From Sphingomonas sp. 28-66-16 (GTDB lineage Bacteria; Pseudomonadota; Alphaproteobacteria; Sphingomonadales; Sphingomonadaceae): a stretch of 64,000 nt of DNA. This document shows, in pieces, positions 1-64,000 of this stretch. Each line of letters starts with the position of its first letter. Positions within the stretch are counted from its first letter, which is position 1. The notes beneath the pieces are model-generated. The model had not been told where the DNA came from. It ran no database searches and saw only the letters and a list, made by a program, of their open reading frames with translations. The translations under genes were made by a program, and so were the position numbers. Location: positions 48,109-112,108 of the forward strand of contig NCGF01000008.1 of assembly GCA_002281485.1 (NCBI GenBank), in the 5' to 3' direction.

Positions 1-1329
<1,329 letters not shown>

Positions 1330-1333
<4 letters not shown>

Positions 1334-2301
1334 GCCAGGTCGTCGCGGTCGATATCGGCGGCACCCACGCGCGCTTCGCGATTGCCGAGATCGAGGGTGG
1401 CCGCGTCGTCTCGCTGGGCGAGCCCGTCACGCAGAAAACCGCCGAGCATGCCAGCCTGCAGACCGCGTGGCAGGCATTCGGCGCGCAGCACGGCAGCCCC
1501 CTGCCCCGCGCCGCAGCGATTGCCGTCGCCTCGCCGATCGGCGGCGAGATCATCAAGCTCACCAACAACCCCTGGATCATCCGTCCCGCGCTGGTGAAGG
1601 AACGGCTCGAGGTCGACGATTTCATCCTGATCAACGATTTCGGCGCGATCGGCCATGCCGTCGCCCAGATCGACGCCGGTGATCTTCTCCATGTCTGCGG
1701 CCCCGATCAGCCCTTGCCCGATCACGGATCGATCACGGTCTGCGGTCCCGGCACCGGGCTGGGCGTCGCGCAGGTGCTGCGGGTGCCCGGCGGCTATCAC
1801 GTCATCGAGACCGAGGGCGGGCACATGGACTTCGCCCCGCTCGACGGCCTCGAAGATGCGATCCTCAAGCGGCTCCGCAAGACCTTCACCCGCGTATCGG
1901 CCGAACGGATCTGCTCGGGCCCGGGAATCGTCGCCATTTACGAGACGCTGGCGGAGATCGAGGGGCGCGCGGTGCAGCGGCTCGACGACAAGACGATCTG
2001 GACCAGGGCGCTCGACGGCAGCGACAGCCTGGCGCTCGCCGCGCTCGACCGCTTCTGCCTCGCGCTCGGCGCGGTGGCGGGCGATCTCGCGCTGGCGCAC
2101 GGCCCGCACGGCGTGGTGATCGCGGGCGGGCTCGGGCTCCGCCTCAAGGATCGTCTCGTCAATTCGGGGTTCGAGCAGCGTTTCACCGCCAAGGGGCGGT
2201 TCCAGAATCTGATGCGCTCAATCCCGGTCAAGCTCATCACTCACCCGCAACCGGGCCTGTACGGCGCGGCGGCGGCCTTTGCGCAAAGGTTTGCCCAATG
2301 A
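1330..2301 (+). CDS. glk: Glucokinase
   Basis: This cytoplasmic enzyme phosphorylates glucose with ATP and feeds the Entner-Doudoroff route. The 323-residue protein starts with the phosphate-binding motif [11 protein letters not shown] near residue 7 and has [11 protein letters not shown] and GPGTGLGVA segments, all typical of the bacterial Glk family rather than ROK kinases. The frame is open far upstream inside edd, but the ATG at 1330 is chosen because it overlaps the edd stop as ATGA and places the ATP motif at the N-terminus. It overlaps eda by ATGA as well. The order edd-glk-eda is common in sphingomonads and Zymomonas relatives. Confidence 0.95.
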
Positions 2302-2918
2302 CCGACAACGCGACGATAGAAGAGATCATGCGTACCAGCGCGGTCATTCCCGTGCTCGTGATCGACGATGCCGCCACCGCGCGTCCGCTTGCCGAGGCCT
2401 TGGTCGCGGGCGGGCTGCGCGTGCTCGAGGTGACGATGCGCACCCCCGCCGCGATCGCCGCGATCCGCGCGATGAAGCAGGTGCCCGGCGCGATCGTCGG
2501 CGCCGGGACGGTGGTCAATGCCGACCAGTTCGAACAGGTGATGGACGCCGGCGCCGAATTCATCGTCTCCCCCGGGCTGACCGAGCGGCTCGCCCGCCCG
2601 ATCATCGACAGCGGCGTCGCCTTCCTGCCCGGCATCGCCAATGCGGCGGACATCATGACGGGACTTGACCTCGGCCTCACCCATTTCAAATTCTTCCCCG
2701 CCGAGGCGAATGGCGGGCTGAAGGCGCTGAAGGCGCTCGCCGCGCCCTTCTACCAGTGCAAATTCTGCCCAACGGGCGGGATCACCGAGGCGAGCGCCCC
2801 CGAATGGCTGGCGTTCGCGCCGGTGCTGTGTGTCGGCGGCAGCTGGGTGACGCCGAAGGGCGCGACCATGGCCGAGGTGGAGGCGCTTGCGCGGGCGGCG
2901 AGCGGGTTGCGTGACTAA
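2298..2918 (+). CDS. eda: KDPG aldolase
   Basis: This enzyme cleaves 2-keto-3-deoxy-6-phosphogluconate to pyruvate and glyceraldehyde 3-phosphate, the last step of the Entner-Doudoroff branch started by edd. The 206-residue length matches the family. Visible landmarks are the LEVTMRTP strand with Glu44 and Arg48, the GAGTV phosphate loop, and the Schiff-base lysine K131 in FKFFPAE. The start overlaps the glk stop as ATGA, giving a three-gene translationally coupled run. The gene converges on mltG with only 59 bases between the two stop codons, and no clear terminator was seen there. Confidence 0.96.
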   Translation: MTDNATIEEIMRTSAVIPVLVIDDAATARPLAEALVAGGLRVLEVTMRTPAAIAAIRAMKQVPGAIVGAGTVVNADQFEQVMDAGAEFIVSPGLTERLARPIIDSGVAFLPGIANAADIMTGLDLGLTHFKFFPAEANGGLKALKALAAPFYQCKFCPTGGITEASAPEWLAFAPVLCVGGSWVTPKGATMAEVEALARAASGLRD

Positions 2919-2977
2919 CCGCCGATCGCGCCAGCATCGATACCCTTGCCGAGGGTGAAGCGCCAGTTCAGCACACC

Positions 2978-3946
2978 CTACCGCTCCCCGCGCGCATGCC
3001 GGATCGCATACCATTTCTGCACATTGGCGTTATGCTGTTCGAGCGTGTCGGCGAACACATGGCCGCCAGTGCCGTCGGCAACGAAATAGAGCGCGCTCGA
3101 TGGCGCCGGATCGAGCACCGCATCGATGCTCGCGCGCCCCGGATTGCAGATCGGCCCCGCCGGCAGGCCGACCATCGCGTAGGTGTTATACGCATTCACC
3201 GCCTGGACTTCGGAGCGCAGGATGCGCCGGCCGAGCGGGCGGCCCTTGGTGATCGGGTAGATGATCGTCGGATCGGCCTGCAGCATCATCCCGCGCTTGA
3301 GCCGGTTCGAATAAACGGCGGCGACGGTGCGGCGTTCGTCGGCCTTGCCGGTTTCCTTCTCGACGATCGATGCCAGGATCAGCGCCTCGCGCGGCGTCGT
3401 CACCGCGATGCCCGGTTTGCGATTTTCCCACGCCTTGGCGAGATATTTGAGCATCGCCCGCTGCATCCGATCGAGCACGCTCTGGCGGCTATCGCCGCGC
3501 TGGAAGCTGTAGCTGTCGGGCAGCACCGTTCCCTCGATCGGCACATCGACCTGCCCCGTCAGCCCCTGCGCCGCCATCAGCCGGTCGCGGACCATCACCG
3601 AGGGCAGGCCTTCGGGGATCGTCACGAAGCGTTGGAGCGTCTTGCCGCCCTGAAGCATCTTGAGAATGTCGGCCTGGCTGAGGTGCGCAGGAATGCGATA
3701 TTCGCCCGCCTTGATCGGCGTGCCCGCGCCGAACACCTTGGCGAGCAACCTGAACCGGCTCGCCGAGGGGATCGCGCCCGCCTGCTCGAGCCGCTCGGCG
3801 GTCGATGCAACCGAGGCGCCTTCGGGCACGGTGAAGGTCATGTTGCGGGGCGCCGGGCCGCGGCCGCCCCAATCCTGCACCAGCACGAACAGCCCGACGA
3901 TCGCCGCCAGCACGAGGATCAGGCCAAGGCACCCAAGTTTGCGCAT
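2978..3946 (-). CDS. mltG: Endolytic murein transglycosylase MltG (YceG-like)
   Basis: MltG cleaves nascent glycan strands and is thought to set glycan length. The 322-residue protein has one N-terminal membrane anchor (about residues 5 to 24, hydrophobic after MRKLG), then a LysM-like segment and the YceG catalytic domain. The motif LASIVEKETG at residues 191 to 200 carries the conserved catalytic glutamate, and the domain ends with the usual YNTYAMVGLPAGPICNPG block. It lies 23 bases downstream of fabF on the same strand, the familiar fabF-mltG neighbourhood in proteobacteria, and probably belongs to that transcript. Confidence 0.95.
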   Translation of the reverse strand: MRKLGCLGLILVLAAIVGLFVLVQDWGGRGPAPRNMTFTVPEGASVASTAERLEQAGAIPSASRFRLLAKVFGAGTPIKAGEYRIPAHLSQADILKMLQGGKTLQRFVTIPEGLPSVMVRDRLMAAQGLTGQVDVPIEGTVLPDSYSFQRGDSRQSVLDRMQRAMLKYLAKAWENRKPGIAVTTPREALILASIVEKETGKADERRTVAAVYSNRLKRGMMLQADPTIIYPITKGRPLGRRILRSEVQAVNAYNTYAMVGLPAGPICNPGRASIDAVLDPAPSSALYFVADGTGGHVFADTLEQHNANVQKWYAIRHARGER

Positions 3947-3969
3947 GCGTGCCCCTTACCCCGAAAAGA

Positions 3970-5229
3970 TCAGATCGCCTTCATCACCAGGCTGGCATTG
4001 GTACCGCCAAAGCCGAAGCTATTGTTGAGCACCGCCTTGACGCGGCGCTGCTTGGCGACGTGCGGTACCAGATCGACGCCTTCGCACCCCTCGCTCGGAT
4101 CGTCGAGGTTGAGTGTCGGCGGCACGACCTGATCGCGCATCGCGAGGATGCAAAAGATGCTCTCGACCGCGCCGGCACCGCCGAGCAGATGCCCGATCGC
4201 CGATTTGGTCGAGCTCATCGACAGCGTGCCGATCGCGTTGCCGAACAACCGGCGGACCGCGCCCAGCTCGAGCTCGTCGCCGAGCGGGGTGGAGGTGCCG
4301 TGCGCGTTGATATAGTCGATGTCGCCGAACGACAGGCCGGAGCGCTGCATCGCCTGCTGCATCGATCGGAAGGCGCCCGCGCCCTCGGGATGCGGCGCGG
4401 TGACGTGATAGGCATCGCCCGACATGCCATAGCCGACGATCTCGGCATAGATTTTGGCGCCGCGCGCCTTGGCATGCTCATATTCCTCGAGGCAGACGAC
4501 GCCCGCGCCTTCGCCCATCACGAAACCATCGCGGCCCTTGTCCCACGGGCGGCTGCCCTTTTCGGGGCAATCGTTGAAGCCGGTCGACATCGCGCGGGCC
4601 TGCGAAAAGCCGGCGATGCCGATCGGGCAGATCGCCCCTTCGGCGCCGCCCGCGAGCATGACGTCGGCATCGTCGAGCATGATCATCCGCGCGGCATCGC
4701 CGATCGAATGCGCGCCGGTCGAACACGCCGTCACGACCGCATGGTTGGGGCCCATCAGCCCGTATTTGATCTGCACCTGACCCGAGATCAGGTTGATCAG
4801 CCGCCCGTGCACGAAATGCGGCGATACGCGGCGCGGGCCCTTTTCGTGGAGCACGATCGATTCGCTGGCAATGCCCGGCAGCCCGCCGATTCCCGAACCG
4901 ATCGAGCACCCCGTGCGAAGCCGCTCGGCCTCACTCATGTCGGTGAGCCCGGCGTCCTCGAGCGCCTGACCGGCGGCATCGATGCCGTAGATGATGAACG
5001 GATCGACCTGGCGCTGGACCTTGTGATCGACGCGCTTGGACGGATCAAACCCATAGGCGTGATCGGCGGGCTTCACCTCGCACGCATAGCGGCACACATA
5101 ATCGCTCGCATCGAAACGCGTGATCGTGGCGGCGCCCGATCGGGAGGCCAGAATATTGGCCCATGCCGTTTCAACATCGGCGCCCAGCGGGGTCACCAGT
5201 CCCAGCCCGGTTACGACAACGCGGCGCAT
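3970..5229 (-). CDS. fabF: 3-oxoacyl-ACP synthase II
   Basis: FabF is a condensing enzyme that extends acyl-ACP with malonyl-ACP in fatty-acid elongation. The 419 residues match the family. The catalytic triad is visible: Cys169 in VVTACSTGAHS, His310 in NAHGTSTPLGD and His347 in KSAIGHLLGG, with conserved Lys342. The C-terminus ends with the NNSFGFGGTNASLV block. It lies downstream of acpP on the minus strand across a 142-base gap rich in G and C, in which I see no strong terminator. The fabD-fabG-acpP-fabF order is the classic fatty-acid cluster. Confidence 0.97.
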   Translation of the reverse strand: MRRVVVTGLGLVTPLGADVETAWANILASRSGAATITRFDASDYVCRYACEVKPADHAYGFDPSKRVDHKVQRQVDPFIIYGIDAAGQALEDAGLTDMSEAERLRTGCSIGSGIGGLPGIASESIVLHEKGPRRVSPHFVHGRLINLISGQVQIKYGLMGPNHAVVTACSTGAHSIGDAARMIMLDDADVMLAGGAEGAICPIGIAGFSQARAMSTGFNDCPEKGSRPWDKGRDGFVMGEGAGVVCLEEYEHAKARGAKIYAEIVGYGMSGDAYHVTAPHPEGAGAFRSMQQAMQRSGLSFGDIDYINAHGTSTPLGDELELGAVRRLFGNAIGTLSMSSTKSAIGHLLGGAGAVESIFCILAMRDQVVPPTLNLDDPSEGCEGVDLVPHVAKQRRVKAVLNNSFGFGGTNASLVMKAI

Positions 5230-5371
5230 GGCAGTCTCCGTTCCTCAACTAAAACCAAAACGGCCCCCCGCCCCGGATATCGCCCGGGAAGGGGAGCCGC
5301 TCAGTCATTATCGGCCCGCGCGGGCCCCTTGGCTGATCGGGCGTCTCGCAAGCGCGATCCGGCCCGCAAGA

Positions 5372-5608
5372 TCAGCCCTTATGCTCGTCGATATAGGTGA
5401 TCGCATCCTTGACGGTGCCGATTTTTTCAGCGGCATCGTCGGGGATTTCCACACCGAATTCTTCCTCGAACGCCATCACCAGCTCGACGATGTCAAGGCT
5501 GTCGGCGCCCAGATCATCGATGAAGCTCGCATCTTCGGTCACCTTGTCGGCTTCGACACCGAGATGCTCGACGACGATCTTCTTCACGCGATCGGCAGTC
5601 TCGCTCAT
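5372..5608 (-). CDS. acpP: Acyl carrier protein
   Basis: ACP carries growing acyl chains on a 4'-phosphopantetheine attached to the serine of the DSL motif, seen here in [11 protein letters not shown]. The protein is 78 residues and strongly acidic, as expected. The reading frame is open 14 codons further upstream, but [10 protein letters not shown] is the usual ACP start and the ATG at 5608 is preceded by a GAGGGAAG ribosome-binding site. The gene sits between fabG and fabF, 78 bases downstream of fabG. Confidence 0.97.
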
Positions 5609-5686
5609 GCTATCTTCCCTCTCGTAGCTTTCGGGGTTCGTATTCCTCATCGCACCTAGAACGCGGGGGGTGCCGTGACAAGAGGG

Positions 5687-6427
5687 TCAGAGCATCGCCA
5701 TGCCGCCATTGACGTGGATCGTCTGGCCGGTGACGTAACCGGCCTCGCGGCTGGCGAGATAAACCACCGCCGCAGCGACATCGGCGCCCGTTCCCATATG
5801 CCCCGCCGGAATGCGCGCATTGAGCGCGGCCTTCTGGGCATCGGGCAAAGCATCGGTCATCGCCGAGGCGATGAAGCCCGGCGCGACGCAGTTGACGGTG
5901 ATTCCCCGCGTCGCCAGTTCCTGCGCCAGCGCCTTCGACATCGCCGTCAATCCGCCTTTCGAGGCCGCGTAATTGGCCTGGCCCGGATTGCCCGTCGCGC
6001 CGACGACCGACGTGATCGAGACGATCCGGCCGTGCCGCGCCTTCATCATCGGGCGCGCCGCCGCCCGCGCCAGGCGAAAAGCGGCCTCGAGGTTGACGCG
6101 GATCACCTGGTCCCATTCGTCATCCTTCATCCGCATGACCAGATTGTCGCGCGTCACCCCGGCATTGTTGACGAGGATGTCGAGCTTGCCGCCGAGCGCC
6201 TCGACCGCCGCCGGGACGAGCGCATCGACCGCTGCGCCGTCGGAAAGATCGCAGGGCAAGGCGGCATGATCGCCGCCGAGCACGTCGCGAAAGGCCGAGA
6301 GCTTGTCAGCATTCGACCCCGACACCGCAAGCCGCGCGCCCTGCGCCGCCAGCGCCTGCGCGATCGCCGAACCGATCCCCCCCGAGGCGCCGGTAACGAG
6401 CGCGGTCATGCCAGTCAGATCGAACAT
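5687..6427 (-). CDS. fabG: 3-oxoacyl-ACP reductase
   Basis: FabG reduces 3-oxoacyl-ACP with NADPH in fatty-acid elongation. This 246-residue SDR protein has the cofactor motif TGASGGIG at residues 12 to 19, NNAG at 87 to 90, and the catalytic Ser140, Tyr153 and Lys157 in the order expected. An open frame extends 48 codons further upstream, but the ATG at 6427 follows AGGAG and begins with MFDLTGMTALVTG, the normal FabG N-terminus. It lies between fabD and acpP; 151 non-coding bases separate it from fabD. Confidence 0.96.
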   Translation of the reverse strand: MFDLTGMTALVTGASGGIGSAIAQALAAQGARLAVSGSNADKLSAFRDVLGGDHAALPCDLSDGAAVDALVPAAVEALGGKLDILVNNAGVTRDNLVMRMKDDEWDQVIRVNLEAAFRLARAAARPMMKARHGRIVSITSVVGATGNPGQANYAASKGGLTAMSKALAQELATRGITVNCVAPGFIASAMTDALPDAQKAALNARIPAGHMGTGADVAAAVVYLASREAGYVTGQTIHVNGGMAML

Positions 6428-6578
6428 TCGAAGCTCCTTCAGTTTGTTCGCGCAGAGGCGAAGAGGCCGCACAGGGGTGGCGATTGCTGGCAAATACGCA
6501 TTGCTACATCGGGCAGGTCTGGAGGGATGACATCGATATCCTCCAAAGATTCCCTGCGTGCCCTGCCCCAACCAACTC

Positions 6579-7514
6579 CTACATCACTTTAGCCAGCGCC
6601 TCGATGTCGTCCATCGTCACGATGCTCGTCGCCGCCGCGTCGGGGACGGTGCGCTTGACCATCGGGGCGAGCAATTTGGCGCCGAATTCGACGAACGTGT
6701 CGACCCCCGCCTCCGCCATGTTGAGCATCGTTTCGCGCCAGCGGACGATTCCCGTCGTCTGCTCGACGAGGCGGGCGCGGATCTGATCGGGATCGGTGAT
6801 CGGCGCCGCCAGCACATTGGCGTAGAGCGCGACGAGCGGCGTCTCGATCCGGGCGGCCTTGAGGCGGTGAAACATCTGATCGGCGGCCGGCTGCATCAGC
6901 GCGCAGTGGAACGGCGCCGAGACGTTGAGAATCATGCCGCGCTTGGCGCCCATATCCTTGGCCATGGCGACGGCGCGCTCGATCGCGCCGATATGGCCAG
7001 AGAGCACGACCTGCCCGGCGGCATTGTCATTGGCGACCGCACAGACCTCCCCCTGCGCCGCCGCCTCGGCAATCGCCTGCGCCTGCTCGAGCGTCGCGCC
7101 GAGCAGCGCCGCCATCCCGCCGACGCCGACCGGCACCGCGTGCTGCATCGCCCGCCCGCGCAGCTTGAGCAGCTTGGCGGTGGTGGCCAGATCGATGCCG
7201 CCAGCCGCACACAGCGCCGTATATTCGCCCAGCGAATGCCCCGCGACGAAATGGGCCTTTTCGGAAATCCGGATCCCGCCCTCGCGCTCGAGCACCCGCA
7301 GCGTGGCGATCGCATTGGCCATGATCGCGGGCTGGGCATTTTCGGTGAGGGTCAGTTCGTCTTCGGGCCCTTCGGTCATCAGCCGGAAAAGATTTTGGCC
7401 GATCGCCTCGTCGATCTCCTGAAAGACGTCGCGGGCGACCGCACTGGAGTCGGCGAGCGCCTTGCCCATGCCGACCGCCTGGCTGCCCTGACCCGGGAAG
7501 AGAAAAGCGCGCAT
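6579..7514 (-). CDS. fabD: Malonyl-CoA:ACP transacylase
   Basis: FabD moves malonyl from CoA to ACP to supply elongation. The 311-residue protein begins with FPGQGSQ. It carries the nucleophile Ser94 in AGHSLGEY, Arg119 in KLRGRAM, His203 in SAPFHCALM, and a closing segment around TFVEFGAKLL. It is the first gene of the minus-strand cluster fabD-fabG-acpP-fabF-mltG. About 70 bases separate its start from the stop of the upstream glycosyltransferase gene. Confidence 0.96.
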   Translation of the reverse strand: MRAFLFPGQGSQAVGMGKALADSSAVARDVFQEIDEAIGQNLFRLMTEGPEDELTLTENAQPAIMANAIATLRVLEREGGIRISEKAHFVAGHSLGEYTALCAAGGIDLATTAKLLKLRGRAMQHAVPVGVGGMAALLGATLEQAQAIAEAAAQGEVCAVANDNAAGQVVLSGHIGAIERAVAMAKDMGAKRGMILNVSAPFHCALMQPAADQMFHRLKAARIETPLVALYANVLAAPITDPDQIRARLVEQTTGIVRWRETMLNMAEAGVDTFVEFGAKLLAPMVKRTVPDAAATSIVTMDDIEALAKVM

Positions 7515-7583
7515 GATTTGCTCCCTATTGCGCGTGGAGGCGTGTCGTTAGGAGCGTGCCAGCGGCGTGGCAAGGTCCAGCGC

Positions 7584-9041
7584 TCAGGGCGCGGGCGGCG
7601 TGCGGATCAGCAGCATCGTCGGATTGGGGGCGAACATCCGCCGCCGAATCGATGCCGGCACCGTCGATTCTAGGCCGATCGTCTCGATCAGCGCACCGAG
7701 CCGGGTCGGCGGCGAGGGATAGCGCGCCAGTACCGCCCCCGCCGGCGCCTCGTCCGCTGGCGTGACCAGAAGACCGCCGGGGGTAGCAGGCGCATAGGCC
7801 GCATTGGCGAGCTGATCGAAGCGAAGCGGGATGCTCGCGCGGCGGACCGATACCGGATCGCCATGGACAATCTCGCCAGGATGGCTGCGGCAGGCCGCGA
7901 TCAGCGATTCCATCGCCCAGCGCGGATGGGCGTTGCCGACGCTCATCAGCAGCAGGTTGGAGGCGACGATCGCACCGATCACGCCCCAGCGCAGTCGCGG
8001 TCCGACCCGACCGAGCCAGAGCGCCGCAATCGCCACCGCCAGGATCGCCGGCAGCGTGAAATAGCGCGGATTGAGCACGAGCTTGTTGACCAGCACCGCG
8101 ACGAGCAGGAAATCGGCGAGCGCCATCGCGCCGAGCACGGCGAGCGGCTCGGCGCCGGGGTGTCGCCAGAAGGTGAGCCCGGTAATCCCAAGCGCCAGCG
8201 CCGCGATCCAGAAGATCAGGCCGAAATCATCGTTGATGAGCAAAACCAGCAACGGATCGATCGCCGGATGGATCAGGAAATTGCCTTCCATGTTTGCGGC
8301 GCGATCGATGTGCGAATCATGATGGAAAGCGATATCGTACCGCCGCAGCGGCACGCCCGTCTGCCACCATTGGAACAGCGCCTCGCCCCCCAGCACGATC
8401 GCCAGCCCGACGCCAGCCGCGATCAACGTGCCCCGCGACACCGGCTTGCCGATCAGGAACAGCGGCCCGAAGGCGAGCATCGCCAGCAACGACGTTTCGC
8501 GACAGATGATCGCCATCCCGAAGCACAAGCCCGCCGCCACACCGCCACGCCAGCCGCCGCGCGCGCCATCGGCATCGCCCAGCAGCCATGCGCCGCCCAG
8601 AAGCAGGGCGGCTTCGAGCAGATCGACGCTGACGGTGGTGGCGTTGCCGACGATCACGGGCATGGTGCCGACCAGCAGTGCCGCGATCCAGCCCGCCCGA
8701 TCGCCGCCAAGCCGCCGCACGAACAGCCCGACCAGCAGCACCAGCACGCCGTACCAGAGGATCGCGGTCGCCGCGAACGCGACGAAGTTTCGCCCTAAAA
8801 GCGCGAGCATCGCGGCAAAGCTCCACAACAGCGGAAAGCGCGTTGCCCAGTGATTGTCTCCGGCAAAGGGCGGGGCGACCAGCCAGCGCTCCGCGGCGAC
8901 CGCATAAAGCGAATCGTCCGAGGCGATGAAGCCGACCCAGCCGACCCACAGCGCCACCGCGAGCAGCACGACGAGTGCCGCGACCGGGACGATCAATCCC
9001 CCTCGCGCTTCCTGCGCTGCCGAGCCCCGCATACCGTGCAT
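7584..9041 (-). CDS. Multi-pass membrane glycosyltransferase, family 39-like
   Basis: The 485-residue protein has about ten hydrophobic segments. Its first extracytoplasmic loop begins after the first membrane span and carries SDDSLYAVAAERWL, resembling the acidic Asp-Asp motif of GT-C enzymes such as ArnT and protein mannosyltransferases. Such enzymes move a sugar from a lipid carrier to a periplasmic acceptor, but the sugar and acceptor cannot be told here. A short soluble C-terminal tail follows. The ATG at 9041 is used; a second ATG nine bases downstream is equally possible, as neither has a strong ribosome-binding site. It is divergent from the RcnB-like gene. Confidence 0.7.
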   Translation of the reverse strand: MHGMRGSAAQEARGGLIVPVAALVVLLAVALWVGWVGFIASDDSLYAVAAERWLVAPPFAGDNHWATRFPLLWSFAAMLALLGRNFVAFAATAILWYGVLVLLVGLFVRRLGGDRAGWIAALLVGTMPVIVGNATTVSVDLLEAALLLGGAWLLGDADGARGGWRGGVAAGLCFGMAIICRETSLLAMLAFGPLFLIGKPVSRGTLIAAGVGLAIVLGGEALFQWWQTGVPLRRYDIAFHHDSHIDRAANMEGNFLIHPAIDPLLVLLINDDFGLIFWIAALALGITGLTFWRHPGAEPLAVLGAMALADFLLVAVLVNKLVLNPRYFTLPAILAVAIAALWLGRVGPRLRWGVIGAIVASNLLLMSVGNAHPRWAMESLIAACRSHPGEIVHGDPVSVRRASIPLRFDQLANAAYAPATPGGLLVTPADEAPAGAVLARYPSPPTRLGALIETIGLESTVPASIRRRMFAPNPTMLLIRTPPAP

Positions 9042-9210
9042 GGTCGGGGATGCTAGCGCCGATTGGTGCAGGCTTCCTTAAGCGCCCCCTCCGCCGGTTA
9101 CGTCTTGCGACGATTTGGGCCCCAATTCGGCAGAACCCTGCGACAATCCCACCCTAGATTGATCTTCGACGCCAAGAGACGGCGCCGAATTTCTCCGGGA
9201 GTCGAATATC

Positions 9211-9609
9211 ATGAAGAAGATCATCCTGAGCGCCCTCGCGCTGTCGCTGCTCGCCACCCCCGCGCTGGCCGCCGATCGGCATGACGACCGCCGCGATACC
9301 AATCAGCGCACCGTGATCGTCCAGAAGCAGCCGCCGCAGCGCACCGTGATCGTGCAGCAGAGGCCGACCTATCAGGCGCCGCGCTACCAGGCACCCCGCT
9401 ATCAGGCGCAGCAGCAGCGCAACTGGCGCCGGGGCGAGCGGTTCGATTATCGCCAGGCGCGCAACTACCGCGTGATCAACGATTACCGGGCACGCCACCT
9501 GAAGGCCCCGCCGCGCGGCTATCGCTATGTCCAGTCGGGCAATGATGCGGTGCTGGTCGGCATCACCTCCGGCCTGATCGCCGCCGTCATCGCCGGCGCG
9601 ATCCACTAA
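9211..9609 (+). CDS. RcnB-like small periplasmic protein
   Basis: The 132-residue protein has a clear signal peptide ([20 protein letters not shown], cleavage after residue 20). A Gln/Arg/Tyr-rich linker with two near-identical RYQAP repeats follows, then a C-terminal block with [21 protein letters not shown] and a hydrophobic tail. That block matches the RcnB family, named for nickel/cobalt homeostasis in E. coli. In alphaproteobacteria most members are uncharacterised, so a metal role is not established. It has its own terminator at 9622 to 9653 and is divergent from the glycosyltransferase gene. Confidence 0.75.
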
Positions 9610-9621
9610 ACCGGCGAGAAT

Positions 9622-9653
9622 CCGGGCGGGAGGCTTGCCTTCTGCCCGGTTTT
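9622..9653 (+). terminator. Intrinsic terminator after the RcnB-like gene
   Basis: A hairpin with outer arms CCGGGC (9622 to 9627) and GCCCGG (9644 to 9649) continues inward with GGAGGC against GCCTTC allowing wobble pairs. It is followed by TTTT at 9650. It starts 12 bases after the stop codon of the RcnB-like gene and insulates the ribosomal operon downstream. Confidence 0.75.
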
Positions 9654-9736
9654 CGTTATGGCAACCGGATCGCCGGGGTAAAGCGCGCGTCGCTTTGCCC
9701 CTGCTTTGCTTTTTACGACGACGCTTACGACGACAG

Positions 9737-9783
9737 CCGGAGGGGCCCCCGCATGGTGCGGTGCGGTCAGCAATCGGCCAAGA
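9737..9783 (+). promoter_or_regulatory. Structured rpsF leader, possible S6:S18 autoregulatory element
   Basis: The leader just upstream of rpsF can fold with outer arms GCCG and CGGC around an inner perfect hairpin CCGCA-TGG-TGCGG. Many bacteria autoregulate the rpsF operon through an S6:S18-binding RNA in this position with a conserved CCG in an internal loop. The position fits and CCG is present, but I have not matched the full consensus. Confidence 0.35.
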
Positions 9784-9796
9784 TGAAGGACAAGAC

Positions 9797-10234
9797 ATGG
9801 CTCTATACGAGCACGTGTTCCTTGCGCGCCAGGATCTGGCACAGGCGCAGGTGGACGCGCTGGCGGAAACCGCCACCAAGATCATCGAAGACAACAAGGG
9901 CAAGGTCACCAAGACCGAGACCTGGGGTCTCCGCTCGATCGCTTACCGCATCGCGAAGAACCGCAAGGCGCATTATGTGATGCTCGAAATCGACGCGCCC
10001 GCGGGTGTCGTCGCCGAGCTCGAGCGCCAGACCCAGATCAACGAAGACATCATCCGCTACATGACCGTCAAGGTCGATGCGCTGGAAGCCGGCCCGTCGG
10101 CGATGATGCGCAAGGGCGATCGTGACCGTGACAGCCGCCGTGGCGGTGAGCGCGGCGACCGTCCGGATCGTGGTGATCGTGGCGACCGCCCGGATCGCGG
10201 CGACCGCCCCCGTCGTGACTTCGACGGCGAATAA
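9797..10234 (+). CDS. rpsF: 30S ribosomal protein S6
   Basis: S6 binds S18 and the central domain of 16S rRNA in the small subunit. The 145-residue protein begins [14 protein letters not shown] and contains the conserved [20 protein letters not shown] and [11 protein letters not shown] segments. The ATG at 9797 gives the standard N-terminus, with a GAAGGAC ribosome-binding site. The C-terminal 40 residues form an Arg/Asp/Gly repeat tail (RGDRPDRGD units) encoded by imperfect tandem repeats at about 10140 to 10215, longer than in E. coli S6. It heads the operon rpsF-rpsR-rplI. Confidence 0.97.
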
Positions 10235-10248
10235 GGAGCTTATAGACA

Positions 10249-10473
10249 ATGGCACGCCCATTTTTCCGCCGCCGCAAGAGCTGCCCCTTCTCCGCGAAGG
10301 ACGCCCCCCGGATCGATTACAAGGACGTCCGCCTGCTGCAGGGCTTCGTGTCCGAACGCGGCAAGATCGTTCCGTCGCGCATCACCTCGGTGAGCGCGAA
10401 GAAGCAGCGCGAACTCGCCCAGGCGATCAAGCGCGCCCGTCATCTGGGCCTGCTGCCCTATATCGTTAAGTAA
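10249..10473 (+). CDS. rpsR: 30S ribosomal protein S18
   Basis: S18 pairs with S6 on the 30S platform. The 74-residue protein begins [15 protein letters not shown] and has the hallmark IDYKDVRLL and [27 protein letters not shown] blocks. A TAAGGAGC site 15 bases after the rpsF stop serves as ribosome-binding site. It lies between rpsF and rplI in the conserved order. Confidence 0.98.
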
Positions 10474-10485
10474 GGAAGGACTGAC

Positions 10486-11100
10486 ATGGAAGTCATCCTG
10501 CTCGAGCGCGTCGAGAAGCTCGGCGCCATCGGCGACGTCGTCAAGGTGAAGGACGGGTTCGCCCGGAATTTCCTGCTCCCCAACAAGAAGGCGCTGCGGT
10601 CGAACGCCGCCAACCGCAAGGTGTTCGAAACCAACCGCGAGCGGATCGTGGCCGAAAATGCCGCGCGTCGCGCGGTTGCCGAGGAAGAGGCCAAGTCGGT
10701 CGACGGCGTCACCGTCACGATGATCCGTCAGTCGTCGAACACCGGCCAGCTCTACGGTTCGGTTGCCGTGCGCGATCTGGTCGAGGCGCTCGATGCCGAA
10801 GGGCACAAGGTCCCGAAGAACGCGATCGTGCTCAACAAGCCGATCAAGGCGATCGGCATCTATGACGTCAAGGTCTCGCTCCATGCCGAAGTCGCGGTGA
10901 TGATCAAGGTCAACATCGCCCGCTCGCCGGAGGAGGCCGAGATGCAGGCCAAGGGCGTCAACGTGATGGAGGCGATGTTCGAAAAGGACGAAGCCGGCTT
11001 CACCGAGGATTACGACCCCAATGCCGAGCCGGGCGAGATCGCTGGCGACGCGCCGGCGGCCGAAGCGTCTGCAGAAGCCGACGATACCGCTCAGGGCTGA
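10486..11100 (+). CDS. rplI: 50S ribosomal protein L9
   Basis: L9 binds 23S rRNA and has two domains joined by a long helix. The N-terminal domain shows MEVILLERVEKLGAIGDVVKVKDGFARNFLLP; the helix and the C-terminal rRNA-binding domain follow. At 204 residues it is longer than the usual 150 or so because of an acidic, Ala-rich tail after residue 160, common in alphaproteobacteria. An AAGGAAGGA ribosome-binding site follows rpsR. It ends the operon; a strong intrinsic terminator starts 20 bases later. Confidence 0.97.
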   Translation: MEVILLERVEKLGAIGDVVKVKDGFARNFLLPNKKALRSNAANRKVFETNRERIVAENAARRAVAEEEAKSVDGVTVTMIRQSSNTGQLYGSVAVRDLVEALDAEGHKVPKNAIVLNKPIKAIGIYDVKVSLHAEVAVMIKVNIARSPEEAEMQAKGVNVMEAMFEKDEAGFTEDYDPNAEPGEIAGDAPAAEASAEADDTAQG

Positions 11101-11120
11101 TCGCAAGCAAGAAACGACAA

Positions 11121-11154
11121 AGGGCCGTCCGGAACAATCCGGGCGGCCCTTTTT
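11121..11154. terminator. Bidirectional intrinsic terminator between rplI and mutL
   Basis: Arms AGGGCCGTCCGG (11121 to 11132) and CCGGGCGGCCCT (11139 to 11150) form a near-perfect stem of 12 pairs with one mismatch and a six-base loop, followed by TTTT. An A-rich stretch (GACAA) on the other side suggests it also serves mutL, which converges from the right. Confidence 0.9.
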
Positions 11155-11200
11155 CGTCGCTCCCGGCGCCGTGTCGCCGCATCGACGCCGATATCAGAAG

Positions 11201-12976
11201 CTATTTCCGCCCGAACAGCTTCTCGATGTCGCCGTGCGCCAGCTTCACCCAGGTCGGGCGGCCATGGTTGCACTGGCCCGAATGCGGCGTGACCTCCATC
11301 TCGCGGAGCAGTGCGTTCATCTCGGCGACCGAGAGCACCCGCCCTGCCCTGACCGATCCGTGGCACGCCATCGTCGCGGCGACATGGTCGAGACGTTCCC
11401 TGAGGCTCAGCGCCTCGTCATAGGCGGCGAGTTCGTCGGCGAGATCGGTGACGAGCCCCACGACATCGCCCTGTCCCAGCATCGCCGGCACGCCGCGCAC
11501 CAGCATCGCGCGCGGACCGAAGCGTTCGAGCTCGAGGCCGAAGTCGGCGAGCTCGGCCGCGCGCGTCTCGAGCCGATCGCAGGCGGTCTCTTCCAGTTCG
11601 ATCACTTCGGGCAGCAGCAGTGCCTGCGACGCGATCCCGCCACCCGCGCCGTCACTGGCAAGACCGCGCCGCATCCGTTCGAGCACCAGCCGTTCGTGCG
11701 CGGCATGCTGATCGACGATCACCAGCCCGTCCTCGGCTTCGGCGACGATATAGGTCTTGGCGACCTGACCCCGCGCGACGCCGAGCGGGAAGGAAATCGT
11801 CTCGGGCGGCGGGGCATGAGCGGGCTCGGCGCGGCCCTGGGGTGGCGGGGCGATGAAGCTGGGGCGTCGATCATAGACTGCTGCGCGCGGCCCGGACGGA
11901 TCTGCGCGTTCCCATATCGTTGACTGGGCGGGCGCAACGGGCTCGCTCGTCCACATCGCCAGCGCCGCCGCGTCGGGGCGCTGCATGCTGCGATGTCCCG
12001 CCTCGCCGAGCGCCCGCTTCAGCCCGCTGACGATCAGCCCGCGGACCAAGGCCGGATCGCGAAAGCGCACCTCGGTCTTCGCCGGGTGGACGTTCACATC
12101 GACCATGTCGGCGGGCACATCGAGAAACAGCGCAACGACGGCATGGCGATCGCGCGCCAGCACATCGGCATAGGCGCCGCGCACTGCGCCGACGAGCAGC
12201 CTGTCCTTCACCGGCCGGCCGTTGACGAACAGATATTGATGATCGGCGATGCCGCGGTTGAAGGTCGGCAGCCCCGCGACCCCGCCCAGCACGATCCCTT
12301 CGCGCTCGAGGTCGACCGCCACGCTGTTCTCGATCAGCGCCCGATCGGTGAGCGCGGCGACGCGGGCGGGCCGGTCGGCGTCGGGCGATACATTGAGCGC
12401 CAGCCGGCCGTCATGCTCGAGCGTGAAGCCGATATCGGGGCGCGCCATCGCCAGCCGCTTCACGACATCGACGCAGGCCGCATATTCGGCGCGCGGGCTG
12501 CGCAGGAATTTGCGCCGCGCCGGCACCCGCTCGAACAGCGCCTCGACGCGCACCCGGGTGCCCGGCGGGATGCCGGCGGGCCCTTCGCCGAGCAGCGCGC
12601 CATTGTCGAGCCGCCGCGCCCAGCCCTCGGCGCCGCGCACCCGACTTTCGAGCGTCAGCCGCGCGACACTTGCGATCGACGGCAACGCCTCGCCACGAAA
12701 ACCGAGCGTCACGACCTGGTCGATCGCCTCATCGGGCAATTTCGAGGTGGCATGGCGTTCGAGCGCGAGCGCCATCTCGCCCCGGGTCATGCCGCTGCCG
12801 TCGTCGGCGACCTCGATCAGATCGATGCCGCCCCCGGCCAGCTTGACCGCGATCCGCCGAGCCCCCGCATCGATCGCGTTTTCGACGAGTTCCTTCAGCG
12901 CGCTGGCGGGTCGTTCGACCACTTCACCGGCAGCGATGCGATTGACGAGATGTTCGGGCAGGCGGCGTATTGACAT
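11201..12976 (-). CDS. mutL: DNA mismatch repair protein MutL
   Basis: MutL links mismatch recognition by MutS to strand removal. The 591-residue protein has the GHKL ATPase at the N-terminus: RIAAGEVVERPASALKELVENAIDAGA, DDGSGM and TLGFRGEALPSI. A proline-rich linker follows around residues 340 to 400, then a C-terminal dimerisation domain. That domain retains QHAAHERLVLERM and ACHGSVRAGRVLS. I see no clear DQHA(X)2E(X)4E endonuclease metal motif beyond DQHAAHERL, so nicking activity is plausible but not proven. It is divergent from mreB and converges on rplI. Confidence 0.96.
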   Translation of the reverse strand: MSIRRLPEHLVNRIAAGEVVERPASALKELVENAIDAGARRIAVKLAGGGIDLIEVADDGSGMTRGEMALALERHATSKLPDEAIDQVVTLGFRGEALPSIASVARLTLESRVRGAEGWARRLDNGALLGEGPAGIPPGTRVRVEALFERVPARRKFLRSPRAEYAACVDVVKRLAMARPDIGFTLEHDGRLALNVSPDADRPARVAALTDRALIENSVAVDLEREGIVLGGVAGLPTFNRGIADHQYLFVNGRPVKDRLLVGAVRGAYADVLARDRHAVVALFLDVPADMVDVNVHPAKTEVRFRDPALVRGLIVSGLKRALGEAGHRSMQRPDAAALAMWTSEPVAPAQSTIWERADPSGPRAAVYDRRPSFIAPPPQGRAEPAHAPPPETISFPLGVARGQVAKTYIVAEAEDGLVIVDQHAAHERLVLERMRRGLASDGAGGGIASQALLLPEVIELEETACDRLETRAAELADFGLELERFGPRAMLVRGVPAMLGQGDVVGLVTDLADELAAYDEALSLRERLDHVAATMACHGSVRAGRVLSVAEMNALLREMEVTPHSGQCNHGRPTWVKLAHGDIEKLFGRK

Positions 12977-13123
12977 GCCCCCCGCTCTAGCCCAAGCGGC
13001 GGCATTCCGCGACCCGCATCAGCATCAAGCCCGAGCGTGGATTCGTCCAGGCTTTGCCCGAGCGGTTGGAATAGTGCGCATCGCCGTCTGCCCGATCGGG
13101 CGCGGCCAGAGACGGAAATATAG

Positions 13124-14164
<1,041 letters not shown>

Positions 14165-14180
14165 ACGGGGGAGTTGGGCC

Positions 14181-15050
14181 GTGGTGTCGTCTCGCACCAG
14201 ACGACCGGGTTTTTCGCGCCGGGCGCAATACGGCCTGTTCATCACTTATGTCATCACCGTCGCGGGAGCGCTGGTGGCCGCCATCCTCGTCGCGATCGCA
14301 ACGCTCGATCCGTCCACCTTCGCCACCATCCGCGCCGGCGCCGCCGAGGTCACCACCCCGGTGTCGTCGGTGCTGGCCAGCATCACGCGGGGCATCGCCG
14401 CGATTCCCGGCTCGATCGGCGATCATTTCGCGATCCGGCAGCGCAACGCAGCGCTCCGCAAGCAGATCGAGGACGAGCACGCGCTGATGCAGCGCGCGCG
14501 GGCGATTTCCTATGAAAATCGCCGGCTCAAAACGTTGCTGGCCGTCCGCGAACGGATCAGCGAACCCGTGCTCGCCGCGCGGCTGGTGAGTTCGACCGGC
14601 TCGTCGACGCGCCGGTTCGCGATGCTCAACGCGGGCTTTCGCCAGGGGGTGCGCGTCGGCCAGCCCGTGCGCGGCCCCGAAGGGCTGATCGGACGAATCC
14701 TCGAAGCGGGTCCCGATAGCGCGCGGGTGCTGCTGCTCTCCGATCCCGAGAGCGTGGTCCCGGTTCGGCGCACGCGTGATGGCTTGCCGGCAATCGCCGC
14801 CGGGCGCGGCGACGGGTTGATCGAGGTCCGCTCGGTCAGCATGGCCAATGCCGTCTTCCTGCCCGGCGACGTCTTCATGACATCGGGGATCGGCGGGATC
14901 TACGCGCCCAACATCCCGGTCGCCCGCATCCTGCGCCGGTCGCGCGACACGGCGCTGGCGCGAACCTTCGCCCAGCCCGACACGCTCGACTTCGCGCTCG
15001 TCCAGCGCGCCTTCATGCCCTTGCCCGAAGAACAGGGCCGAAGGCCGTAA
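14181..15050 (+). CDS. mreC: Rod-shape protein MreC
   Basis: MreC is a bitopic membrane protein whose periplasmic domain binds PBP2. The 289 residues show one transmembrane helix around residues 20 to 40, a coiled coil with alternating charges around 80 to 115 (RNAALRKQIEDEHALM), and the two beta domains ending with VARILRRSRDTALARTF. The start is GTG, with GGGGGAG seven bases upstream; a second GTG follows directly. The stop and the mreD start share one base (TAATG). Confidence 0.93.
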   Translation: MVSSRTRRPGFSRRAQYGLFITYVITVAGALVAAILVAIATLDPSTFATIRAGAAEVTTPVSSVLASITRGIAAIPGSIGDHFAIRQRNAALRKQIEDEHALMQRARAISYENRRLKTLLAVRERISEPVLAARLVSSTGSSTRRFAMLNAGFRQGVRVGQPVRGPEGLIGRILEAGPDSARVLLLSDPESVVPVRRTRDGLPAIAAGRGDGLIEVRSVSMANAVFLPGDVFMTSGIGGIYAPNIPVARILRRSRDTALARTFAQPDTLDFALVQRAFMPLPEEQGRRP

Positions 15051-15559
15051 TGGCAAAGGTTCGCGGTCCCTTCGATCCGGAACCGCCATCGATCGCGTCA
15101 TGGCTGATCCCGGCGGGATCGATCATGCTGGGATCGATGGTCACGCTGCTGCCGGTGGTGGCGACCTTCCCGATCCTGCCGCCGCTCGGCCTGATGATGC
15201 TGGTCGGCTGGCGGCTGGGCCGGGCCGAGGCGCTGCCGATCTGGTCGGCGTTGCTGCTCGGGCTGTTCGATGATCTGTTCAGCGGCCAGCCCTTCGGCAG
15301 CGCGATGCTGTTCTGGACGCTGACCGTGCTGATCATCGATCTGTTCGACCAGCGGCTCGTTTCGCGCGATTTCTGGCAAGACTGGTTGCTGGCGTCAGGC
15401 GCGATTGCCGGATGCCTGATCGCCGGGCGCATGATCGCCGTCCCGATCGGGGCCCATGTCGATACCGTGCTGTTGCTCCAGGCGGCGGCATCCGTCATGC
15501 TCTATCCGGCCATTGCGCGGCTTTGCGCGTGGCTCGACGAGAAACGGACCCCGGAATGA
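15050..15559 (+). CDS. mreD: Rod-shape protein MreD
   Basis: MreD is the integral membrane member of the MreBCD complex. The 169-residue protein has about five hydrophobic helices and the family segment LGLFDDLFSGQPFGSAMLFWTL. It begins on the last base of mreC and ends in an ATGA overlap with mrdA, which points to coupled translation in the elongasome operon. Confidence 0.9.
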   Translation: MAKVRGPFDPEPPSIASWLIPAGSIMLGSMVTLLPVVATFPILPPLGLMMLVGWRLGRAEALPIWSALLLGLFDDLFSGQPFGSAMLFWTLTVLIIDLFDQRLVSRDFWQDWLLASGAIAGCLIAGRMIAVPIGAHVDTVLLLQAAASVMLYPAIARLCAWLDEKRTPE

Positions 15560-17634
15560 ATCGCCCGACGCGCATCGTCACCGAGGCGCATCAATCCTAC
15601 AGCTTTTCGCGGCGCGCCATCGTGATGGGCGCGGCCCAGGGTGCCGTCGGCCTGGTGCTGGCGGGGCGGATGACGTGGCTCGCCGTCGCCGAAAACGCGC
15701 ATTACCAGATGATGTCGGAGAGCAATCGCGTCAACATGACGCTGATGCCGCCCCGCCGCGGCTGGATCGTCGACCGCAATGGCGCTCCGATCGCCAATAA
15801 TCGCACCGATTTCCGCGTCGACATCATCCCCGATCGCCTCCAGAACAAGGGGCGGGTGCTCACGCTGTTGCGCGAAATCCTCGGTCTCGAGCAGGACGAG
15901 ATCGACCGCATCGTCCTCGACCTCAAGCATGCCGCCGGTTTCCAGCCGGTGCAGGTCGCCGAAAATCTCGACTGGGAACGGTTTGCCGCGGTCAGCGTCA
16001 GGCTGCCCGAGCTGCCCGGCGTGGCGCCGACGCGCGGCTTTGCGCGCAATTATCCGGGCGGCGCCGCGGTCGCGCACCTGACCGGCTATGTCGGCGCCGC
16101 CTCGGCCGAACAATATCGCAAGACCAAGGATCCGCTCTACGTCACGCCCGGCTTCAAGATCGGCAAGGACGGTCTCGAAAAGACGCTCGAACCCGTCCTG
16201 CGCGGCTCGCCCGGCGCCAAGCGGATCGAGGTGACCGCGCGCGGCAAGCTGGTCCGCGAACTCGCCACGCGGCCCGATATTCCCGGCTCGACCCGACGGC
16301 TGACGATCGACATCGGTCTCCAGGAATATGCCGCCCGCCGGCTGGGCACCAATTCCGGATCGGTCGTGGTGATCGATTGCCTGACCGGCGAGATGCTCGC
16401 GATGGTATCGATGCCGGCCTATGATCCCAATGATTTCTCCGACGGGATCAGCCATCTCGAATGGGAGATGCTGTCGCAAAACGATCACGTGCCGCTGATG
16501 AACAAGGTACTGCAGGGGCTGTATCCGCCCGGATCGACCGTCAAGCCGATGAATGCGCTGGCGCTGCTGCGTGCCGGTGTCGATCCCCATGACCGGATCA
16601 ACTGCTCGGGGGCGCTGCGCGTCGGCAACGGCATTTTCCATTGCCACAAGCGCCGCGGCCACGGCGCGCTCGACATGAAAAATGCGGTCATGCAGAGCTG
16701 CGACATCTATTTCTACGAAATGGTCCGCCGGCTCGGCTATGGACAGGTCGCGCCGGTGGCGCGCGCGGTGGGGCTCGGCCAGAAATTCGATCTGCCCTTC
16801 ACGTCGCAGCGCTACGGCACGGTTCCCGATCCCGAATGGAAGTTGCGTAAGTACAAGGAGAGCTGGACGGTCGCGGATTCGCTCAACGCCTCGATCGGCC
16901 AGGGCTATGTGCTCACCAATCCGCTCCAGCTCGCGGTCATGGCGTCGCGGATCGCGTCGGGCCGGGCGCTCGAGCCGAGCATCCTCACCAATCGCGTGTT
17001 CCGCGACGCCCCGGCGCTCGACGTGTCCCCCGACCATCTCGCGCTGGTGCGCGACGCGATGTACGGCGTCGTCAACGAAGGCGGCACCGGCGGCGCGGCG
17101 CGGCTGCAGATTCCCGGCGTGGCGCTGGCGGCGAAGACCGGCACCGCCCAGGTCCGCCGCATCACCATGGCCGAGCGCGGCACCGGGGTGCTCAAGAACA
17201 ACGCCCTCCCCTTCAAGCTGCGCGATCACGCGTTGCTCGTGTGCTTCGCCCCCGCCGACAAGCCGCGCTATGCCGCGGCGATCGTGCTCGAGCACAACGG
17301 GCATACCGTCCGCAATCTCGATACGCCGATGATCGGCCGCGACATCATGACCTATCTGTTCGACCGAGACCGTGCGCTGGCGTCGCTCGCCGAGATAGAA
17401 CCGAGCTGGGGCGGCGATATCCGTACCCGCATGGCGGCCGAGCGCGAAGCATACCGGCTGGCTTCGAACAGCGCCGCCGCGGTCGCGGCCGCCACCGAGA
17501 CCGACGCGACCGCCGCCACCGAAGCCCCGGCGGTCAACGCCGCGACCGACGCGAGCAACGCGACCGCGGCGATCATCGGCGACAGCGCCGAGGGCGGCGT
17601 CGCGGCGCAGGGATCACCGGAGCCGCCCGACTGA
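15556..17634 (+). CDS. mrdA: Penicillin-binding protein 2 (elongasome transpeptidase)
   Basis: PBP2 crosslinks peptidoglycan during cell elongation with RodA. The 692-residue class B PBP has one transmembrane segment near residues 25 to 42, the pedestal with PRRGWIVDRNG, and the transpeptidase motifs SxxK (Ser327-Thr-Val-Lys330 in YPPGSTVK), SLNASIGQGYV and KTGTAQ near residue 527. The ATG at 15556 is taken because it shares ATGA with the mreD stop, though the frame is open upstream. The last 60 residues are an Ala/Thr-rich, probably disordered tail, longer than usual. It overlaps rodA. Confidence 0.96.
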   Translation: MNRPTRIVTEAHQSYSFSRRAIVMGAAQGAVGLVLAGRMTWLAVAENAHYQMMSESNRVNMTLMPPRRGWIVDRNGAPIANNRTDFRVDIIPDRLQNKGRVLTLLREILGLEQDEIDRIVLDLKHAAGFQPVQVAENLDWERFAAVSVRLPELPGVAPTRGFARNYPGGAAVAHLTGYVGAASAEQYRKTKDPLYVTPGFKIGKDGLEKTLEPVLRGSPGAKRIEVTARGKLVRELATRPDIPGSTRRLTIDIGLQEYAARRLGTNSGSVVVIDCLTGEMLAMVSMPAYDPNDFSDGISHLEWEMLSQNDHVPLMNKVLQGLYPPGSTVKPMNALALLRAGVDPHDRINCSGALRVGNGIFHCHKRRGHGALDMKNAVMQSCDIYFYEMVRRLGYGQVAPVARAVGLGQKFDLPFTSQRYGTVPDPEWKLRKYKESWTVADSLNASIGQGYVLTNPLQLAVMASRIASGRALEPSILTNRVFRDAPALDVSPDHLALVRDAMYGVVNEGGTGGAARLQIPGVALAAKTGTAQVRRITMAERGTGVLKNNALPFKLRDHALLVCFAPADKPRYAAAIVLEHNGHTVRNLDTPMIGRDIMTYLFDRDRALASLAEIEPSWGGDIRTRMAAEREAYRLASNSAAAVAAATETDATAATEAPAVNAATDASNATAAIIGDSAEGGVAAQGSPEPPD

Positions 17635-18749
17635 TGAGCAACAGCTATGATTTCGTCCCCGCCCCGCTCGCGCAATTGCCCTGGCGCATCATCCTGGTGG
17701 TGCTGGCGATCGGCGGATTCGGCCTGCTCGTGCTGTATTCGGCAGCCGGCGGCAGCATCCGGCCCTGGGCGATGGCGCAAGGCATTCGCATGTGCGCCTT
17801 TCTCGCCGGCGCGATCCTGCTGTCGCGCGTTCGCGAGACCAGCTGGAGCGCGATCAGCCTGCCGATCTACGCGGTGTTGATCGTCCTGCTCATTCTCGTC
17901 GAGCTGATCGGCGCGGTGCGCGGCGGCGGCCAGCGCTGGCTCGATCTCGGCATCATCAGGCTACAGCCATCCGAATTGATGAAGCCCTTCATCGTGCTTG
18001 CCGTCGCCAAATTCTACGACGTCCTGCCGCCCAACGAAACGCGGCGGTTCGGCGCGATCTGGCCGGCGGGGCTGTTGATCGCGGTGCCCGCCGCGCTCGT
18101 CATGCACCAGCCCGATCTCGGCACCGCGCTGATGATCACCGCCGGCGGGGTCACCGTGATGTTCCTCGCGGGCGTGCCGCTGCGCCTGTTCGTCGGCGGG
18201 GCGATGGCGATGGCGGTCGCGGTGCCGCTCGCGGTCAATTTCGTGCTGCACGATTATCAGCGCAATCGCATCCTCACCTTCCTCAATCCCGAAAGCGACC
18301 CGCTCGGCACCGGCTATCATATCAGCCAGTCGAAGATCGCGATCGGATCGGGCGGCATCTTCGGCAAGGGCTTCCTCAACGGCACCCAGAGCCATCTCGA
18401 CTATCTGCCCGAAGGCCATACCGATTTCGCGCTGGCGACGATGATGGAGGAATGGGGGCTGATCGGCGGCGTGTTGCTCATCATCGCCTTCATGATCATC
18501 ATCCAATGGGGGATCACGGTCGCGCTCCGCGCGCAGAGCCGCTTCGCGCGCCTGACCGCGGCTGGCCTGGCCGCGACGATCTTCTTCTATGTGTCGATCA
18601 ACATGGCGATGGTCATGGGCCTCGCCCCGGTGGTCGGCGTTCCGCTGCCGCTGATCAGCTGGGGCGGCTCGTCGGTGATGACCTTCATGATCTGCCTCGG
18701 CATCCTGATGTCGATCGAGCGCCAGAATCGGCTCTCGGTGCGATTCTGA
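17634..18749 (+). CDS. rodA: Peptidoglycan glycosyltransferase RodA
   Basis: RodA is the SEDS-family glycan polymerase partnered with PBP2. The 371-residue protein has about ten transmembrane helices and the SEDS signatures GGGQRWLDLGIIRLQPSE, NPESDPLGTGYH and PLPLISWGGSS. The frame is open upstream inside mrdA, but the ATG at 17634 overlaps the mrdA stop by one base (TGATG) and gives the expected length. It ends the elongasome run; 100 bases later comes tRNA-Lys. Confidence 0.96.
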   Translation: MSNSYDFVPAPLAQLPWRIILVVLAIGGFGLLVLYSAAGGSIRPWAMAQGIRMCAFLAGAILLSRVRETSWSAISLPIYAVLIVLLILVELIGAVRGGGQRWLDLGIIRLQPSELMKPFIVLAVAKFYDVLPPNETRRFGAIWPAGLLIAVPAALVMHQPDLGTALMITAGGVTVMFLAGVPLRLFVGGAMAMAVAVPLAVNFVLHDYQRNRILTFLNPESDPLGTGYHISQSKIAIGSGGIFGKGFLNGTQSHLDYLPEGHTDFALATMMEEWGLIGGVLLIIAFMIIIQWGITVALRAQSRFARLTAAGLAATIFFYVSINMAMVMGLAPVVGVPLPLISWGGSSVMTFMICLGILMSIERQNRLSVRF

Positions 18750-18849
18750 AAAAAGGCGCGCGACAAGGTTTGCAATCCCCCCCGACCGATGCTAACGGCG
18801 CTCTTCCGCAGCGGCACAGCCTGACCCAAGGCGCCGCAGATCACGGAAT

Positions 18850-18925
<76 letters not shown>

Positions 18926-18939
18926 TATTTTTCAACGAC

Positions 18940-20034
18940 TTACGTGTTGTCGGCCACCAGTTTGAGCCGAAATCGGCCGTCACTGTGACCATTTTTGTGA
19001 CCAACCGGCGGTTCCGGGATTGGCGGAATTCCGCCGTTCCCAACTGTGACCGGAAAAGTCAGCTGGTCCGCATAAGGCGCCAGATGCTTCACCGACATGT
19101 GCGCGTAACGACGCACCATCGATTCAGACTTCCAACCGCCCAACTCCTGAAGCACCCAAGTCGGCACGTCATTTTGCCGCAGCCAGCTTGCCCAAGTGTG
19201 GCGCAGATCATGCCACCGGAAATCATCGATCCCGCAGGCCTTCAAAGCGGCACGCCAAGCCCGATTATTCGCGCTGCACAGCTTATTGCCGCGAAACGTG
19301 AACACGTGCCTGGGATGCTTGCCGCGCTGCCGTTCAAGCACGCCCAGGGCCACCTCGTTCAGCGGGACGCCAAGCGCCTCTCCGTTCTTGGTGTCGCCAT
19401 GCCCGATCGTCACGATGCGCCGGGCCAGATCGACCCGGTCCCATGTGAGACCAAGAATGTTGCCCTGACGCAGTCCCGTCGACAACGCGAACATCACCAC
19501 TTCTCGCTGATGAGCCGGTAGCCGTTCAAGAAGTGCCTTGGCCTGGTCGTGGGTCAAATATCGAACCCGGACCTTGCCGCCCTTCGAGTACGTCTTGAAC
19601 GCCGGGATCGTCTCCACCCATTCCCATTCCCGCTGTGCCTTCCGGAAAATGGCGCGGATGAGCGCCACATAGAGATCCTTTGTGCGGTCGCTTCTGCGGG
19701 CGAGTTGGCGAGAAATGATCCGATCGATCATGTCCCTGCTCACCTGATCCATGTTCTTGCCGCGCAGATGCCGGGTGAACCAACGGATTCTGCTCACATC
19801 ATCCCGATAGGACTTTTTGTGCGCCATTTCCTTCAGCCACCGCAAAGCCGCCTCGTCCCAGGTCCGTTTCGGCTTCAGCTTCAGTCTGGCAAGATCCCAC
19901 AGCTGGGCCTTCAGTTTGTCGTGATATTCCTCGGCCTTTTTCCGGTCGGTCGTTCCAGTAGAGCGTCTAAGGAGCGTTCCGTCTGGCGCTGTGAGCTTGA
20001 TGTAATAGATTCCTGCACGTTTCCAGAGTGCCAT
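18940..20034 (-). CDS. Tyrosine site-specific integrase
   Basis: This 364-residue recombinase should integrate and excise the element at tRNA-Lys. The catalytic set is complete: Arg189 (STGLRQGNI), Lys216 (DTKNGEA), His275 and Arg278 (WHDLRHTWASW), Trp301 in the His/Trp position (GGWKS) and Tyr310 (RRYAHMS). The N-terminal part (residues 1 to 155) has an arm-binding-like region and a core-binding SAM-like domain. It faces the tRNA and is the last gene of the long minus-strand transfer run. Its first 124 bases overlap the preceding HTH gene in another frame. Confidence 0.93.
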   Translation of the reverse strand: MALWKRAGIYYIKLTAPDGTLLRRSTGTTDRKKAEEYHDKLKAQLWDLARLKLKPKRTWDEAALRWLKEMAHKKSYRDDVSRIRWFTRHLRGKNMDQVSRDMIDRIISRQLARRSDRTKDLYVALIRAIFRKAQREWEWVETIPAFKTYSKGGKVRVRYLTHDQAKALLERLPAHQREVVMFALSTGLRQGNILGLTWDRVDLARRIVTIGHGDTKNGEALGVPLNEVALGVLERQRGKHPRHVFTFRGNKLCSANNRAWRAALKACGIDDFRWHDLRHTWASWLRQNDVPTWVLQELGGWKSESMVRRYAHMSVKHLAPYADQLTFPVTVGNGGIPPIPEPPVGHKNGHSDGRFRLKLVADNT

Positions 20035-20246
20035 ATTGCCTCCTCTTGAAAGGCACTCGGCTGCATTCGTGCTGGCACAGAATAGCCCTGTCGAGTCACC
20101 GCCACAAGGTCAGCCTCGACGAAGCGCCAGCCCCGCCCGATCTTGGCGCCGGGAATGCGTCCATCGCGCACCCAGCTGCGCACGGTGTTGGGATGCACCT
20201 TTAAGAACGCAGCCGCGTCATCGACCGAAAGAAGCTGGTCGGTCAC
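19911..20246 (-). CDS. Helix-turn-helix protein, excisionase/AlpA-like
   Basis: The N-terminal 50 residues carry a MerR/excisionase-type helix-turn-helix: LSVDDAAAFLKVHPNTVRSWVRDGRIPGAKIGRGWRF. Such proteins act as recombination directionality factors or as activators of integrase genes. The remaining 60 residues are polar and unrecognised; the last 41 codons overlap the integrase start in a different frame. That tail may be a read-on product of an ancestral frameshift, or the overlap may couple translation. It lies between the DUF2274 gene and the integrase on the same strand. Confidence 0.7.
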   Translation of the reverse strand: MTDQLLSVDDAAAFLKVHPNTVRSWVRDGRIPGAKIGRGWRFVEADLVAVTRQGYSVPARMQPSAFQEEAIWHSGNVQESITSSSQRQTERSLDALLERPTGKRPRNITTN

Positions 20247-20247
20247 A

Positions 20248-20472
20248 TCAGCTCATGCCGCTGCCACGGCGCGCCTTGATGAATTCACGGTCGCTGTCGA
20301 GAAACGCCGCAAGCATGGCGGGAATAAGCTCGGTGATCGGCTCCTCGCTGCCATAGGTCTGGGCGTAGACAAGCGCATAGTCGCCCAGTCGCTGGTGCAG
20401 CTCGGGCATCACCGCGATCGTGAGTTTCAGCGGCGTCCGGTCTGGCAGCCGCGCGAGTTTAAGATCAGCCAT
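20248..20472 (-). CDS. DUF2274 family protein
   Basis: This 74-residue protein (MADLKLARLPDRTPLKLTIAVMPELHQRL) matches the DUF2274 family, found next to trbI in conjugative elements of alpha- and betaproteobacteria; its function is unknown. A possible ribbon-helix-helix-like N-terminus (KLTIAVMPELHQRLGDYA) suggests DNA binding, as inference only. The ATG at 20472 shares one base with the trbI stop (TGATG) and has GGAGG seven bases upstream; a GTG one codon earlier is the alternative. Confidence 0.75.
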   Translation of the reverse strand: MADLKLARLPDRTPLKLTIAVMPELHQRLGDYALVYAQTYGSEEPITELIPAMLAAFLDSDREFIKARRGSGMS

Positions 20473-21701
20473 CACCGTTCCTCCTGCCAGGGTGCCATCA
20501 CCAGATCACGGTGCACCACCAGCCGCACCGGTGTGCCCGGCCGGATCGTTATCGTCGGTTGCACCTGAAGGTTCCGGGCGGTCAGCTGGTCGCCTGCACG
20601 CGCCACATTTTGCTGGGTGGACTCGCGGATCGCCTGGACGAGATCGCTTTCTCCCGTGAATGTCAGGTTCGAACCGACGCCGAGGAGAGTCGACAGTGCG
20701 ACGCCCTTGAGCAAGGACCAGGTGTGAAAATCGACCTTGTCAGCAAGGCCGGCATATCCCGATGGATCGGTTGCAGGGACATTGTCGATCGCGAGCGACC
20801 GTCCATCGGGAAGGATGATCCGCTGCCAGACGACCAGGGCGCGGCGCTGGCCAAACGCCACGACACTGTCGTAGCTGCCAATCAGCCGAGCTCCTTGCGG
20901 AATGAGCAGAATGCGTCCCGTTGCACTGTCGTAGACCCGCTCGGTGACCTGTGCCGTCACCAGCCCAGGCAAATCGGACCGTAGCCCGGTGATCAGGCTA
21001 GCCGCGATAACGCTGCCAGCGGACAACGTATTCGGCGATACGGAGGGCGTGAGGGTATGCGGGTTCGTCGGCCCAGTGCGATCGGCGCTAGCGACGAAGT
21101 CGATCTTTCGCGCCTGAGCGTTGGGATCTCGCTCTGCATCAAGCGCAAGCCTCAACGGCGTGGTGGTGGAAGCCGAGACGCCGGTTACGGCGGTAGAGGT
21201 TACCGGTTCGATGGCCGGCGCGCTCGATTTTGCCATCAGCCCGGATTCGCGCGCCGCTTTGAGCTCGGCTAATTGGCGTTCACGTTCTGCTGCCGCGGCC
21301 TGATCGACATCGCGGGTATTGATCTCACCCTGCCCTGCCTGGATCGCGACCGTGCGCTGATGATCCAGGATCGGGCGGCCAAGGTCACCGGGCAATGGCG
21401 GCCCGAGCTTCGGGACATCGCCATAGCTCTTGGGCAAGACATTTACTGGGTCAGTGGCCACTTGAGCGACATCACTGCGCTCGTCCGGCTGCTGAACAAT
21501 GCGGAGAACCGATGACCCCAATGCGAACCACGCTGTTGCGACAAGGCTGATCAGCAAGAGCGCCGTTAGCCCGACGACGACACCGCGCTTGAATCTAATC
21601 GCCGGCACGGGCTTTCCGCGGAGCGCGAAGGTCTCCGGATCGGCTTTGGGCTGAACTTGCGGTGTTTCGGCGGCTTGCGTTGTTTCGACGTCATCGGTCA
21701 T
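20472..21701 (-). CDS. trbI: Conjugal transfer protein TrbI (VirB10-like)
   Basis: TrbI spans the envelope as the VirB10-like core subunit of the mating-pair T4SS. The 409-residue protein has a cytoplasmic N-terminus, one transmembrane helix at about residues 41 to 61, a Pro/Ala-rich periplasmic linker, and the C-terminal VirB10 barrel domain with LIPQGARLIGSYDS and VVWQRIILPDGRSL. It follows trbG with an ATGA overlap and precedes DUF2274. Confidence 0.93.
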   Translation of the reverse strand: MTDDVETTQAAETPQVQPKADPETFALRGKPVPAIRFKRGVVVGLTALLLISLVATAWFALGSSVLRIVQQPDERSDVAQVATDPVNVLPKSYGDVPKLGPPLPGDLGRPILDHQRTVAIQAGQGEINTRDVDQAAAAERERQLAELKAARESGLMAKSSAPAIEPVTSTAVTGVSASTTTPLRLALDAERDPNAQARKIDFVASADRTGPTNPHTLTPSVSPNTLSAGSVIAASLITGLRSDLPGLVTAQVTERVYDSATGRILLIPQGARLIGSYDSVVAFGQRRALVVWQRIILPDGRSLAIDNVPATDPSGYAGLADKVDFHTWSLLKGVALSTLLGVGSNLTFTGESDLVQAIRESTQQNVARAGDQLTARNLQVQPTITIRPGTPVRLVVHRDLVMAPWQEER

Positions 21702-22669
21702 GACGCCCTCCGACCGCCCGTCGCGGCAATCCGGGTGATCCGCACGATTTCCTGATGCTTGGAGCCAAGGCGCAGCTCGGCAACGTCGAACAGCCGATCG
21801 ACAATATAATAGCGTCCACGCAGGCGATAGTTGACCAGCTGAGCGTCGCCTTTGCGATCAACCAGAAAGAGCGGCGGTGCTTCGCCGGCCCCGAGCGTTG
21901 CCGGGAATTCGACAAAGGTCTGCCGGCCGTCGTCGAATGCGCGCAGCGGACGCCATGCCGGTTTGTCGCCGGAAATCACATAGTCGAACCGAAGTTGATC
22001 GATATCGAGTCCCGATGCCAATGGGGCTGCCGCTTCAGCTTCGACTTCGATTCGCTTCAAGGCAATCAGAGCGTCTTGCGGGTAAGTCCACGACATTGCC
22101 GCCATCGCCGTGCGCGCCGTGCTCGTGAGGGCGAGATGATAGCTCCGCCGGTCGGTGGTAATGAAGAGATTGGTGGCAAGACCCGCGGTAAATGGTTTGA
22201 CAAGAATATGCGTACGCTTGTCTGCCCCGGCACCGCTGGTGGTATCGCCGATGACCCATCGCACGGTATCACCGCTTGCAACCGCGACGAGCGTCTCGCC
22301 GGGTTGAAGTGCAATGTCGGTTACCCGACCCGGCGCCGTATAAACCTGGAAGACCAGGCCGTCGGCAAAGGGATAGATTTGAACGGCATTGACGAAGCCC
22401 GCACTCGCGGGCTCGAGCGTCGCTGACCGATTTGCTGCGGCAACTCCGGCAATTTCGCGCTTCTGACGCCGGTGGACGGCACGATGCCTGATCGATTTGG
22501 CCTTTGCAGGCGATGAAGCCGCTTTTGGCGGCGGCGTGACCGCCTGAGGCTGCGTTGCCTTTGGCCGTGCAGCCTCCGGCACTATTTTCTGCTGCACCGA
22601 GGGCGCGTCGGCGGCAATCGACGTGCAGGCGATCGCTGCAAGCAGCGGGATGACGCAAATGCGATTCAT
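21698..22669 (-). CDS. trbG: Conjugal transfer protein TrbG (VirB9-like)
   Basis: TrbG is the VirB9-like outer-core subunit. The ATG at 22669 starts a 323-residue protein with a signal peptide (MNRICVIPLLAAIACTSIAA) and the VirB9 fold: VNAVQIYPFADGLVFQVYTAPGRVTDIALQPGE in the N-terminal domain, and FDYVISGDKPAWRPLRAFDDGRQTFVEFP in the C-terminal domain. The open frame extends into trbF, but the signal peptide and the ATGA overlap with the trbF stop fix the start. It overlaps trbI in the same way. Confidence 0.93.
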   Translation of the reverse strand: MNRICVIPLLAAIACTSIAADAPSVQQKIVPEAARPKATQPQAVTPPPKAASSPAKAKSIRHRAVHRRQKREIAGVAAANRSATLEPASAGFVNAVQIYPFADGLVFQVYTAPGRVTDIALQPGETLVAVASGDTVRWVIGDTTSGAGADKRTHILVKPFTAGLATNLFITTDRRSYHLALTSTARTAMAAMSWTYPQDALIALKRIEVEAEAAAPLASGLDIDQLRFDYVISGDKPAWRPLRAFDDGRQTFVEFPATLGAGEAPPLFLVDRKGDAQLVNYRLRGRYYIVDRLFDVAELRLGSKHQEIVRITRIAATGGRRAS

Positions 22670-23484
22670 GGTTGAGTCTCCTGTGCGGAAGGAACGGGCT
22701 GTTGAACGGCCAGAGTCGGATCGAGCGGTGATCCCAGCGGCAGGGTCGCGGGTGGACGGGCGGTCACCGGGGAAGCAGCCGGCGATGATGGAGGCTCGAT
22801 CTCGCGGCTCCAGTCGATCGCATCGACATAAACGCCGAGCGGGTTTTTTCGCAGCGTATCGGCCGACGTCGGCGTCCGGGTCACGATGGTCAGGATGCCC
22901 GTCCAATGCGCATTGTCGGTCTGGGTGCCGCGTTCGAAAGCTGTCTCGGTCCATTTGACCTGAAACGACCGGTCCGAAGCGCGCACGACGCTGGTCACCT
23001 GCACCGATACGGTGCGTGACCCAAGATCGGCAAAGGGGTTGGCGGTACGCGCATAGTTGCCAAGCGATTCCGCCCCTCGCCTAGTTACAAAATCATAGGC
23101 AGCGAGCCAGTCCCGGCGCATCAGCACCGGGTCGAGCGAAACGCTGCGGACATGTTCGACAAATTTCGCCAGATGCCAGGCGATCTGCGGATCGGTGGGG
23201 CGAAAGCTGGCTTCAGCCTTGGTGACTGCCCGCGCCTCGCCAAGCCGATCAACCTCTACGACATAAGGAACCACGTGGCTTTGCAGTGATTGCCAGATCA
23301 GCGCCGCCGACATCGCCGTCGACAAGGCAAGCCCGCCAAACGCCATCAGCCGCCAATTGCGGGCCTGGACGCGCGCCGAGCCGATGCGTTCGTCCCAGAG
23401 CTGGCCGGCGCGTTGATAGGGCGTCGACGGCTCGGGGGTGCGCCCATAACGCTGGACGCTGCGCTTGAAGATGCCGGTTGCCAT
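22666..23484 (-). CDS. trbF: Conjugal transfer protein TrbF (VirB8-like)
   Basis: TrbF is the VirB8-like inner-membrane scaffold. The 272-residue protein has a cytoplasmic N-terminus with RYGRTPEPSTPYQRAGQLWDERIGSARVQARNWR, one transmembrane helix at about residues 47 to 66, and a periplasmic NTF2-like domain. A proline-rich tail closes it. It is separated from trbL by two bases and overlaps trbG by ATGA. Confidence 0.93.
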   Translation of the reverse strand: MATGIFKRSVQRYGRTPEPSTPYQRAGQLWDERIGSARVQARNWRLMAFGGLALSTAMSAALIWQSLQSHVVPYVVEVDRLGEARAVTKAEASFRPTDPQIAWHLAKFVEHVRSVSLDPVLMRRDWLAAYDFVTRRGAESLGNYARTANPFADLGSRTVSVQVTSVVRASDRSFQVKWTETAFERGTQTDNAHWTGILTIVTRTPTSADTLRKNPLGVYVDAIDWSREIEPPSSPAASPVTARPPATLPLGSPLDPTLAVQQPVPSAQETQP

Positions 23485-23486
23485 GA

Positions 23487-24788
23487 TCAGTCTTCCTTCT
23501 CTTTGATGTCGGGGGTTGCAGAAGCGCCGCCACGATCACCTTCACGGATCGCATGGAGGGCAGCCTGACGGTGGTGGCGGGCGTCCTGCTGGCGACGAAG
23601 CGCCTGCGCCCATTGCGGCGGGGCGCCTTGTTCAGCGGCGGACGAGGAACCGGTCGGCGTACCGCCATTCAGCGCCGTCCATGCGGCATCGCGTCCGCTT
23701 TGGGCAGCGTCGGACAGGCCGAGCCCAGTTGATACCTTCTGACGCAGCGCATTGCCGGCCGCCTGCGCCACACCGCCAAGGCCGGCACCGACGCTTGACG
23801 ATCCAGCTGCCGATTGACCGAGCTGATAGGATGCCGATGCAGCTGAACCCATAGCGGTCCCGGCGCGCACGGCACCAAGGGCGCCCGCGCCAGCAGCGCC
23901 CGCGGCCCCCAACGCCGCACCGCCCGCCAGGGCCGTCACGCCTGCCGCGCCAACGACGGTGCCGAGTGCTGCACCCGCGCCAAGTTGCGGGGCGCCAGCG
24001 ACAAGGCCCGAGGCGATACCGGGTCCGAAGATGCCGAGGCCAAACAGGCTCAGCGATGCCAGCACCAGGCTCATCGCCTGGCCGATATCGGGCTCCTGCC
24101 CCGCCAACGCCGTCGTGAACTCGGTAAAGAAATTCGAACCGATACCGACGATGACGGCGAGCACCATCACCTTGATGCCCGACGACACGACGTTGCCGAG
24201 CACGCGTTCGGCGAGAAAGCTGGTCCGGTTCCACAGCGCGAAAGGCACAAGTACGAAGCCCGCAAGCGTGGTCAGCTTGAACTCGATGATCGTCACGAAA
24301 ATCTGCACGGCGAGGATAAAGAAGGCGAGAATGACGATCGCCCAGGCAAACAGCAGCACGACGATGGTCAGAAAATTGTCGAAGAAGGTGGTGAAGCCCA
24401 GAAGCTTCGACACCTGATCCAGGAGCGGCCAGGCTGCCGAGAAGCCGGTGCCTGCAAGCCGCCCGGGCTTCAACAAATCGTCAGCAGACAAGGTGCCCCC
24501 GCCGGCCGTCAAACCAGCGGCGGCAAAGGATCGAAAGATGATGTCGGCAAGGGTCGAGAATTGGTTCAGGATGAAGGCGAAAGCGCCGACATAGAGAATC
24601 TTTTTGATGAAGCGGCCAAGAACATCCTGTTCGCCACCCATTGCCCAGAACAGGCCAGCAAGCGTGATATCGATACCAATCAGCGCCCCGGTCAGAAAGC
24701 CGACATCACCGCCCAGCAGCCCGAAGCCGCTATCAATGTAGCGGATAAAGGCTTGCATGAAGCGATCAATGACATTGAGATCATTCAT
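23487..24788 (-). CDS. trbL: P-type conjugative transfer protein TrbL (VirB6-like)
   Basis: TrbL is the VirB6-like polytopic subunit of the inner-membrane complex. The ATG at 24788 (MNDLNVIDRFMQAFIRYIDSGFGLLGGDVGFLTG) gives 433 residues with about six hydrophobic helices between residues 30 and 290. A Gly/Ala-rich segment around 290 to 350 and a polar tail without membrane helices follow. The open frame extends 37 codons upstream, into a region that folds as a hairpin, so this start is preferred. It lies 122 bases after trbJ. Confidence 0.92.
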   Translation of the reverse strand: MNDLNVIDRFMQAFIRYIDSGFGLLGGDVGFLTGALIGIDITLAGLFWAMGGEQDVLGRFIKKILYVGAFAFILNQFSTLADIIFRSFAAAGLTAGGGTLSADDLLKPGRLAGTGFSAAWPLLDQVSKLLGFTTFFDNFLTIVVLLFAWAIVILAFFILAVQIFVTIIEFKLTTLAGFVLVPFALWNRTSFLAERVLGNVVSSGIKVMVLAVIVGIGSNFFTEFTTALAGQEPDIGQAMSLVLASLSLFGLGIFGPGIASGLVAGAPQLGAGAALGTVVGAAGVTALAGGAALGAAGAAGAGALGAVRAGTAMGSAASASYQLGQSAAGSSSVGAGLGGVAQAAGNALRQKVSTGLGLSDAAQSGRDAAWTALNGGTPTGSSSAAEQGAPPQWAQALRRQQDARHHRQAALHAIREGDRGGASATPDIKEKED

Positions 24789-24811
24789 GGCGAAATCAGC
24801 TTTCTGAAGGT

Positions 24812-24862
24812 AAAAATGATGCCGCGGGGCCCGATCGGGGGAGCGGGAACGGACCCCGCGGC
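24812..24862 (-). terminator. Terminator-like hairpin inside the trb run, between trbJ and trbL
   Basis: Read on the minus strand, GCCGCGGGG (24862 to 24854) pairs with CCCCGCGGC (24829 to 24821), extended by wobble pairs at the loop side, and is followed within three bases by TTTTT (24816 to 24812). This has the form of an intrinsic terminator between two genes of one operon. It could attenuate expression of trbL and everything downstream, including the integrase. Confidence 0.6.
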
Positions 24863-24910
24863 GACGACGATGCGAGGCGGCGCACCGTCGTCCGCGCATC
24901 CGGCTCGAGC

Positions 24911-25672
24911 CTATCGGGGCGTGTAAGCCGAGCCGGAACCGAGAAACCGGGTGGTGGCAGCGTGCGCTTCGGCTTCAGCCTGGACGCGACGTGCCTGCTC
25001 GATCGCCTCGGCGCGATATTGTGCCGCCATCAGATTCTGAATCTGGAATTGCTGCTTCGCAGCGAGCGCCAGCAACTGGTTGGTGGCCTGCCCAACCTGC
25101 AACGCGCCCTCTGCCCCCTGGCTCTTCGCTGCAATCGAGGCGAGCGTCTGAGCATCGGTCTGGACATTGCCAACAACTTGGCTTTGCACTGCCATGGTCT
25201 GGCGGAATGCCGCCATGGCCGCGTCGAGCCTTGAACGAGAGTCGATCACCCGCTGATTCCCGGTCAACGCCTCTTTGAAATTCTGCGGGAAGAGCCGTTG
25301 GAACTGCGCATCAAGCCCGTCGATCTTGAAATCGATGCGCTGGGCCTGCCCCATCAGCCGGTCAATCTGTTGCAGGGTCGCCTGAAGCTGCTGGAGCTCG
25401 GGAAAGTCGATCCGCGTCAGATTTTTCGCCATGTTGGTCAACATGGTTGCCTGATTCTGCAGCGACTGGATCTGGTTGTTGATCTGCTGAAGGGCGCGGG
25501 CAGCGGTGAGCAAATTCTGCGAATAATTGGTCGGATCGAACACGGTGAACTGCGCCTTGGCGGGCTCTGCGGTCAGCGCCATGGCGAGCGACCCTGCCGC
25601 AGCAAGCGCCAGCAGGGACGCCGTCAAGTATTTGCGGTTCGAGGATCGACGATGCGATGAACGAATGGTCAT
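24911..25672 (-). CDS. trbJ: P-type conjugative transfer protein TrbJ (VirB5-like)
   Basis: TrbJ is the VirB5-like minor pilus or adhesin subunit. The 253-residue protein has an Arg/Ser-rich start, a long signal peptide ending near AEPAKAQ (about residue 40), and then mostly alpha-helical, Gln-rich sequence with FDPTNYSQNLLTAARALQQINNQ, a typical TrbJ N-terminus. It follows trbE with a 5-base gap. IncP trbK, an entry-exclusion lipoprotein between trbJ and trbL, has no counterpart here. Confidence 0.9.
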   Translation of the reverse strand: MTIRSSHRRSSNRKYLTASLLALAAAGSLAMALTAEPAKAQFTVFDPTNYSQNLLTAARALQQINNQIQSLQNQATMLTNMAKNLTRIDFPELQQLQATLQQIDRLMGQAQRIDFKIDGLDAQFQRLFPQNFKEALTGNQRVIDSRSRLDAAMAAFRQTMAVQSQVVGNVQTDAQTLASIAAKSQGAEGALQVGQATNQLLALAAKQQFQIQNLMAAQYRAEAIEQARRVQAEAEAHAATTRFLGSGSAYTPR

Positions 25673-25677
25673 GGCAG

Positions 25678-28146
25678 TTACTCCTTTTCGAGGTCAGAGG
25701 TGTTGGGGGTGGGAAAGTCGCGCAGCAGCGCATCTGCCCAGTCCAGACCGAGCGAACTGAGGAACCGGCCCGCGAACTGGTCGGTGCCGTGCTCGGCAAG
25801 AAGGGCGTTGATCCGTATCTGCGATGCAGGATCCGACGCGCCGCACAGCGCGAGCGCGATTGGCCCGAGGCCAAGCTCGAACAGCCGGTTACCGCGGGTC
25901 GATTGCAGGTAATAATGTCGCTTGGGTGTAGCGCGCGCGACCAGTTCGATCTGCCTGTCGTTCAGCCCGAACCGCTCATAAGCAGCGCGCGATTGCGGCT
26001 CGACCGCGCGGTCATTGGGTAGGAGAATGCGCTGCGGGCAGCTTTCGATGATTGCCGGTGCAATGCTGCTGTCGGCGATATCAGCAAGGCTCTGCGTTGC
26101 GAACAACACTGCGACGTTCTTCTTGCGCAGCGTCTTCAGCCACTCCCGAATTCGGGCTGCGAACAATGGATGGTCGAGAAATATCCAGGCTTCATCGAGA
26201 ATGAGGAGCGTCGGTCGCCCGTCGAACCGCGCTTCAAGGCGGTGAAACAGATAGGTCAGCACGGGTGCAACGACCCCCGCCTGCCCCATCAGCGCTTCGG
26301 TCTCGAAGCATTGGATGTCAGCAAGGGCGAGGCCTTCATTGGCAGCGTCGAGCAGGCGTCCATAAGGCCCCTCGAGCGTGTAGGCGGTAAGCGCGGTCCG
26401 CAGGGCATTGGACTGGAGCAACAATGCCAGCCCGGTCAGCGTGCGCTCTTCGGCCGGCGCGGAGGCGAGACTGCCAAGCGCTGACCAGACCGATTCCTTG
26501 ACCTCGGGCGTGACCGGCACTTTTTCATGCGCCAACAGCGCACAGATCCAGTCGAGTGCCCAACCGCGCTCGGCCGGTATGTCGATGTCGCGCAGCGGCT
26601 GGAATGCGAGGCTATCGTCGCCATCGGCACCAAGCCCGAGCGCATGATGGACACCGCCCATTGCCAGCACGGCAGCACGGGCGGAAAAGCCCTTGTCGAA
26701 GATATAGACCTGGGCACCCGGATAGCGTCGGAACTGGAGCGCAATGAGCGCAAGCAGGACCGATTTGCCGGCACCGGTCGGTCCAACCACGAGCATATGT
26801 CCGACATCGCCGACATGGGTCGACAATCGGAACGGTGTCGATCCGCCGGTCTGGGCATGGAGCAGCGGTGGTCCGGCGAGATGGTGGTTTTTCGCAGGGC
26901 CCGCCCAGACCGACGACAGCGGCATGAGATGCGCCAGGTTGAGCGTATGGACGAGGGGCGCGCGGACATTGGCATAGGCATTGCCCGGCAGCGACGACAG
27001 CCACGCTTCGACTGCGTTGATGCTCTCGCGTTTGGCCGTGAACCCCAGCCCATTGACGATCCGCTCGATGGCGCGGACCTTGTCCTCGACCCGTGCCCGT
27101 GTCGTATCCGCGACAGTGATCGTGGTCGTCAAATAGCCAAAGGCAACAAGATCGGCGCCAAGTGCTTGCAGCGCGGCGTCGGCATCGACGACCTTGTTGT
27201 CGGCATCGCTGTCAAGCAGCTGGGTTGGCTGGTTGTACATCACCTCGCGTAACAGCGCGGTGATCGATTTGCGCTTGTTGAACCACTGGCGTCGAACCCG
27301 GGTCAGCTGCTGGACCGCGTCGGTCTTGTCGAGCGCAATGAAGCGGGTCACCCAGCGATACCCGAAATCGCAGGTGTTGAGCGCATCGAGAATGCCCGGT
27401 CGGCTCATATTCGGAAAGCCGAGGATCGTCAGGGTGCGAAGGTGTTGCTGCCCGAGCATCGGCTCAAGCCCGCCGATCAGCGGCGTATCCGCCAGCAACC
27501 CGTCGAGATACATCGGCGTTTCAGGGACCGCGACCGGATGTCGCCGGGTCGAGATTGTATTGTGGAGATGGGTCAAAAGCTCGGCCGAGGCCAAAGCGCG
27601 AACTTCGGGCATGAACCCTGAAAACAGGTCGAGCACGCGGGCTGTTTCGGCGACGAAGGTGGCAAGGGCCGCTCTCCAATCTCGGCCCTTGAGTGCTCCT
27701 GATCCTGCGCCTGCATCCGGCCGTTCGACCAGCGAGCGTCCGGCGGCGTCGCTGTTATCTGCTGTCGGCAGCCAGGTCAGGGCCAGATGGAAGCGGCTTT
27801 CGAAATGCTGGCCTTCGGCCTCGAACCCGGCGCGGCGCTCCTCATCAACCAGCCAGGAGGCTGCGTCGGGGAAGCGACTGCTCGCATACCCCACCGCCTC
27901 GCGCCGTTCGGCCTCGAAGAACAAAGCCCAGCCGCTGCCGAAACGCTTGAGCACATTGTTGGCGCGGGCGCACGCCGACACCAGCTCAGCTTCGGTTGCG
28001 CTTTCGAGATCGGGACCGCGAAACGCGAGGACCGAGAGAAAACTGCCATCCTTGTTGAGCACGATCCCGGGCGCGACCAATGCCGCCCAGGGCAGATGAT
28101 CGGCAAGCCGGTCGCTTGAGCGGCGATATTCGGCAAGGTTCAACAT
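25678..28146 (-). CDS. trbE: Conjugal transfer ATPase TrbE (VirB4-like)
   Basis: TrbE is the VirB4-like ATPase that powers pilus assembly and substrate transfer. The 822-residue protein begins MLNLAEYRRSSDRLADHLPWAALVAPG and has the CagE/TrbE/VirB4 N-terminal domain. Its Walker A VVGPTGAGKS lies near residue 455 and its Walker B LLILDEAWIFLDHP near residue 655. The ATG at 28146 is used; a TTG two codons upstream is open but has no better ribosome-binding site. It overlaps the end of trbD by 7 bases. Confidence 0.94.
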   Translation of the reverse strand: MLNLAEYRRSSDRLADHLPWAALVAPGIVLNKDGSFLSVLAFRGPDLESATEAELVSACARANNVLKRFGSGWALFFEAERREAVGYASSRFPDAASWLVDEERRAGFEAEGQHFESRFHLALTWLPTADNSDAAGRSLVERPDAGAGSGALKGRDWRAALATFVAETARVLDLFSGFMPEVRALASAELLTHLHNTISTRRHPVAVPETPMYLDGLLADTPLIGGLEPMLGQQHLRTLTILGFPNMSRPGILDALNTCDFGYRWVTRFIALDKTDAVQQLTRVRRQWFNKRKSITALLREVMYNQPTQLLDSDADNKVVDADAALQALGADLVAFGYLTTTITVADTTRARVEDKVRAIERIVNGLGFTAKRESINAVEAWLSSLPGNAYANVRAPLVHTLNLAHLMPLSSVWAGPAKNHHLAGPPLLHAQTGGSTPFRLSTHVGDVGHMLVVGPTGAGKSVLLALIALQFRRYPGAQVYIFDKGFSARAAVLAMGGVHHALGLGADGDDSLAFQPLRDIDIPAERGWALDWICALLAHEKVPVTPEVKESVWSALGSLASAPAEERTLTGLALLLQSNALRTALTAYTLEGPYGRLLDAANEGLALADIQCFETEALMGQAGVVAPVLTYLFHRLEARFDGRPTLLILDEAWIFLDHPLFAARIREWLKTLRKKNVAVLFATQSLADIADSSIAPAIIESCPQRILLPNDRAVEPQSRAAYERFGLNDRQIELVARATPKRHYYLQSTRGNRLFELGLGPIALALCGASDPASQIRINALLAEHGTDQFAGRFLSSLGLDWADALLRDFPTPNTSDLEKE

Positions 28147-28439
28147 CCCCAATAGCCCTTCTGGCGCAGGTGACGGATCAGGACGGGCCCGAAATCGGGG
28201 TCGCGGCGCGCGGCAAACACCGCGATGCTATGCCCTGTGGCCCACAGGACGATGCCGACCAGCCACTGCTGAAGCCCGAGACCGACCGCTGCCGCGATCG
28301 TTCCGTTGACGATCGCAAGACCGCGCGGTGCCCCGCCGAGCAGGATCGGAGTACCAAGGCTGCTGTGGATCGGGGCCTCGAATCCATCGATCCGGTGGTT
28401 GCCGAGATGTTGGCCGGAAGCGGCATGAACGGCGCTCAT
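28140..28439 (-). CDS. trbD: Conjugal transfer protein TrbD (VirB3-like)
   Basis: TrbD is the small VirB3-like membrane subunit. From the ATG at 28439 it has 99 residues: a polar start with GFEAPIHSSLGTPILLGGAPRGLAI, then a hydrophobic hairpin around residues 38 to 75 and a basic tail. The motif preceding the hairpin is characteristic of TrbD. Its start overlaps the trbC stop as ATGA, and its stop overlaps trbE. Confidence 0.9.
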   Translation of the reverse strand: MSAVHAASGQHLGNHRIDGFEAPIHSSLGTPILLGGAPRGLAIVNGTIAAAVGLGLQQWLVGIVLWATGHSIAVFAARRDPDFGPVLIRHLRQKGYWGC

Positions 28440-28780
28440 GCGATCAGCGCCCCACCGCCGAAGCTGAAGAAGGACAGGAAGAAAGATGACGCAGCAAACG
28501 CGATCGACAGACCAAACACGATCTGGATGAGCTTGCGGAAACCGCCGGCGGTCTCGCCGAACGCGAGCGTCAGGCCAGTGACGATGATGATCATCACCGC
28601 AACGATCTTGGCGACGGGTCCTTGAACCGACTCGAGCACCTGCTGGAGCGGTTGCTCCCATGGCATGCCCGAGCCAGCGGCATAGGCCTTGGCGGTCAGC
28701 ATGATCGACGCCCCGATTGCGATTGCGGCCAGCGCGGCGGGCGATGGGGCGGTACGGACAAATAAACGAACTGCAGGCAT
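28436..28780 (-). CDS. trbC: Conjugal transfer pilin TrbC (VirB2-like)
   Basis: TrbC is the pilin subunit of the conjugative pilus. The 114-residue protein has a basic start and a first hydrophobic segment acting as a long signal (AALAAIAIGASIMLTAKAYA). Two further hydrophobic helices, VAKIVAVMIIIVTGLTLAFGE and FGLSIAFAASSFFLSFF, flank a short GGFRKL turn, the usual VirB2 layout. It lies two bases downstream of trbB and overlaps trbD by ATGA. Confidence 0.9.
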   Translation of the reverse strand: MPAVRLFVRTAPSPAALAAIAIGASIMLTAKAYAAGSGMPWEQPLQQVLESVQGPVAKIVAVMIIIVTGLTLAFGETAGGFRKLIQIVFGLSIAFAASSFFLSFFSFGGGALIA

Positions 28781-28782
28781 GG

Positions 28783-29778
28783 TCAGTCTCCTTGTGAAAA
28801 ATGATCGCTGGAAAGGTCGATGACGGCGTAGCCGCCGTCCGGATCGAGCCCGGCGACGCGCGCAAGCGTGTCGATGCGGCGGGCCGTACCGCGCCCGGAA
28901 ATGAATACGATCATGTCGATCGCCTCGGCGATCAGCCGACGCGGGACCGTGACGACGGCTTCCTGGACGAGCTGTTCGATCCGGTAGAGCGCGGACGCGG
29001 CGCTGTTGGCGTGGACGGTCGCGATTCCGCCAGGGTGGCCGGTGTTCCAGGCCTTAAGCATGTCGAGCGCTTCCGGCCCGCGCACCTCGCCGACGATGAT
29101 CCGATCAGGCCGAAGCCGCAGGGTCGAGCGGACAAGGTCGGCCATCGTGACCGCGCCGGCACGCGTGCGCAGCGCAACCGTGTCGGCGGCGGGCGATTGC
29201 AACTCGCGCGTGTCCTCGATGAGAATCACGCGTTCATCGAGATGCGCCATCTCGGCGAGCAACGCATTGGCCAGGGTGGTCTTGCCCGAGCTGGTGCCGC
29301 CGGCGACGAGGATGTTGCGGCGATCGACCACGGCAAGCGACAACAGTCGTGCCGTATCGGCCGACATGATCCCATCGGTCACATAATCGAGCAAGGTATA
29401 GAGCCGCGTCGCCGGTTTGCGGATCGAGAAGCAGGGCGCGAGAGAAATCGGCGGCAACACGCCCTCGAACCGCTCCCCTGCCCCCTCGCCATGCGGCGGC
29501 AGTTCTGCGGAAATGATCGGCGATCCGGCATGGACCTCGGTACGGCTGTGGCTCGCGACAAGGCGGATGATCCGCTCGACCTGGGCGGGATCATAGCGGA
29601 CCGTGGTTTGGATGCGCCCCTCCCCCAGTCGGTCGAGCCGCAGCACGCCATCGGGATTGATCATCACTTCGATCACCAGCGGATCAGCCAGCGCGGCTGC
29701 GATCGTTGGCCCCATCGCTGTGCGCAGCATGGCGCGACGACGGCCATCAGACACGCTATCGGGTGCAGCGGCGCTCAT
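28783..29778 (-). CDS. trbB: Conjugal transfer ATPase TrbB (VirB11-like)
   Basis: TrbB is the hexameric VirB11-like traffic ATPase. The 331 residues include the N-terminal domain (NPDGVLRLDRLGEG) and Walker A AGGTSSGKTTLA (residues 159 to 170). After these come the Asp box LIEDTRELQ, the Walker-B-like IIVGEVRGPEALDMLKAWNTGHPG and a His box ATVHANS. It starts on the last bases of the CopG-like gene (ATGA overlap) and precedes trbC. Confidence 0.94.
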   Translation of the reverse strand: MSAAAPDSVSDGRRRAMLRTAMGPTIAAALADPLVIEVMINPDGVLRLDRLGEGRIQTTVRYDPAQVERIIRLVASHSRTEVHAGSPIISAELPPHGEGAGERFEGVLPPISLAPCFSIRKPATRLYTLLDYVTDGIMSADTARLLSLAVVDRRNILVAGGTSSGKTTLANALLAEMAHLDERVILIEDTRELQSPAADTVALRTRAGAVTMADLVRSTLRLRPDRIIVGEVRGPEALDMLKAWNTGHPGGIATVHANSAASALYRIEQLVQEAVVTVPRRLIAEAIDMIVFISGRGTARRIDTLARVAGLDPDGGYAVIDLSSDHFSQGD

Positions 29779-30176
29779 GACCCCTTTCCTTCACGCGGCG
29801 GGCCAAGCGTGCGCATGCCGGTCGCCAGCTGCTCGCCAACCAGCCGCACAAAATCTTCGAACCGCGCCCGTCCGACTGCGCGGGCGGCATGGTCAGCGAT
29901 CGGCAATGGGGCAGTCGCATTGAGCTGGTAACGGATCAGCAGTGACAGACTTTCGAGCAACACATCGATGTCGCGGCGAATGAGCTGGTTCTCGCGAGAC
30001 AGCCGATCGAGCCGGACCTTGAAAAGCGCATCGATTTCCTTGCTGCCTCGCCGGGCCAGCCAGTCGGTCAGCGCGTCGTTGACCAACCGACTCTTGTTGC
30101 CGCCGGGTGCCGAGGCGAGCGCTTCGAGGGCATCGCTGATCGCTCGGTCGATATAGAGGTTCTGCCGGACTTTCAT
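29775..30176 (-). CDS. CopG-like ribbon-helix-helix protein of the transfer operon
   Basis: The 133-residue protein opens with MKVRQNLYIDRAISDALEALASAPGGNKSRLVNDALTDWL, a ribbon-helix-helix layout typical of CopG-type regulators. A helical second half follows with no recognised domain. Genes of this type sit between traG and trbB in related elements and are thought to regulate the transfer operon. Here it lies 7 bases after traG and overlaps trbB by ATGA. Confidence 0.75.
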   Translation of the reverse strand: MKVRQNLYIDRAISDALEALASAPGGNKSRLVNDALTDWLARRGSKEIDALFKVRLDRLSRENQLIRRDIDVLLESLSLLIRYQLNATAPLPIADHAARAVGRARFEDFVRLVGEQLATGMRTLGPPREGKGS

Positions 30177-30183
30177 CGCCGCC

Positions 30184-32208
30184 TCACAGCCCGAGCAGGT
30201 TCTGGCCGGCGCCCTGGTCGAGCCCGTAAGCCCTGCCGGCCGGTGTCAGGCCACGCGCCTGGTCCATGGCGCGCTTTTCGGCAGCGCCATCGCTATCGTC
30301 ATCAATCGCTAGCTGGAGTTGCGCGGGTTCCTGCTCGGCTGGCTTAGGTTGCGCGTCTTCAGGATGGCCGGGATGACGTTGCTGCTGCATGCCGCCATCC
30401 TCGTCACTCGGCGCCACCTCCTCGGCCTTGGCCAGGCGTGCATCGCGCGCCGACCTGGTGCGGCCCCAATCGTTCGCGCGGGATTTTGGGCAATCGGCAT
30501 AAGGACCGTCGCGGAGCACTGGCGCAGGCAGGACGCGGGAGGTGAAATTGGCATCGGCATAATAGCGCAACTTCTGCGCACGGATGGGCGCCACACCTGA
30601 GATCAGGACGAGTTCATCGGTTGCCGGCAGCTGCATCACCTCGCCCGGTGTCAGCAGGGCGCGCGCGGTCTCCTGCCGACTGACCATGACGTGCGCGAGC
30701 CAGGGCGCGAGCCTGTGCCCCGCATAGTTGCGCATCGCGCGCTGTTCGGTTGCGGTCCCAAGTGCATCGGAGAGACGCTTGGCGGTGCGCTCGTCATTGG
30801 TCGCAAAGGCGACCCGGACATGACAGTTATCGAGGATCGAGTTGTATTCGCCATACGCCTTTTCAATCTGGTTGAGGCTCTGGGCGATCAGGAAGGCGCG
30901 AATGCCGTAGCCTGCCATGAAGGCGAGACTGGTCTCGAAGAAATCAAGGCGGCCGAGCGCTGGAAATTCGTCGAGCATCATCAGCAACTGATGCTTGCGA
31001 CGTGCAGCGCCGGGCTGGTCGAGCCGCTCGGTCAGGCGCCGGCCGATCTGGTTGAGCACGAGCCGGACGAGCGGCTTGGTGCGGCTGATGTCGGATGGCG
31101 GGATAACGAGATAGAGCGACATCGGGCGCTCGCCGTCAACGAGATCGGCGATCCGCCAGTCGCAACGCGACGTCACCTCCGCAACAGTTGGATCCCGGTA
31201 AAGTCCCAGAAACGACATGGCGGTCGACAGCACGCCCGAGCGCTCGTTGTCGCTTTTGTTGAGCAGTTCACGCGCGGCGGAGGCGACGACCGGATGAACG
31301 CGCGGATGGTCGCGGTCACCGAGATGGTTGGTTTCCATCATCCTTTTCAGCGTCAACGCAAAGCTGCGTTGCGGGTCGGACAAGAAGGTCGCGACGCGCG
31401 CAAGCGTCTTTTCTTCTTCTGCATAAAGGACGTGGAGGATCGCGCCGACCAGCAAGGAATGACTGGTTTTTTCCCAATGATTGCGCCGTTCGAGCGCGCC
31501 TTCGGGATCGACCAGAATGTCGGCGATGTTCTGGACGTCGCGCACTTCATTTGCACCGCGACGAACTTCAAGCAGGGGGTTGTATCGCGCCGACCGGGCA
31601 TCAGTCGGATTGAACAGCAGGCAGTGCGAGAAGCGCGACCGCCAACCGGCGGTCAGCGTCCAGTTTTCGCCCTTGATATCGTGGATGACGGTCGAGCCGG
31701 TCCAGGACAGCAGGGTCGGAACGACCAAGCCGACACCCTTGCCCGACCGCGTCGGTGCGAATGCCAGGACATGCTCGGGGCCATCATGGCGAAGATACCG
31801 GTCGCGCAAATGACCGAGCAGGACGCCGGCATCCTTGTGAAGCCCGGCCGCGTCGATGTCGCGCGCCGTTGCCCATCGTGCTGATCCATAGGTCGTGACA
31901 TTGTTGGACTGGCGCGCGCGCCAGAGCGATCCGGCGATCGCCGCACCACAGCCAAGGAACCCGCTCGCCCCTGCCAGCATGCCGGCGCGATCGAACACGC
32001 CCTCGGCATAGGCACCAAAGTGATACCACCATGCAAACAGCGCCCATGGCCGATAAACGGGCATGCCACCGATGATAGCCCAGGGTTGGCCGAGTTCGGG
32101 TTGATAGGCGAGCATCGCCGCTGCCCATTGCGTTGCTGCCCACAGGCCGGCGACGACGATACCAAAGACGATGAGGATCTGGCCGATCAACAATTTGGTA
32201 GGCGTCAT
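30184..32208 (-). CDS. traG: Type IV coupling protein TraG (VirD4-like)
   Basis: TraG brings the relaxosome to the T4SS channel. From the ATG at 32208 the protein has 674 residues: two N-terminal transmembrane helices (about residues 8 to 30 and 75 to 98), Walker A APTRSGKG near residues 151 to 158, and a Walker B LLMMLDEFPALGRL further on. After about residue 580 comes a polar, probably disordered C-terminal tail. It heads the 14-gene minus-strand run. The frame is open 23 codons upstream, but MTPTKLLIGQILIVFG is the usual TraG start. It is divergent from the Xre-type antitoxin gene. Confidence 0.94.
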   Translation of the reverse strand: MTPTKLLIGQILIVFGIVVAGLWAATQWAAAMLAYQPELGQPWAIIGGMPVYRPWALFAWWYHFGAYAEGVFDRAGMLAGASGFLGCGAAIAGSLWRARQSNNVTTYGSARWATARDIDAAGLHKDAGVLLGHLRDRYLRHDGPEHVLAFAPTRSGKGVGLVVPTLLSWTGSTVIHDIKGENWTLTAGWRSRFSHCLLFNPTDARSARYNPLLEVRRGANEVRDVQNIADILVDPEGALERRNHWEKTSHSLLVGAILHVLYAEEEKTLARVATFLSDPQRSFALTLKRMMETNHLGDRDHPRVHPVVASAARELLNKSDNERSGVLSTAMSFLGLYRDPTVAEVTSRCDWRIADLVDGERPMSLYLVIPPSDISRTKPLVRLVLNQIGRRLTERLDQPGAARRKHQLLMMLDEFPALGRLDFFETSLAFMAGYGIRAFLIAQSLNQIEKAYGEYNSILDNCHVRVAFATNDERTAKRLSDALGTATEQRAMRNYAGHRLAPWLAHVMVSRQETARALLTPGEVMQLPATDELVLISGVAPIRAQKLRYYADANFTSRVLPAPVLRDGPYADCPKSRANDWGRTRSARDARLAKAEEVAPSDEDGGMQQQRHPGHPEDAQPKPAEQEPAQLQLAIDDDSDGAAEKRAMDQARGLTPAGRAYGLDQGAGQNLLGL

Positions 32209-32325
32209 CGCGTCTCTCCAGGCCTGTCCGTTGGTCGATCGGGCTCCAGGAAAGTCGCGGAAACAGCGATTTAACAATATGGTGCTGTTGGGTGATAATT
32301 CGCTGTCTTGCGCCAGCTTTGATTA

Positions 32326-32347
32326 TCAGACCGATCAGGCGGTCTGA
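32326..32347. promoter_or_regulatory. Palindrome upstream of the Xre/RES pair, candidate operator
   Basis: TCAGACCG and CGGTCTGA form a perfect 8-base inverted repeat around a six-base centre, 64 bases before the antitoxin start and 118 bases before traG. Its symmetry and place in a divergent gap fit an operator for the HTH antitoxin, which could also affect traG. No biochemical evidence is visible. Confidence 0.45.
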
Positions 32348-32410
32348 CTTGCCAGCGACGCAGTTCATTCCTATAAGCAGATGGTAGGTTTTTTGTTCTA
32401 AGGAACGGTC

Positions 32411-32788
32411 ATGACAAAGCCATTGCCAGCCACAGCGATCGAAGAGAATCGGGTGCTTAGCCGGGCGGTGGCGCAGGTTGCCGCCAGCTGGAAACTGACC
32501 AACGAACAGCTTGGCGCCGTGATCGGCATTTCGCCGGCAACGGTGTCGAGATTGCGTTCCGGTACATTCCAACTCGACCGGTCGAGCAAGGCGTTCGAGC
32601 TCAGCCAGTATCTGGTGCGGCTGTTCCGATCCCTCGACGCGCTTATGGGGAGCGACGACAACGCATCGATTTCATGGCTGCGCAGCCCCAATCTCGATCT
32701 CGACGGTCGCCCGATCGACCTGATCCGTTCGATCCGGGGGCTTGGCACGGTGAACAACTACGTCGATGACTTCCGCGCCCAGGTCTGA
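32411..32788 (+). CDS. Xre/MbcA/ParS-type antitoxin
   Basis: The 125-residue protein fits the Xre antitoxins of RES toxins. It has an N-terminal helix-turn-helix (LTNEQLGAVIGISPATVSRLRSG) and a C-terminal toxin-binding block with LVRLFRSLDALMGSDDNASISWLRSPNLDLDGRPIDLI. Such antitoxins neutralise the toxin and repress their own operon. An AAGGAACGG ribosome-binding site precedes the ATG. The next gene starts inside its last 23 bases, in a coupled arrangement. Confidence 0.88.
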   Translation: MTKPLPATAIEENRVLSRAVAQVAASWKLTNEQLGAVIGISPATVSRLRSGTFQLDRSSKAFELSQYLVRLFRSLDALMGSDDNASISWLRSPNLDLDGRPIDLIRSIRGLGTVNNYVDDFRAQV

Positions 32789-33509
32789 GGCCATCCCCGA
32801 ACCGGCCGATTTCCGGAAATATGCAGGCGTCGTCTGGCGACTGGTCGAGGCGCAACATCGCATCTCGACCAATCGCCTTGCCGACAGCATTGGCGATCAG
32901 GCGTTGCTCGAGGAGCTCGTCGAGGAGGTCAAGCCGGTCATGCCCAAGTCGGCGCGTGGGTTGCATTTTCTTCTCAGCACGCCGTTTCGCTATGGTCATG
33001 GGAAGGAATCGCGGTTTCGCCGGGCGAACGAGCGCCCCGGCATTTTTTATGCAGCCGAGCATGTCGCCACAGCGGTTGCCGAAACGGCTTATTGGCGGTT
33101 ACTGTTCTTTTCCCGCTCCCCGGGCTTTGTGCCGCCGACGGCCGTGGTCGAGCATTCAGCGTTCTCCGTGCCGGTCGCCGTCGATCGCGCGCTCGACCTA
33201 ACTGCTGCCCCCTTCGTTGAACACTCAGTGAAATGGATGAACCCCGATTATTATGGCGACTGCCAGTCATTTGCGACTGCTGCTCGCACCACTGGTGCTC
33301 AAGCCATCCGATACGCATCGGTGCGCGATCCGCAGCACCGCGCCAATATCGCGTTGCTCGACCCAGCCGTATTCGCAGCGCCAGCGCCGAAAATCGAGCA
33401 GACTTGGCATTTTCGCTATGAAGCCGGGCAGATCACTGCATTTCAGGCATTTCCATCGAGCGAGCGCTATTCGTTTGCTTTCGGAACATTCGGGCTGGCT
33501 GCGCCGTAA
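32766..33509 (+). CDS. RES-domain toxin
   Basis: RES toxins degrade or modify NAD+ and stop growth until neutralised. The 247-residue protein contains the RES core: RYGHGKESRFRR with conserved Arg residues, GIFYAAEHVATAVAETAYWR with Tyr and Glu, and a later segment around DCQSFATAARTTGAQAIRYAS containing the conserved Ser/Asn region. It overlaps the antitoxin by 23 bases and converges on the nucleotidyltransferase-HEPN gene, 26 bases away. Confidence 0.88.
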   Translation: MTSAPRSEAIPEPADFRKYAGVVWRLVEAQHRISTNRLADSIGDQALLEELVEEVKPVMPKSARGLHFLLSTPFRYGHGKESRFRRANERPGIFYAAEHVATAVAETAYWRLLFFSRSPGFVPPTAVVEHSAFSVPVAVDRALDLTAAPFVEHSVKWMNPDYYGDCQSFATAARTTGAQAIRYASVRDPQHRANIALLDPAVFAAPAPKIEQTWHFRYEAGQITAFQAFPSSERYSFAFGTFGLAAP

Positions 33510-33535
33510 TTTGCGAACGCTGGCCATCTGACCGA

Positions 33536-34456
33536 CTAGGGGCCGGCATTGGCCCTGAGCTCGTCCAACCTTTCCAACGACAGCTGTTCGACTATATCGC
33601 GAAGCGCACGAACCGAGGACGCGATTGCCGTCAAATCATCAGTGCCGATTTCGTAACTCGCCGAATAGCGCGCCTCGACATAGGCGCGTTTCAGAAGCTC
33701 GAAACGCCGACGGTCAAGCCGGGCCTCACGCGGCCATGCCGCGATCAAACGGGCATCCTTGTCTTCCGAGAGGGAGCGAAGGAATTTGACGTTGTGTGAA
33801 CGTGGAAAATAAAGAGTCCGGACAAGTAGGAAGCAAATGTATGCGCGCTCCGTAGCTTGATGAAGCATGAAGGCTGCATCCTTTCTCCATCCAAGTTCGC
33901 CGTTGCCTTCCGCCAACTGCAATTCGACGGTTCGAATCGAACGATCAAGCTTCCCCAGCCAATCTTCAAAATATCCTCTTGCCATTTCAAATGCGTCGAT
34001 CGGTGTCAGTGGCATAGGCGTCGCCAGCGAATGGCAAGGCAACTCGTAAAGCGCGATCCCATCCCGCGCGATATCAACCCAAAAATATTGACCGCGCCCA
34101 AGGGCCTCGTTCACCTCCTCCAACGAATGAACAATAATGTTGACTGGCCGACCGATCGAGTCGTCTCGAAGAATTTTATCTTCCGCGACATACCAATAAT
34201 GCTCAACATCGGTCAGATCGCGATGGCTAACAACCACCAGCAAATCGAAATCAGACTGATACCCATGTTCGGGTTCGTCGACCCAATCACCCCGCGCATA
34301 GCTACCAAACAAGATGATCTTGTAAATCTTGCCAAGTTTTCGCGACGCAGTGGTCGACCGCGACACTGCATCCGAAAACTCTTCCATCAATACCTGCTTT
34401 ACCTTCTCCAGCTCATTCATCTGGATCGGAGGCAAATGATCAATGTCGTTACGCAT
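33536..34456 (-). CDS. Nucleotidyltransferase-HEPN fusion protein
   Basis: The 306-residue protein joins a DNA-polymerase-beta-type nucleotidyltransferase (GSYARGDW at residues 51 to 58, then YQSDFDLLVVV with the two metal aspartates 69 and 71) to a HEPN domain (about residues 150 to 300). The HEPN part has a helical LHQATERAYICFLLV stretch and PRSHNVKFL. Separate MNT and HEPN genes form toxin-antitoxin pairs in which the transferase modifies the HEPN RNase; here both are in one chain. An ATG at 34456 is preferred over an upstream TTG. A role in defence or element maintenance is inference. Confidence 0.75.
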   Translation of the reverse strand: MRNDIDHLPPIQMNELEKVKQVLMEEFSDAVSRSTTASRKLGKIYKIILFGSYARGDWVDEPEHGYQSDFDLLVVVSHRDLTDVEHYWYVAEDKILRDDSIGRPVNIIVHSLEEVNEALGRGQYFWVDIARDGIALYELPCHSLATPMPLTPIDAFEMARGYFEDWLGKLDRSIRTVELQLAEGNGELGWRKDAAFMLHQATERAYICFLLVRTLYFPRSHNVKFLRSLSEDKDARLIAAWPREARLDRRRFELLKRAYVEARYSASYEIGTDDLTAIASSVRALRDIVEQLSLERLDELRANAGP

Positions 34457-34759
34457 ACCCGGATTCTCTCCGCCCAAGCCTCAAAGGGCAAGCTATCATT
34501 TTTTCAGACGAAGCCGTGTCGGGATGACCCAATTCTGGTCATTCCCTGCGCAACATCGGCTTCCCAACTCCGGCCACTCGTTCACGTCGGCTGAGCGACC
34601 GGCTTCGGCCTTCCGAAATTGGCCGGGAACCGCCCGGCCGATTTCGGTCTCAAAACGTGTCGGTCGGCTTTCAGGCGCGTCGCGTTGATCAAACGTAGTC
34701 GCGCGGCAGCCAGCTGCAGTCGTCCTGTGGTTCGAAAAGCGTAGCCCCGTTCGTTGTCG
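34457..34759. other. Intergenic stretch with degenerate repeat-like sequence
   Basis: No gene is supported in these 303 bases. A segment around 34508 to 34560 (GACCCAATTCTGGTCATTC, then CCGGCCACTCGTTC) resembles degenerate sequence at about 44440 to 44510. It also resembles, in reverse orientation, the ends of the repeats at 37969 and 42106. It looks like remnant intergenic repeat material. Confidence 0.4.
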
Positions 34760-35512
34760 TCAGAAGGCTTCGCGAAAGGGCCGCAGGTCGATTTCATGCG
34801 ACCAGGCGGAGCGGTGCTGGACATGCAACTGCCAGTAGCTCTCGGCAATTGCCTCAAGGCCGAGGAGGCCATCCTCACCGCGCTCGGCCTTCAGTTGCGG
34901 CAGCGCGCGGTGAATGCGCTCGCCGTCGATACCGCCATCGATGACGATATGCCCCACGTGCAGCCCCTGAGGGCCGAAGGCGCGAGCCATCGACTGGGCA
35001 ACTGCGCGCAGCCCGGCCTTGGCTGCAGCAAAGGCTACGAAACCCGCGCGTCCGCGCAGGCTCGCCGAGGCGCCGGTGAACAATACCGTTCCCCCGCCCG
35101 GCAGCATTAATTTTGCGGCCTCGAGTGCGAACAGGTGTCCTGCGAAGCAGCAGACGCGCCACATCTCCTCGAAGAACGCGGGGTCGGTCTCGAGGAAAGC
35201 GCGGGGGCGGTTGCCCCCGGCGTTAAAGACTGCAACCTTCAGCGGCCCTCTCGTCGCCATGGCCGCGAAGGCGCGCTCGATATCCTGCGGAGAGGTGGCG
35301 TCACCTGCTAGCGCAACGGCTTTGCCCCCGGCTGACTCGATCTCGCTGCGCACCTGCTCGAGGCGATCAGCAGTGCGTCCGAACACCCCGACAATCAGGC
35401 CCTCGCGCGCGAAGCGTCGCGCAACCGAGGCGCCGAGACCTGACGAGGATCCCACCCCGACGACAATCGCGGCTCCCCTGTCGCCTGGCGGCTCGGCCAC
35501 CGCCGCCGTCAC
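34760..35512 (-). CDS. SDR-family oxidoreductase-like protein lacking the catalytic Tyr (second copy)
   Basis: The roughly 250-residue Rossmann protein has the cofactor motif VGVGSSSGLG (residues 18 to 27) and FNAGG (96 to 100). Its active-site segment reads FAAAK (161 to 165): the lysine is kept but the catalytic tyrosine is phenylalanine. It may therefore bind a nucleotide without normal SDR catalysis, or use another mechanism. The GTG at 35512 shares GTGA with the stop of the upstream SDR gene; a GTG at 35554 is the alternative start. It is the last gene of a four-gene minus-strand operon. Confidence 0.75.
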   Translation of the reverse strand: MTAAVAEPPGDRGAAIVVGVGSSSGLGASVARRFAREGLIVGVFGRTADRLEQVRSEIESAGGKAVALAGDATSPQDIERAFAAMATRGPLKVAVFNAGGNRPRAFLETDPAFFEEMWRVCCFAGHLFALEAAKLMLPGGGTVLFTGASASLRGRAGFVAFAAAKAGLRAVAQSMARAFGPQGLHVGHIVIDGGIDGERIHRALPQLKAERGEDGLLGLEAIAESYWQLHVQHRSAWSHEIDLRPFREAF

Positions 35513-36210
35513 CACGGTTCGCCGAACGGACGGACCATGCTGTCGAAGCTCCACGCGGTCCGCGGTTGCTGCGCAATGCGAAACACTTCCTCCGCGATGT
35601 CAGCGGGCTGGCAGAAGAAGTCATCGGGCTTGTCGGGTGCCATCTTACGCGTCCAGGGAAGGTCGATGACGGCGTCGATCGCAATATAGCCGACATGGAT
35701 GCCCTGCGGACCGACTTCGCGCGCTATGCTCTCAAGCAGGATGCGTTGCGCTGCCTTGGTAGGCGCGAAGGCGGCGAACTTGGGCTTGCCACGATAGGCC
35801 GAGGTGTTGCCGGTTGCGAGAAAAGCGCCGCCGCCCGCTTCGATCATGGGCGGTATAAGTCGTCGGGCAAGATCGAGCACGGCTTCGACATTGATCGTGA
35901 AGTTGCGCTTGAGATCGGCGGGGTCGATTTCTAGGAACGTGCCGAACGTGCCGCCGACCGCATTATTGACGACGACGGAAGGTACGCCGTGCGCCAGCAG
36001 CGCATCGACAACCTTAGATCGCTCGTCCGGGTCGGCTAGGTCGCCGGGAAGCGCAATCGCATGGGGCAGCTCGAGTGTCAGCGCATCGAGCCGCTCCTCG
36101 TTGCGCGCGTTGAGCGCCAGCCGGTAGCCGCCTTCCGAGAAGCGCCGTGCGATCGAGGCACCGGTACCCGGACCGACCCCGGTGACGAAGCAGAGCGGTC
36201 GAGCGGTCAC
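35509..36210 (-). CDS. SDR-family oxidoreductase-like protein lacking the catalytic Tyr (first copy)
   Basis: The 233-residue Rossmann protein has TGVGPGTGAS (residues 10 to 19), VNNAV (81 to 85) and an active-site segment FAPTK (148 to 152). As in its neighbour, the tyrosine of YxxxK is replaced by phenylalanine. The two are clearly related in layout and share an (R/A)xAWSxxxxxRPF-type ending, so they look like a diverged tandem pair, perhaps a heterodimer. The start is GTG overlapping the isomerase stop as GTGA. The substrate is unknown. Confidence 0.75.
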   Translation of the reverse strand: MTARPLCFVTGVGPGTGASIARRFSEGGYRLALNARNEERLDALTLELPHAIALPGDLADPDERSKVVDALLAHGVPSVVVNNAVGGTFGTFLEIDPADLKRNFTINVEAVLDLARRLIPPMIEAGGGAFLATGNTSAYRGKPKFAAFAPTKAAQRILLESIAREVGPQGIHVGYIAIDAVIDLPWTRKMAPDKPDDFFCQPADIAEEVFRIAQQPRTAWSFDSMVRPFGEPW

Positions 36211-36788
36211 GCGGCGAGCGCCTCAACGAGGAAATCGATCCGGTCGTTGCCGAAAAACGCGCCTTTCTCGCTGCTGAAATAGGGAACACCAAATGCGCCC
36301 TTTGAAACGGCTTCGGCGATCCGCTCATCGAGCGCAGCCGCCATCGTCTCGCGCTCGTCCCAATATGTGGCGAGGCGGGAATCCTTCCTGGCAAACCAGC
36401 CCGACATCGCTTCGAGATCGTCGAGCGGCGCCTGCTCGACCCATACCGCGGCAAAGGCGGCGACCGAAAACGCTTCGACGTCGCCGCCCGCGCGCAGCGC
36501 AGCCTTGATCAGCGGTTCGGTCGAGAAAAAACCGAACTTGGGATGGCTCAGAACCGTGACGCCCAGCTTCACCGCCCAGCGTCCCACGTCCTGCCCGAGA
36601 TAGGCGCGCTTGGCCTTGCAAGTGATCGACGTCGGGGCGTTCCCGACCTCCTTCATGATTGCGCCGACATAGACTGGTTTAAGGTCTAGCGTGCGTCCCG
36701 TCCGCGACCGCACTTCGTCGCGCTGCGCGAAGGCGAAGTAGGAATAGGGGCTGACGAAGTCGTAGTAGAAGTCGATAGGCGGGCTCAT
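36207..36788 (-). CDS. DsbA-fold 2-hydroxychromene-2-carboxylate isomerase-like protein
   Basis: The 193-residue protein begins with IDFYYDFVSPYSYFAF, the start of the kappa-GST/HCCA isomerase branch of the DsbA fold, with the catalytic serine in SPYS instead of a CxxC pair. It ends GAFGVPYFSSEKGAFFGNDRIDFL, also typical. NahD of this family isomerises 2-hydroxychromene-2-carboxylate in naphthalene degradation using glutathione. No other naphthalene genes are present, so the real substrate is open. It overlaps the following SDR gene and lies 11 bases after the tautomerase gene. Confidence 0.8.
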   Translation of the reverse strand: MSPPIDFYYDFVSPYSYFAFAQRDEVRSRTGRTLDLKPVYVGAIMKEVGNAPTSITCKAKRAYLGQDVGRWAVKLGVTVLSHPKFGFFSTEPLIKAALRAGGDVEAFSVAAFAAVWVEQAPLDDLEAMSGWFARKDSRLATYWDERETMAAALDERIAEAVSKGAFGVPYFSSEKGAFFGNDRIDFLVEALAA

Positions 36789-36799
36789 CTCGGTTCCTT

Positions 36800-37357
36800 T
36801 CAGTAGCGGACGAGCGCGCGACCGGCGGTCTTCTCGGGGAACTCGGCGAGGTCATAGAGGCGGTCCTTCGCGTCGAAATACGCGCGCGGGAATTCGAGCA
36901 GCGGATGTTCGGCGGGTATGCCCGCGATCCTGGCGATGCCGAGCAAGCTCGACGTCCGCCCGCTCGTCGCAAGATGACCCTCGGGCCATTCGAAAATCTG
37001 TATCCAGATGGAACGCGCCGCGCCGTCGACGTTGGTCTTGTCGGTAATCGCAAGGATCGCGTTGGTGATCGCTTTGTGGCAATCCGATTTACGGTCTTGA
37101 TTCATGGAGCCCTCCGGCACGTTGAGCTCAATCAGCCATCGCCCCGCTCCCGCCTCGAACGTCGCATCGTTCCTGCCGCCGAGATACCAGTCGTCGCGCG
37201 CGATCGGCTGAAACCGCACCCAAGCGATCGACCGGCCGGCAGGCGTGTCTGCCCCGCCTTCGATCTGGAGAATGACCTGGGTCAGATCCTCAGCGAGCCT
37301 GTCCTTCAAGTCGGGCGTCAATGCCTCGGGCGGATATTGGACGGTCATCATCGGCAT
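36800..37357 (-). CDS. Tautomerase-superfamily protein with two fused units
   Basis: The 185-residue protein starts Met-Pro, giving the N-terminal proline that acts as base or acid in 4-oxalocrotonate tautomerase relatives. Two similar beta-alpha-beta units are visible: residues 2 to 60 (VQYPPEALTPDLKDRLAEDLTQVIL) and about 73 to 140 (RWLIELNVPEG... KAITNAILAITDKT). Such fused forms occur in the cis-CaaD and tautomerase-3 groups. The second unit lacks an N-terminal proline, so one active site per chain is expected. It is first in the operon and divergent from the HxlR gene across an 81-base gap. Confidence 0.75.
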   Translation of the reverse strand: MPMMTVQYPPEALTPDLKDRLAEDLTQVILQIEGGADTPAGRSIAWVRFQPIARDDWYLGGRNDATFEAGAGRWLIELNVPEGSMNQDRKSDCHKAITNAILAITDKTNVDGAARSIWIQIFEWPEGHLATSGRTSSLLGIARIAGIPAEHPLLEFPRAYFDAKDRLYDLAEFPEKTAGRALVRY

Positions 37358-37375
37358 AGCATGTCTCCCAACTAG

Positions 37376-37416
37376 GTATCTTCAACATACCGACTCGGTT
37401 GGTATTGTAAAGATAC
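37376..37416. promoter_or_regulatory. Inverted repeat, candidate HxlR operator
   Basis: GTATCTTCAACATACC (37376 to 37391) and GGTATTGTAAAGATAC (37401 to 37416) form an imperfect inverted repeat with 13 of 16 positions paired and a nine-base centre. It sits between the tautomerase operon and the HxlR regulator, where an HxlR dimer site controlling both directions would be expected. Confidence 0.6.
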
Positions 37417-37438
37417 TGTCTTCGGGCTATCAGCGGGC

Positions 37439-37918
37439 ATGACGCGCACCTCGCTCGACCATCACAATTGCAGTTTCGCGCGGACGGTCGATGTGATCGG
37501 CGACCGCTGGTCGCTGATGATCCTGCGCGATGCCTTTTTCGGCATCCGGCGCTTCTCGCAATTCAAGCGGCGGCTGGGGATCACGCAGGCAGTGCTGTCG
37601 TCGCGCTTGTCGCATCTCATCGAGCAGGGTTTGCTGGAGCGTTCTGCGGTCGATTCCGATGCAACTCGTGAGGACTATCGCCTAACGGACAAGGGCCGGG
37701 CGCTATTTCCTGTCGTGGTTGCGCTAATGCAATGGGGCGACGAGTGGGTGCATGGCGGCATCGGGGCTCCACTCGTCCTGCGTGACCGGGAGTCCGGGGA
37801 GGCCATCGACCCGGTGCAAGTGACGGCAGCCGGCAGCGTGACCGGCCCTCGTCGGGTCGTCGTCACCGCCGGGCCTGGCGCAACTCCAGAGACGCGGCGT
37901 CTTGTCGCGCAAACTTAG
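37439..37918 (+). CDS. HxlR-family transcriptional regulator
   Basis: The 159-residue winged-helix protein has the HxlR core: CSFARTVDVIGDRWSLMILRDAFFGIRRFSQFKRRL, then LSSRLSHLIEQGLLER and YRLTDKGRALFPVVVALMQWGDEW. Cys11 lies at the position of the thiol that lets some HxlR proteins (YodB, HypR) sense quinones, aldehydes or oxidants. It is divergent from the tautomerase/isomerase/SDR operon and very likely controls it through the inverted repeat at 37376. Sensing by Cys11 is inference. Confidence 0.88.
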   Translation: MTRTSLDHHNCSFARTVDVIGDRWSLMILRDAFFGIRRFSQFKRRLGITQAVLSSRLSHLIEQGLLERSAVDSDATREDYRLTDKGRALFPVVVALMQWGDEWVHGGIGAPLVLRDRESGEAIDPVQVTAAGSVTGPRRVVVTAGPGATPETRRLVAQT

Positions 37919-38288
37919 ACAATGCGACCGCTTCGCATGTCCTCATCGCGAGGCTCTGACGCTGCTTTGACCCACATGCCATCATTCAAGGCGCCCATCC
38001 AGCTCCCCAAAACCTTCCATTTGTTCAACATCGGATCTAGGCTGAGATTGGGTCACTACCCGACTGATGACTTTCGGTAAGAGTCGCCACGACAGCGGTC
38101 CAACGCCTCCCGCTTTGCAATTGTCATCGGTAGTATTCGATCGAAATGCGGTTTAGGTCACTTCCAACAGGTGATAGACTTTCGTTCATCTGTCGGGGGC
38201 TCGAACTTGAACGCAGATTGCATCGTGGTTTGGAGTAACTCGTCCAAAAGTCGTCGGGAATCGAACCGAGCGGGGCGCGCCGAGTAGG
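37919..38288. other. Intergenic region with repeat copy A
   Basis: No gene is supported in these 370 bases. They contain repeat copy A (37969 to 38088) and then about 200 bases of lower-GC sequence leading to the KAP NTPase gene, whose promoter should be here. GAGTAGGATG precedes the start, giving only a weak ribosome-binding site. Confidence 0.5.
37969..38088 (+). repeat. Dispersed direct repeat, copy A
   Basis: About 120 bases beginning GACCCACATGC are repeated at 42106 to 42224 in the same orientation. The first 80 positions agree at roughly 85 percent by eye, for example TCATTCAAGGCGCCCATCCA and CTCCCCAAAACC; the last 40 are more diverged. Together the copies flank the KAP NTPase and DUF1810 genes. 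Confidence 0.8.
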
Positions 38289-41276
38289 ATGGCCACTCTT
38301 TCACCACCTGCACCACTGTCCCCGCCAATTCGCGCAATAATTGATGCGGGACCAGCGGCAGACGTCATTTTTCTGCCGACCGATGGCTACGGCACACCCG
38401 GACAGCTTAATTCGGCAGTCCTCAAGAAACTCGGTCTGCCGATTAAATTGCCGGGTGAGCGCGAACTCGGCGAAGGCTATGCGCTGACGTCGACTGACAA
38501 GGGTCTTATCTGCTTCGTTGTAACAGTCGTAGGCAGGCCCACGATCGAGGCGCTTGATACGAACTTCGCCAACGCGTTGCGGGATCCGCGGATCCAGCTC
38601 CAAGCCAGCCTCTGGGTGCCACTCATGGGGACAGGAACGGGCGGCCTTTCTCATATGGAAAGTTTCAAACTCATCCTCGAGCGGCTGACGGAATTCCCGC
38701 CTGTCAGAGATGGCCGAACATCTGCAGTTATCTCGATTCCCAAGGAGGTGACCGCGAAAGCTCGCGCGCGAATGCTCGCGGATACTGAGGAGGTCTCGGC
38801 TAAGCTCAACGCTGCACTTTTGAATAAATCGGAGCCTCCGTCACTGCCTTCGACGCAATCTGACAATGCTGAAACTTCATCAAGTGCACTGGATCTTCCC
38901 CGGACAACTGAGGTTCATGCGGTACTCGCGCTTGCTTCACAGATGTCACGCTCGCCGCAGGCCGAGCATGATTCTCTTTCAACCTCGCTTTTGTTTTTCG
39001 CGCTTGCAGAGGGCACCAGCACATCGGCACCCGGGGTCCTAAGTGTGGACCCGGCGGCGGAGACATTTGCCACGGCGGTGCACGAACTGGCCGGCCCGTT
39101 ATATGAGGTTGCTTGGATGGACTATTTCAAGTCCGACGAGCGAATTGAGCCGTTCGTAGGCTTGGACTTCACAATCAAACCGACCCCCAACGTCACAAGT
39201 GTACTTGTCGATGCCCACGCCCTTGTCGGCGGTGGCGAAGCGCCAATCGGTATCGATCAGTTGATCACTGCTCTGCTATGCTTCGAGAAGGGACGTCACC
39301 GCCGGGTGCTTGCGAACATGCAGGTCGATCCCGAACGTCTGCTCGCGGCATATCGCGATGCTCGGCTAGGGCGGGTAGCGGCTCGCTTTCAGAATGACGT
39401 GGCCAATATCGACGATCAGCTCGACTACGGTCGTTACGCAACTGCGATCCACGCATTTCTAACGAACAAGGATACCAAGGCGCCGCTCAGTATCAGTATT
39501 CAGGCACCGTGGGGCGGCGGCAAATCGACCTTGATGCATCTCTTACGGGAAGAACTTGACCCCGAGGAAGACAGGAACCGGTACAAAAGACTTTCGATCG
39601 CGGAGCTCGACAAGCTTCCCCGGCTTCTTCTCGATCATGTCGCGAAGGTGTTCGACACAGGCAAGCGCATCGAAATAAATCCGGATGTCCCCAACGCGGC
39701 TGATATGAAGCAGCGCCGTTGGACGATCTGGTTCAACGCTTGGAAGTACGAGACGACCGAGCAGCTCTGGGCTGGCCTCGTCGACGCAATCGTCTCCCAA
39801 GTGGCGGTGAGGCTCTCACCGTTGGAGCGCGAGAAGTTTCTCCTGAAACTTCAGCTCGCTAGGATCGATGACGGCATCGTTCGAAAGCGGATTTACGATC
39901 GTATTGCAACTACTTGGTGGAACAAGTCACGTGCGTGGGTGATCGGCGGCGGTGCAGCTGTCCTAAGCTTGTTTGGGCTCGGCACCGTAAAGCCTGTGCT
40001 GCCCAACCTTTTACAGCAGATCATCGCGCTGGGCACAGCCAATGGCTTTACCGGCGCGGTTGTGGCTCAGATCGCGCTGTCGATCTTCCTCATCGGAAAA
40101 TTCCTGTTCACTCAGAAAGAGACTAGGAGTGAGCCCGCCAAGTTCAGCCTTGCCGATATTATTAAGGTACCCGATTACGATAAGGGCGTCGGCGAACTGC
40201 ACCATGTTCATGCCGATCTGCACCGGGTCCTTGATATAGTGCCGCATCTTGATGCGGAGGGTCAGCCAGCACCGCTGGTGATTTTCATCGACGATCTCGA
40301 CCGGTGTTCGCCGGGTAAGGTGGCGAGCGTCGTCGAGGGGGTCAGCATGCTGCTAGCGACCAGTGATTACCGCTGCATGTTCGTTATCGGGATGGACCCG
40401 CAGATGGTGGCAGCAGCACTTGAGAAGGCGCATGAGGACGTCCGCGAAAAGCTGCCGAGCTACGAGCGCGCAGTGCCGCTCGGCTGGCGTTTTATGGACA
40501 AGTTTGTGCAGCTGCCGTTCACGCTGCCGCCAAGCGAGCCAGCCGAATTTGCGGCCTATGTCGCATGGCTTTCAGGCAGGGATGCATCGTTGCTTAAGCC
40601 TCAAGAAGTAGATTCCGCGGCCTCTGAACGAGGCCAGAGCGTCGATGTCATACGTTCACCACTAGCCCCTTCGGCGACGCCACTGGGCATCCAGCGCAGG
40701 GCTGCCGTAAGCGGTGCAGGATTTGCCCCGGACTCAGGTTCGCCAATCCCGACTACCGAACCGGCTATGCCCAATATAGACACGGGTTTCACCGAGAGCC
40801 GGGACGTGGGCGCGATCATCCGCAAGATCGCGATCTACTCGGTGGGCAATCCGCGCGAGATCAAGCGCATGGTGAATCTGGCGCGTTTCTACCTCACCTT
40901 GCGTGCTGCGCGGCGCGAGAAAGCGCCGGATTGGCGCGCACCAAGTCTCGATCAATATGCGCGCTGGATCGCCCTCACGCTTCGTTGGCCAGACATGTTG
41001 CGCTGGCTGCAATGGGGCGCGGACGAAGCGCACTGGCCGCCCGAAGAACTTGGGACCGCGCTGGTGGTTCGACGTCTACGAGCGCTGGAGCGGCACGGAG
41101 AGAAGGCCAACTCTCTCGATGCTTGGTGCGAAGCGTTAAAGACCGATCTAAACGTTCCCACGGAAGGCGTTAGCGATTGGGCACGCGATGCCAAGCTCTT
41201 CGAGTTCTTCACCGCGGAAACGAAGTTGTCATCAGAGAAACGTCTCTCGGACGCGGCTGGACGCGGGTTTTGGTAG
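38289..41276 (+). CDS. Macro-like/ClpN-like/KAP P-loop NTPase, probable defence protein
   Basis: This 995-residue protein has three parts. Residues 15 to 150 resemble a macro (ADP-ribose-binding) domain: ADVIFLPTDGYGTPGQLNSA and VPLMGTGTGGLSHMESFKLIL. Residues 205 to 360 look like a Clp N-terminal repeat domain (SLSTSLLFFALAEG, GIDQLITALLCF). From 380 onward is a KAP NTPase: Walker A APWGGGKST (406 to 414), two transmembrane helices near 550 to 572 and 590 to 607 inserted in the domain, Walker B LVIFIDDLDRC (663 to 673) and NPREIKRMVNLARFY. KAP NTPases are membrane-associated and recur in defence islands. The macro and ClpN assignments are weaker than the KAP one. Confidence 0.75.
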   Translation: MATLSPPAPLSPPIRAIIDAGPAADVIFLPTDGYGTPGQLNSAVLKKLGLPIKLPGERELGEGYALTSTDKGLICFVVTVVGRPTIEALDTNFANALRDPRIQLQASLWVPLMGTGTGGLSHMESFKLILERLTEFPPVRDGRTSAVISIPKEVTAKARARMLADTEEVSAKLNAALLNKSEPPSLPSTQSDNAETSSSALDLPRTTEVHAVLALASQMSRSPQAEHDSLSTSLLFFALAEGTSTSAPGVLSVDPAAETFATAVHELAGPLYEVAWMDYFKSDERIEPFVGLDFTIKPTPNVTSVLVDAHALVGGGEAPIGIDQLITALLCFEKGRHRRVLANMQVDPERLLAAYRDARLGRVAARFQNDVANIDDQLDYGRYATAIHAFLTNKDTKAPLSISIQAPWGGGKSTLMHLLREELDPEEDRNRYKRLSIAELDKLPRLLLDHVAKVFDTGKRIEINPDVPNAADMKQRRWTIWFNAWKYETTEQLWAGLVDAIVSQVAVRLSPLEREKFLLKLQLARIDDGIVRKRIYDRIATTWWNKSRAWVIGGGAAVLSLFGLGTVKPVLPNLLQQIIALGTANGFTGAVVAQIALSIFLIGKFLFTQKETRSEPAKFSLADIIKVPDYDKGVGELHHVHADLHRVLDIVPHLDAEGQPAPLVIFIDDLDRCSPGKVASVVEGVSMLLATSDYRCMFVIGMDPQMVAAALEKAHEDVREKLPSYERAVPLGWRFMDKFVQLPFTLPPSEPAEFAAYVAWLSGRDASLLKPQEVDSAASERGQSVDVIRSPLAPSATPLGIQRRAAVSGAGFAPDSGSPIPTTEPAMPNIDTGFTESRDVGAIIRKIAIYSVGNPREIKRMVNLARFYLTLRAARREKAPDWRAPSLDQYARWIALTLRWPDMLRWLQWGADEAHWPPEELGTALVVRRLRALERHGEKANSLDAWCEALKTDLNVPTEGVSDWARDAKLFEFFTAETKLSSEKRLSDAAGRGFW

Positions 41277-41435
41277 ACGGGCCGCATTGGTTGCAACCAG
41301 ATCAGCTTCAGCCCTTCGCGGTGCTAGCGCGGCGGCACGGGTTTCGCCATATATCCGGATCGACGGCCTTTGCCGCGATGACCACCTGCTAGTGTTCGAG
41401 GGACGAGTTGCAGCGGATTAGGCCGTCGCGGGAGT

Positions 41436-41873
41436 TCAGTCGCCAGCTGGCGGCACGCCCAGAATCTCAAACGTCGCGGGATCCGGCGCGCCGCTGAACC
41501 ACCGATCGAGCGCCGCCGCAAACAGGTCGCCCCCATCGGCTGCACGGAACAGAGTGAGGGAAGATCGCAGTTTCATCGCATCAACTTGGCCGAAAACAGC
41601 CTCTGCGGTTGGTATTGTGAGGTCCTGAAGTGTTTCGACGCAGGTTCGAAGCCTTGGGCCCAGAGTCGGGTGGGCAAGATAGGCGCGTGCTTCGTCCAGT
41701 GACCGGATGGCATAGCGTTGCGCCATGTGACTTCGACCAAGACCAGCGATCTGTGGAAAAATATACCACATCCAATGGCTGCGCTTCGCGCCTCGCCGGA
41801 TTTCGCTGAGGGCGGCTTCATAGCTTCCGGCCTGGGCGGCAATGAATCGGTCGAGGTCGTATGGGTACGTCAT
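41436..41873 (-). CDS. DUF1810 family protein
   Basis: The 145-residue protein (YDLDRFIAAQAGSYEAALSEIRRGAKRSHWMWYIFPQIAGLGRS) matches the DUF1810 family, conserved in bacteria and without an established function. The SHWMWYIFPQ block and LRSSLTLF segment are its hallmarks. It converges on the KAP NTPase gene across a 159-base gap and, like it, lies between the two copies of the 120-base repeat. Whether the two work together is unknown. Confidence 0.85.
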   Translation of the reverse strand: MTYPYDLDRFIAAQAGSYEAALSEIRRGAKRSHWMWYIFPQIAGLGRSHMAQRYAIRSLDEARAYLAHPTLGPRLRTCVETLQDLTIPTAEAVFGQVDAMKLRSSLTLFRAADGGDLFAAALDRWFSGAPDPATFEILGVPPAGD

Positions 41874-42270
41874 CTAGGCGCAGTTATAGCCGATCTGATA
41901 CTCGCGTCGGCATAATAGGAAAAAACTTCGGCGCTAAAATCGCCAATTTTTGCATCCGGCGGTGATCGGATCGCTCAGCCTCGTTTTAGCGAAGCGGATC
42001 GCTAAGGTTTTCGGGATGAATGAATGCCAGCGCGCGGTTCGCAAAGACCATTCCGGATGACCGCATATCAGGCGCGTTGCAGACCGGCTGCTCTACGGTT
42101 TCGAAGACCCACATGCGGTCATTCAAGGCGCCCATCCAACTCCCCAAAACCGTCCATTCATTCACCATCTGATTTCGGCTGAAGCTGGGCCGATTACGGG
42201 ATGGCGGCTTTTGGTATAGCGTCGTACAGACGGACGTCACCCGGCGTGAGCAACTCTCCGCTCCGACGCG
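41874..42270. other. Intergenic region with repeat copy B
   Basis: About 400 bases without a supported gene, containing repeat copy B at 42106 to 42224. Short open frames here lack ribosome-binding sites and recognisable products. Confidence 0.5.
42106..42224 (+). repeat. Dispersed direct repeat, copy B
   Basis: Same-orientation partner of the copy at 37969 to 38088, with the identical start GACCCACATGC and conserved blocks TCATTCAAGGCGCCCATCCA and CTCCCCAAAACC. The two copies are 4.1 kb apart. No open frame runs through both, so the repeat is probably non-coding or a decayed mobile-element end. Confidence 0.8.
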
Positions 42271-43038
42271 CTAATTCGCCGCCGTCCCCTCAATTTCCTT
42301 GTCGGTTACTATCCGAAGGCCACTCCGGAGCAGGGTAGAAGGGGCGAGGCCAAACATTTGTCGTACAGCGCTGCTAAAATGGGCGGAGCTGGAAAATCCC
42401 GCATCGAGTGCGGCGCCAGTCAGATTATCGCCGAGCGCAAGCGACCGGATTGCGGCATTGACCATCGCGCTGCGGCGGTGCTGTCCAAATGTCATCCCGG
42501 TGTGCGCTTTGATATGACGGCGAAAAGATTGGGTCGGCATGCCGGCAAGAGCAGCGCCGTGGGCCGCTGTTGGAACCTCAGCAGGCGCCCGCTTCATCTT
42601 GTCCAGCGGAATCGCGATCGCAGCCAAGCGATGCTGATCTGTGACCCCGAGCAAGGCAAGAAGGGTCGCCGCATGTTTGAGAGCAGCGGCTGCATCCCCG
42701 GCCGCATCCGCAATGCGGTTGGCCAATGCTGCTGCCCGCCCGTGATCAACGACGGATATCTGTTGATGCGGCATGCCGGTGTACACAAAGGCGATGATGC
42801 CTTTTGCGCGAAGCTGATGCAGCGTTCGCGCGGGGATGATCGCAAAATCGCGAGACGATGGATGATCATCGCCGGGCATTTGCAGGTCGAACGGCGCATC
42901 GATGGCAATGGCCATCGCGGTCACGGCAATGCGATGCGGAGACAAGTCGAACGCTTGGCCGACGTAGATCACGGCATCGCCGAGCAAGACCAATATCGGC
43001 GGCGAGCTGGCCAATTCCTGAAAGCGCTTTGACGACAT
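42271..43038 (-). CDS. AraC-family transcriptional regulator
   Basis: The 255-residue protein has a poorly conserved N-terminal sensing half and a C-terminal double helix-turn-helix of the AraC type: GMPTQSFRRHIKAHTGMTFGQHRRSAMVNAAIRSLALGDNLTGAALDAGFSSSAHFSSAVRQMFGLAPS. The ATG at 43038 is used; AAGGAG lies directly against it, too close to be ideal, so an upstream start is possible. It is divergent from the DUF4345 gene 43 bases away and may regulate it. Confidence 0.85.
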   Translation of the reverse strand: MSSKRFQELASSPPILVLLGDAVIYVGQAFDLSPHRIAVTAMAIAIDAPFDLQMPGDDHPSSRDFAIIPARTLHQLRAKGIIAFVYTGMPHQQISVVDHGRAAALANRIADAAGDAAAALKHAATLLALLGVTDQHRLAAIAIPLDKMKRAPAEVPTAAHGAALAGMPTQSFRRHIKAHTGMTFGQHRRSAMVNAAIRSLALGDNLTGAALDAGFSSSAHFSSAVRQMFGLAPSTLLRSGLRIVTDKEIEGTAAN

Positions 43039-43081
43039 CTCCTTAGGCTGGCGGCCGACCGCAACAAACGGAAGGCCAAAA

Positions 43082-43447
43082 ATGCTACTGATCGCTCTTG
43101 TCATCACCGCTTGTGGCTTTCTCTTCATGGGCGTGGCCGCGCTGGCAATGCCTAAAAGGGTTACCGGCCAGTTCGGGATATCCACGCTGGATGCCGACGG
43201 ACGAAATGAAGTCCGCGCCGTCTACGGTGGATTCGGGATTGCCATATCGGCAGCATTGACAACCGCGCTGTGGGTGCCGTCCTGGCGAGGCCCCTCGGCA
43301 GTCGCCGTTGCAATCGCGCTGGGCGGCATGGCGTCGGGCCGAATTTTCTCCGCCATGCTGGATCGGCATATTGGCCGCCTCCCGTTGCTTTACGGAACGA
43401 TCGAAGCGGTGACATCGCTTGTCTTGTGGAGCTCTGCAACAGGCTAG
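43082..43447 (+). CDS. DUF4345-like small membrane protein
   Basis: The 121-residue protein has four hydrophobic helices and the segment DADGRNEVRAVYGGFGIAIS, characteristic of DUF4345 membrane proteins of unknown function. GAAGGCC precedes the ATG. It is divergent from the AraC-type regulator and its last four bases overlap the convergent membrane-protein gene. Confidence 0.7.
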   Translation: MLLIALVITACGFLFMGVAALAMPKRVTGQFGISTLDADGRNEVRAVYGGFGIAISAALTTALWVPSWRGPSAVAVAIALGGMASGRIFSAMLDRHIGRLPLLYGTIEAVTSLVLWSSATG

Positions 43448-43809
43448 CGGCGAACAACATCGATCCAGACCAGGATGAGCAGCGGCACTGCAATGCAATC
43501 GACCAGCGCAACCTGGCGCAACGCACCGACTGGAGCACCGCCAGCAACATAGACAATCAGGAAGCCAACCACGCTGACGCTGACCGCAATGGCGGCGGCC
43601 GGGCGCACTTGGACATTCACCACGGCAAAGAGTGAGGCCAGAACAATTGCCGCAAACACGAATGCCCGGTGTGACAGAAGGATTGCAAAGCTGCCCACCG
43701 GCTCGACCCCATAAAGCCTGTGTCGCATCGAGGTGGAGATCAGGCCCAGGGCGGGCAAAAGGTGGATGATGGCGAGGGCTAACCAGGCGACCCTAACGAT
43801 CGTTTTCAT
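43444..43809 (-). CDS. Small four-helix membrane protein
   Basis: From the ATG at 43809 the 121-residue protein (MKTIVRVAWLALAIIHLLPALG) has four hydrophobic helices with short loops. I do not recognise a named family. The open frame extends upstream into the neighbouring gene, but this ATG shares ATGA with that gene's stop. It forms a pair with the next membrane-protein gene. Confidence 0.6.
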   Translation of the reverse strand: MKTIVRVAWLALAIIHLLPALGLISTSMRHRLYGVEPVGSFAILLSHRAFVFAAIVLASLFAVVNVQVRPAAAIAVSVSVVGFLIVYVAGGAPVGALRQVALVDCIAVPLLILVWIDVVRR

Positions 43810-44207
43810 TCTGTGGACCGCTTTCGTTTCCGCCCGAGCGCGACGCCGATCATCAGGAGGATCGGCGGCCCCCAAACCTGTGGGCTTTCGCTGAGGAACT
43901 GCCGACCGGTGCAGACTCCGGTTGCGACTTCGCCCAGATGGATCGCTGCATGACCTGCGAGCCAACCGAGCGCGAGCATGAGGGACGTCGTCCGGAAACG
44001 CTCTGTGAAAAGTCCGCAGATCATCAGCACCCCTACGGCGGCATAAGTCCAGCCCACATCACGGATGAAATGGGGGTTCGGCACGCCAGTCCGCCAGACG
44101 ATGGGTGTTGCAAAGAACCATTGGTCCGGTGCCAGAAGCATCCACCCGCCATTTGCGACGAGGACGATGGCGACGCCGCCAATGATGATCATCGCCACTC
44201 TGTGCAC
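43806..44207 (-). CDS. Small membrane protein of unknown family
   Basis: The 133-residue protein has about four hydrophobic stretches, with APDQWFFATPIVWRTGVPNPHFIRDVGWTYAA as a distinctive loop and a basic tail (GRKRKRSTE). I do not assign a function. The start is GTG at 44207 with GAGGC eight bases upstream; an ATG five codons later is an alternative. It overlaps the following gene by ATGA, so the two are probably co-expressed. Confidence 0.6.
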   Translation of the reverse strand: MHRVAMIIIGGVAIVLVANGGWMLLAPDQWFFATPIVWRTGVPNPHFIRDVGWTYAAVGVLMICGLFTERFRTTSLMLALGWLAGHAAIHLGEVATGVCTGRQFLSESPQVWGPPILLMIGVALGRKRKRSTE

Positions 44208-44912
44208 GTCAATCGCCTCTTAGAAGGCGCTCAATAGTGCTCGGGGCATGCTGCCGCTTTCACATTTTGGCCATGCTCAATTTTAGAGGTCGCCCGCTTG
44301 AGAGGCTTGGCGGAGGGTCGATGACGCTTGCAGCTTAAACGCTTGCCGGCTCTAACTGGCGATTAGCAGAACGGCAGCTTTCAGACCGATTTTTCGCATT
44401 CGCGAATGACGACATTTAGGTCGCATTGCCGACATGCTGTTTTGGGCCCGCTAAGACCCAGTTGTGGCCGTTCAGCCGCCGATGGGCGCTCTCCGAAACC
44501 GGACACCCGTTCATCTCGACCGGGCGCGACCGCTATGCGCCCTCATTGCGGACATCAAGCGCCGCATGAGGTGCCCCGCAAAGCGGTCGCAAGTTTTGTT
44601 CGAAAGCTCGTGGATGGGTAAATACAGTCGAAGTAACGGCCGTCGGTATGATAGCGTGCTCCGGCAGCGGCGTGCGCGGGGCAAGCACCTCGACGTCGCC
44701 ATCGTTGATATCGCAACGCCATGCCTCCGGATGCCCGCGATCCACCCGTGCGGCCGTCCACCGATATTCTCATCGGCGGCTTTCATCGGCGAGATGCAGC
44801 CGAATACATTCATATCGGATAAGATAAGGCGTGCGAAGCGGCCGTGTTCGGTCTTGCGCATTGACACATCGGACCAAGTCTGGCGAACCTCAACGCAGGA
44901 GGCCGGGGGGCG
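44208..44912. other. Long intergenic region before the cyclase operon
   Basis: About 700 bases without a supported gene. The part at 44401 to 44520 carries remnant-like sequence (GACCCAGTTGTGGCCGTTC) related to that at 34508. Open frames on both strands across 44460 to 44900 have no recognisable product and unusual composition, and I reject them as genes. The promoter of the downstream four-gene operon must lie here; GGAGG at about 44898 is its ribosome-binding site. Confidence 0.5.
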
Positions 44913-47141
44913 ATGGAAACACTGGACAGGCAGACGGAGACCACGAGTTCGCGCATTGCCGCGCTCGCACACTTGCATGCAAAATATGACTGCCTGAACA
45001 CCATATTGTGGCTGACGGACAGGTCGAATGGCCGCGAACAGCTGCTCAGCTCTTATCAGGTCGGCGACCCAAACATTCATGAGGCCCTCGTCGGCGCCGT
45101 TGTCGATATCCCGCGGCGCGGATCAAAGGGCGATCTCGCGGACGTGCTTGAGCGCGTTCAATCGAAAATCGCCCACGCCGTTACGGCCACGCAGCGTGTC
45201 ACGCCGATCGTTTTGTACCCTACAATCCGCGCGCCGACACAATCGGTCTCGGACCCGTCGATCCTGGGGGTAATCGTTCTCCATCGAGACGTCGAGATCG
45301 GTGATCCCGAGGCAGAAGAGATCGCGAGCCATATCTCGAACATTGTCGAATTCACGCGACTGAACCGCCTGGCGACTTGCGTTACGAATGCCCAGGCCTT
45401 TTTGTCCCGGACGTCGAAGGACGTGCCCAAATTCCTGAACGAGATCGGCTTTTTCATGCTGAGCCAGCTCAATTCTAGCCGCTGCATGTACGTCAACGTC
45501 AACCGCGCGCAGGATTGGCTGGAGATCGAAGGCGATCATCTCGAACAGCTGGGTATCCGGGCCGCGCACCGCGATTTCGCGATCGAAGAATGCGGCGTTG
45601 CCGCACCTGGCGAGGTGCGGCAGGTCGGCCTGAAATTCCAGGAATGCGGGTCGAGCGAACCGGCTATCCTCGTACCGCTTCCGCAGGCCGGTTATGCCGT
45701 GCGGCCGGTTCCGTTTGCTAAGCATAACGACTTCTATCGCTCGCTCCCCAGACAAAATGCCGACGATATCAAGATCATCTTTTTTGAGAAGGTCGTCGCC
45801 GGTTATCTGCAGAACCGGTTCAGCGAGGCGGACGTGGCCATTGCCAACGCGATTTTCGGGTTTGTCGGAAAGTATATCGAGTCGATCATTTTCGAGAGCA
45901 ATACGAACGAGGTAATCAGTCACCTCGATACCGAGGACATGGTGCAGGACGACGCCGATTCGATCCTGAAGATCCTCTCGGGCATCACGCGCAAATTCAA
46001 CTCGGTGACGATCCTGCGCGTGGGCGGTTTCGAGCGCAGCATCTATTTCGACAAGGTCTCCGCGACCCATAGGATGCCGGGCCTCGAGGATTATCTGAAA
46101 AAGGTCAGAACCACCTACTTCCAGAAATATTACGAAAGCCGCGCTGGCAACGGCAATAACAATCACCCGTATTTCGGCGTGGACGGCATCGATGGACGTA
46201 CCGTGATCGAAGTCCATTTTCCGCGATATAGCAGCGAATCCCGGCTCTATCTGGTCGAACTCGACGGCGAGGTTATTTCGGAATCGGCGCTGCGGTCTTT
46301 GATTAGCCTGTTCTCCGATTTGTATTCACGGGTAATGCGCGAGGAGAACATACGGGAACGGGGCAGCTACCTGATGCAGGTCCGCCACGCCGTGATCCAT
46401 CACTTTTCCGCCGCGAACCGAAGCCTGAAAAGCATCCGGCCGCTTTGGGAGCGTGGGCAGCGCGACAAGGATTACTGGCTCGATCTTCTGAACGATCCGC
46501 TGATCGGCAGCGATCTGGCGCGCACGATCAGTTCGCTGGGGCAGGCCAGCCTGATCATCGAAAACGGCCGCTTCATGATCGGCGAGCTGGAGTCGTCTGC
46601 ACTCAATCGCAAACCCTATCGTATCGCGGAACTGATCAACTCGACGCTTGACGTCCTCAAATACAATCGCGACGACAAGCGCATCGGCGTCATCTCGAAA
46701 ATAAGCGGCCCCCCGCCCAAGTCGATGCGCGGCGACGGTCCGCTGTTGTCGATAGCGTTGATGAACCTGTTCGACAATGCGATCAAATACTCGCCGCATT
46801 TCGCGAAGATCCGCTGGCGGCTCGATTATCTTCCCGATCGCTATCGCCTTTCGATATCGAGCGTGGGCGACAAGCTCGATCCGAACGCTCGCATGATGCT
46901 GTTCCAGGAAGGCTATCGCGGCTTTCAGAGCGACCGGCTGAACCGGCGGCATGGAACCGGGCTGGGGCTGCCGGTCGCCTATAGAATCCTAAAAGCGCAC
47001 TCGCCGACGGCCCAGCTTAGTTTCGAGCCATTCGATTTCGATGCCGAGCTGGAGGGCGCCGGCAACACCTTCTTCTTCGAAATGCCCTTCTTCTCTGGAT
47101 CGAGCGCTCGTGCCGCAGCCGAAGCCGATGTTCGCGATTGA
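44913..47141 (+). CDS. Histidine-kinase-like sensor with GAF-like domains
   Basis: The 742-residue protein has no transmembrane helix, so it is cytoplasmic. Residues 1 to 150 and about 155 to 330 look like GAF-type sensory domains; a third region to about 480 is unassigned. A possible phospho-acceptor helix contains RHAVIHHFSA (His492 or His496). The GHKL ATPase has an N box LMNLFDNAIKYS (616 to 627) and G2 box HGTGLGL (680 to 686), but the usual DxGxG G1 box is only SSVGDKLD. It starts a four-gene run with a receiver-like protein, a cyclase and a membrane effector, so it probably senses the trigger for that system. Confidence 0.8.
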   Translation: METLDRQTETTSSRIAALAHLHAKYDCLNTILWLTDRSNGREQLLSSYQVGDPNIHEALVGAVVDIPRRGSKGDLADVLERVQSKIAHAVTATQRVTPIVLYPTIRAPTQSVSDPSILGVIVLHRDVEIGDPEAEEIASHISNIVEFTRLNRLATCVTNAQAFLSRTSKDVPKFLNEIGFFMLSQLNSSRCMYVNVNRAQDWLEIEGDHLEQLGIRAAHRDFAIEECGVAAPGEVRQVGLKFQECGSSEPAILVPLPQAGYAVRPVPFAKHNDFYRSLPRQNADDIKIIFFEKVVAGYLQNRFSEADVAIANAIFGFVGKYIESIIFESNTNEVISHLDTEDMVQDDADSILKILSGITRKFNSVTILRVGGFERSIYFDKVSATHRMPGLEDYLKKVRTTYFQKYYESRAGNGNNNHPYFGVDGIDGRTVIEVHFPRYSSESRLYLVELDGEVISESALRSLISLFSDLYSRVMREENIRERGSYLMQVRHAVIHHFSAANRSLKSIRPLWERGQRDKDYWLDLLNDPLIGSDLARTISSLGQASLIIENGRFMIGELESSALNRKPYRIAELINSTLDVLKYNRDDKRIGVISKISGPPPKSMRGDGPLLSIALMNLFDNAIKYSPHFAKIRWRLDYLPDRYRLSISSVGDKLDPNARMMLFQEGYRGFQSDRLNRRHGTGLGLPVAYRILKAHSPTAQLSFEPFDFDAELEGAGNTFFFEMPFFSGSSARAAAEADVRD

Positions 47142-47159
47142 CGGTTGGAAAATAAGAAA

Positions 47160-47699
47160 ATGACAAGTCTGACAATCGTGCACATCGAAGATGAGTACAG
47201 CGATTTCCTCAGTCTCACGACAACGCTTAAGACCTTCATCGAGTCGCATTGGCACTCGACACACGGCACGCCAGTGATCGCGGCGCGCAGAATTCTGGCC
47301 GAAAGCCAGGAGAAGCCGCCCTCTTGGATTGCCTTCGAGCTGATCGTCAAGCAGCGGCCCGAGCAGACGTTCCGGTGGATCTTCGTGCGCGATGCGCTGC
47401 TGCCGGAGGAGGTCCGAGCCTATATGGAAGGACGGATCGTCTTCATCTTCGACGTGCTTCGGCCCGACGAGAGCGGCACCACGATGCGCGTTTCGCTCGC
47501 CGAGACGCTGCGTTCGATCGAGGGCATCAACGTGCCCAGCGACGATGTAGTCGTCTACACGGCGTACCAGGGGACGGGGATCGACGCGATCGCGCCAGAA
47601 CTGCTGGCGGTCATCGGCCACCGCATCCGCAAGGAAAACGACTTCGAGCTCGACGATTTCCTGTCGGGCGTCGTGCTCGAATGTATCGAAAATGGCTAA
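47160..47699 (+). CDS. Receiver-like protein
   Basis: The 179-residue protein resembles a stand-alone receiver domain. IVHIEDEYSD gives the acidic pair (Asp11 and neighbours), IVFIFDVLRPDESG gives the likely phospho-acceptor Asp98, and VVVYTAYQG gives the conserved Thr134. About 45 extra residues lie between the first and third strands, more than in standard receivers, and no clear conserved lysine follows. The ATG at 47160 is used; a TTG at 47145 is open. It follows the kinase-like gene by 18 bases and overlaps the cyclase by 8 bases, so it is the probable link between the two. Confidence 0.65.
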   Translation: MTSLTIVHIEDEYSDFLSLTTTLKTFIESHWHSTHGTPVIAARRILAESQEKPPSWIAFELIVKQRPEQTFRWIFVRDALLPEEVRAYMEGRIVFIFDVLRPDESGTTMRVSLAETLRSIEGINVPSDDVVVYTAYQGTGIDAIAPELLAVIGHRIRKENDFELDDFLSGVVLECIENG

Positions 47700-49047
47700 C
47701 TCGCTCTCCCGACTGATCCTTGGCGCGGAGGCTTGCCCGGTCGAGGAATGGCGAAGTTTTGCGCTTCTCGACCCGGCGAAGAAGGCCAGCCGCATCCAGC
47801 TGCTGCGGGATCCGCTGAAGAATGTCGTGTTCCGGGACCAGCAGATTTCCGCAGTCTTTGGGTATTTGCTCGACGACGGAAAAGCGCACCTGGTATATTT
47901 CTGGGACAAGGAGTTGCGCGGCATTAATTGGCGCAACGTCGACGAGCAGCAAGAAAGGTCATCGCTTCTGAAATTTGGCTCGGCGCTCGGGCGCCTGCAC
48001 GACCATAATCCAAGTCTTATCAAGTCGCTCGACTTTATGGACGAAGGCGGCCTCGCACCCGATGCCGGGTTTCGCGAGCAGCATGCGGACTATAATCTCT
48101 ACTGGCTACGGTTCGAGGATCTCAAGTTTGTCTGTCTCTACAAGAAGGCCGGACTTATGACCGCTGTCGGGCAGTTGAGTTCGCTCGGCGTCCAGGAATG
48201 CCTCGAATTTCACAACGATTTCTTCCGGCTGCGATCCCCGGTATGGAATGCGATACCGATACGGTTCCTGCTGAACGCGCAGGAACGCGATCACGAGTCC
48301 GTGCGCCGGATGCTGCTGCATCCGCGCTGTTTCAATCCCGAAGAGGAAACGCCGCCCGACAGCTTCCTGTGGCCGTGGCAATATTGCATCTGCCTCGAGC
48401 ATAAGAAGGCGGTCTCTTACCGGGCCAAAACGACCACCTCGCTCGTCTTCGATCTGCGCAAGTCGACGATTGCGCTTGAACAGCTGAGCAGCCGCGACAT
48501 CGCCGAATTCTCGCCCTTCATCAAAAGCGTAGTCGAAATGGCCAGGACCGCGGTCGCGCGGCATGGCGGTTTTTTCGACAAGGACACGGGCGACGGCATC
48601 GTCGCCCATTTTGTGAATTTCGACGCCGACGCGACCCGGGTCAATTTCGAGAGCGCGCCGAAGCGCGCCTTTGACGCTGCGGTATCGATCGTCAAACAGG
48701 CGAGCGCGATCTGCAACGCATTTCAGTCCAAGCTGCGGCTTGGTGTCGGCGGTCTGGGCGGCGCGGTCGGCATTCATACCGGGAGCGCCGTCTGGCTCGT
48801 GGATGACAAGCAGATTCGGGCGATCGGCGACAGCGCCATTATTGCGTCGCGGCTGTGCAATGAAGCGCCACAACAGGGGATTTTCGTGTCGAACTCCGAA
48901 TATCTTGAGCTCGTCGCCCAGCTTCCGGCGGAAATCGGACAGCGTTTCGCCCGCAGGAGCTATTCGGGCAAGGAAGTCTCAGGGGGAGCCGATCTGTTCG
49001 GCCACGCCATCGAAATCCGCGATTTTGCGTCGGGAACAGAGCAATGA
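47692..49047 (+). CDS. Class III nucleotide cyclase, Pycsar-like (PycC)
   Basis: The 451-residue protein has an unassigned N-terminal half (1 to 240) and a C-terminal class III cyclase domain. Metal-binding aspartates are visible as Asp254 in LVFDLRKST and Asp301 in DKDTGDGIVAHF. The segment RAIGDSAIIASRL (376 to 388) keeps the transition-state Arg387, but has Ile where the usual Asn stands and Arg376 where adenylate cyclases have Asp. In Pycsar, cyclases make cCMP or cUMP on phage infection. The downstream PycTM-type gene overlaps by four bases (ATGA), which supports this role. The nucleotide made is not known. Confidence 0.85.
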   Translation: MANSLSRLILGAEACPVEEWRSFALLDPAKKASRIQLLRDPLKNVVFRDQQISAVFGYLLDDGKAHLVYFWDKELRGINWRNVDEQQERSSLLKFGSALGRLHDHNPSLIKSLDFMDEGGLAPDAGFREQHADYNLYWLRFEDLKFVCLYKKAGLMTAVGQLSSLGVQECLEFHNDFFRLRSPVWNAIPIRFLLNAQERDHESVRRMLLHPRCFNPEEETPPDSFLWPWQYCICLEHKKAVSYRAKTTTSLVFDLRKSTIALEQLSSRDIAEFSPFIKSVVEMARTAVARHGGFFDKDTGDGIVAHFVNFDADATRVNFESAPKRAFDAAVSIVKQASAICNAFQSKLRLGVGGLGGAVGIHTGSAVWLVDDKQIRAIGDSAIIASRLCNEAPQQGIFVSNSEYLELVAQLPAEIGQRFARRSYSGKEVSGGADLFGHAIEIRDFASGTEQ

Positions 49048-49538
49048 CCGCCAAAGACCTTTACGAAAATTGCCGCAGCTGGTTGCAATTCGCCGAAACC
49101 AAGAACGGTTTCGCGCTCGCTTTTTGCGGGGCGGTCATTGCCGCCGAAGTGAGCCTGCTGTCCGGCGTCGAGCCGATGTTCAAGCCGTTCGTGCTGCTTT
49201 CGATGCTGCTCATGACGGTCGCGGCAATCTGCTCGCTGATTAGCTTCGTTCCGCAGGACAAGGTATCGCCCGGTGTGAACGCGGGGAGAGCGACCCCGAA
49301 GGGAATAGTCTTTTTCGGGCATATCGCGATGCATGATGGGGCCGGTTTTGTCGCACGCGCATCACAAGTGTTCGGCGTGGAGGAAAAGGACAGCCTGTCG
49401 ATCGAGCTGCTCGACCAGTGCCACACCCTGTCGGTCATAACAGTCCGGAAGCTGAGACTGTTTTACGCCTCGGTGGTGATCGCCGGGCTAGGCTTCGTAT
49501 TGCCGCTGGTGGCAGCAGCCGGCCGGTGGATCTGCTAG
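49044..49538 (+). CDS. Pycsar effector, PycTM-like membrane protein
   Basis: The 164-residue protein has the Pycsar effector (DUF5706) layout: FAETKNGFALAFCGAVIA leading into TM1 (about 22 to 42), TM2 (47 to 68), a cytoplasmic part with FFGHIAMHDG and LLDQCHTLSVITVRKLRLF, and TM3 (138 to 158). PycTM proteins respond to cyclic pyrimidine nucleotides by disrupting the inner membrane, which kills the infected cell. It overlaps the cyclase by ATGA and ends the operon. Confidence 0.88.
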   Translation: MTAKDLYENCRSWLQFAETKNGFALAFCGAVIAAEVSLLSGVEPMFKPFVLLSMLLMTVAAICSLISFVPQDKVSPGVNAGRATPKGIVFFGHIAMHDGAGFVARASQVFGVEEKDSLSIELLDQCHTLSVITVRKLRLFYASVVIAGLGFVLPLVAAAGRWIC

Positions 49539-49737
49539 ACCGCTTCCCGCTGAGACCGTCGCCGATCTGTGGCTGGGTCTGCTTTAGAGCGCCCGTGCTA
49601 GTCGGGAGACGTCAACCGGAAATCTGGCTAAGCGAATGAAAGTCCGCTTCTCGCGCATATCAGTCCACAAGCTGCCAATCCGCGAACGGCCCACTTCCAG
49701 CCGTCCGGCCGGCAGATGCTGCGACGGCCGCCTCTGG

Positions 49738-49756
49738 GCCGATTCCGTTGAAAAAC
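49738..49756 (+). repeat. Left inverted repeat of the IS1182-family element
   Basis: The 19-base arm CGATTCCGTTGAAAAACTC is perfectly complementary to 51253 to 51271. Confidence 0.85.
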
Positions 49757-49818
49757 TCGGCCTTGAAGTCGGGCTGATGATCTGATTCACTCTTCGCTAG
49801 GCGGGCGGAGACGAGCCG

Positions 49819-51195
49819 ATGATGGGCGAGCGGACGGTGGCGCAGGAGGCGCTGTTTTACAGCTTCAACCTTGAGCGACATGTGCCGGCGGATCATTTGT
49901 TGCGATCGATCGATCGGTTCGTGGACCTGTCCGATATCCGGGAGCACCTGCGGCCGTTCTACAGCGAAACGGGGCGACCATCGATCGATCCCGAGTTGCT
50001 GATCCGGATGCTGATCATCGGCTATTGCATGGGCATCCGGTCCGAGCGGCGTCTGTGCGACGAGGTGCATCTCAACCTTGCCTATCGCTGGTTCTGCCGA
50101 CTGGGGCTCGAGGGCGATGTGCCCGACCACTCGACCTTCTCGAAGAACCGCCACGGCCGTTTTCGAGACAGCGACCTGTTGCGGCATCTGTTTGAGACCA
50201 CGGTCGCGCGGTGCATGGCCGAGGGGCTGGTCGGCGGCGAAGGCTTCGCGATCGATGCCAGCCTGGTCCGCGCCGATGTCAACCGGCAGCACGCCGTCGC
50301 TCGTCCCGAGCAGCTGCCGGATGCCGCCACCAGCCATGCCGTGCGCGAGTATCTGGCGGTGCTCGACGATGCCGCCTTTGGTGGCGCGACTCCCGTCCCA
50401 CCCAAGCAGCTGGCGGTCGCCGATCCTGCCGCCCGCTGGACCGCCGCGACGCGCGAACGGGCCTTCTTTGCTTACTCGACCAACTATCTGATCGACTTGC
50501 GTCACGCCGTGATCGTCGATGTCGAGGCGACCACATCGATCCGGCAGGCCGAAGTGACGGCGCAGCGCCGGATGATCGAGCGCACGCAGACCCGGTTCGG
50601 CCTTTGGCCCGCGCGGCTCGCGGCCGATACCGGCTATGGCGATGCGGCCAACCTTGCCTGGCTGGTCGAGGAGAAGGGCATCGCGCCGCACATCCCGGTG
50701 TTCGACAAGTCCGCCCGCGCCGACGGCACGTTCGAACGCTCAGCCTTCAGTTACGACATCCGGCGCGATGTCTATACCTGTCCGGGCGGCGAGGAGTTGC
50801 GGCGCTACTGGCATGCGGGACGCGCCGCCAAGGAACAGCCGCCGGTCGACGGCCTCTATAAATACCGCGCGCGCAAGGCGGCATGCGACGCCTGCAAACT
50901 TCGATCGCAATGCTGCCCGAACGGACCACACCGCAAAATCCTGCGCTCGGTCCACGAAGGCGCGCGTGACCTGGCCCGCGATATCGCCAGCACCGATGCC
51001 TATGTCACGTCACGCCGCGAGCGGAAGAAAGTCGAAATGCTGTTCGCGCACCTCAAACGCATCCTCAAGCTCGACCGCCTGCGCCTGCGGGGACCAAATG
51101 GCGCAAAAGACGAGTTCGTCCTCGCCGCCACCGCTCAGAACCTTCGCAAGATCGCCAAGATCGTCCCGATGCCGGCACAGACCGTGCCCGCCTGA
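49819..51195 (+). CDS. IS1182-family transposase
   Basis: The 458-residue DDE transposase has an N-terminal domain with RPSIDPELLIRMLIIGYCMGIRSERRLCDEV and VPDHSTFSKNRHGRF, typical of IS1182. Catalytic residues fit Asp146 (AIDASLVRAD), Asp270 (AADTGYGD) and Glu406 (VEMLFAHLKRI). A Cys cluster (CDACKLRSQCC) lies near residue 360. The frame is full length with both inverted repeats present, so it may be active. It separates the Pycsar-like operon from the ubiquitin-like operon. Confidence 0.93.
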   Translation: MMGERTVAQEALFYSFNLERHVPADHLLRSIDRFVDLSDIREHLRPFYSETGRPSIDPELLIRMLIIGYCMGIRSERRLCDEVHLNLAYRWFCRLGLEGDVPDHSTFSKNRHGRFRDSDLLRHLFETTVARCMAEGLVGGEGFAIDASLVRADVNRQHAVARPEQLPDAATSHAVREYLAVLDDAAFGGATPVPPKQLAVADPAARWTAATRERAFFAYSTNYLIDLRHAVIVDVEATTSIRQAEVTAQRRMIERTQTRFGLWPARLAADTGYGDAANLAWLVEEKGIAPHIPVFDKSARADGTFERSAFSYDIRRDVYTCPGGEELRRYWHAGRAAKEQPPVDGLYKYRARKAACDACKLRSQCCPNGPHRKILRSVHEGARDLARDIASTDAYVTSRRERKKVEMLFAHLKRILKLDRLRLRGPNGAKDEFVLAATAQNLRKIAKIVPMPAQTVPA

Positions 51196-51252
51196 GGCGA
51201 AACGCCTTCGTCCACGCCGACCAAGCCGCCTGATCAGGCCGGGCCCGGCGTT

Positions 51253-51271
51253 GAGTTTTTCAACGGAATCG
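51253..51271 (-). repeat. Right inverted repeat of the IS1182-family element
   Basis: The 19-base arm GAGTTTTTCAACGGAATCG is complementary to 49738 to 49756. About 145 bases separate it from the start of the sigma-like gene, so an outward promoter at this end could affect the next operon. Confidence 0.85.
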
Positions 51272-51417
51272 GGCCGATTGCCGACTGTCAGCTCCTTGGT
51301 GCTTCTCCGCGGAAAGCTGCCGTTGAGTTGTCAGCGCAAGATGCGCGATGATCGAGTCGGGGCACACGCCGACCTGTTTTCCAAATAATTCATTCTGCCG
51401 TTCCGGTTTCAGTTTTC

Positions 51418-52245
51418 ATGGCGATTACCCCTGAAACGCATTTATACTGGTGCTTCAAAAGGGAGGACAAGTTGATCGCCCCGCTCACCCGGAAGAAGAA
51501 GGACGGGACGAAGTATACGCGCCCCGACAATGTCGAGGGGCTCCTCCCCGCGCTCGGCGAACTGCCACGCGATGGACTGCTCGAGCGGGCCCGGATCCGC
51601 AATCGCAAGGATCTTGGCTATGTGCCTAGCGAATGTCTGGTGCATTTCATCCGCGCCAGTCGCCACGAGAACGCCCACGCCTGGTTCGACCGCCTCTACA
51701 AGGTGCTCGCCGAGCGCGTCATGCGGGCGGTGCCGATTGCGTCGGGTGGCACTGCGTCCGCCACCGACGAGCGGATCCGCGATGCGGTCTTCGACCGCTT
51801 CGTCGAGTTGCTCGCCAAGGACCGCGCGGAGCCGGATGACAGGCTCGATTTCTTCGAGGCGCGGTTCGATCTCGCCATCAAGCGGCTCCGGCTCGACGCC
51901 CAGGAGCGGGTGTGGCGCGAAACCAACCGCGGCGATTCCATGGACGACGAGGAAGGCGGCGCCGCCGAGGCGGCAGCCACCGCCGGCACGACCAACCCTC
52001 TGGACGCGGAAATTTTTTCCGATCCGCTTTTCCGGGAGAGGCTCTACGTCGCGATTGACGCCCTGCCACCGGAACAAAGCAGGACCATGCATCTCCTGCT
52101 GATCGGGTGGCAGATCCATTCGAGCGACCCGTCGGTCATGACGATTGCGAAGGCCCTGGACTGCTCGGATCGGTCGGTTCGCAACTATCGGGACCGGGCG
52201 CTAAAGACGCTCGGTGCCCTGTTCAATCCTGGGGATGACGAATGA
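51418..52245 (+). CDS. Sigma-70-like transcription factor
   Basis: The 275-residue protein resembles an alternative sigma factor. Residues 85 to 170 have a region-2-like helical pattern (AWFDRLYKVLAERVMRA, DRFVELLAKD, FDLAIKRLRLDAQERVWRET). After an acidic/Ala linker, residues 215 to 265 have region-4 character: LPPEQSRTMHLL and the helix-turn-helix VMTIAKALDCSDRSVRNYRDRALKTL. It leads a run of six plus-strand genes and may drive their transcription. No named subgroup is recognised. Confidence 0.65.
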   Translation: MAITPETHLYWCFKREDKLIAPLTRKKKDGTKYTRPDNVEGLLPALGELPRDGLLERARIRNRKDLGYVPSECLVHFIRASRHENAHAWFDRLYKVLAERVMRAVPIASGGTASATDERIRDAVFDRFVELLAKDRAEPDDRLDFFEARFDLAIKRLRLDAQERVWRETNRGDSMDDEEGGAAEAAATAGTTNPLDAEIFSDPLFRERLYVAIDALPPEQSRTMHLLLIGWQIHSSDPSVMTIAKALDCSDRSVRNYRDRALKTLGALFNPGDDE

Positions 52246-52829
52246 CCGCCACCAACCCGCCGCTCACGCTCGACGCCGTGCTCGACCTTTTCCAGATGGA
52301 GGAGCTCCATGACGGCGATGTCCTCGCCCGCTACGTCGCGGCGCACCCTCAGTTCGCGCCGCAGCTGATCGACTTCTCCCGTCTGATCGCCACGCCCGAC
52401 ACCGAGGACGAGGGCGGCCTGACCGCCACCGAGCAGTCCCGCATCGACGCTGCGTGGATCACCCATCAGGCGGCCCGACCCGAGGGCGCGACTGGCGCTG
52501 ATCCCTTGGTTCGCCTTTCCGGCGACGTGGGCAAGGCTCTCGCCGTGAAGCTCGGCGTGCCGCGCCAGGTGATTACCTGCATCCGCGAGCACAGGGTGCT
52601 CGCCTCCAGCGTCCCGACGCCCGTAACGCGCGAGCTTTCGGTGGCGCTGGGCGTCCCTCAGGCGCATGTGATAGCCGCCATGGCGCGATCTCCGGCGGGG
52701 ATGGCGGCGACGAGAAGCTACAAGTCGGACGGTCCACCTGTGTCGGTCGCGCAGACCACGTTCGAGCAGGTGCTGAAGGACGCTGGCGTATCCGAAGCCG
52801 ACCGCGTTCGGCTGCTGGCCGACGCCTGA
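52242..52829 (+). CDS. Hypothetical protein coupled to the sigma-like gene
   Basis: The 195-residue soluble protein has no family I recognise. The first third is acidic and helical (LTLDAVLDLFQMEELHDGDVLARYV). The middle (LSGDVGKALAVKLGVPRQVITCIREHRV) and later part (VTRELSVALGVPQAHVIAAMA) are two similar short helical units. It overlaps the sigma-like gene by ATGA, the usual place of an anti-sigma factor, and precedes the IrrE-type peptidase gene by three bases. A regulatory role is inference. Confidence 0.6.
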   Translation: MTATNPPLTLDAVLDLFQMEELHDGDVLARYVAAHPQFAPQLIDFSRLIATPDTEDEGGLTATEQSRIDAAWITHQAARPEGATGADPLVRLSGDVGKALAVKLGVPRQVITCIREHRVLASSVPTPVTRELSVALGVPQAHVIAAMARSPAGMAATRSYKSDGPPVSVAQTTFEQVLKDAGVSEADRVRLLADA

Positions 52830-52832
52830 CCC

Positions 52833-55800
52833 TTGGACGCGATCGAGCTAGGGCGCCGACGCGCGGCGGAACTGCACGCAAGCGCGATTGCGCGCGGACT
52901 CGATCCGACGGATCCTTACGCCTTCGCGGTCGCGATCGCGAAGGATTGCGGCCTCGACGTTGATTCCGCGAACCCGGGCGCCACGGTCCTAGACAACGGA
53001 CGCGCGACGCTGGTTCCGGAGGATGACCTCATCATCCATGAGAACGTCGGGTCGCTCTTCGAGCAGGCGTTCCTCGTCGCCCATGAGATCGGGCATCACG
53101 AGCTCGGGGACGGAACCTCTTCCCCGACGGTCACCGAGGCGGATTCGGCCCGTGGTTCGGAGCCATCGCCGACTGGCATCGACCGCGTCGTGGACTACGG
53201 CCGCCGGCAACGGCGCGAGGTCCAGATGGACCTCTTCGGCCGCGAACTCCTCCTTCCGCGCGAAGTGGTATGCCGCCTCCACCTCGAAGATGGTCTGACC
53301 GCATCCGCCATCGCCGAGCGGATGCACGCCCCGTTCGACGTCGTGGCGCAGCAGCTGTTCGACGGCCTCCTGCTCCCCGTGATCGAACCCGACGACAAGG
53401 TCCGCGAGACCCATCCGCTGAACGAGGCCCAAGCGACCGCTGCGGCCCATCGCGGCGGCCCCTACTTGCTCGAGGCGGGGCCCGGCACCGGCAAGACCCA
53501 GACCTTGACCGCGCGGGTCGTCCAGCTGCTCGACGAAGGCGTTGATCCCAAGCGAATCCTAGTGCTGACCTATTCGAACAAAGCGGCCGGCGAGATGGCC
53601 GACCGCATCGCGGCCGAGCGTCCCGAGAAGGCTGCGGCGATGTGGATCGGCACGTTCCACGCCTTTGGGCTCGACCTCATCCGACGTCTCAGCGCCGAGT
53701 TCTCCCTGCCCGACGATCCGCGGTTGATGGACCGGGTCGAGGCGGTCGAGCTGCTCGAGCGCGAATTCCCGAAGCTCGAGCTCGAACACTACCAGGACCT
53801 CTACGACCCGACCCGGCTGATCGGCGACATCCTCGCGGCGATATCACGCGCGAAGGACGAAGTGGTCACCGCTGAGGAGTATGCGCGGCACGCGGAAACC
53901 ATGCGCGTCGCCGCGGTCGGAGACGAGGCACGGACGACCGAGGCGCTCAAGTCCGCCGAGGTGGCGCAGGTCTATGCGCTATACGAGAGCATCAAGCGCG
54001 AACGGCGCGCGGTCGACTTCGGCGATCTAGTGTCGCTCCCCGTCGGACTCCTCGAGCGGTGCCCCGACATCGCCGCGAAGCTCGGCGGAATGTATGATCA
54101 TCTGCTGGTCGACGAGTATCAGGACGTCAACCGCGCCAGCGTTCGGCTGCTCAAGGCGATCCGCCCCACCGGCGATAACCTCTGGGTCGTCGGCGACGCG
54201 CGGCAGTCCATTTACCGGTTCCGGGGCGCGTCCCCGATCAGCACCTCCAAGTTCACGACGGAGGATTTCCCGGGCGCCGGGTCGGGTAGGTTGAAGATCA
54301 ACTACCGCTCGTTCGACGAGATCGTCACAGCCTACTCCGCATTCGCGGTCAGAATGACGGCGAGCACGACGGACACGCTGCTCAAGGCGAACCGTGGCCA
54401 CTCTGGGATCCCGATCGAGCTCAGGACGCGCGCCATGAAGGACGAACAGTCGGTCGCGATCGCCGACTGCATCGCCGAGATGCACGCGGCCGGTGACGCC
54501 TACCGCGACCAAGCCGTCCTGTGCACCGGCAACGAGCGGCTCGGCGTGATCGCCCGGGACCTCGAGCGCATGGGTATCCCCGTTCTATTCCTCGGCAGCC
54601 TGTTCGAGCGCGGGGAGGTCAAGGACCTCTTGTCGCTACTGTCGCTGCTCGCCGACCGCCGGGCGATGGGCCTCGTCCGCGCCGCCGGCATGACGGAATT
54701 TGCCATGTCGCTCGACGACGTCGGCACCGTGCTCGCCACGCTGCGCGACGACGAGCGGGAGCCGCTCGATTGGCTAGACGCGCGGCTGGACCTGCCGATC
54801 TCGGCGGACGGCAATGCCGCGTTGGACAGGCTCGCGGGGGCGCTTGAGGGCTTCGACGCCGACACGCCGCCTTGGCGAGCCCTCGCCGTGATCCTCCTCG
54901 ACCGGACCCGCATCGCCGCCACCATCGCCGTGGCGCAGTCGGTCGGCGAACGCAGCCAGGGAATCGCGCTTTGGCAGCTGATGAACTTCCTGCGCGTGCA
55001 GCCGCGCGAGCAGGGAAAGGCCGTTCCCCGCCTGCTGGACCGGATCAGGCGGCTTGTGGCGATCGGCGACGATCGCGACCTGCGACAGTTGCCTGCCGCC
55101 GCACAGGGACTTGACGCGGTGCGGCTCATGACGATCCATGGTGCCAAGGGCCTCGAGTTCCGGTGCGTCCATCTCCCGGGCCTCAACCAGGACACGCTCC
55201 CAAGTCCGTCGAAGGCGCCTGCATGCCTCCCGCCGGAGGGCGTCATCGCAGGATTGACCGGCGACGTGAAGACGGCTTTGCGCGATGGCGACGCGGAGGA
55301 GCGGGAGTGCCTCTTCTACGTCGCCCTGTCGCGCGCCCGAGACCGGCTCGTCATGTATGCGGCCACGGAGAAGGCCAACCACTCTGCCAGACCCCTGTCC
55401 GAATTCCTCGGCCGCCTCGGGACGGGCGTGGCGCGGTCCGCGCCCGACCTGATCCGCAAGCTGCCTCCCGCCCCGGAGGACGAACCGGTCAAGCTCGTGA
55501 TCGACGGGACGATCCGGCTGCGGGATTCGCAGGTGGCAATGCTGGACAAGGACAAGTGCAAGCGACGCTTCTTCTACACACATGTGCTTGGCATCGGGGG
55601 ACGCCGGAGCGAGACCGACTACATGAGGATGCACGAGGCGGCCCGGTCCGTCGTCCGCGCGGCGGTGCGGGACGGACTCGACCTGTCGGATGACGCGCAG
55701 CTCCGTGCCGCCGTCGAACGGGCCTGCGACGATCATGGCCTCGACACGCCTGGCAGCTTCGCGGAGCTGCGGGCGATGGCGATCACGCTGGTTACGCGGT

Positions 55801-56237
55801 TCCGACAATCGCGCCTGTTCCACCGCGCCGAGACCCCGGCAGCGGTGCCGCTCAGCATCGGCGCCGATCAGATCGTCTTCAGCGCCGACGATGTCCTCGT
55901 CGATGCCAAGGGCGTCCGGATCTACCGGCGCATCCGCACGGGAGCATACCGCAAGTCGGACACCGAGAACCTCGGCGTGGCCACCGCGCTGCTCGCCCTC
56001 GCGGAGAACGCACCTAGTGCCGCCGTGGAAGTGGTCCACCTGATGAGCGATCAGGTCACTGCGCTCGAGATGACGGCGCGCGTTCTCGGCAACCGGCGTG
56101 AGCTGTTGGACAAGGTGATCGCGGGGATCCGCGACGGTTCGTTCCCCGCATCCCCGTCGCAGCGCGTCTGCCCGGGATGCCCCGCCTTCTTCATCTGTGG
56201 GCCTGTCCCCGGCGGATCGCTGCGGAAAGTTTTCTGA
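52833..56237 (+). CDS. IrrE-type peptidase / UvrD helicase / Fe-S nuclease-like fusion
   Basis: This 1134-residue protein joins three parts. Residues 1 to 190 are an ImmA/IrrE-type metallopeptidase with HEIGH (84 to 88). From about 195 is an SF1A UvrD/Rep helicase: Walker A GPGTGKT (216 to 222), TYSNKAAGEM, LLVDEYQDVN, GDARQSIYRFRGA and VALSRARDRL. The end (about 890 to 1134) resembles AddB/Cas4-type nucleases, with Cys909 (DKCKRRFFY) and Cys1113, Cys1116 and Cys1122 as Fe-S ligands; but the nuclease motif reads YRRIRTG where DxKTG is normal, so cutting is doubtful. The start is TTG, three bases after the preceding stop. Confidence 0.8.
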   Translation: MDAIELGRRRAAELHASAIARGLDPTDPYAFAVAIAKDCGLDVDSANPGATVLDNGRATLVPEDDLIIHENVGSLFEQAFLVAHEIGHHELGDGTSSPTVTEADSARGSEPSPTGIDRVVDYGRRQRREVQMDLFGRELLLPREVVCRLHLEDGLTASAIAERMHAPFDVVAQQLFDGLLLPVIEPDDKVRETHPLNEAQATAAAHRGGPYLLEAGPGTGKTQTLTARVVQLLDEGVDPKRILVLTYSNKAAGEMADRIAAERPEKAAAMWIGTFHAFGLDLIRRLSAEFSLPDDPRLMDRVEAVELLEREFPKLELEHYQDLYDPTRLIGDILAAISRAKDEVVTAEEYARHAETMRVAAVGDEARTTEALKSAEVAQVYALYESIKRERRAVDFGDLVSLPVGLLERCPDIAAKLGGMYDHLLVDEYQDVNRASVRLLKAIRPTGDNLWVVGDARQSIYRFRGASPISTSKFTTEDFPGAGSGRLKINYRSFDEIVTAYSAFAVRMTASTTDTLLKANRGHSGIPIELRTRAMKDEQSVAIADCIAEMHAAGDAYRDQAVLCTGNERLGVIARDLERMGIPVLFLGSLFERGEVKDLLSLLSLLADRRAMGLVRAAGMTEFAMSLDDVGTVLATLRDDEREPLDWLDARLDLPISADGNAALDRLAGALEGFDADTPPWRALAVILLDRTRIAATIAVAQSVGERSQGIALWQLMNFLRVQPREQGKAVPRLLDRIRRLVAIGDDRDLRQLPAAAQGLDAVRLMTIHGAKGLEFRCVHLPGLNQDTLPSPSKAPACLPPEGVIAGLTGDVKTALRDGDAEERECLFYVALSRARDRLVMYAATEKANHSARPLSEFLGRLGTGVARSAPDLIRKLPPAPEDEPVKLVIDGTIRLRDSQVAMLDKDKCKRRFFYTHVLGIGGRRSETDYMRMHEAARSVVRAAVRDGLDLSDDAQLRAAVERACDDHGLDTPGSFAELRAMAITLVTRFRQSRLFHRAETPAAVPLSIGADQIVFSADDVLVDAKGVRIYRRIRTGAYRKSDTENLGVATALLALAENAPSAAVEVVHLMSDQVTALEMTARVLGNRRELLDKVIAGIRDGSFPASPSQRVCPGCPAFFICGPVPGGSLRKVF

Positions 56238-56273
56238 TCACCTTTCCGGTCGGCAGCGTCCGTTCCGATTGTC

Positions 56274-56309
56274 CCTTCGTGACCGGGTTGGCCCGGCTGG
56301 ACACGAAGG
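56274..56309 (+). promoter_or_regulatory. Hairpin covering the ribosome-binding site of the ubiquitin-like gene
   Basis: CCTTCGTG (56274 to 56281) pairs with CACGAAGG (56302 to 56309), enclosing a second hairpin CCGGG-TTGG-CCCGG (56283 to 56296). The right arm contains most of the GAAGGA Shine-Dalgarno site that lies 9 bases before the ATG at 56320. The fold would hide the site and could limit translation unless melted or bound. No T-tract follows, so it is unlikely to be a terminator. Confidence 0.6.
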
Positions 56310-56319
56310 AAAAAGTAAG

Positions 56320-57072
56320 ATGAACACACCCAAACTCCCCGAATACGACGACGTCGGCGACGCGATCCGCGAGGACCGCCCCCTGCTGGCGGCAAAGGCC
56401 TACCGCATCCAGTTCGCGCTCGACGGCCTCGACTTCCGCCCGCTCGGCATCGCCGACCCGATCCCGGTGGGCCGCCAGATTCTCGAGGCCGCGGGCCTCG
56501 AGCCCGACCGCGGCTACAGCCTCTTCGCGATCCTCGATACCGGCGATTTCGAGGATGTGCGCCTCAACGAGACGTTCGACCTCCGCGGGGTCGGCGCGGA
56601 GCGGTTCATCGCCTTCCTGACGGACCGCGACTTCAAGTTCGAGGTCAACGACCACGAGGAACGCTGGGGCAAGCCGACGATCAGCGGCCGGATCCTCGAG
56701 CAACTCGCCAAGCCGGAGCCCGACGAGGCGGTCTTCCGTGAGGTTCGCGGCGGGACGGACGTCCTGATCGAGCCCGCGATGCTGGTCGATCTCAGCGCGC
56801 CGGGCATCGAGCGCTTCTATAATGCGAAGCGCCCCGCGGCGGAGATCGAGATCATCGTAAACACCCGTCCGCGTACCGTGACGGGGCCGGATGTGACCTT
56901 CGAGCAGATCGTCGAACTGGCCTTCCCCGGTCCGCACGAGCCGAACGTCGTCTTCTCGATGACCTACCGCAAGGCGGCCTCGACGCCGCATGCCGGGGAG
57001 CTTGGCGCCCACGGCTCGGTCACCATCAAGCAGGGGACGGTCTTCAATGTCACGCGCACTGTTCAGTCGTAA
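56320..57072 (+). CDS. Multi-ubiquitin-like protein, three beta-grasp units
   Basis: The 250-residue protein contains three ubiquitin-like units at about 26 to 100, 102 to 170 and 174 to 249. The first shows the bacterial multiubiquitin pattern PVGRQILEAAGLEPDRGYSLFAI with LNETFDLRGVGAERFI; the others are diverged versions (ISGRILEQLAKPEP, FEQIVELAFP). The C-terminus is VTRTVQS with no Gly-Gly, so activation would need processing or a different chemistry. The ATG at 56320 has GAAGGA nine bases before it, inside a hairpin. It overlaps the E1-like gene by 26 bases, as expected for a conjugation pair. Confidence 0.82.
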   Translation: MNTPKLPEYDDVGDAIREDRPLLAAKAYRIQFALDGLDFRPLGIADPIPVGRQILEAAGLEPDRGYSLFAILDTGDFEDVRLNETFDLRGVGAERFIAFLTDRDFKFEVNDHEERWGKPTISGRILEQLAKPEPDEAVFREVRGGTDVLIEPAMLVDLSAPGIERFYNAKRPAAEIEIIVNTRPRTVTGPDVTFEQIVELAFPGPHEPNVVFSMTYRKAASTPHAGELGAHGSVTIKQGTVFNVTRTVQS

Positions 57073-58231
57073 CGCCGACCTCGCGAAGCTGCGCGAGGAG
57101 GGCTATTTCGTCCAGGTCGTCGGAGGGTTCCTCGTCATGCGCGAGGTTCCCTACGTCGACGCCAACCGCAAGGTGCGCAAGGGGACCCTGATTTCGAGCC
57201 TGGCGCTGGCTGGCGACCAGACCAGGCCGCCCGACACGCACGTCGTGCATTTCGACGGCGAATACCCTTGCTTCGCCGACGGGACGCGCATCGCCGCGAT
57301 CGCCAACCAGACGACCCACTTCGACCTTGGCCACGGCCTGACCGCCGAGCATGCGTTCTCCAGCAAGCCCGATGGCGGCTACCGCGACTATCACGACAAG
57401 TTGACGACATACGCGTCGATCATCGCGGGGCCGGCCGCGGTGCTCGATGCCACAGCAACGCCCCGGCCCTATCGCGCGCTCGACGAGGAGGAGGACGTCG
57501 ACAGCGTGTTCAACTACGTCGAGACCGCGTCGGACCGCGTTGGCATCGGCGCATTGACGGCGAAGCTGGCGGGGCACCGGGTCGCTATCATCGGGCTCGG
57601 CGGCTCGGGCAGCTACATCCTCGACATGGTCGCGAAGACGCCGGTGGCGGAGATCCGCATCCTCGACGCCGACGAGTTCCTCCAGCACAATGCCTTCAGG
57701 GCACCTGGTGCGCCGAGCCTCGGCGAACTCCGCGAAGCGCCGCTCAAGGTGGACCACTTCAAGGGGATCTACGACCGCATGCACCGCGGCATCACTGCGG
57801 TGCCGGTCGCGATCGCGCCGGGCAATCTTGATCTGCTCGACGGCATCGACTTCGCGTTCCTGAGTCTCGACGCCGGCGAGGCCAAGGCGGCGCTGGTCGA
57901 GCGGCTGCACGCGAGGGGCGTCGACTTCATTGACATCGGCATGGGTCTGGAGCTCGGCGAGCGCGGCCTCAGCGGGATACTTCGCGTGACAACCAGCACC
58001 GCCGGGACACGGGAGACCGTCGCGTCGCATGATCGGATCCCGCTCGCCGGGGGAGGTGCCGGCGACATCTACGCGTCCAACATCCAGGTCGCCGACCTCA
58101 ACGCGCTGAACGCGGTGTTCGCGGTCATCAAGTGGAAGAAGCTGTGCGGCTTCTACTGCGACCTCGAGAACGAGCATCATTCGACCTATACGCTCGACGG
58201 GAACATGCTGCTGAACGAAGACCAGTCGTGA
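57047..58231 (+). CDS. E1-like ThiF-family adenylyltransferase
   Basis: The 394-residue protein has an N-terminal domain (1 to 165, DUF6791-like) and a ThiF/E1 adenylation domain: VAIIGLGGSGSYILD with the nucleotide loop GLGGSGSY (183 to 190), ILDADEF with its Asp, and QHNAFRAPGA with Asn215 and Arg218. E1-like enzymes adenylate the C-terminus of a ubiquitin-like protein. No CxxC zinc pairs are seen; Cys367 and Cys371 near the end, or Cys75, are possible thioester or structural residues. The ATG at 57047 lies inside the ubiquitin-like gene; its stop shares one base with the next ATG. Confidence 0.85.
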   Translation: MSRALFSRNADLAKLREEGYFVQVVGGFLVMREVPYVDANRKVRKGTLISSLALAGDQTRPPDTHVVHFDGEYPCFADGTRIAAIANQTTHFDLGHGLTAEHAFSSKPDGGYRDYHDKLTTYASIIAGPAAVLDATATPRPYRALDEEEDVDSVFNYVETASDRVGIGALTAKLAGHRVAIIGLGGSGSYILDMVAKTPVAEIRILDADEFLQHNAFRAPGAPSLGELREAPLKVDHFKGIYDRMHRGITAVPVAIAPGNLDLLDGIDFAFLSLDAGEAKAALVERLHARGVDFIDIGMGLELGERGLSGILRVTTSTAGTRETVASHDRIPLAGGGAGDIYASNIQVADLNALNAVFAVIKWKKLCGFYCDLENEHHSTYTLDGNMLLNEDQS

Positions 58232-58689
58232 TGCGGCATTCCGTCCTCGAACACCGGTTCGTCGAGACGTTCCCGGAAACGCTTGAACCTGGCGTGCTAT
58301 ACGTATCGCTGGAATTCGGCAGCGCCGCCCACAGCTGCTGCTGCGGCTGCGGCGAGGAGGTCGTGACCCCGCTAACGCCGACGGACTGGAATATTACCTA
58401 TGACGGCGAGACGATCACGCTGCACCCGTCGGTCGGCAGTTGGACGCTCCCATGCCGCTCGCACTACGTGATCCGTCGCAACCGGGTGATCGAGGCGCCT
58501 CCTTGGTCGGATGCGGAAGTCGCGGCTGAACGTCGACGCGACCGGCGGGCGAAAGCGGCGCATTATGGTTTGGATACAGCTTCCGATGTGGCAGTATCAG
58601 AGACAGATGTCGAAGCATCTCAAACACTACCAGCCGCCTCCGGATGGAAAAACCGCTTCCTCGGTTGGCTGTTACGATCAAAATCTTAG
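58231..58689 (+). CDS. DUF6527-like Cys-rich protein of the ubiquitin-like operon
   Basis: The 152-residue protein carries HSCCCGCGEEV (Cys36, 37, 38 and 40) and, further on, LPCRSHYVI (Cys75, His78), a plausible zinc site. The layout fits DUF6527 proteins encoded next to multiubiquitin and ThiF genes; their function is not established. The last 50 residues are polar and end in a basic Trp/Leu segment. It starts on the last base of the E1-like gene (TGATG). A role as E2- or E3-like partner would be inference. Confidence 0.7.
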   Translation: MRHSVLEHRFVETFPETLEPGVLYVSLEFGSAAHSCCCGCGEEVVTPLTPTDWNITYDGETITLHPSVGSWTLPCRSHYVIRRNRVIEAPPWSDAEVAAERRRDRRAKAAHYGLDTASDVAVSETDVEASQTLPAASGWKNRFLGWLLRSKS

Positions 58690-59049
58690 TCGACCGCTTG
58701 TCAGGGTTCTGCGCGTCTCAACCGCGCGCAGGACCCACCCAATTTTCACTCGATGTGTCGAATCAAGCGACAGGAGCGAATGGCAGCTTAGGGCTCATTC
58801 ACAGAAAGGGCGCGTGACCGAAATTGGGGCGCTTAGCTGTCGATCACCTCAACCTGAACAAAGGGTCGCTTACCTCACCCTCGCGCTCCAAAGCGGTCAT
58901 TCCGTTTTCCACCCGTCATGTCTCAATGCGGACAGTCTGAACTCACCAAAATGCGTCAGAAAACCGGCGTGCACATCGATGACAACCGGCGGACCCGGAG
59001 GGGCTCGCGATGACAGTCCCGAACGCGGCCCGCGGCGGCGGCAGCCCGG
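58690..59049. other. Intergenic region after the ubiquitin-like operon
   Basis: No gene is supported in these 360 bases. They contain the hairpin at 58705 to 58735 and, at about 58780 to 58960, remnant-like sequence (GCGGTCATTCCG, CAATGCGGACAGTC) similar in style to that near 34508 and 44440. Confidence 0.5.
58705..58735 (+). terminator. Hairpin after the DUF6527-like gene, likely terminator
   Basis: GGTTCTGCGCG (58705 to 58715) pairs with CGCGCAGGACC (58725 to 58735), an 11-pair stem with one G-T pair. Only a weak AATTTTC follows nine bases later, so termination may be Rho-assisted or the hairpin may protect the mRNA end. It starts 16 bases after the stop codon of the last gene of the operon. 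Confidence 0.6.
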
Positions 59050-59640
59050 TCAGGCAACCGCCATCAATTGCGACGGATAGCCGGTCTGCAACGCGAGCAC
59101 ATCGTCATAGCTGCCGCGCAGCCAGCGCTCAAGATCTTCAGCCAGCAAAATGACCGGCATCGCCTTGGGGTGAAGCGGCGCCACCAGGGGATTGGGCTCG
59201 GTCGTGCAAAAGGCGACATAACCGCCGTCGTCCGAGGGGCGCCACAGCCCCGCAAAACAGGCGGTCGGCTGATCGGTGATGTCGAACCACCACTGCGCTG
59301 GACGCCCCTCTTCATCCTTGCCGGTCCGCGGTTCGGCAAATTGCGTGAACGGCACCAGGCAGCGCCGCGCTGGCGATGCGGCCGCACTCTTCCAGAACGG
59401 GCTCGCCAGATTGCGGGCATTGGTGACATATTTGGTGAGCATCTTGGTCTTGCCCTGAACCTGGGTCGGGAACCCCCAGGCCATCGTCCCGAGCAGCCGC
59501 TCGCCGGCTTCCTCGCGGATCAGCGGTGCCTGATAGCGGGGATAGATTTCGGGTTTCCAGTCGAGCGCGCCGGGGGCCGTCGCCTTGAACAGATCGGCAA
59601 GCTCGGCTGCGTTGCTCTTGATCCGGTAGAGATTGCACAT
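59050..59640 (-). CDS. SOS response-associated peptidase (YedK/HMCES family)
   Basis: HMCES-type proteins crosslink to abasic sites in single-stranded DNA through Cys2, protecting the site. From the ATG at 59640 the 196-residue protein starts Met-Cys-Asn-Leu-Tyr, giving the required Cys2 after Met removal. It also shows NARNLASPFW, RRCLVPFTQFAEP, AGLWRPSDDGGYVAFCTTEPNP and LHPKAMPVIL in family order. Such genes are often carried near transfer genes, where they would help with single-stranded transfer DNA. Confidence 0.92.
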   Translation of the reverse strand: MCNLYRIKSNAAELADLFKATAPGALDWKPEIYPRYQAPLIREEAGERLLGTMAWGFPTQVQGKTKMLTKYVTNARNLASPFWKSAAASPARRCLVPFTQFAEPRTGKDEEGRPAQWWFDITDQPTACFAGLWRPSDDGGYVAFCTTEPNPLVAPLHPKAMPVILLAEDLERWLRGSYDDVLALQTGYPSQLMAVA

Positions 59641-59825
59641 GGCCGCGATCATGCCGGGGTCGCCACCGAATACAATCCCCCTCCCCCCTGACGCTTCACA
59701 CCCGACCCGGGACGTTCCCCGCACGCCTGCCTTACAATCCCGTGGCGACGATCGGCGCTGGATGTCCCGGTGGTCCTGTGCGCACGCCTCTGCACTGGCC
59801 GCTGATGTTAACAGCCGCCCCCGGC

Positions 59826-60155
59826 TCAGCGGAACCGATTGACCGCGCGCTTCCAGTCACGCGCCGGCGGCAGCGGCAGGCTGGTCGAGGTCGGCGTCGC
59901 GCGCACCAGCGCGATGATCGGGCGCGCCGCGCTCGCCCCTTGCCGGTGATGGCTGCACGGCAGGCAGCGCAGCCGCTTCGCGACCGCACTCAGCCGCGCG
60001 TCCCAGCCCTTGCGCTCGAACAGCCACCACAGGGCATGCGCGTCGAACACCACCCGGTGCCTGCAGGTCGGACAGCGGACCTCGAGCGAATATTGGAACG
60101 CGGCAGCCTCGAACAGGCTGGTCGGATGCTGGCCGCCACCGCGATCATAGCGCAC
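59826..60155 (-). CDS. Hypothetical protein with two Cys pairs
   Basis: The 109-residue protein has CPTCRHRVVFDA at about residues 28 to 39 and CLPCSHH near 64, suggesting a zinc-binding site, with ALWWLFERKGWDARLSAVAKRLRC between them. The tail is basic. The start is GTG. No family is recognised. It lies downstream of the relaxase on the same strand, like small accessory genes of transfer regions. Confidence 0.55.
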   Translation of the reverse strand: MRYDRGGGQHPTSLFEAAAFQYSLEVRCPTCRHRVVFDAHALWWLFERKGWDARLSAVAKRLRCLPCSHHRQGASAARPIIALVRATPTSTSLPLPPARDWKRAVNRFR

Positions 60156-60158
60156 CGA

Positions 60159-60251
60159 TCACTGCCGACGCCGCAACGACCAGATCAGCGACGACAGGCT
60201 GGTGACGACAGCGGCGACCGCGAGCAGCAAGGGGGCATCAAGAACGAGCAT
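60159..60251 (-). CDS. Possible 30-residue single-pass membrane peptide
   Basis: ATG at 60251 opens a 30-codon frame encoding MLVLDAPLLLAVAAVVTSLSSLIW plus a short basic tail (SLRRRQ). The hydrophobic helix followed by positive charges is typical of small membrane peptides. It lies four bases before the GTG of the Cys-pair protein, on the same strand. I cannot name it. Confidence 0.4.
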   Translation of the reverse strand: MLVLDAPLLLAVAAVVTSLSSLIWSLRRRQ

Positions 60252-60342
60252 GACCGTTTCCCTCAACGTGAACCGGTGATTGTTCTATTTCTGTTCCAAC
60301 ATTGCCAGCCCAAAAATCGCCGCCGTCCGCACAGCATAGTGA

Positions 60343-62325
60343 TCACTCGATCACCGGCCCGCTGCGGCCGCGTCCGATCGTCCAGCTGATCCCGCTGTCA
60401 CGCATGATCCCACCCACCGGTTTGCCGAGTTGCGCGTCGAGCACCGGTCGCCAGGGGACGAGGGTAAACTCGCGCGACTTTTCGATGAGCGCGAAGCGTC
60501 CGCTGAGGAGCTCGACGGGCTTGCGATAAATGCCCTCAATCCGTTCGCCGGGCGCAGTCTCGACAAAGCGCCGATCGAGCTCGTTCGCCAACTGACCCGC
60601 GACCCGCAGCAGTTCGCTGCGCTGGAGGCTTGAGAGCATGTCGGGGCGGTAGCTGACGACCCCGCCGATTTCCTCGGCGAAGCCTTGTCCGATCAGCCAC
60701 TGGCGGCGGCGCGCCTGCGCGGCCTCGACCTCATGCCCGAACCCGGCTGCGCGCAGCGGCACGGGCGCCGTCGCCATCGCTTCGCGGTCGAGCCAGGTCG
60801 CGGCCTCGGCACCGACCAGCCGGTCGAGCGGCTGGGCGGACAGCAGATCGACCGATACCGGCCGGTCACGCAGCTGCGCCTGCTCATGCGCCGCGACGCG
60901 GTCGAGATGGTCGGGGGCGATTGCCCAGACGCCGGTCGGATCGCGCACGACGCCGACGCCTGCGCGCCGCAGGCTTTCGAGCCGCCGGACATGGGTTTGC
61001 GCAAACGCCTCGGTGGCGCTCGGGTCATGACGAAGATGCGTGTCGATATCATAGCGACCGTCATGTGCCTCGGCGATCACGGCGATCGTGCGATCGACCG
61101 CCCTGACCTCGAGGCGACGCGGCGCGATCCCGACGATCGCCCCGGGCGCGAGCGGCGCGACCGCCTCGCCCTTGCCGATCGCGACATAATGGCTGCGGCC
61201 ATCGGTTGCATCGACGATCAGATAATGACGATCGCGATGTTCGTCGGCGAGCCCGCGCGAGACGACGCGGCCGACGAGCGGTCGGGCATCGGCATGCCCG
61301 GGTTCGTAGATTGCCAGTTCCGGTGCAGGACGATCAAGCGCGGCGCGGGTGACGTCACGCTGCATCGTGCGGATGATGTCACCGCGCTCGCCCATTACGC
61401 GCAGCGTCTCGTCGATCCGGTCGGCCAGCCGCCAGCGACCGGCGCCGACCGGCTCGGCAAGCCCCAACTGGCTGAGCTTGGTCAGCCGTCCGGTTCGCAG
61501 CGCCTGCTCGATCGGATCACGATGATGCTGGTTGACGATTCCGTCAGCGCCGATCCCGCGCAGTAGCGCGCGATCGATCGAGGTCAGCCGCTCCTGCCCG
61601 ACCTCGAGGCGTCGCGCCTGTGCGAGCGCCTCGATCGAGCGAGGCCCCAGATCGAGATCGACCAGCTCGGCGGCGCGCTCGCGCATGCCGCTGGTCAGAT
61701 AGTCGCGCGCGATCACCAGATCGGCGCCGAGATGGTCGCGCCCGCGCACGATGATATGGGTGTGGGGATGGCCGGTGTTGAAATGGTCGACCGCGACCCA
61801 GTCGAGCCTCGTACCGAGATCCTGCTCGACCCGTTCCATCAGCCGCCGCGTCAGCGGCTTGAGGTCGTCATATTCAGCGCCGTCCTCGGCCGAGACAATG
61901 AAACGGAACTGGTGGCGATCGCCAGCCCCGCGTTCGCGAAAATCCTTGCCGTCGATTGTCTCGGCATCGGGTCCATAGAGCGTACCCGGCGCGCCCTCGC
62001 GCGTCGTCCCGTCGCGCTGGAGATAGCGCAGATGCGCTGCCGCACCGGCCGCGCCTTTGCCGGCGAGCCGCACGATCCGCGATTTGATGATGACGCGGCG
62101 CTGGCGAAAGGCGGCTTGGCTGGTGCGGCTGGCGAGCACCCGCCCGACGCCCGCGCCGCGCCCCATCCGGCCACCGCTGAACCCGCTCTTGGCGCGCGGC
62201 GAAAAGGCCCCGCCGCGCGCGAGATTGGACGCGGCAAGCACGCGGCTAAGATAGCGCCGCGTGCGCTTGCCACCCTGATTCCCTATCCGCCCGAGCCGCG
62301 GCTCGAACCCATCATTCTCGGCCAT
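60343..62325 (-). CDS. Conjugative relaxase, DUF3363/VirD2-like
   Basis: The relaxase nicks oriT and leads the strand through the T4SS. The 660-residue protein has the metal-binding three-His motif HPHTHIIVRG (His186, 188, 190) and a candidate nucleophile Tyr101 in LRYLQRDG. Its long C-terminal DUF3363 region (about 260 to 660) ends with SREFTLVPWRPVLDAQLGKPVGG. An Arg/Gly-rich N-terminal 75 residues may contact DNA. It is 28 kb from traG, which is unusual, as these genes are commonly close together in such elements. Confidence 0.9.
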   Translation of the reverse strand: MAENDGFEPRLGRIGNQGGKRTRRYLSRVLAASNLARGGAFSPRAKSGFSGGRMGRGAGVGRVLASRTSQAAFRQRRVIIKSRIVRLAGKGAAGAAAHLRYLQRDGTTREGAPGTLYGPDAETIDGKDFRERGAGDRHQFRFIVSAEDGAEYDDLKPLTRRLMERVEQDLGTRLDWVAVDHFNTGHPHTHIIVRGRDHLGADLVIARDYLTSGMRERAAELVDLDLGPRSIEALAQARRLEVGQERLTSIDRALLRGIGADGIVNQHHRDPIEQALRTGRLTKLSQLGLAEPVGAGRWRLADRIDETLRVMGERGDIIRTMQRDVTRAALDRPAPELAIYEPGHADARPLVGRVVSRGLADEHRDRHYLIVDATDGRSHYVAIGKGEAVAPLAPGAIVGIAPRRLEVRAVDRTIAVIAEAHDGRYDIDTHLRHDPSATEAFAQTHVRRLESLRRAGVGVVRDPTGVWAIAPDHLDRVAAHEQAQLRDRPVSVDLLSAQPLDRLVGAEAATWLDREAMATAPVPLRAAGFGHEVEAAQARRRQWLIGQGFAEEIGGVVSYRPDMLSSLQRSELLRVAGQLANELDRRFVETAPGERIEGIYRKPVELLSGRFALIEKSREFTLVPWRPVLDAQLGKPVGGIMRDSGISWTIGRGRSGPVIE

Positions 62326-62908
62326 CGGGGCCGCTCCCTATTACGGTTGCAGGGCCAGCATGGCGCTGCCAGGGGCGTGTGAAAACCGGTGCCAAATAAT
62401 CGGCAGATTTCCGCCAATTCTGGCAGGGGTGGCACTGGTCAAAGCCCGGCAGTGCCAAAAGAAACTCCAAAAAGAGATGTGCAGACAAACACTTGCGGCA
62501 CCAACGGTGCCGCAGCTTTATCTTGCCTTCTTAATTGGGCTCTTCCTGGTCGCCGTCTCTACCATCGTCGTTCTCCTACCATATTTGCGAAGCGCGCCAC
62601 AGCCGCCCGCGCTGCTAGTCCTTGTCGGCATTCGAGGTCTGGTACGCGGTGCATTCTTCCGTGCTCATCGGCGGCTATTTCGGGCTGCTCGCAAGCAGCT
62701 TTCAGACCGGCGCGGCACATGTCGCTATCGGACTCACGGGGCATCATCACAGGCATTCCGGCGTGGTCCGACCCGCCTGTTGAGCGGGTTGGCCACAGGC
62801 AAGATATCGTGCTTCCCGTCTTCCTCGTCTGTACCATTCCTCATCCGCTGACGCGGACCTCCTCAGCGCTATTTACCGTTGATCCAGCTGCGCAAACACG
62901 ATTGATGG
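62326..62908. other. Non-coding region upstream of the relaxase, candidate oriT
   Basis: These 583 bases have no supported gene. From 62350 to 62460 the bases TGCCA or TGGCA recur at least five times, including the perfect inverted repeat TGGCACTG (62430 to 62437) and CAGTGCCA (62450 to 62457) with a 12-base centre. Repeats next to a relaxase gene suggest oriT. The rest (62500 to 62908) has open frames without ribosome-binding sites or known products. Confidence 0.4.
62430..62457. repeat. Inverted repeat near the relaxase
   Basis: TGGCACTG and CAGTGCCA form a perfect 8-base inverted repeat around a 12-base centre, 105 bases upstream of the relaxase start. It is the best-defined structure in the candidate oriT. 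Confidence 0.6.
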
Positions 62909-63904
62909 TTACGTCCGAGCATAGCTCAGACGCTTGGCTTTGGCGGCGATCCACACGGCGGTTTCGGCCTCGGTCGCCTGCGGATCTCCGATGTAGAACG
63001 TGCCGTCGCGCCACATCGCGTGCATCACCACGGCGAGCTTGCGCGCGACTGCGACGCGGGCCTTGGCGTGGCACTTGGTCTTCGCGAGCTTGAGGCCCCA
63101 CGCCTTGATCGTATCGCTTCCCTTGAAGCGCGTGAGCATCGCCGACGCCGCCTCATAGAGCGCGCGCCGGACATCCGGGTCGCCCGCCTTGCTGATGCGG
63201 CCCTTCACATCGATCGACGTTCCCGACTGCCACCGTTTCGAGGTCAGGCCGAAATAGGCGGCGACGTCACGCGATCGTTTGAAGCGGGTCGGATCGTCGA
63301 TCGCGGCGGTAAAACTCAACGCCGTGACCGGGCCGACGCCAGGGATCGCCATGAAGCGGCGACACAGATCGTCGGCCATGGCGAGCTGCACGACGAGCTT
63401 GTTCAGGACGAGATATTCCGCCCACAAAGCGGCCCGCGCGCGCAACATACAGTCCATCAGACCGACCGTCATAGCGTCCTCGACGACGGCGTCGCGCACC
63501 GCCTGCTCGAACCCGCCGCGCCCGACCTTGCCGAGCCGGATACCGAACGCCTTCAACGAGTGGCGGATGGTGTTCTCAAGGTCGAGGAACTTGCGTTTCA
63601 GGTTGCGGCGTTGGACCAGCAACAGCCGTATCCGGTAGCAGGTTTCGGTCTTGATATGCGCCTGGCGGAACCACCCGGTGCGCATGATATGGGCCAGCCC
63701 GAGTGCGTCTTTCGCATCGGTCTTGTTGCGTTGCGCGCTCATCGCGGCACGGACGTGGCGGGTTTCGAGACACACCGCAAGAACGCCTACCGCGAGGAGT
63801 TCAGGGTGCAACCAAGGCGATAACGCGCCCGCTTCGTGGCCCGCCCTACGCAGTCGCCCTGCGTAAGGTTTGAGCGCGGTGGCGATCGCGGCCGGGTCGG
63901 TCGG
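62909..63904 (-). pseudogene. IS110-family transposase, 5' end lost
   Basis: The frame encodes most of an IS110 transposase: LETRHVRAAMSAQRNKTDAKDALGLAHIMRTGWF in the N-terminal DEDD part, and AIPGVGPVTALSFTAAIDDPTRFKRSRDVAAYFGLT with KGRISKAGDPDVRRALYEAA in the C-terminal part. Translation can be followed back to VPTDPAAIATALKPYAGRL, but the first 30 or so residues with the initial Asp are missing. An IS256-like end begins there. The fragment is open for about 330 codons without an internal stop. Confidence 0.8.
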
Positions 63905-64000
63905 GACTGTCAGGATTTCCGTGTGTGGGCGGGCGGTTGAACATTACGCCGCCATGGCCCTGATAAAGCGCTCACCGAAGATGACGGCGAACTGTGCCTT
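63904..64000 (-). mobile_element. End of an IS256-like element at the window edge
   Basis: The last 57 bases (63944 to 64000) encode the minus-strand C-terminus KAQFAVIFGERFIRAMAA and a stop, resembling the end of IS256-family (mutator-type) transposases. The following CACACACGGAAATCCTGACAG, towards 63904, may be its terminal inverted repeat. The rest lies outside the window, so this assignment is tentative. Confidence 0.5.

Follow-up and report, generated by a model that had tools for sequence, protein, structure and literature searches.

Six genes on the + strand (g1–g6, positions 51418–58689 of the window, the whole 64-kb stretch of DNA analysed) form a real and widespread unit, in which the first three are read as a controller of the last three. 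In this reading, to which we give a probability of about 0.6, g1 is a sigma factor, g2 is its anti-sigma, and g3 senses DNA and removes g2 with its IrrE protease domain; the signal sensed would probably be DNA damage. It is a little better than an even bet that the g1-g2-g3 cassette represents an unnamed class of immune-operon controllers, consisting of an ECF sigma factor and a soluble anti-sigma cut by a metalloprotease-helicase, present in proteobacteria and a cyanobacterium, and commanding several ubiquitin-like (Ubl) systems, including antiphage BIL operons, through one promoter code.

All six genes were confirmed, and they follow one another with overlaps or short gaps, as the initial annotation had described. 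The overlaps are 4 nt between g1 and g2 (ATGA), 26 nt between g4 and g5, and 1 nt between g5 and g6; that of 26 nt was found again in all eight annotated relatives with an identical six-gene order. T4SS and relaxase genes occur in the same window, and the mobile element with the locus is a carrier of conjugation genes, which agrees with the location first assigned to it. A transposase gene (49819–51195) lies directly before the locus, inside the mobile island, and other defence-like genes are present on the same mobile element.

A neighbourhood survey, proposed at the outset for the six-gene order, revealed that the first three genes do co-occur with ubiquitin-like genes. Ubl genes were located immediately 3′ of g3 in 42 of 44 loci with g1-g2-g3, a count that includes L089, where only a BilA fragment follows g3; the two exceptions had IS66 genes after g3 (L078) or ended at the record edge (L079). 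Within a sample of 398 genomes, PF14452 was found within ~4 kb in 6/6 genomes holding g2, compared with 15/398 overall (p = 2.5e-8 for the five genomes other than the window's own). Several types of Ubl operon followed the cassette, some of the operons fitting all four BilABCD models, and the cassette preceded 7 of 25 polyUbl loci in two genome samples. The six-gene arrangement is not due to chance, as it was found again in members of the Alpha-, Beta- and Gammaproteobacteria as well as a cyanobacterium. An IS256 gene sits within g1 in L085. No description of g1-g2-g3 combined with a ubiquitin-like operon was found among the papers listed in the literature searches.

In ten loci (L083–L085, L087–L090, L158, L172, and L173) the cassette was upstream of Bil genes, and BilA, BilB, BilC, and BilD were all present in L084 and L085. 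A BilD family search matched 81 of 372 genomes, most of them weakly and probably through generic ThiF proteins. Among the five best BilD genomes, L158 had the cassette, L159 and L160 did not, and two were partial or truncated; L160 has an IrrE-type gene nearby. A BilD relative was encoded on 34 plasmid records, at least nine of which had a g3 match within a few kb among the 60 of 102 matches listed; a tenth BilD plasmid with g3 was found by fetching the record.

The last three genes belong to an operon type already described. g4 (56320–57072) encodes a polyUbl protein of three Multi_ubiq (PF14452) repeats (E 1.2e-52), related to the solved structures 9cd2, 8u38, 9d5b, and 9d59. The E1-like adenylating enzyme g5 (57047–58231) had an N-terminal DUF6791 domain (PF20590, E 1.7e-56) and a ThiF domain (PF00899), matched NF004802 above cut-off (E 3.6e-192), and had no JAB match. 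g6 (58231–58689) is a DUF6527 metal-binding protein (PF20137, E 8.2e-25), in which three Cys and one His were invariant in 14 of 14 sequences. All families suggested for this part of the locus (PF14452, ThiF, DUF6791, and DUF6527) were thus matched. The polyUbl operons in row 6e of Iyer et al. (2006, PMC1779556) have in common with g4–g6 a polyUbl protein of two to three tandem ubiquitin-like domains (three in g4), an E1 with JAB or a distinct domain instead (as in g5), and a metal-binding protein Y. The ‘domain X’ of that paper would correspond to DUF6791, and g6 aligned, with shared Cys/His, with the DUF6527 gene of Synechocystis pSYSX, which from its position appears to be sll6052 of the same paper. 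Row 6e also has an inactive E2/RWD-like protein, which is given there for the operon type and not for each member; no E2-like gene or match was found in g4–g6. The terms ‘sigma’, ‘UvrD’, and ‘helicase’ are all absent from the main text of PMC1779556. A literature search for DUF6527 returned no paper.

Bub operons are recognised, partly from PDB names, by an E2-like protein together with a JAB-E1 (BubCD); this pair was not found in the window operon, whereas other cassette loci have both. As a BIL operon g4–g6 were rejected, no Bil model matching them. Ubiquitin-like conjugation, with which the operon had initially been credited, is unproven by these sequences because the polyUbl protein ends in an invariant Ser without the canonical C-terminal Gly (12/12) and the E1 has no invariant Cys among 13 sequences, the nearly invariant C75 lying outside the ThiF domain; a non-canonical chemistry is conceivable.

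g1 is a predicted divergent ECF-type sigma factor (51472–52245, + strand). The window protein matched sigma-70 region 4 and sigma-factor models only weakly, below the Pfam and NCBIfam cut-offs. The assignment is firmer for the family: counting the window protein, TIGR02937 (sigma70-ECF) was matched by 15 of the 18 aligned members (E ≤ 0.01) and Sigma70_r4_2 by 14. Homology to both sigma region 2 and region 4, as expected of an ECF factor, therefore seems to be present in the family. The start of g1 is likely the TTG at 51472, and the longer reading from the ATG at 51418 is less likely, because this ATG falls within a promoter-like element (51400–51427). The TTG agrees with relatives whose sole or shorter start sits there.

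A second promoter-like element (TTTCCGGT-N15-CGATTG, 56243–56271, + strand) precedes g4–g6 and agrees exactly with the consensus TTWCCGGT-N15-CGATTR. This consensus occurred exactly in 28 of the 42 gaps between g3 and the operon and with at most one mismatch in 35 (chance expectations 0.00 and 0.38), counts to be read with the motif having been spotted by eye in the same gaps and only five loci lying outside the set. Three of these five (L078, L172, and L173) had the element, and L158 and L035 did not; L035, from Robbsia, is also without a recognisable g1. Six of the 42 gaps matched the consensus poorly (L085, L086, L087, L088, L089, and L101), and in L098 the spacing was 16 nt, not 17. Among 23 polyUbl loci without the cassette, the element was exact in none and within one mismatch in one. 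The site at 56243–56271 is the sole exact match in the window's genome, with eight further matches at one mismatch, two of which fall inside g1 and g3; within the window alone there were one exact match and two with one mismatch.

The element before g1 (GTTCCGGT-N14-CGATTA, 51400–51427, + strand) has one mismatch to TTNCCG/CGATT and a spacing of 16 nt. For a pattern written from this site itself, the expectation within the window is 0.03 occurrences at up to one mismatch. Elements upstream of g1 (≤1 mismatch, 16–18 nt spacing) were found in 13 of 44 loci, with 1.58 expected, indicating that autoregulation through such an element is not universal; in L083, L088, and L089 the elements before the operon and before g1 have one variant in common. 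With 35 of 42 gaps within one mismatch, the operon element has the appearance of the cognate -35/-10 promoter of an ECF factor, and since it is conserved, g1 very probably controls the six-gene unit, in agreement with the control by its own sigma factor that the initial annotation had put forward.

g3 (52833–56237, + strand) is a fusion with Pfam matches to Peptidase_M78/IrrE, UvrD helicase, and PDDEXK_1. H84, E85, H88, E129, E138, and the Walker A/B residues did not vary among the 27 aligned sequences, one of them that of the window, and neither did G87 of the HEIGH zinc-protease motif (residues 84–88, 53082–53096). The HEXXH motif and third zinc ligand of an IrrE-family protease of the CapP type were present in all 27; we take this third ligand to be a Glu. 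Four cysteines (C909, C1113, C1116, and C1122), likewise identical in 27/27, correspond to the four Fe-S cysteines of AddB/RecB type and lie in an AddB-like, degenerate nuclease region (residues 908–1122, 55554–56198) that gave the PDDEXK_1 match. Across the 27 aligned sequences no PD-(D/E)xK residues were conserved, a D/E-x-K string occurring in two rows at unconserved places and RRxRTG in most rows. A role of g3 as DNA-cutting effector is therefore unlikely on the basis of the alignment, and the nuclease-like function first suggested was not supported. The Pfam search of g3 showed no toxin domain. Membership of g3 in a Gabija or DRT system was also rejected, because the PADLOC matches listed (25 of 56 families) cover the helicase region only, and so was a phage origin, since the 50,697 phage records searched at E 1e-60 contained no match. 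Among viral contigs, none of six pattern matches encoded a relative.

g2 (52242–52829, + strand) lay between g1 and g3 in 44/44 cassette loci. Profile searches gave no credible family match and no recognised fold, nor was there a consistent HTH family, with a weak HTH match in one of 20 members. Its position and ATGA overlap suggest a putative anti-sigma that is also the substrate of the g3 protease domain. In Robbsia (L035), the place of g1 is occupied by a protein not significantly similar to it (best match to sigma-factor models only E 0.11); g3 and the C-terminal part of g2 have been retained there, in contrast to the promoter element and the N-terminal part of g2, both of which are different. 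This swap is a single case. A plasmid search with the Robbsia g2 and g1-like protein returned just C-terminal g2 matches and the query itself; of the matches in 299 genomes, three fell at cassette loci already known and four were weak (E 0.001–0.009).

Taken as a controller, the cassette could work as follows. g2 would be a cytosolic anti-sigma keeping g1 inactive. The UvrD and Fe-S domains of g3 may engage damaged, single-stranded or phage DNA, after which its IrrE metalloprotease domain would cut g2, by analogy with PprI–DdrO and CapP–CapH. A single chain would thereby act as both sensor and trigger. Freed g1, as a dedicated ECF-type sigma factor, would turn on the polyUbl/E1-like/DUF6527 operon by transcribing it from the element at 56243–56271, and in the window it would probably amplify itself through the similar element before g1. 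At other polyUbl loci, HTH plus IrrE-protease, WYL or CapK/CapS-like genes stand in the position of the cassette; because these replace it, g1–g3 appear to behave like a swappable controller. A damage signal, triggering by phage, and phage defence may be supposed for this locus. Of the defence initially envisaged, the widespread unit, sigma control, and mobile element have held up, and the nuclease effector and ubiquitin-like conjugation have not.

Other explanations are less probable. It is unlikely that g2 is a DNA-binding repressor like CapH that is cut by the IrrE domain of g3, g1 being a mere activator of the same promoters. Both CapH+CapP and PprI–DdrO act by repressor cleavage in the sections cited (PMC13373217, PMC10904395), and by alignment impression an HTH-like segment could lie midway along g2 (LGVPRxV...P..xL..LA..L). 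However, the weak HTH match was limited to one of 20 g2 members, no HTH family matching consistently, and where Robbsia has g1 replaced, its g2 is altered at the N-terminal end too. Moreover, a repressor is not needed, since g1 is sigma-like with a cognate -35/-10 type element. Still less likely, g3 itself would be the effector, a helicase-nuclease directed against foreign DNA and regulated through ubiquitin-like modification, with g1–g3 and g4–g6 as one defence machine. The fixed linkage of g1–g3 with the Ubl genes and the similarity of the UvrD region to the GajB and RTasHel defence helicases would fit, but the GajB similarity is limited to the helicase in the families listed and the PD-(D/E)xK residues are not conserved in 27 sequences. 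The operon also has a promoter-like element of its own, and different controllers fill the cassette position at other polyUbl loci.

A toxin-antitoxin-like module merely stabilising the mobile cassette is improbable. This role was proposed for COG2856 + Xre pairs, which the 2016 study (PMC4963859), in the part cited, found adjoining 70% of multiubiquitin genes and took as TA loci. CapH+CapP was, however, later shown to be a regulator (PMC13373217), the promoter-like element before the operon is tied to the cassette, and a toxin domain was not among the Pfam matches of g3. Finally, the position in a mobile island right after a transposase gene might suggest two unrelated neighbours joined by mobile elements. 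Yet gene order is kept across Pseudomonadota and Leptolyngbya at ~50% g3 identity, and with several different Ubl partners, and the locus survey rules this reading out.

Among 544 Bub operons counted in the part of Chambers et al. (2026, PMC13373217) used here, 219 had CapW or CapH+CapP and 59 CapK+CapS, and therefore at least 266 were without a named controller; a wider search there gave 231 Bub operons with CapK+CapS. The polyUbl operon of g4–g6 type (2006, PMC1779556) and the IrrE-gene neighbour (2016, PMC4963859) were already known from those papers. If the controller reading is true, the cassette would be a further controller, one working by sigma-factor activation and not by relief of repression, and poorly understood polyUbl operons would share their control with some antiphage BIL operons. 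The promoter code could then be used to find further regulon members, and a protease joined with its DNA sensor in one protein would offer a testable case.

ECF sigma/anti-sigma pairs freed by regulated proteolysis resemble the cassette in having adjacent, overlapping genes for a sigma factor and a small partner, a nearby protease, and a -35/-10 type element; in the cassette, however, no membrane protein was recognised, and the protease is an IrrE-helicase fusion. With AddA/AddB, RecB, and the Gabija helicase GajB, g3 has in common a UvrD-type helicase and AddB-like Fe-S cysteines, but it differs in its N-terminal protease and the loss of the nuclease residues. BilABCD antiphage operons can have the same g1-g2-g3 cassette in front, whereas the window carries polyUbl, DUF6791-E1, and DUF6527 genes, not Bil proteins. 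CapK+CapS and CapW are, like the cassette, swappable genes upstream of ubiquitin-like and other immune operons; as described in the part of Chambers et al. (2026, PMC13373217) cited, they are repressors under the control of a kinase or of ssDNA binding, without a sigma factor. CapH+CapP and PprI/IrrE–DdrO share with the cassette an IrrE-family zinc protease beside an immune or stress operon, an adjacent partner gene, and the expected sensing of damage, PprI and CapP being activated by ssDNA to cleave a repressor (PMC10904395, PMC13373217, in the parts cited). In contrast to CapH+CapP, 20 g2 sequences revealed no HTH repressor partner, the protease of g3 is fused to UvrD and Fe-S domains, and the output would depend on a dedicated sigma factor acting at a promoter of its own.

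Six genes were arranged head to tail on the + strand of the window (51418–58689), and the gene list of the initial annotation proved correct. Pfam and NCBIfam gave weak sigma-70 matches for g1 (an ECF-like sigma factor gene) and identified g3 (52833–56237) as IrrE/Peptidase_M78, UvrD and PDDEXK_1, g4 (56320–57072) as three Multi_ubiq repeats, g5 (57047–58231) as DUF6791 and ThiF, and g6 (58231–58689) as DUF6527; no credible family match was obtained for g2 (52242–52829) in either database. The start of g1 likely needs correction from ATG 51418 to TTG 51472 (gene end 52245), because the ATG falls inside a promoter-like element (51400–51427) and the codon equivalent to the TTG is the only possible start in several relatives. 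The polyUbl (g4) and E1 (g5) genes overlapped by 26 nt (57047–57072), a length maintained across proteobacteria and Leptolyngbya, which suggests that translation of the two is coupled or that the polyUbl tail is constrained.

Around the operon lie genes typical of a conjugative island, as first proposed, including a T4SS coupling protein, TrbE/VirB- and T2SSE-type ATPases and a DUF3363 relaxase. A DDE transposase gene (49819–51195) stood immediately upstream of the g1-g2-g3 cassette and may have removed sequence that once preceded it. Directly upstream of this gene was a Pycsar-like pair (47692–49538), a cyclase-like protein with weak PycC matches and a PycTM effector (E 1e-22), and a KAP-family P-loop NTPase with QatA/PifA-like PADLOC matches (38289–41276) is possibly another defence gene of the island.

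Loci were gathered through their resemblance to g3 (in genomes and plasmids), to g2, and to PF14452 or g4, and 69 were annotated with profiles built in this analysis. Those on plasmids were a diverse set chosen by hand out of 93 and 102 matching records. Outside the 69 were short stretches around single matches (L001–L012, L041–L061, L091–L096 and others), L028 (g3 cut by the contig end) and L029 (with just the helicase part). The cassette was present in 44 of the 69, including the window's own genome, with L024 and L097, whose contigs are equally long, probably the same strain, and with irregular members in which g3 was in two frames (L031), g1 in pieces (L081) or g1 interrupted by an IS256 gene (L085). 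Co-occurrence of the first three genes with the last ones had been set beforehand as the refuting test of a six-gene unit, and ubiquitin-like (Ubl) genes followed g3 in 42 of the 44 loci; most loci were found via g3, so that presence of the cassette was by selection whereas that of the Ubl operon was not. The remaining two had IS66 genes instead (L078) or ended at a record edge (L079). The 42 comprised polyUbl with DUF6791-E1 (21, of which 20 also had DUF6527 and one, L013, ended at a contig edge), polyUbl with another E1 (14, with DUF6527 in 11) and Bil genes (7, L089 having a BilA fragment only). Three Bil loci with the cassette (L158, L172, and L173) were fetched later, besides the 69. In an independent sample of 398 genomes, g2 occurred in 6 and PF14452 in 15, all 6 within the 15 and the two at most about 4 kb apart in each (p = 2.5e-8 for the 5 genomes other than the window's own).

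Other gene pairs were seen beside these operons. An AddAB-like pair (PD-(D/E)XK nuclease and UvrD helicase) lay 3′ of DUF6527 in L032, L033, and L074, directly after the polyUbl operon on rhizobial plasmids, whether or not these had the cassette. An SbcCD-like pair (calcineurin-type exonuclease and ATPase gene) came after the Ubl operon, 3′ of its E1 gene, in L085, L086, and L172, while L084 and L173, BIL loci that also bear the sigma cassette, had WYL and WGR domain genes with SbcCD-like genes upstream of g1.

A promoter-like element, TTWCCGGT-N15-CGATTR, was located between g3 and g4 (or BilA), and was counted as TTNCCG, exactly 17 nt and CGATT against dinucleotide shuffles. The 42 cassette gaps yielded 28 exact matches, 35 with ≤1 mismatch and 39 with ≤2 (0.00, 0.38, and 3.40 expected); the motif was spotted in the gaps prior to this post hoc count, but a choice of this kind cannot account for so large an excess. 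The 23 cassette-less polyUbl loci gave 0, 1, and 3, close to expectation (0.02, 0.18, and 3.88). The poorest counted gaps were L085–L089 and L101, and L098 had the exact element with 16 nt spacing. Outside the counted set, the element was exact in L078 (16 nt, despite the IS66 genes following) and L172 (17 nt) and within one mismatch in L173. A similar element preceded g1 in 13 of 44 loci (≤1 mismatch, 16–18 nt; 1.58 expected), including sphingomonads and several Bil loci, and was not seen there in most of the 44. The operon and g1 copies shared the variant TTTCCGGGTT/GCGATCAA in L083, and the two copies shared TTCCGATT/GCGACT in L088 and L089. In the window's genome, the single exact consensus match was the g3–g4 gap, with eight one-mismatch matches (two inside g1 and g3) and one match to a reversed control pattern. 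Judged from sequence, this distribution is the pattern expected for a dedicated sigma factor with a small regulon. Control of the unit by its own sigma factor, as initially suggested, agrees with the sigma-like g1 and the 35 gaps, but not with L158 and Robbsia (L035), where the element was absent before the Ubl operon.

Two genome samples (class, 385 genomes; phylum, 398) gave 11 and 14 PF14452 loci, respectively, besides the window's own (E ≤ 0.001), and 7 of these 25 had the cassette (L062, L067, L097–L101). Among the other 18, an IrrE-type protease with HExxH was nearby in 13 (L063–L066, L069–L072, L129, L130, L134, L135, L137), with a CapH-like HTH gene detected in four of them (L064, L069, L072, L137); CapK/CapS-like genes were found in L136 and an Xre/RES pair in L068 and L132, and none of these was seen at L131 and L133. 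Plasmid polyUbl loci had HTH and ImmA/IrrE genes divergent from polyUbl (Synechocystis pSYSX, Bradyrhizobium 62B), a WYL gene (Acidithiobacillus) or a kinase-like and wHTH pair, read as CapK/CapS (Enterobacter). Because such control genes occur at cassette-less loci, g1–g3 appears to be a swappable controller in the controller's seat of Ubl operons. A 2016 study places 70% of multiubiquitin genes beside COG2856/HTH pairs, interpreted there as toxin-antitoxin loci (PMC4963859), and Chambers et al. (2026; PMC13373217) report CapW or CapH+CapP with 219 of 544 Bub operons and CapK+CapS with 59, all three responding to DNA damage.

TIGR02937 (sigma70-ECF) was matched by 15 and Sigma70_r4_2 by 14 of 18 aligned g1 members, window included (E ≤ 0.01). 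The g2 product has 195 aa, its gene overlaps g1 at ATGA, and a family search with 20 members gave only three isolated weak Pfam matches. In Robbsia, g2, g3 (54%) and divergent Ubl genes were kept, the g1-position protein had no significant similarity to g1, the promoter element differed too, and g2 resembled other g2 proteins only in its C-terminal two thirds, none of its nine plasmid matches beginning before residue 52 (of 171). Judged from this single case, g2 may turn its N-terminal part to the sigma factor and its C-terminal part to g3. An inverted repeat, TTTAGAGT-GTT-TACTCTAAA, noticed by eye between the divergent Ubl and g2–g3 genes (L035, 4662–4812), possibly reflects, with the g1-unlike protein, a different control mode.

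In 27 aligned g3 sequences, window included and some beginning inside the protein, H84, E85, H88, E129, E138, the Walker residues, D427 E428 Q430 D431 and four Fe-S cysteines were invariant. The nuclease-like part had no conserved D/E-x-K in these sequences, RRxRTG predominating, which speaks against DNA cutting by g3 in the DNA-acting defence initially suggested; intact protease residues beside a dead nuclease fit a sensor-protease rather than a DNA cutter.

The three-Ubl protein g4 ended in an invariant Ser, with no C-terminal Gly, in 12/12 aligned sequences, and g5 had no invariant Cys among 13 rows; canonical conjugation, as the initial annotation assumed, is therefore doubtful for this subtype. 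The glycine-rich and D/N/R/K residues conserved in g5 are presumably the nucleotide-site motif of an E1-like enzyme, and three Cys and one His were invariant in g6 (14/14). Solved structures exist for relatives of g4, and three-domain proteins of this kind reportedly form filaments (Gong et al. 2025).

We propose that g2 would be the anti-sigma of g1, that the IrrE domain of g3 would remove it, that the signal would be damaged, single-stranded or phage DNA, and that the output would be the Ubl operon. The sequence itself shows the sigma-like g1, the conserved promoter-like element ahead of the Ubl operon, the fixed linkage and the intact protease, helicase and Fe-S residues of g3. The precedents are PprI, bound and activated by ssDNA before cleaving DdrO (PMC10904395), and CapP, ssDNA-activated and cleaving CapH (PMC13373217). 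The latter paper counts BIL among the known anti-phage pathways and describes phage protection by Bub operons as not demonstrated; among the literature matches examined, none was found in which polyUbl operons of the window's type had been challenged with phage. The combination, thought undescribed, is so in part: the cassette, its promoter and its BIL link were not found among the literature matches listed, but the g4–g6 type was already known. The g1–g3 cassette is placed with the controllers of immune operons, and g4–g6 fit the operon type that Iyer et al. (2006; PMC1779556) list in row 6e, in its version with a JAB-less E1.
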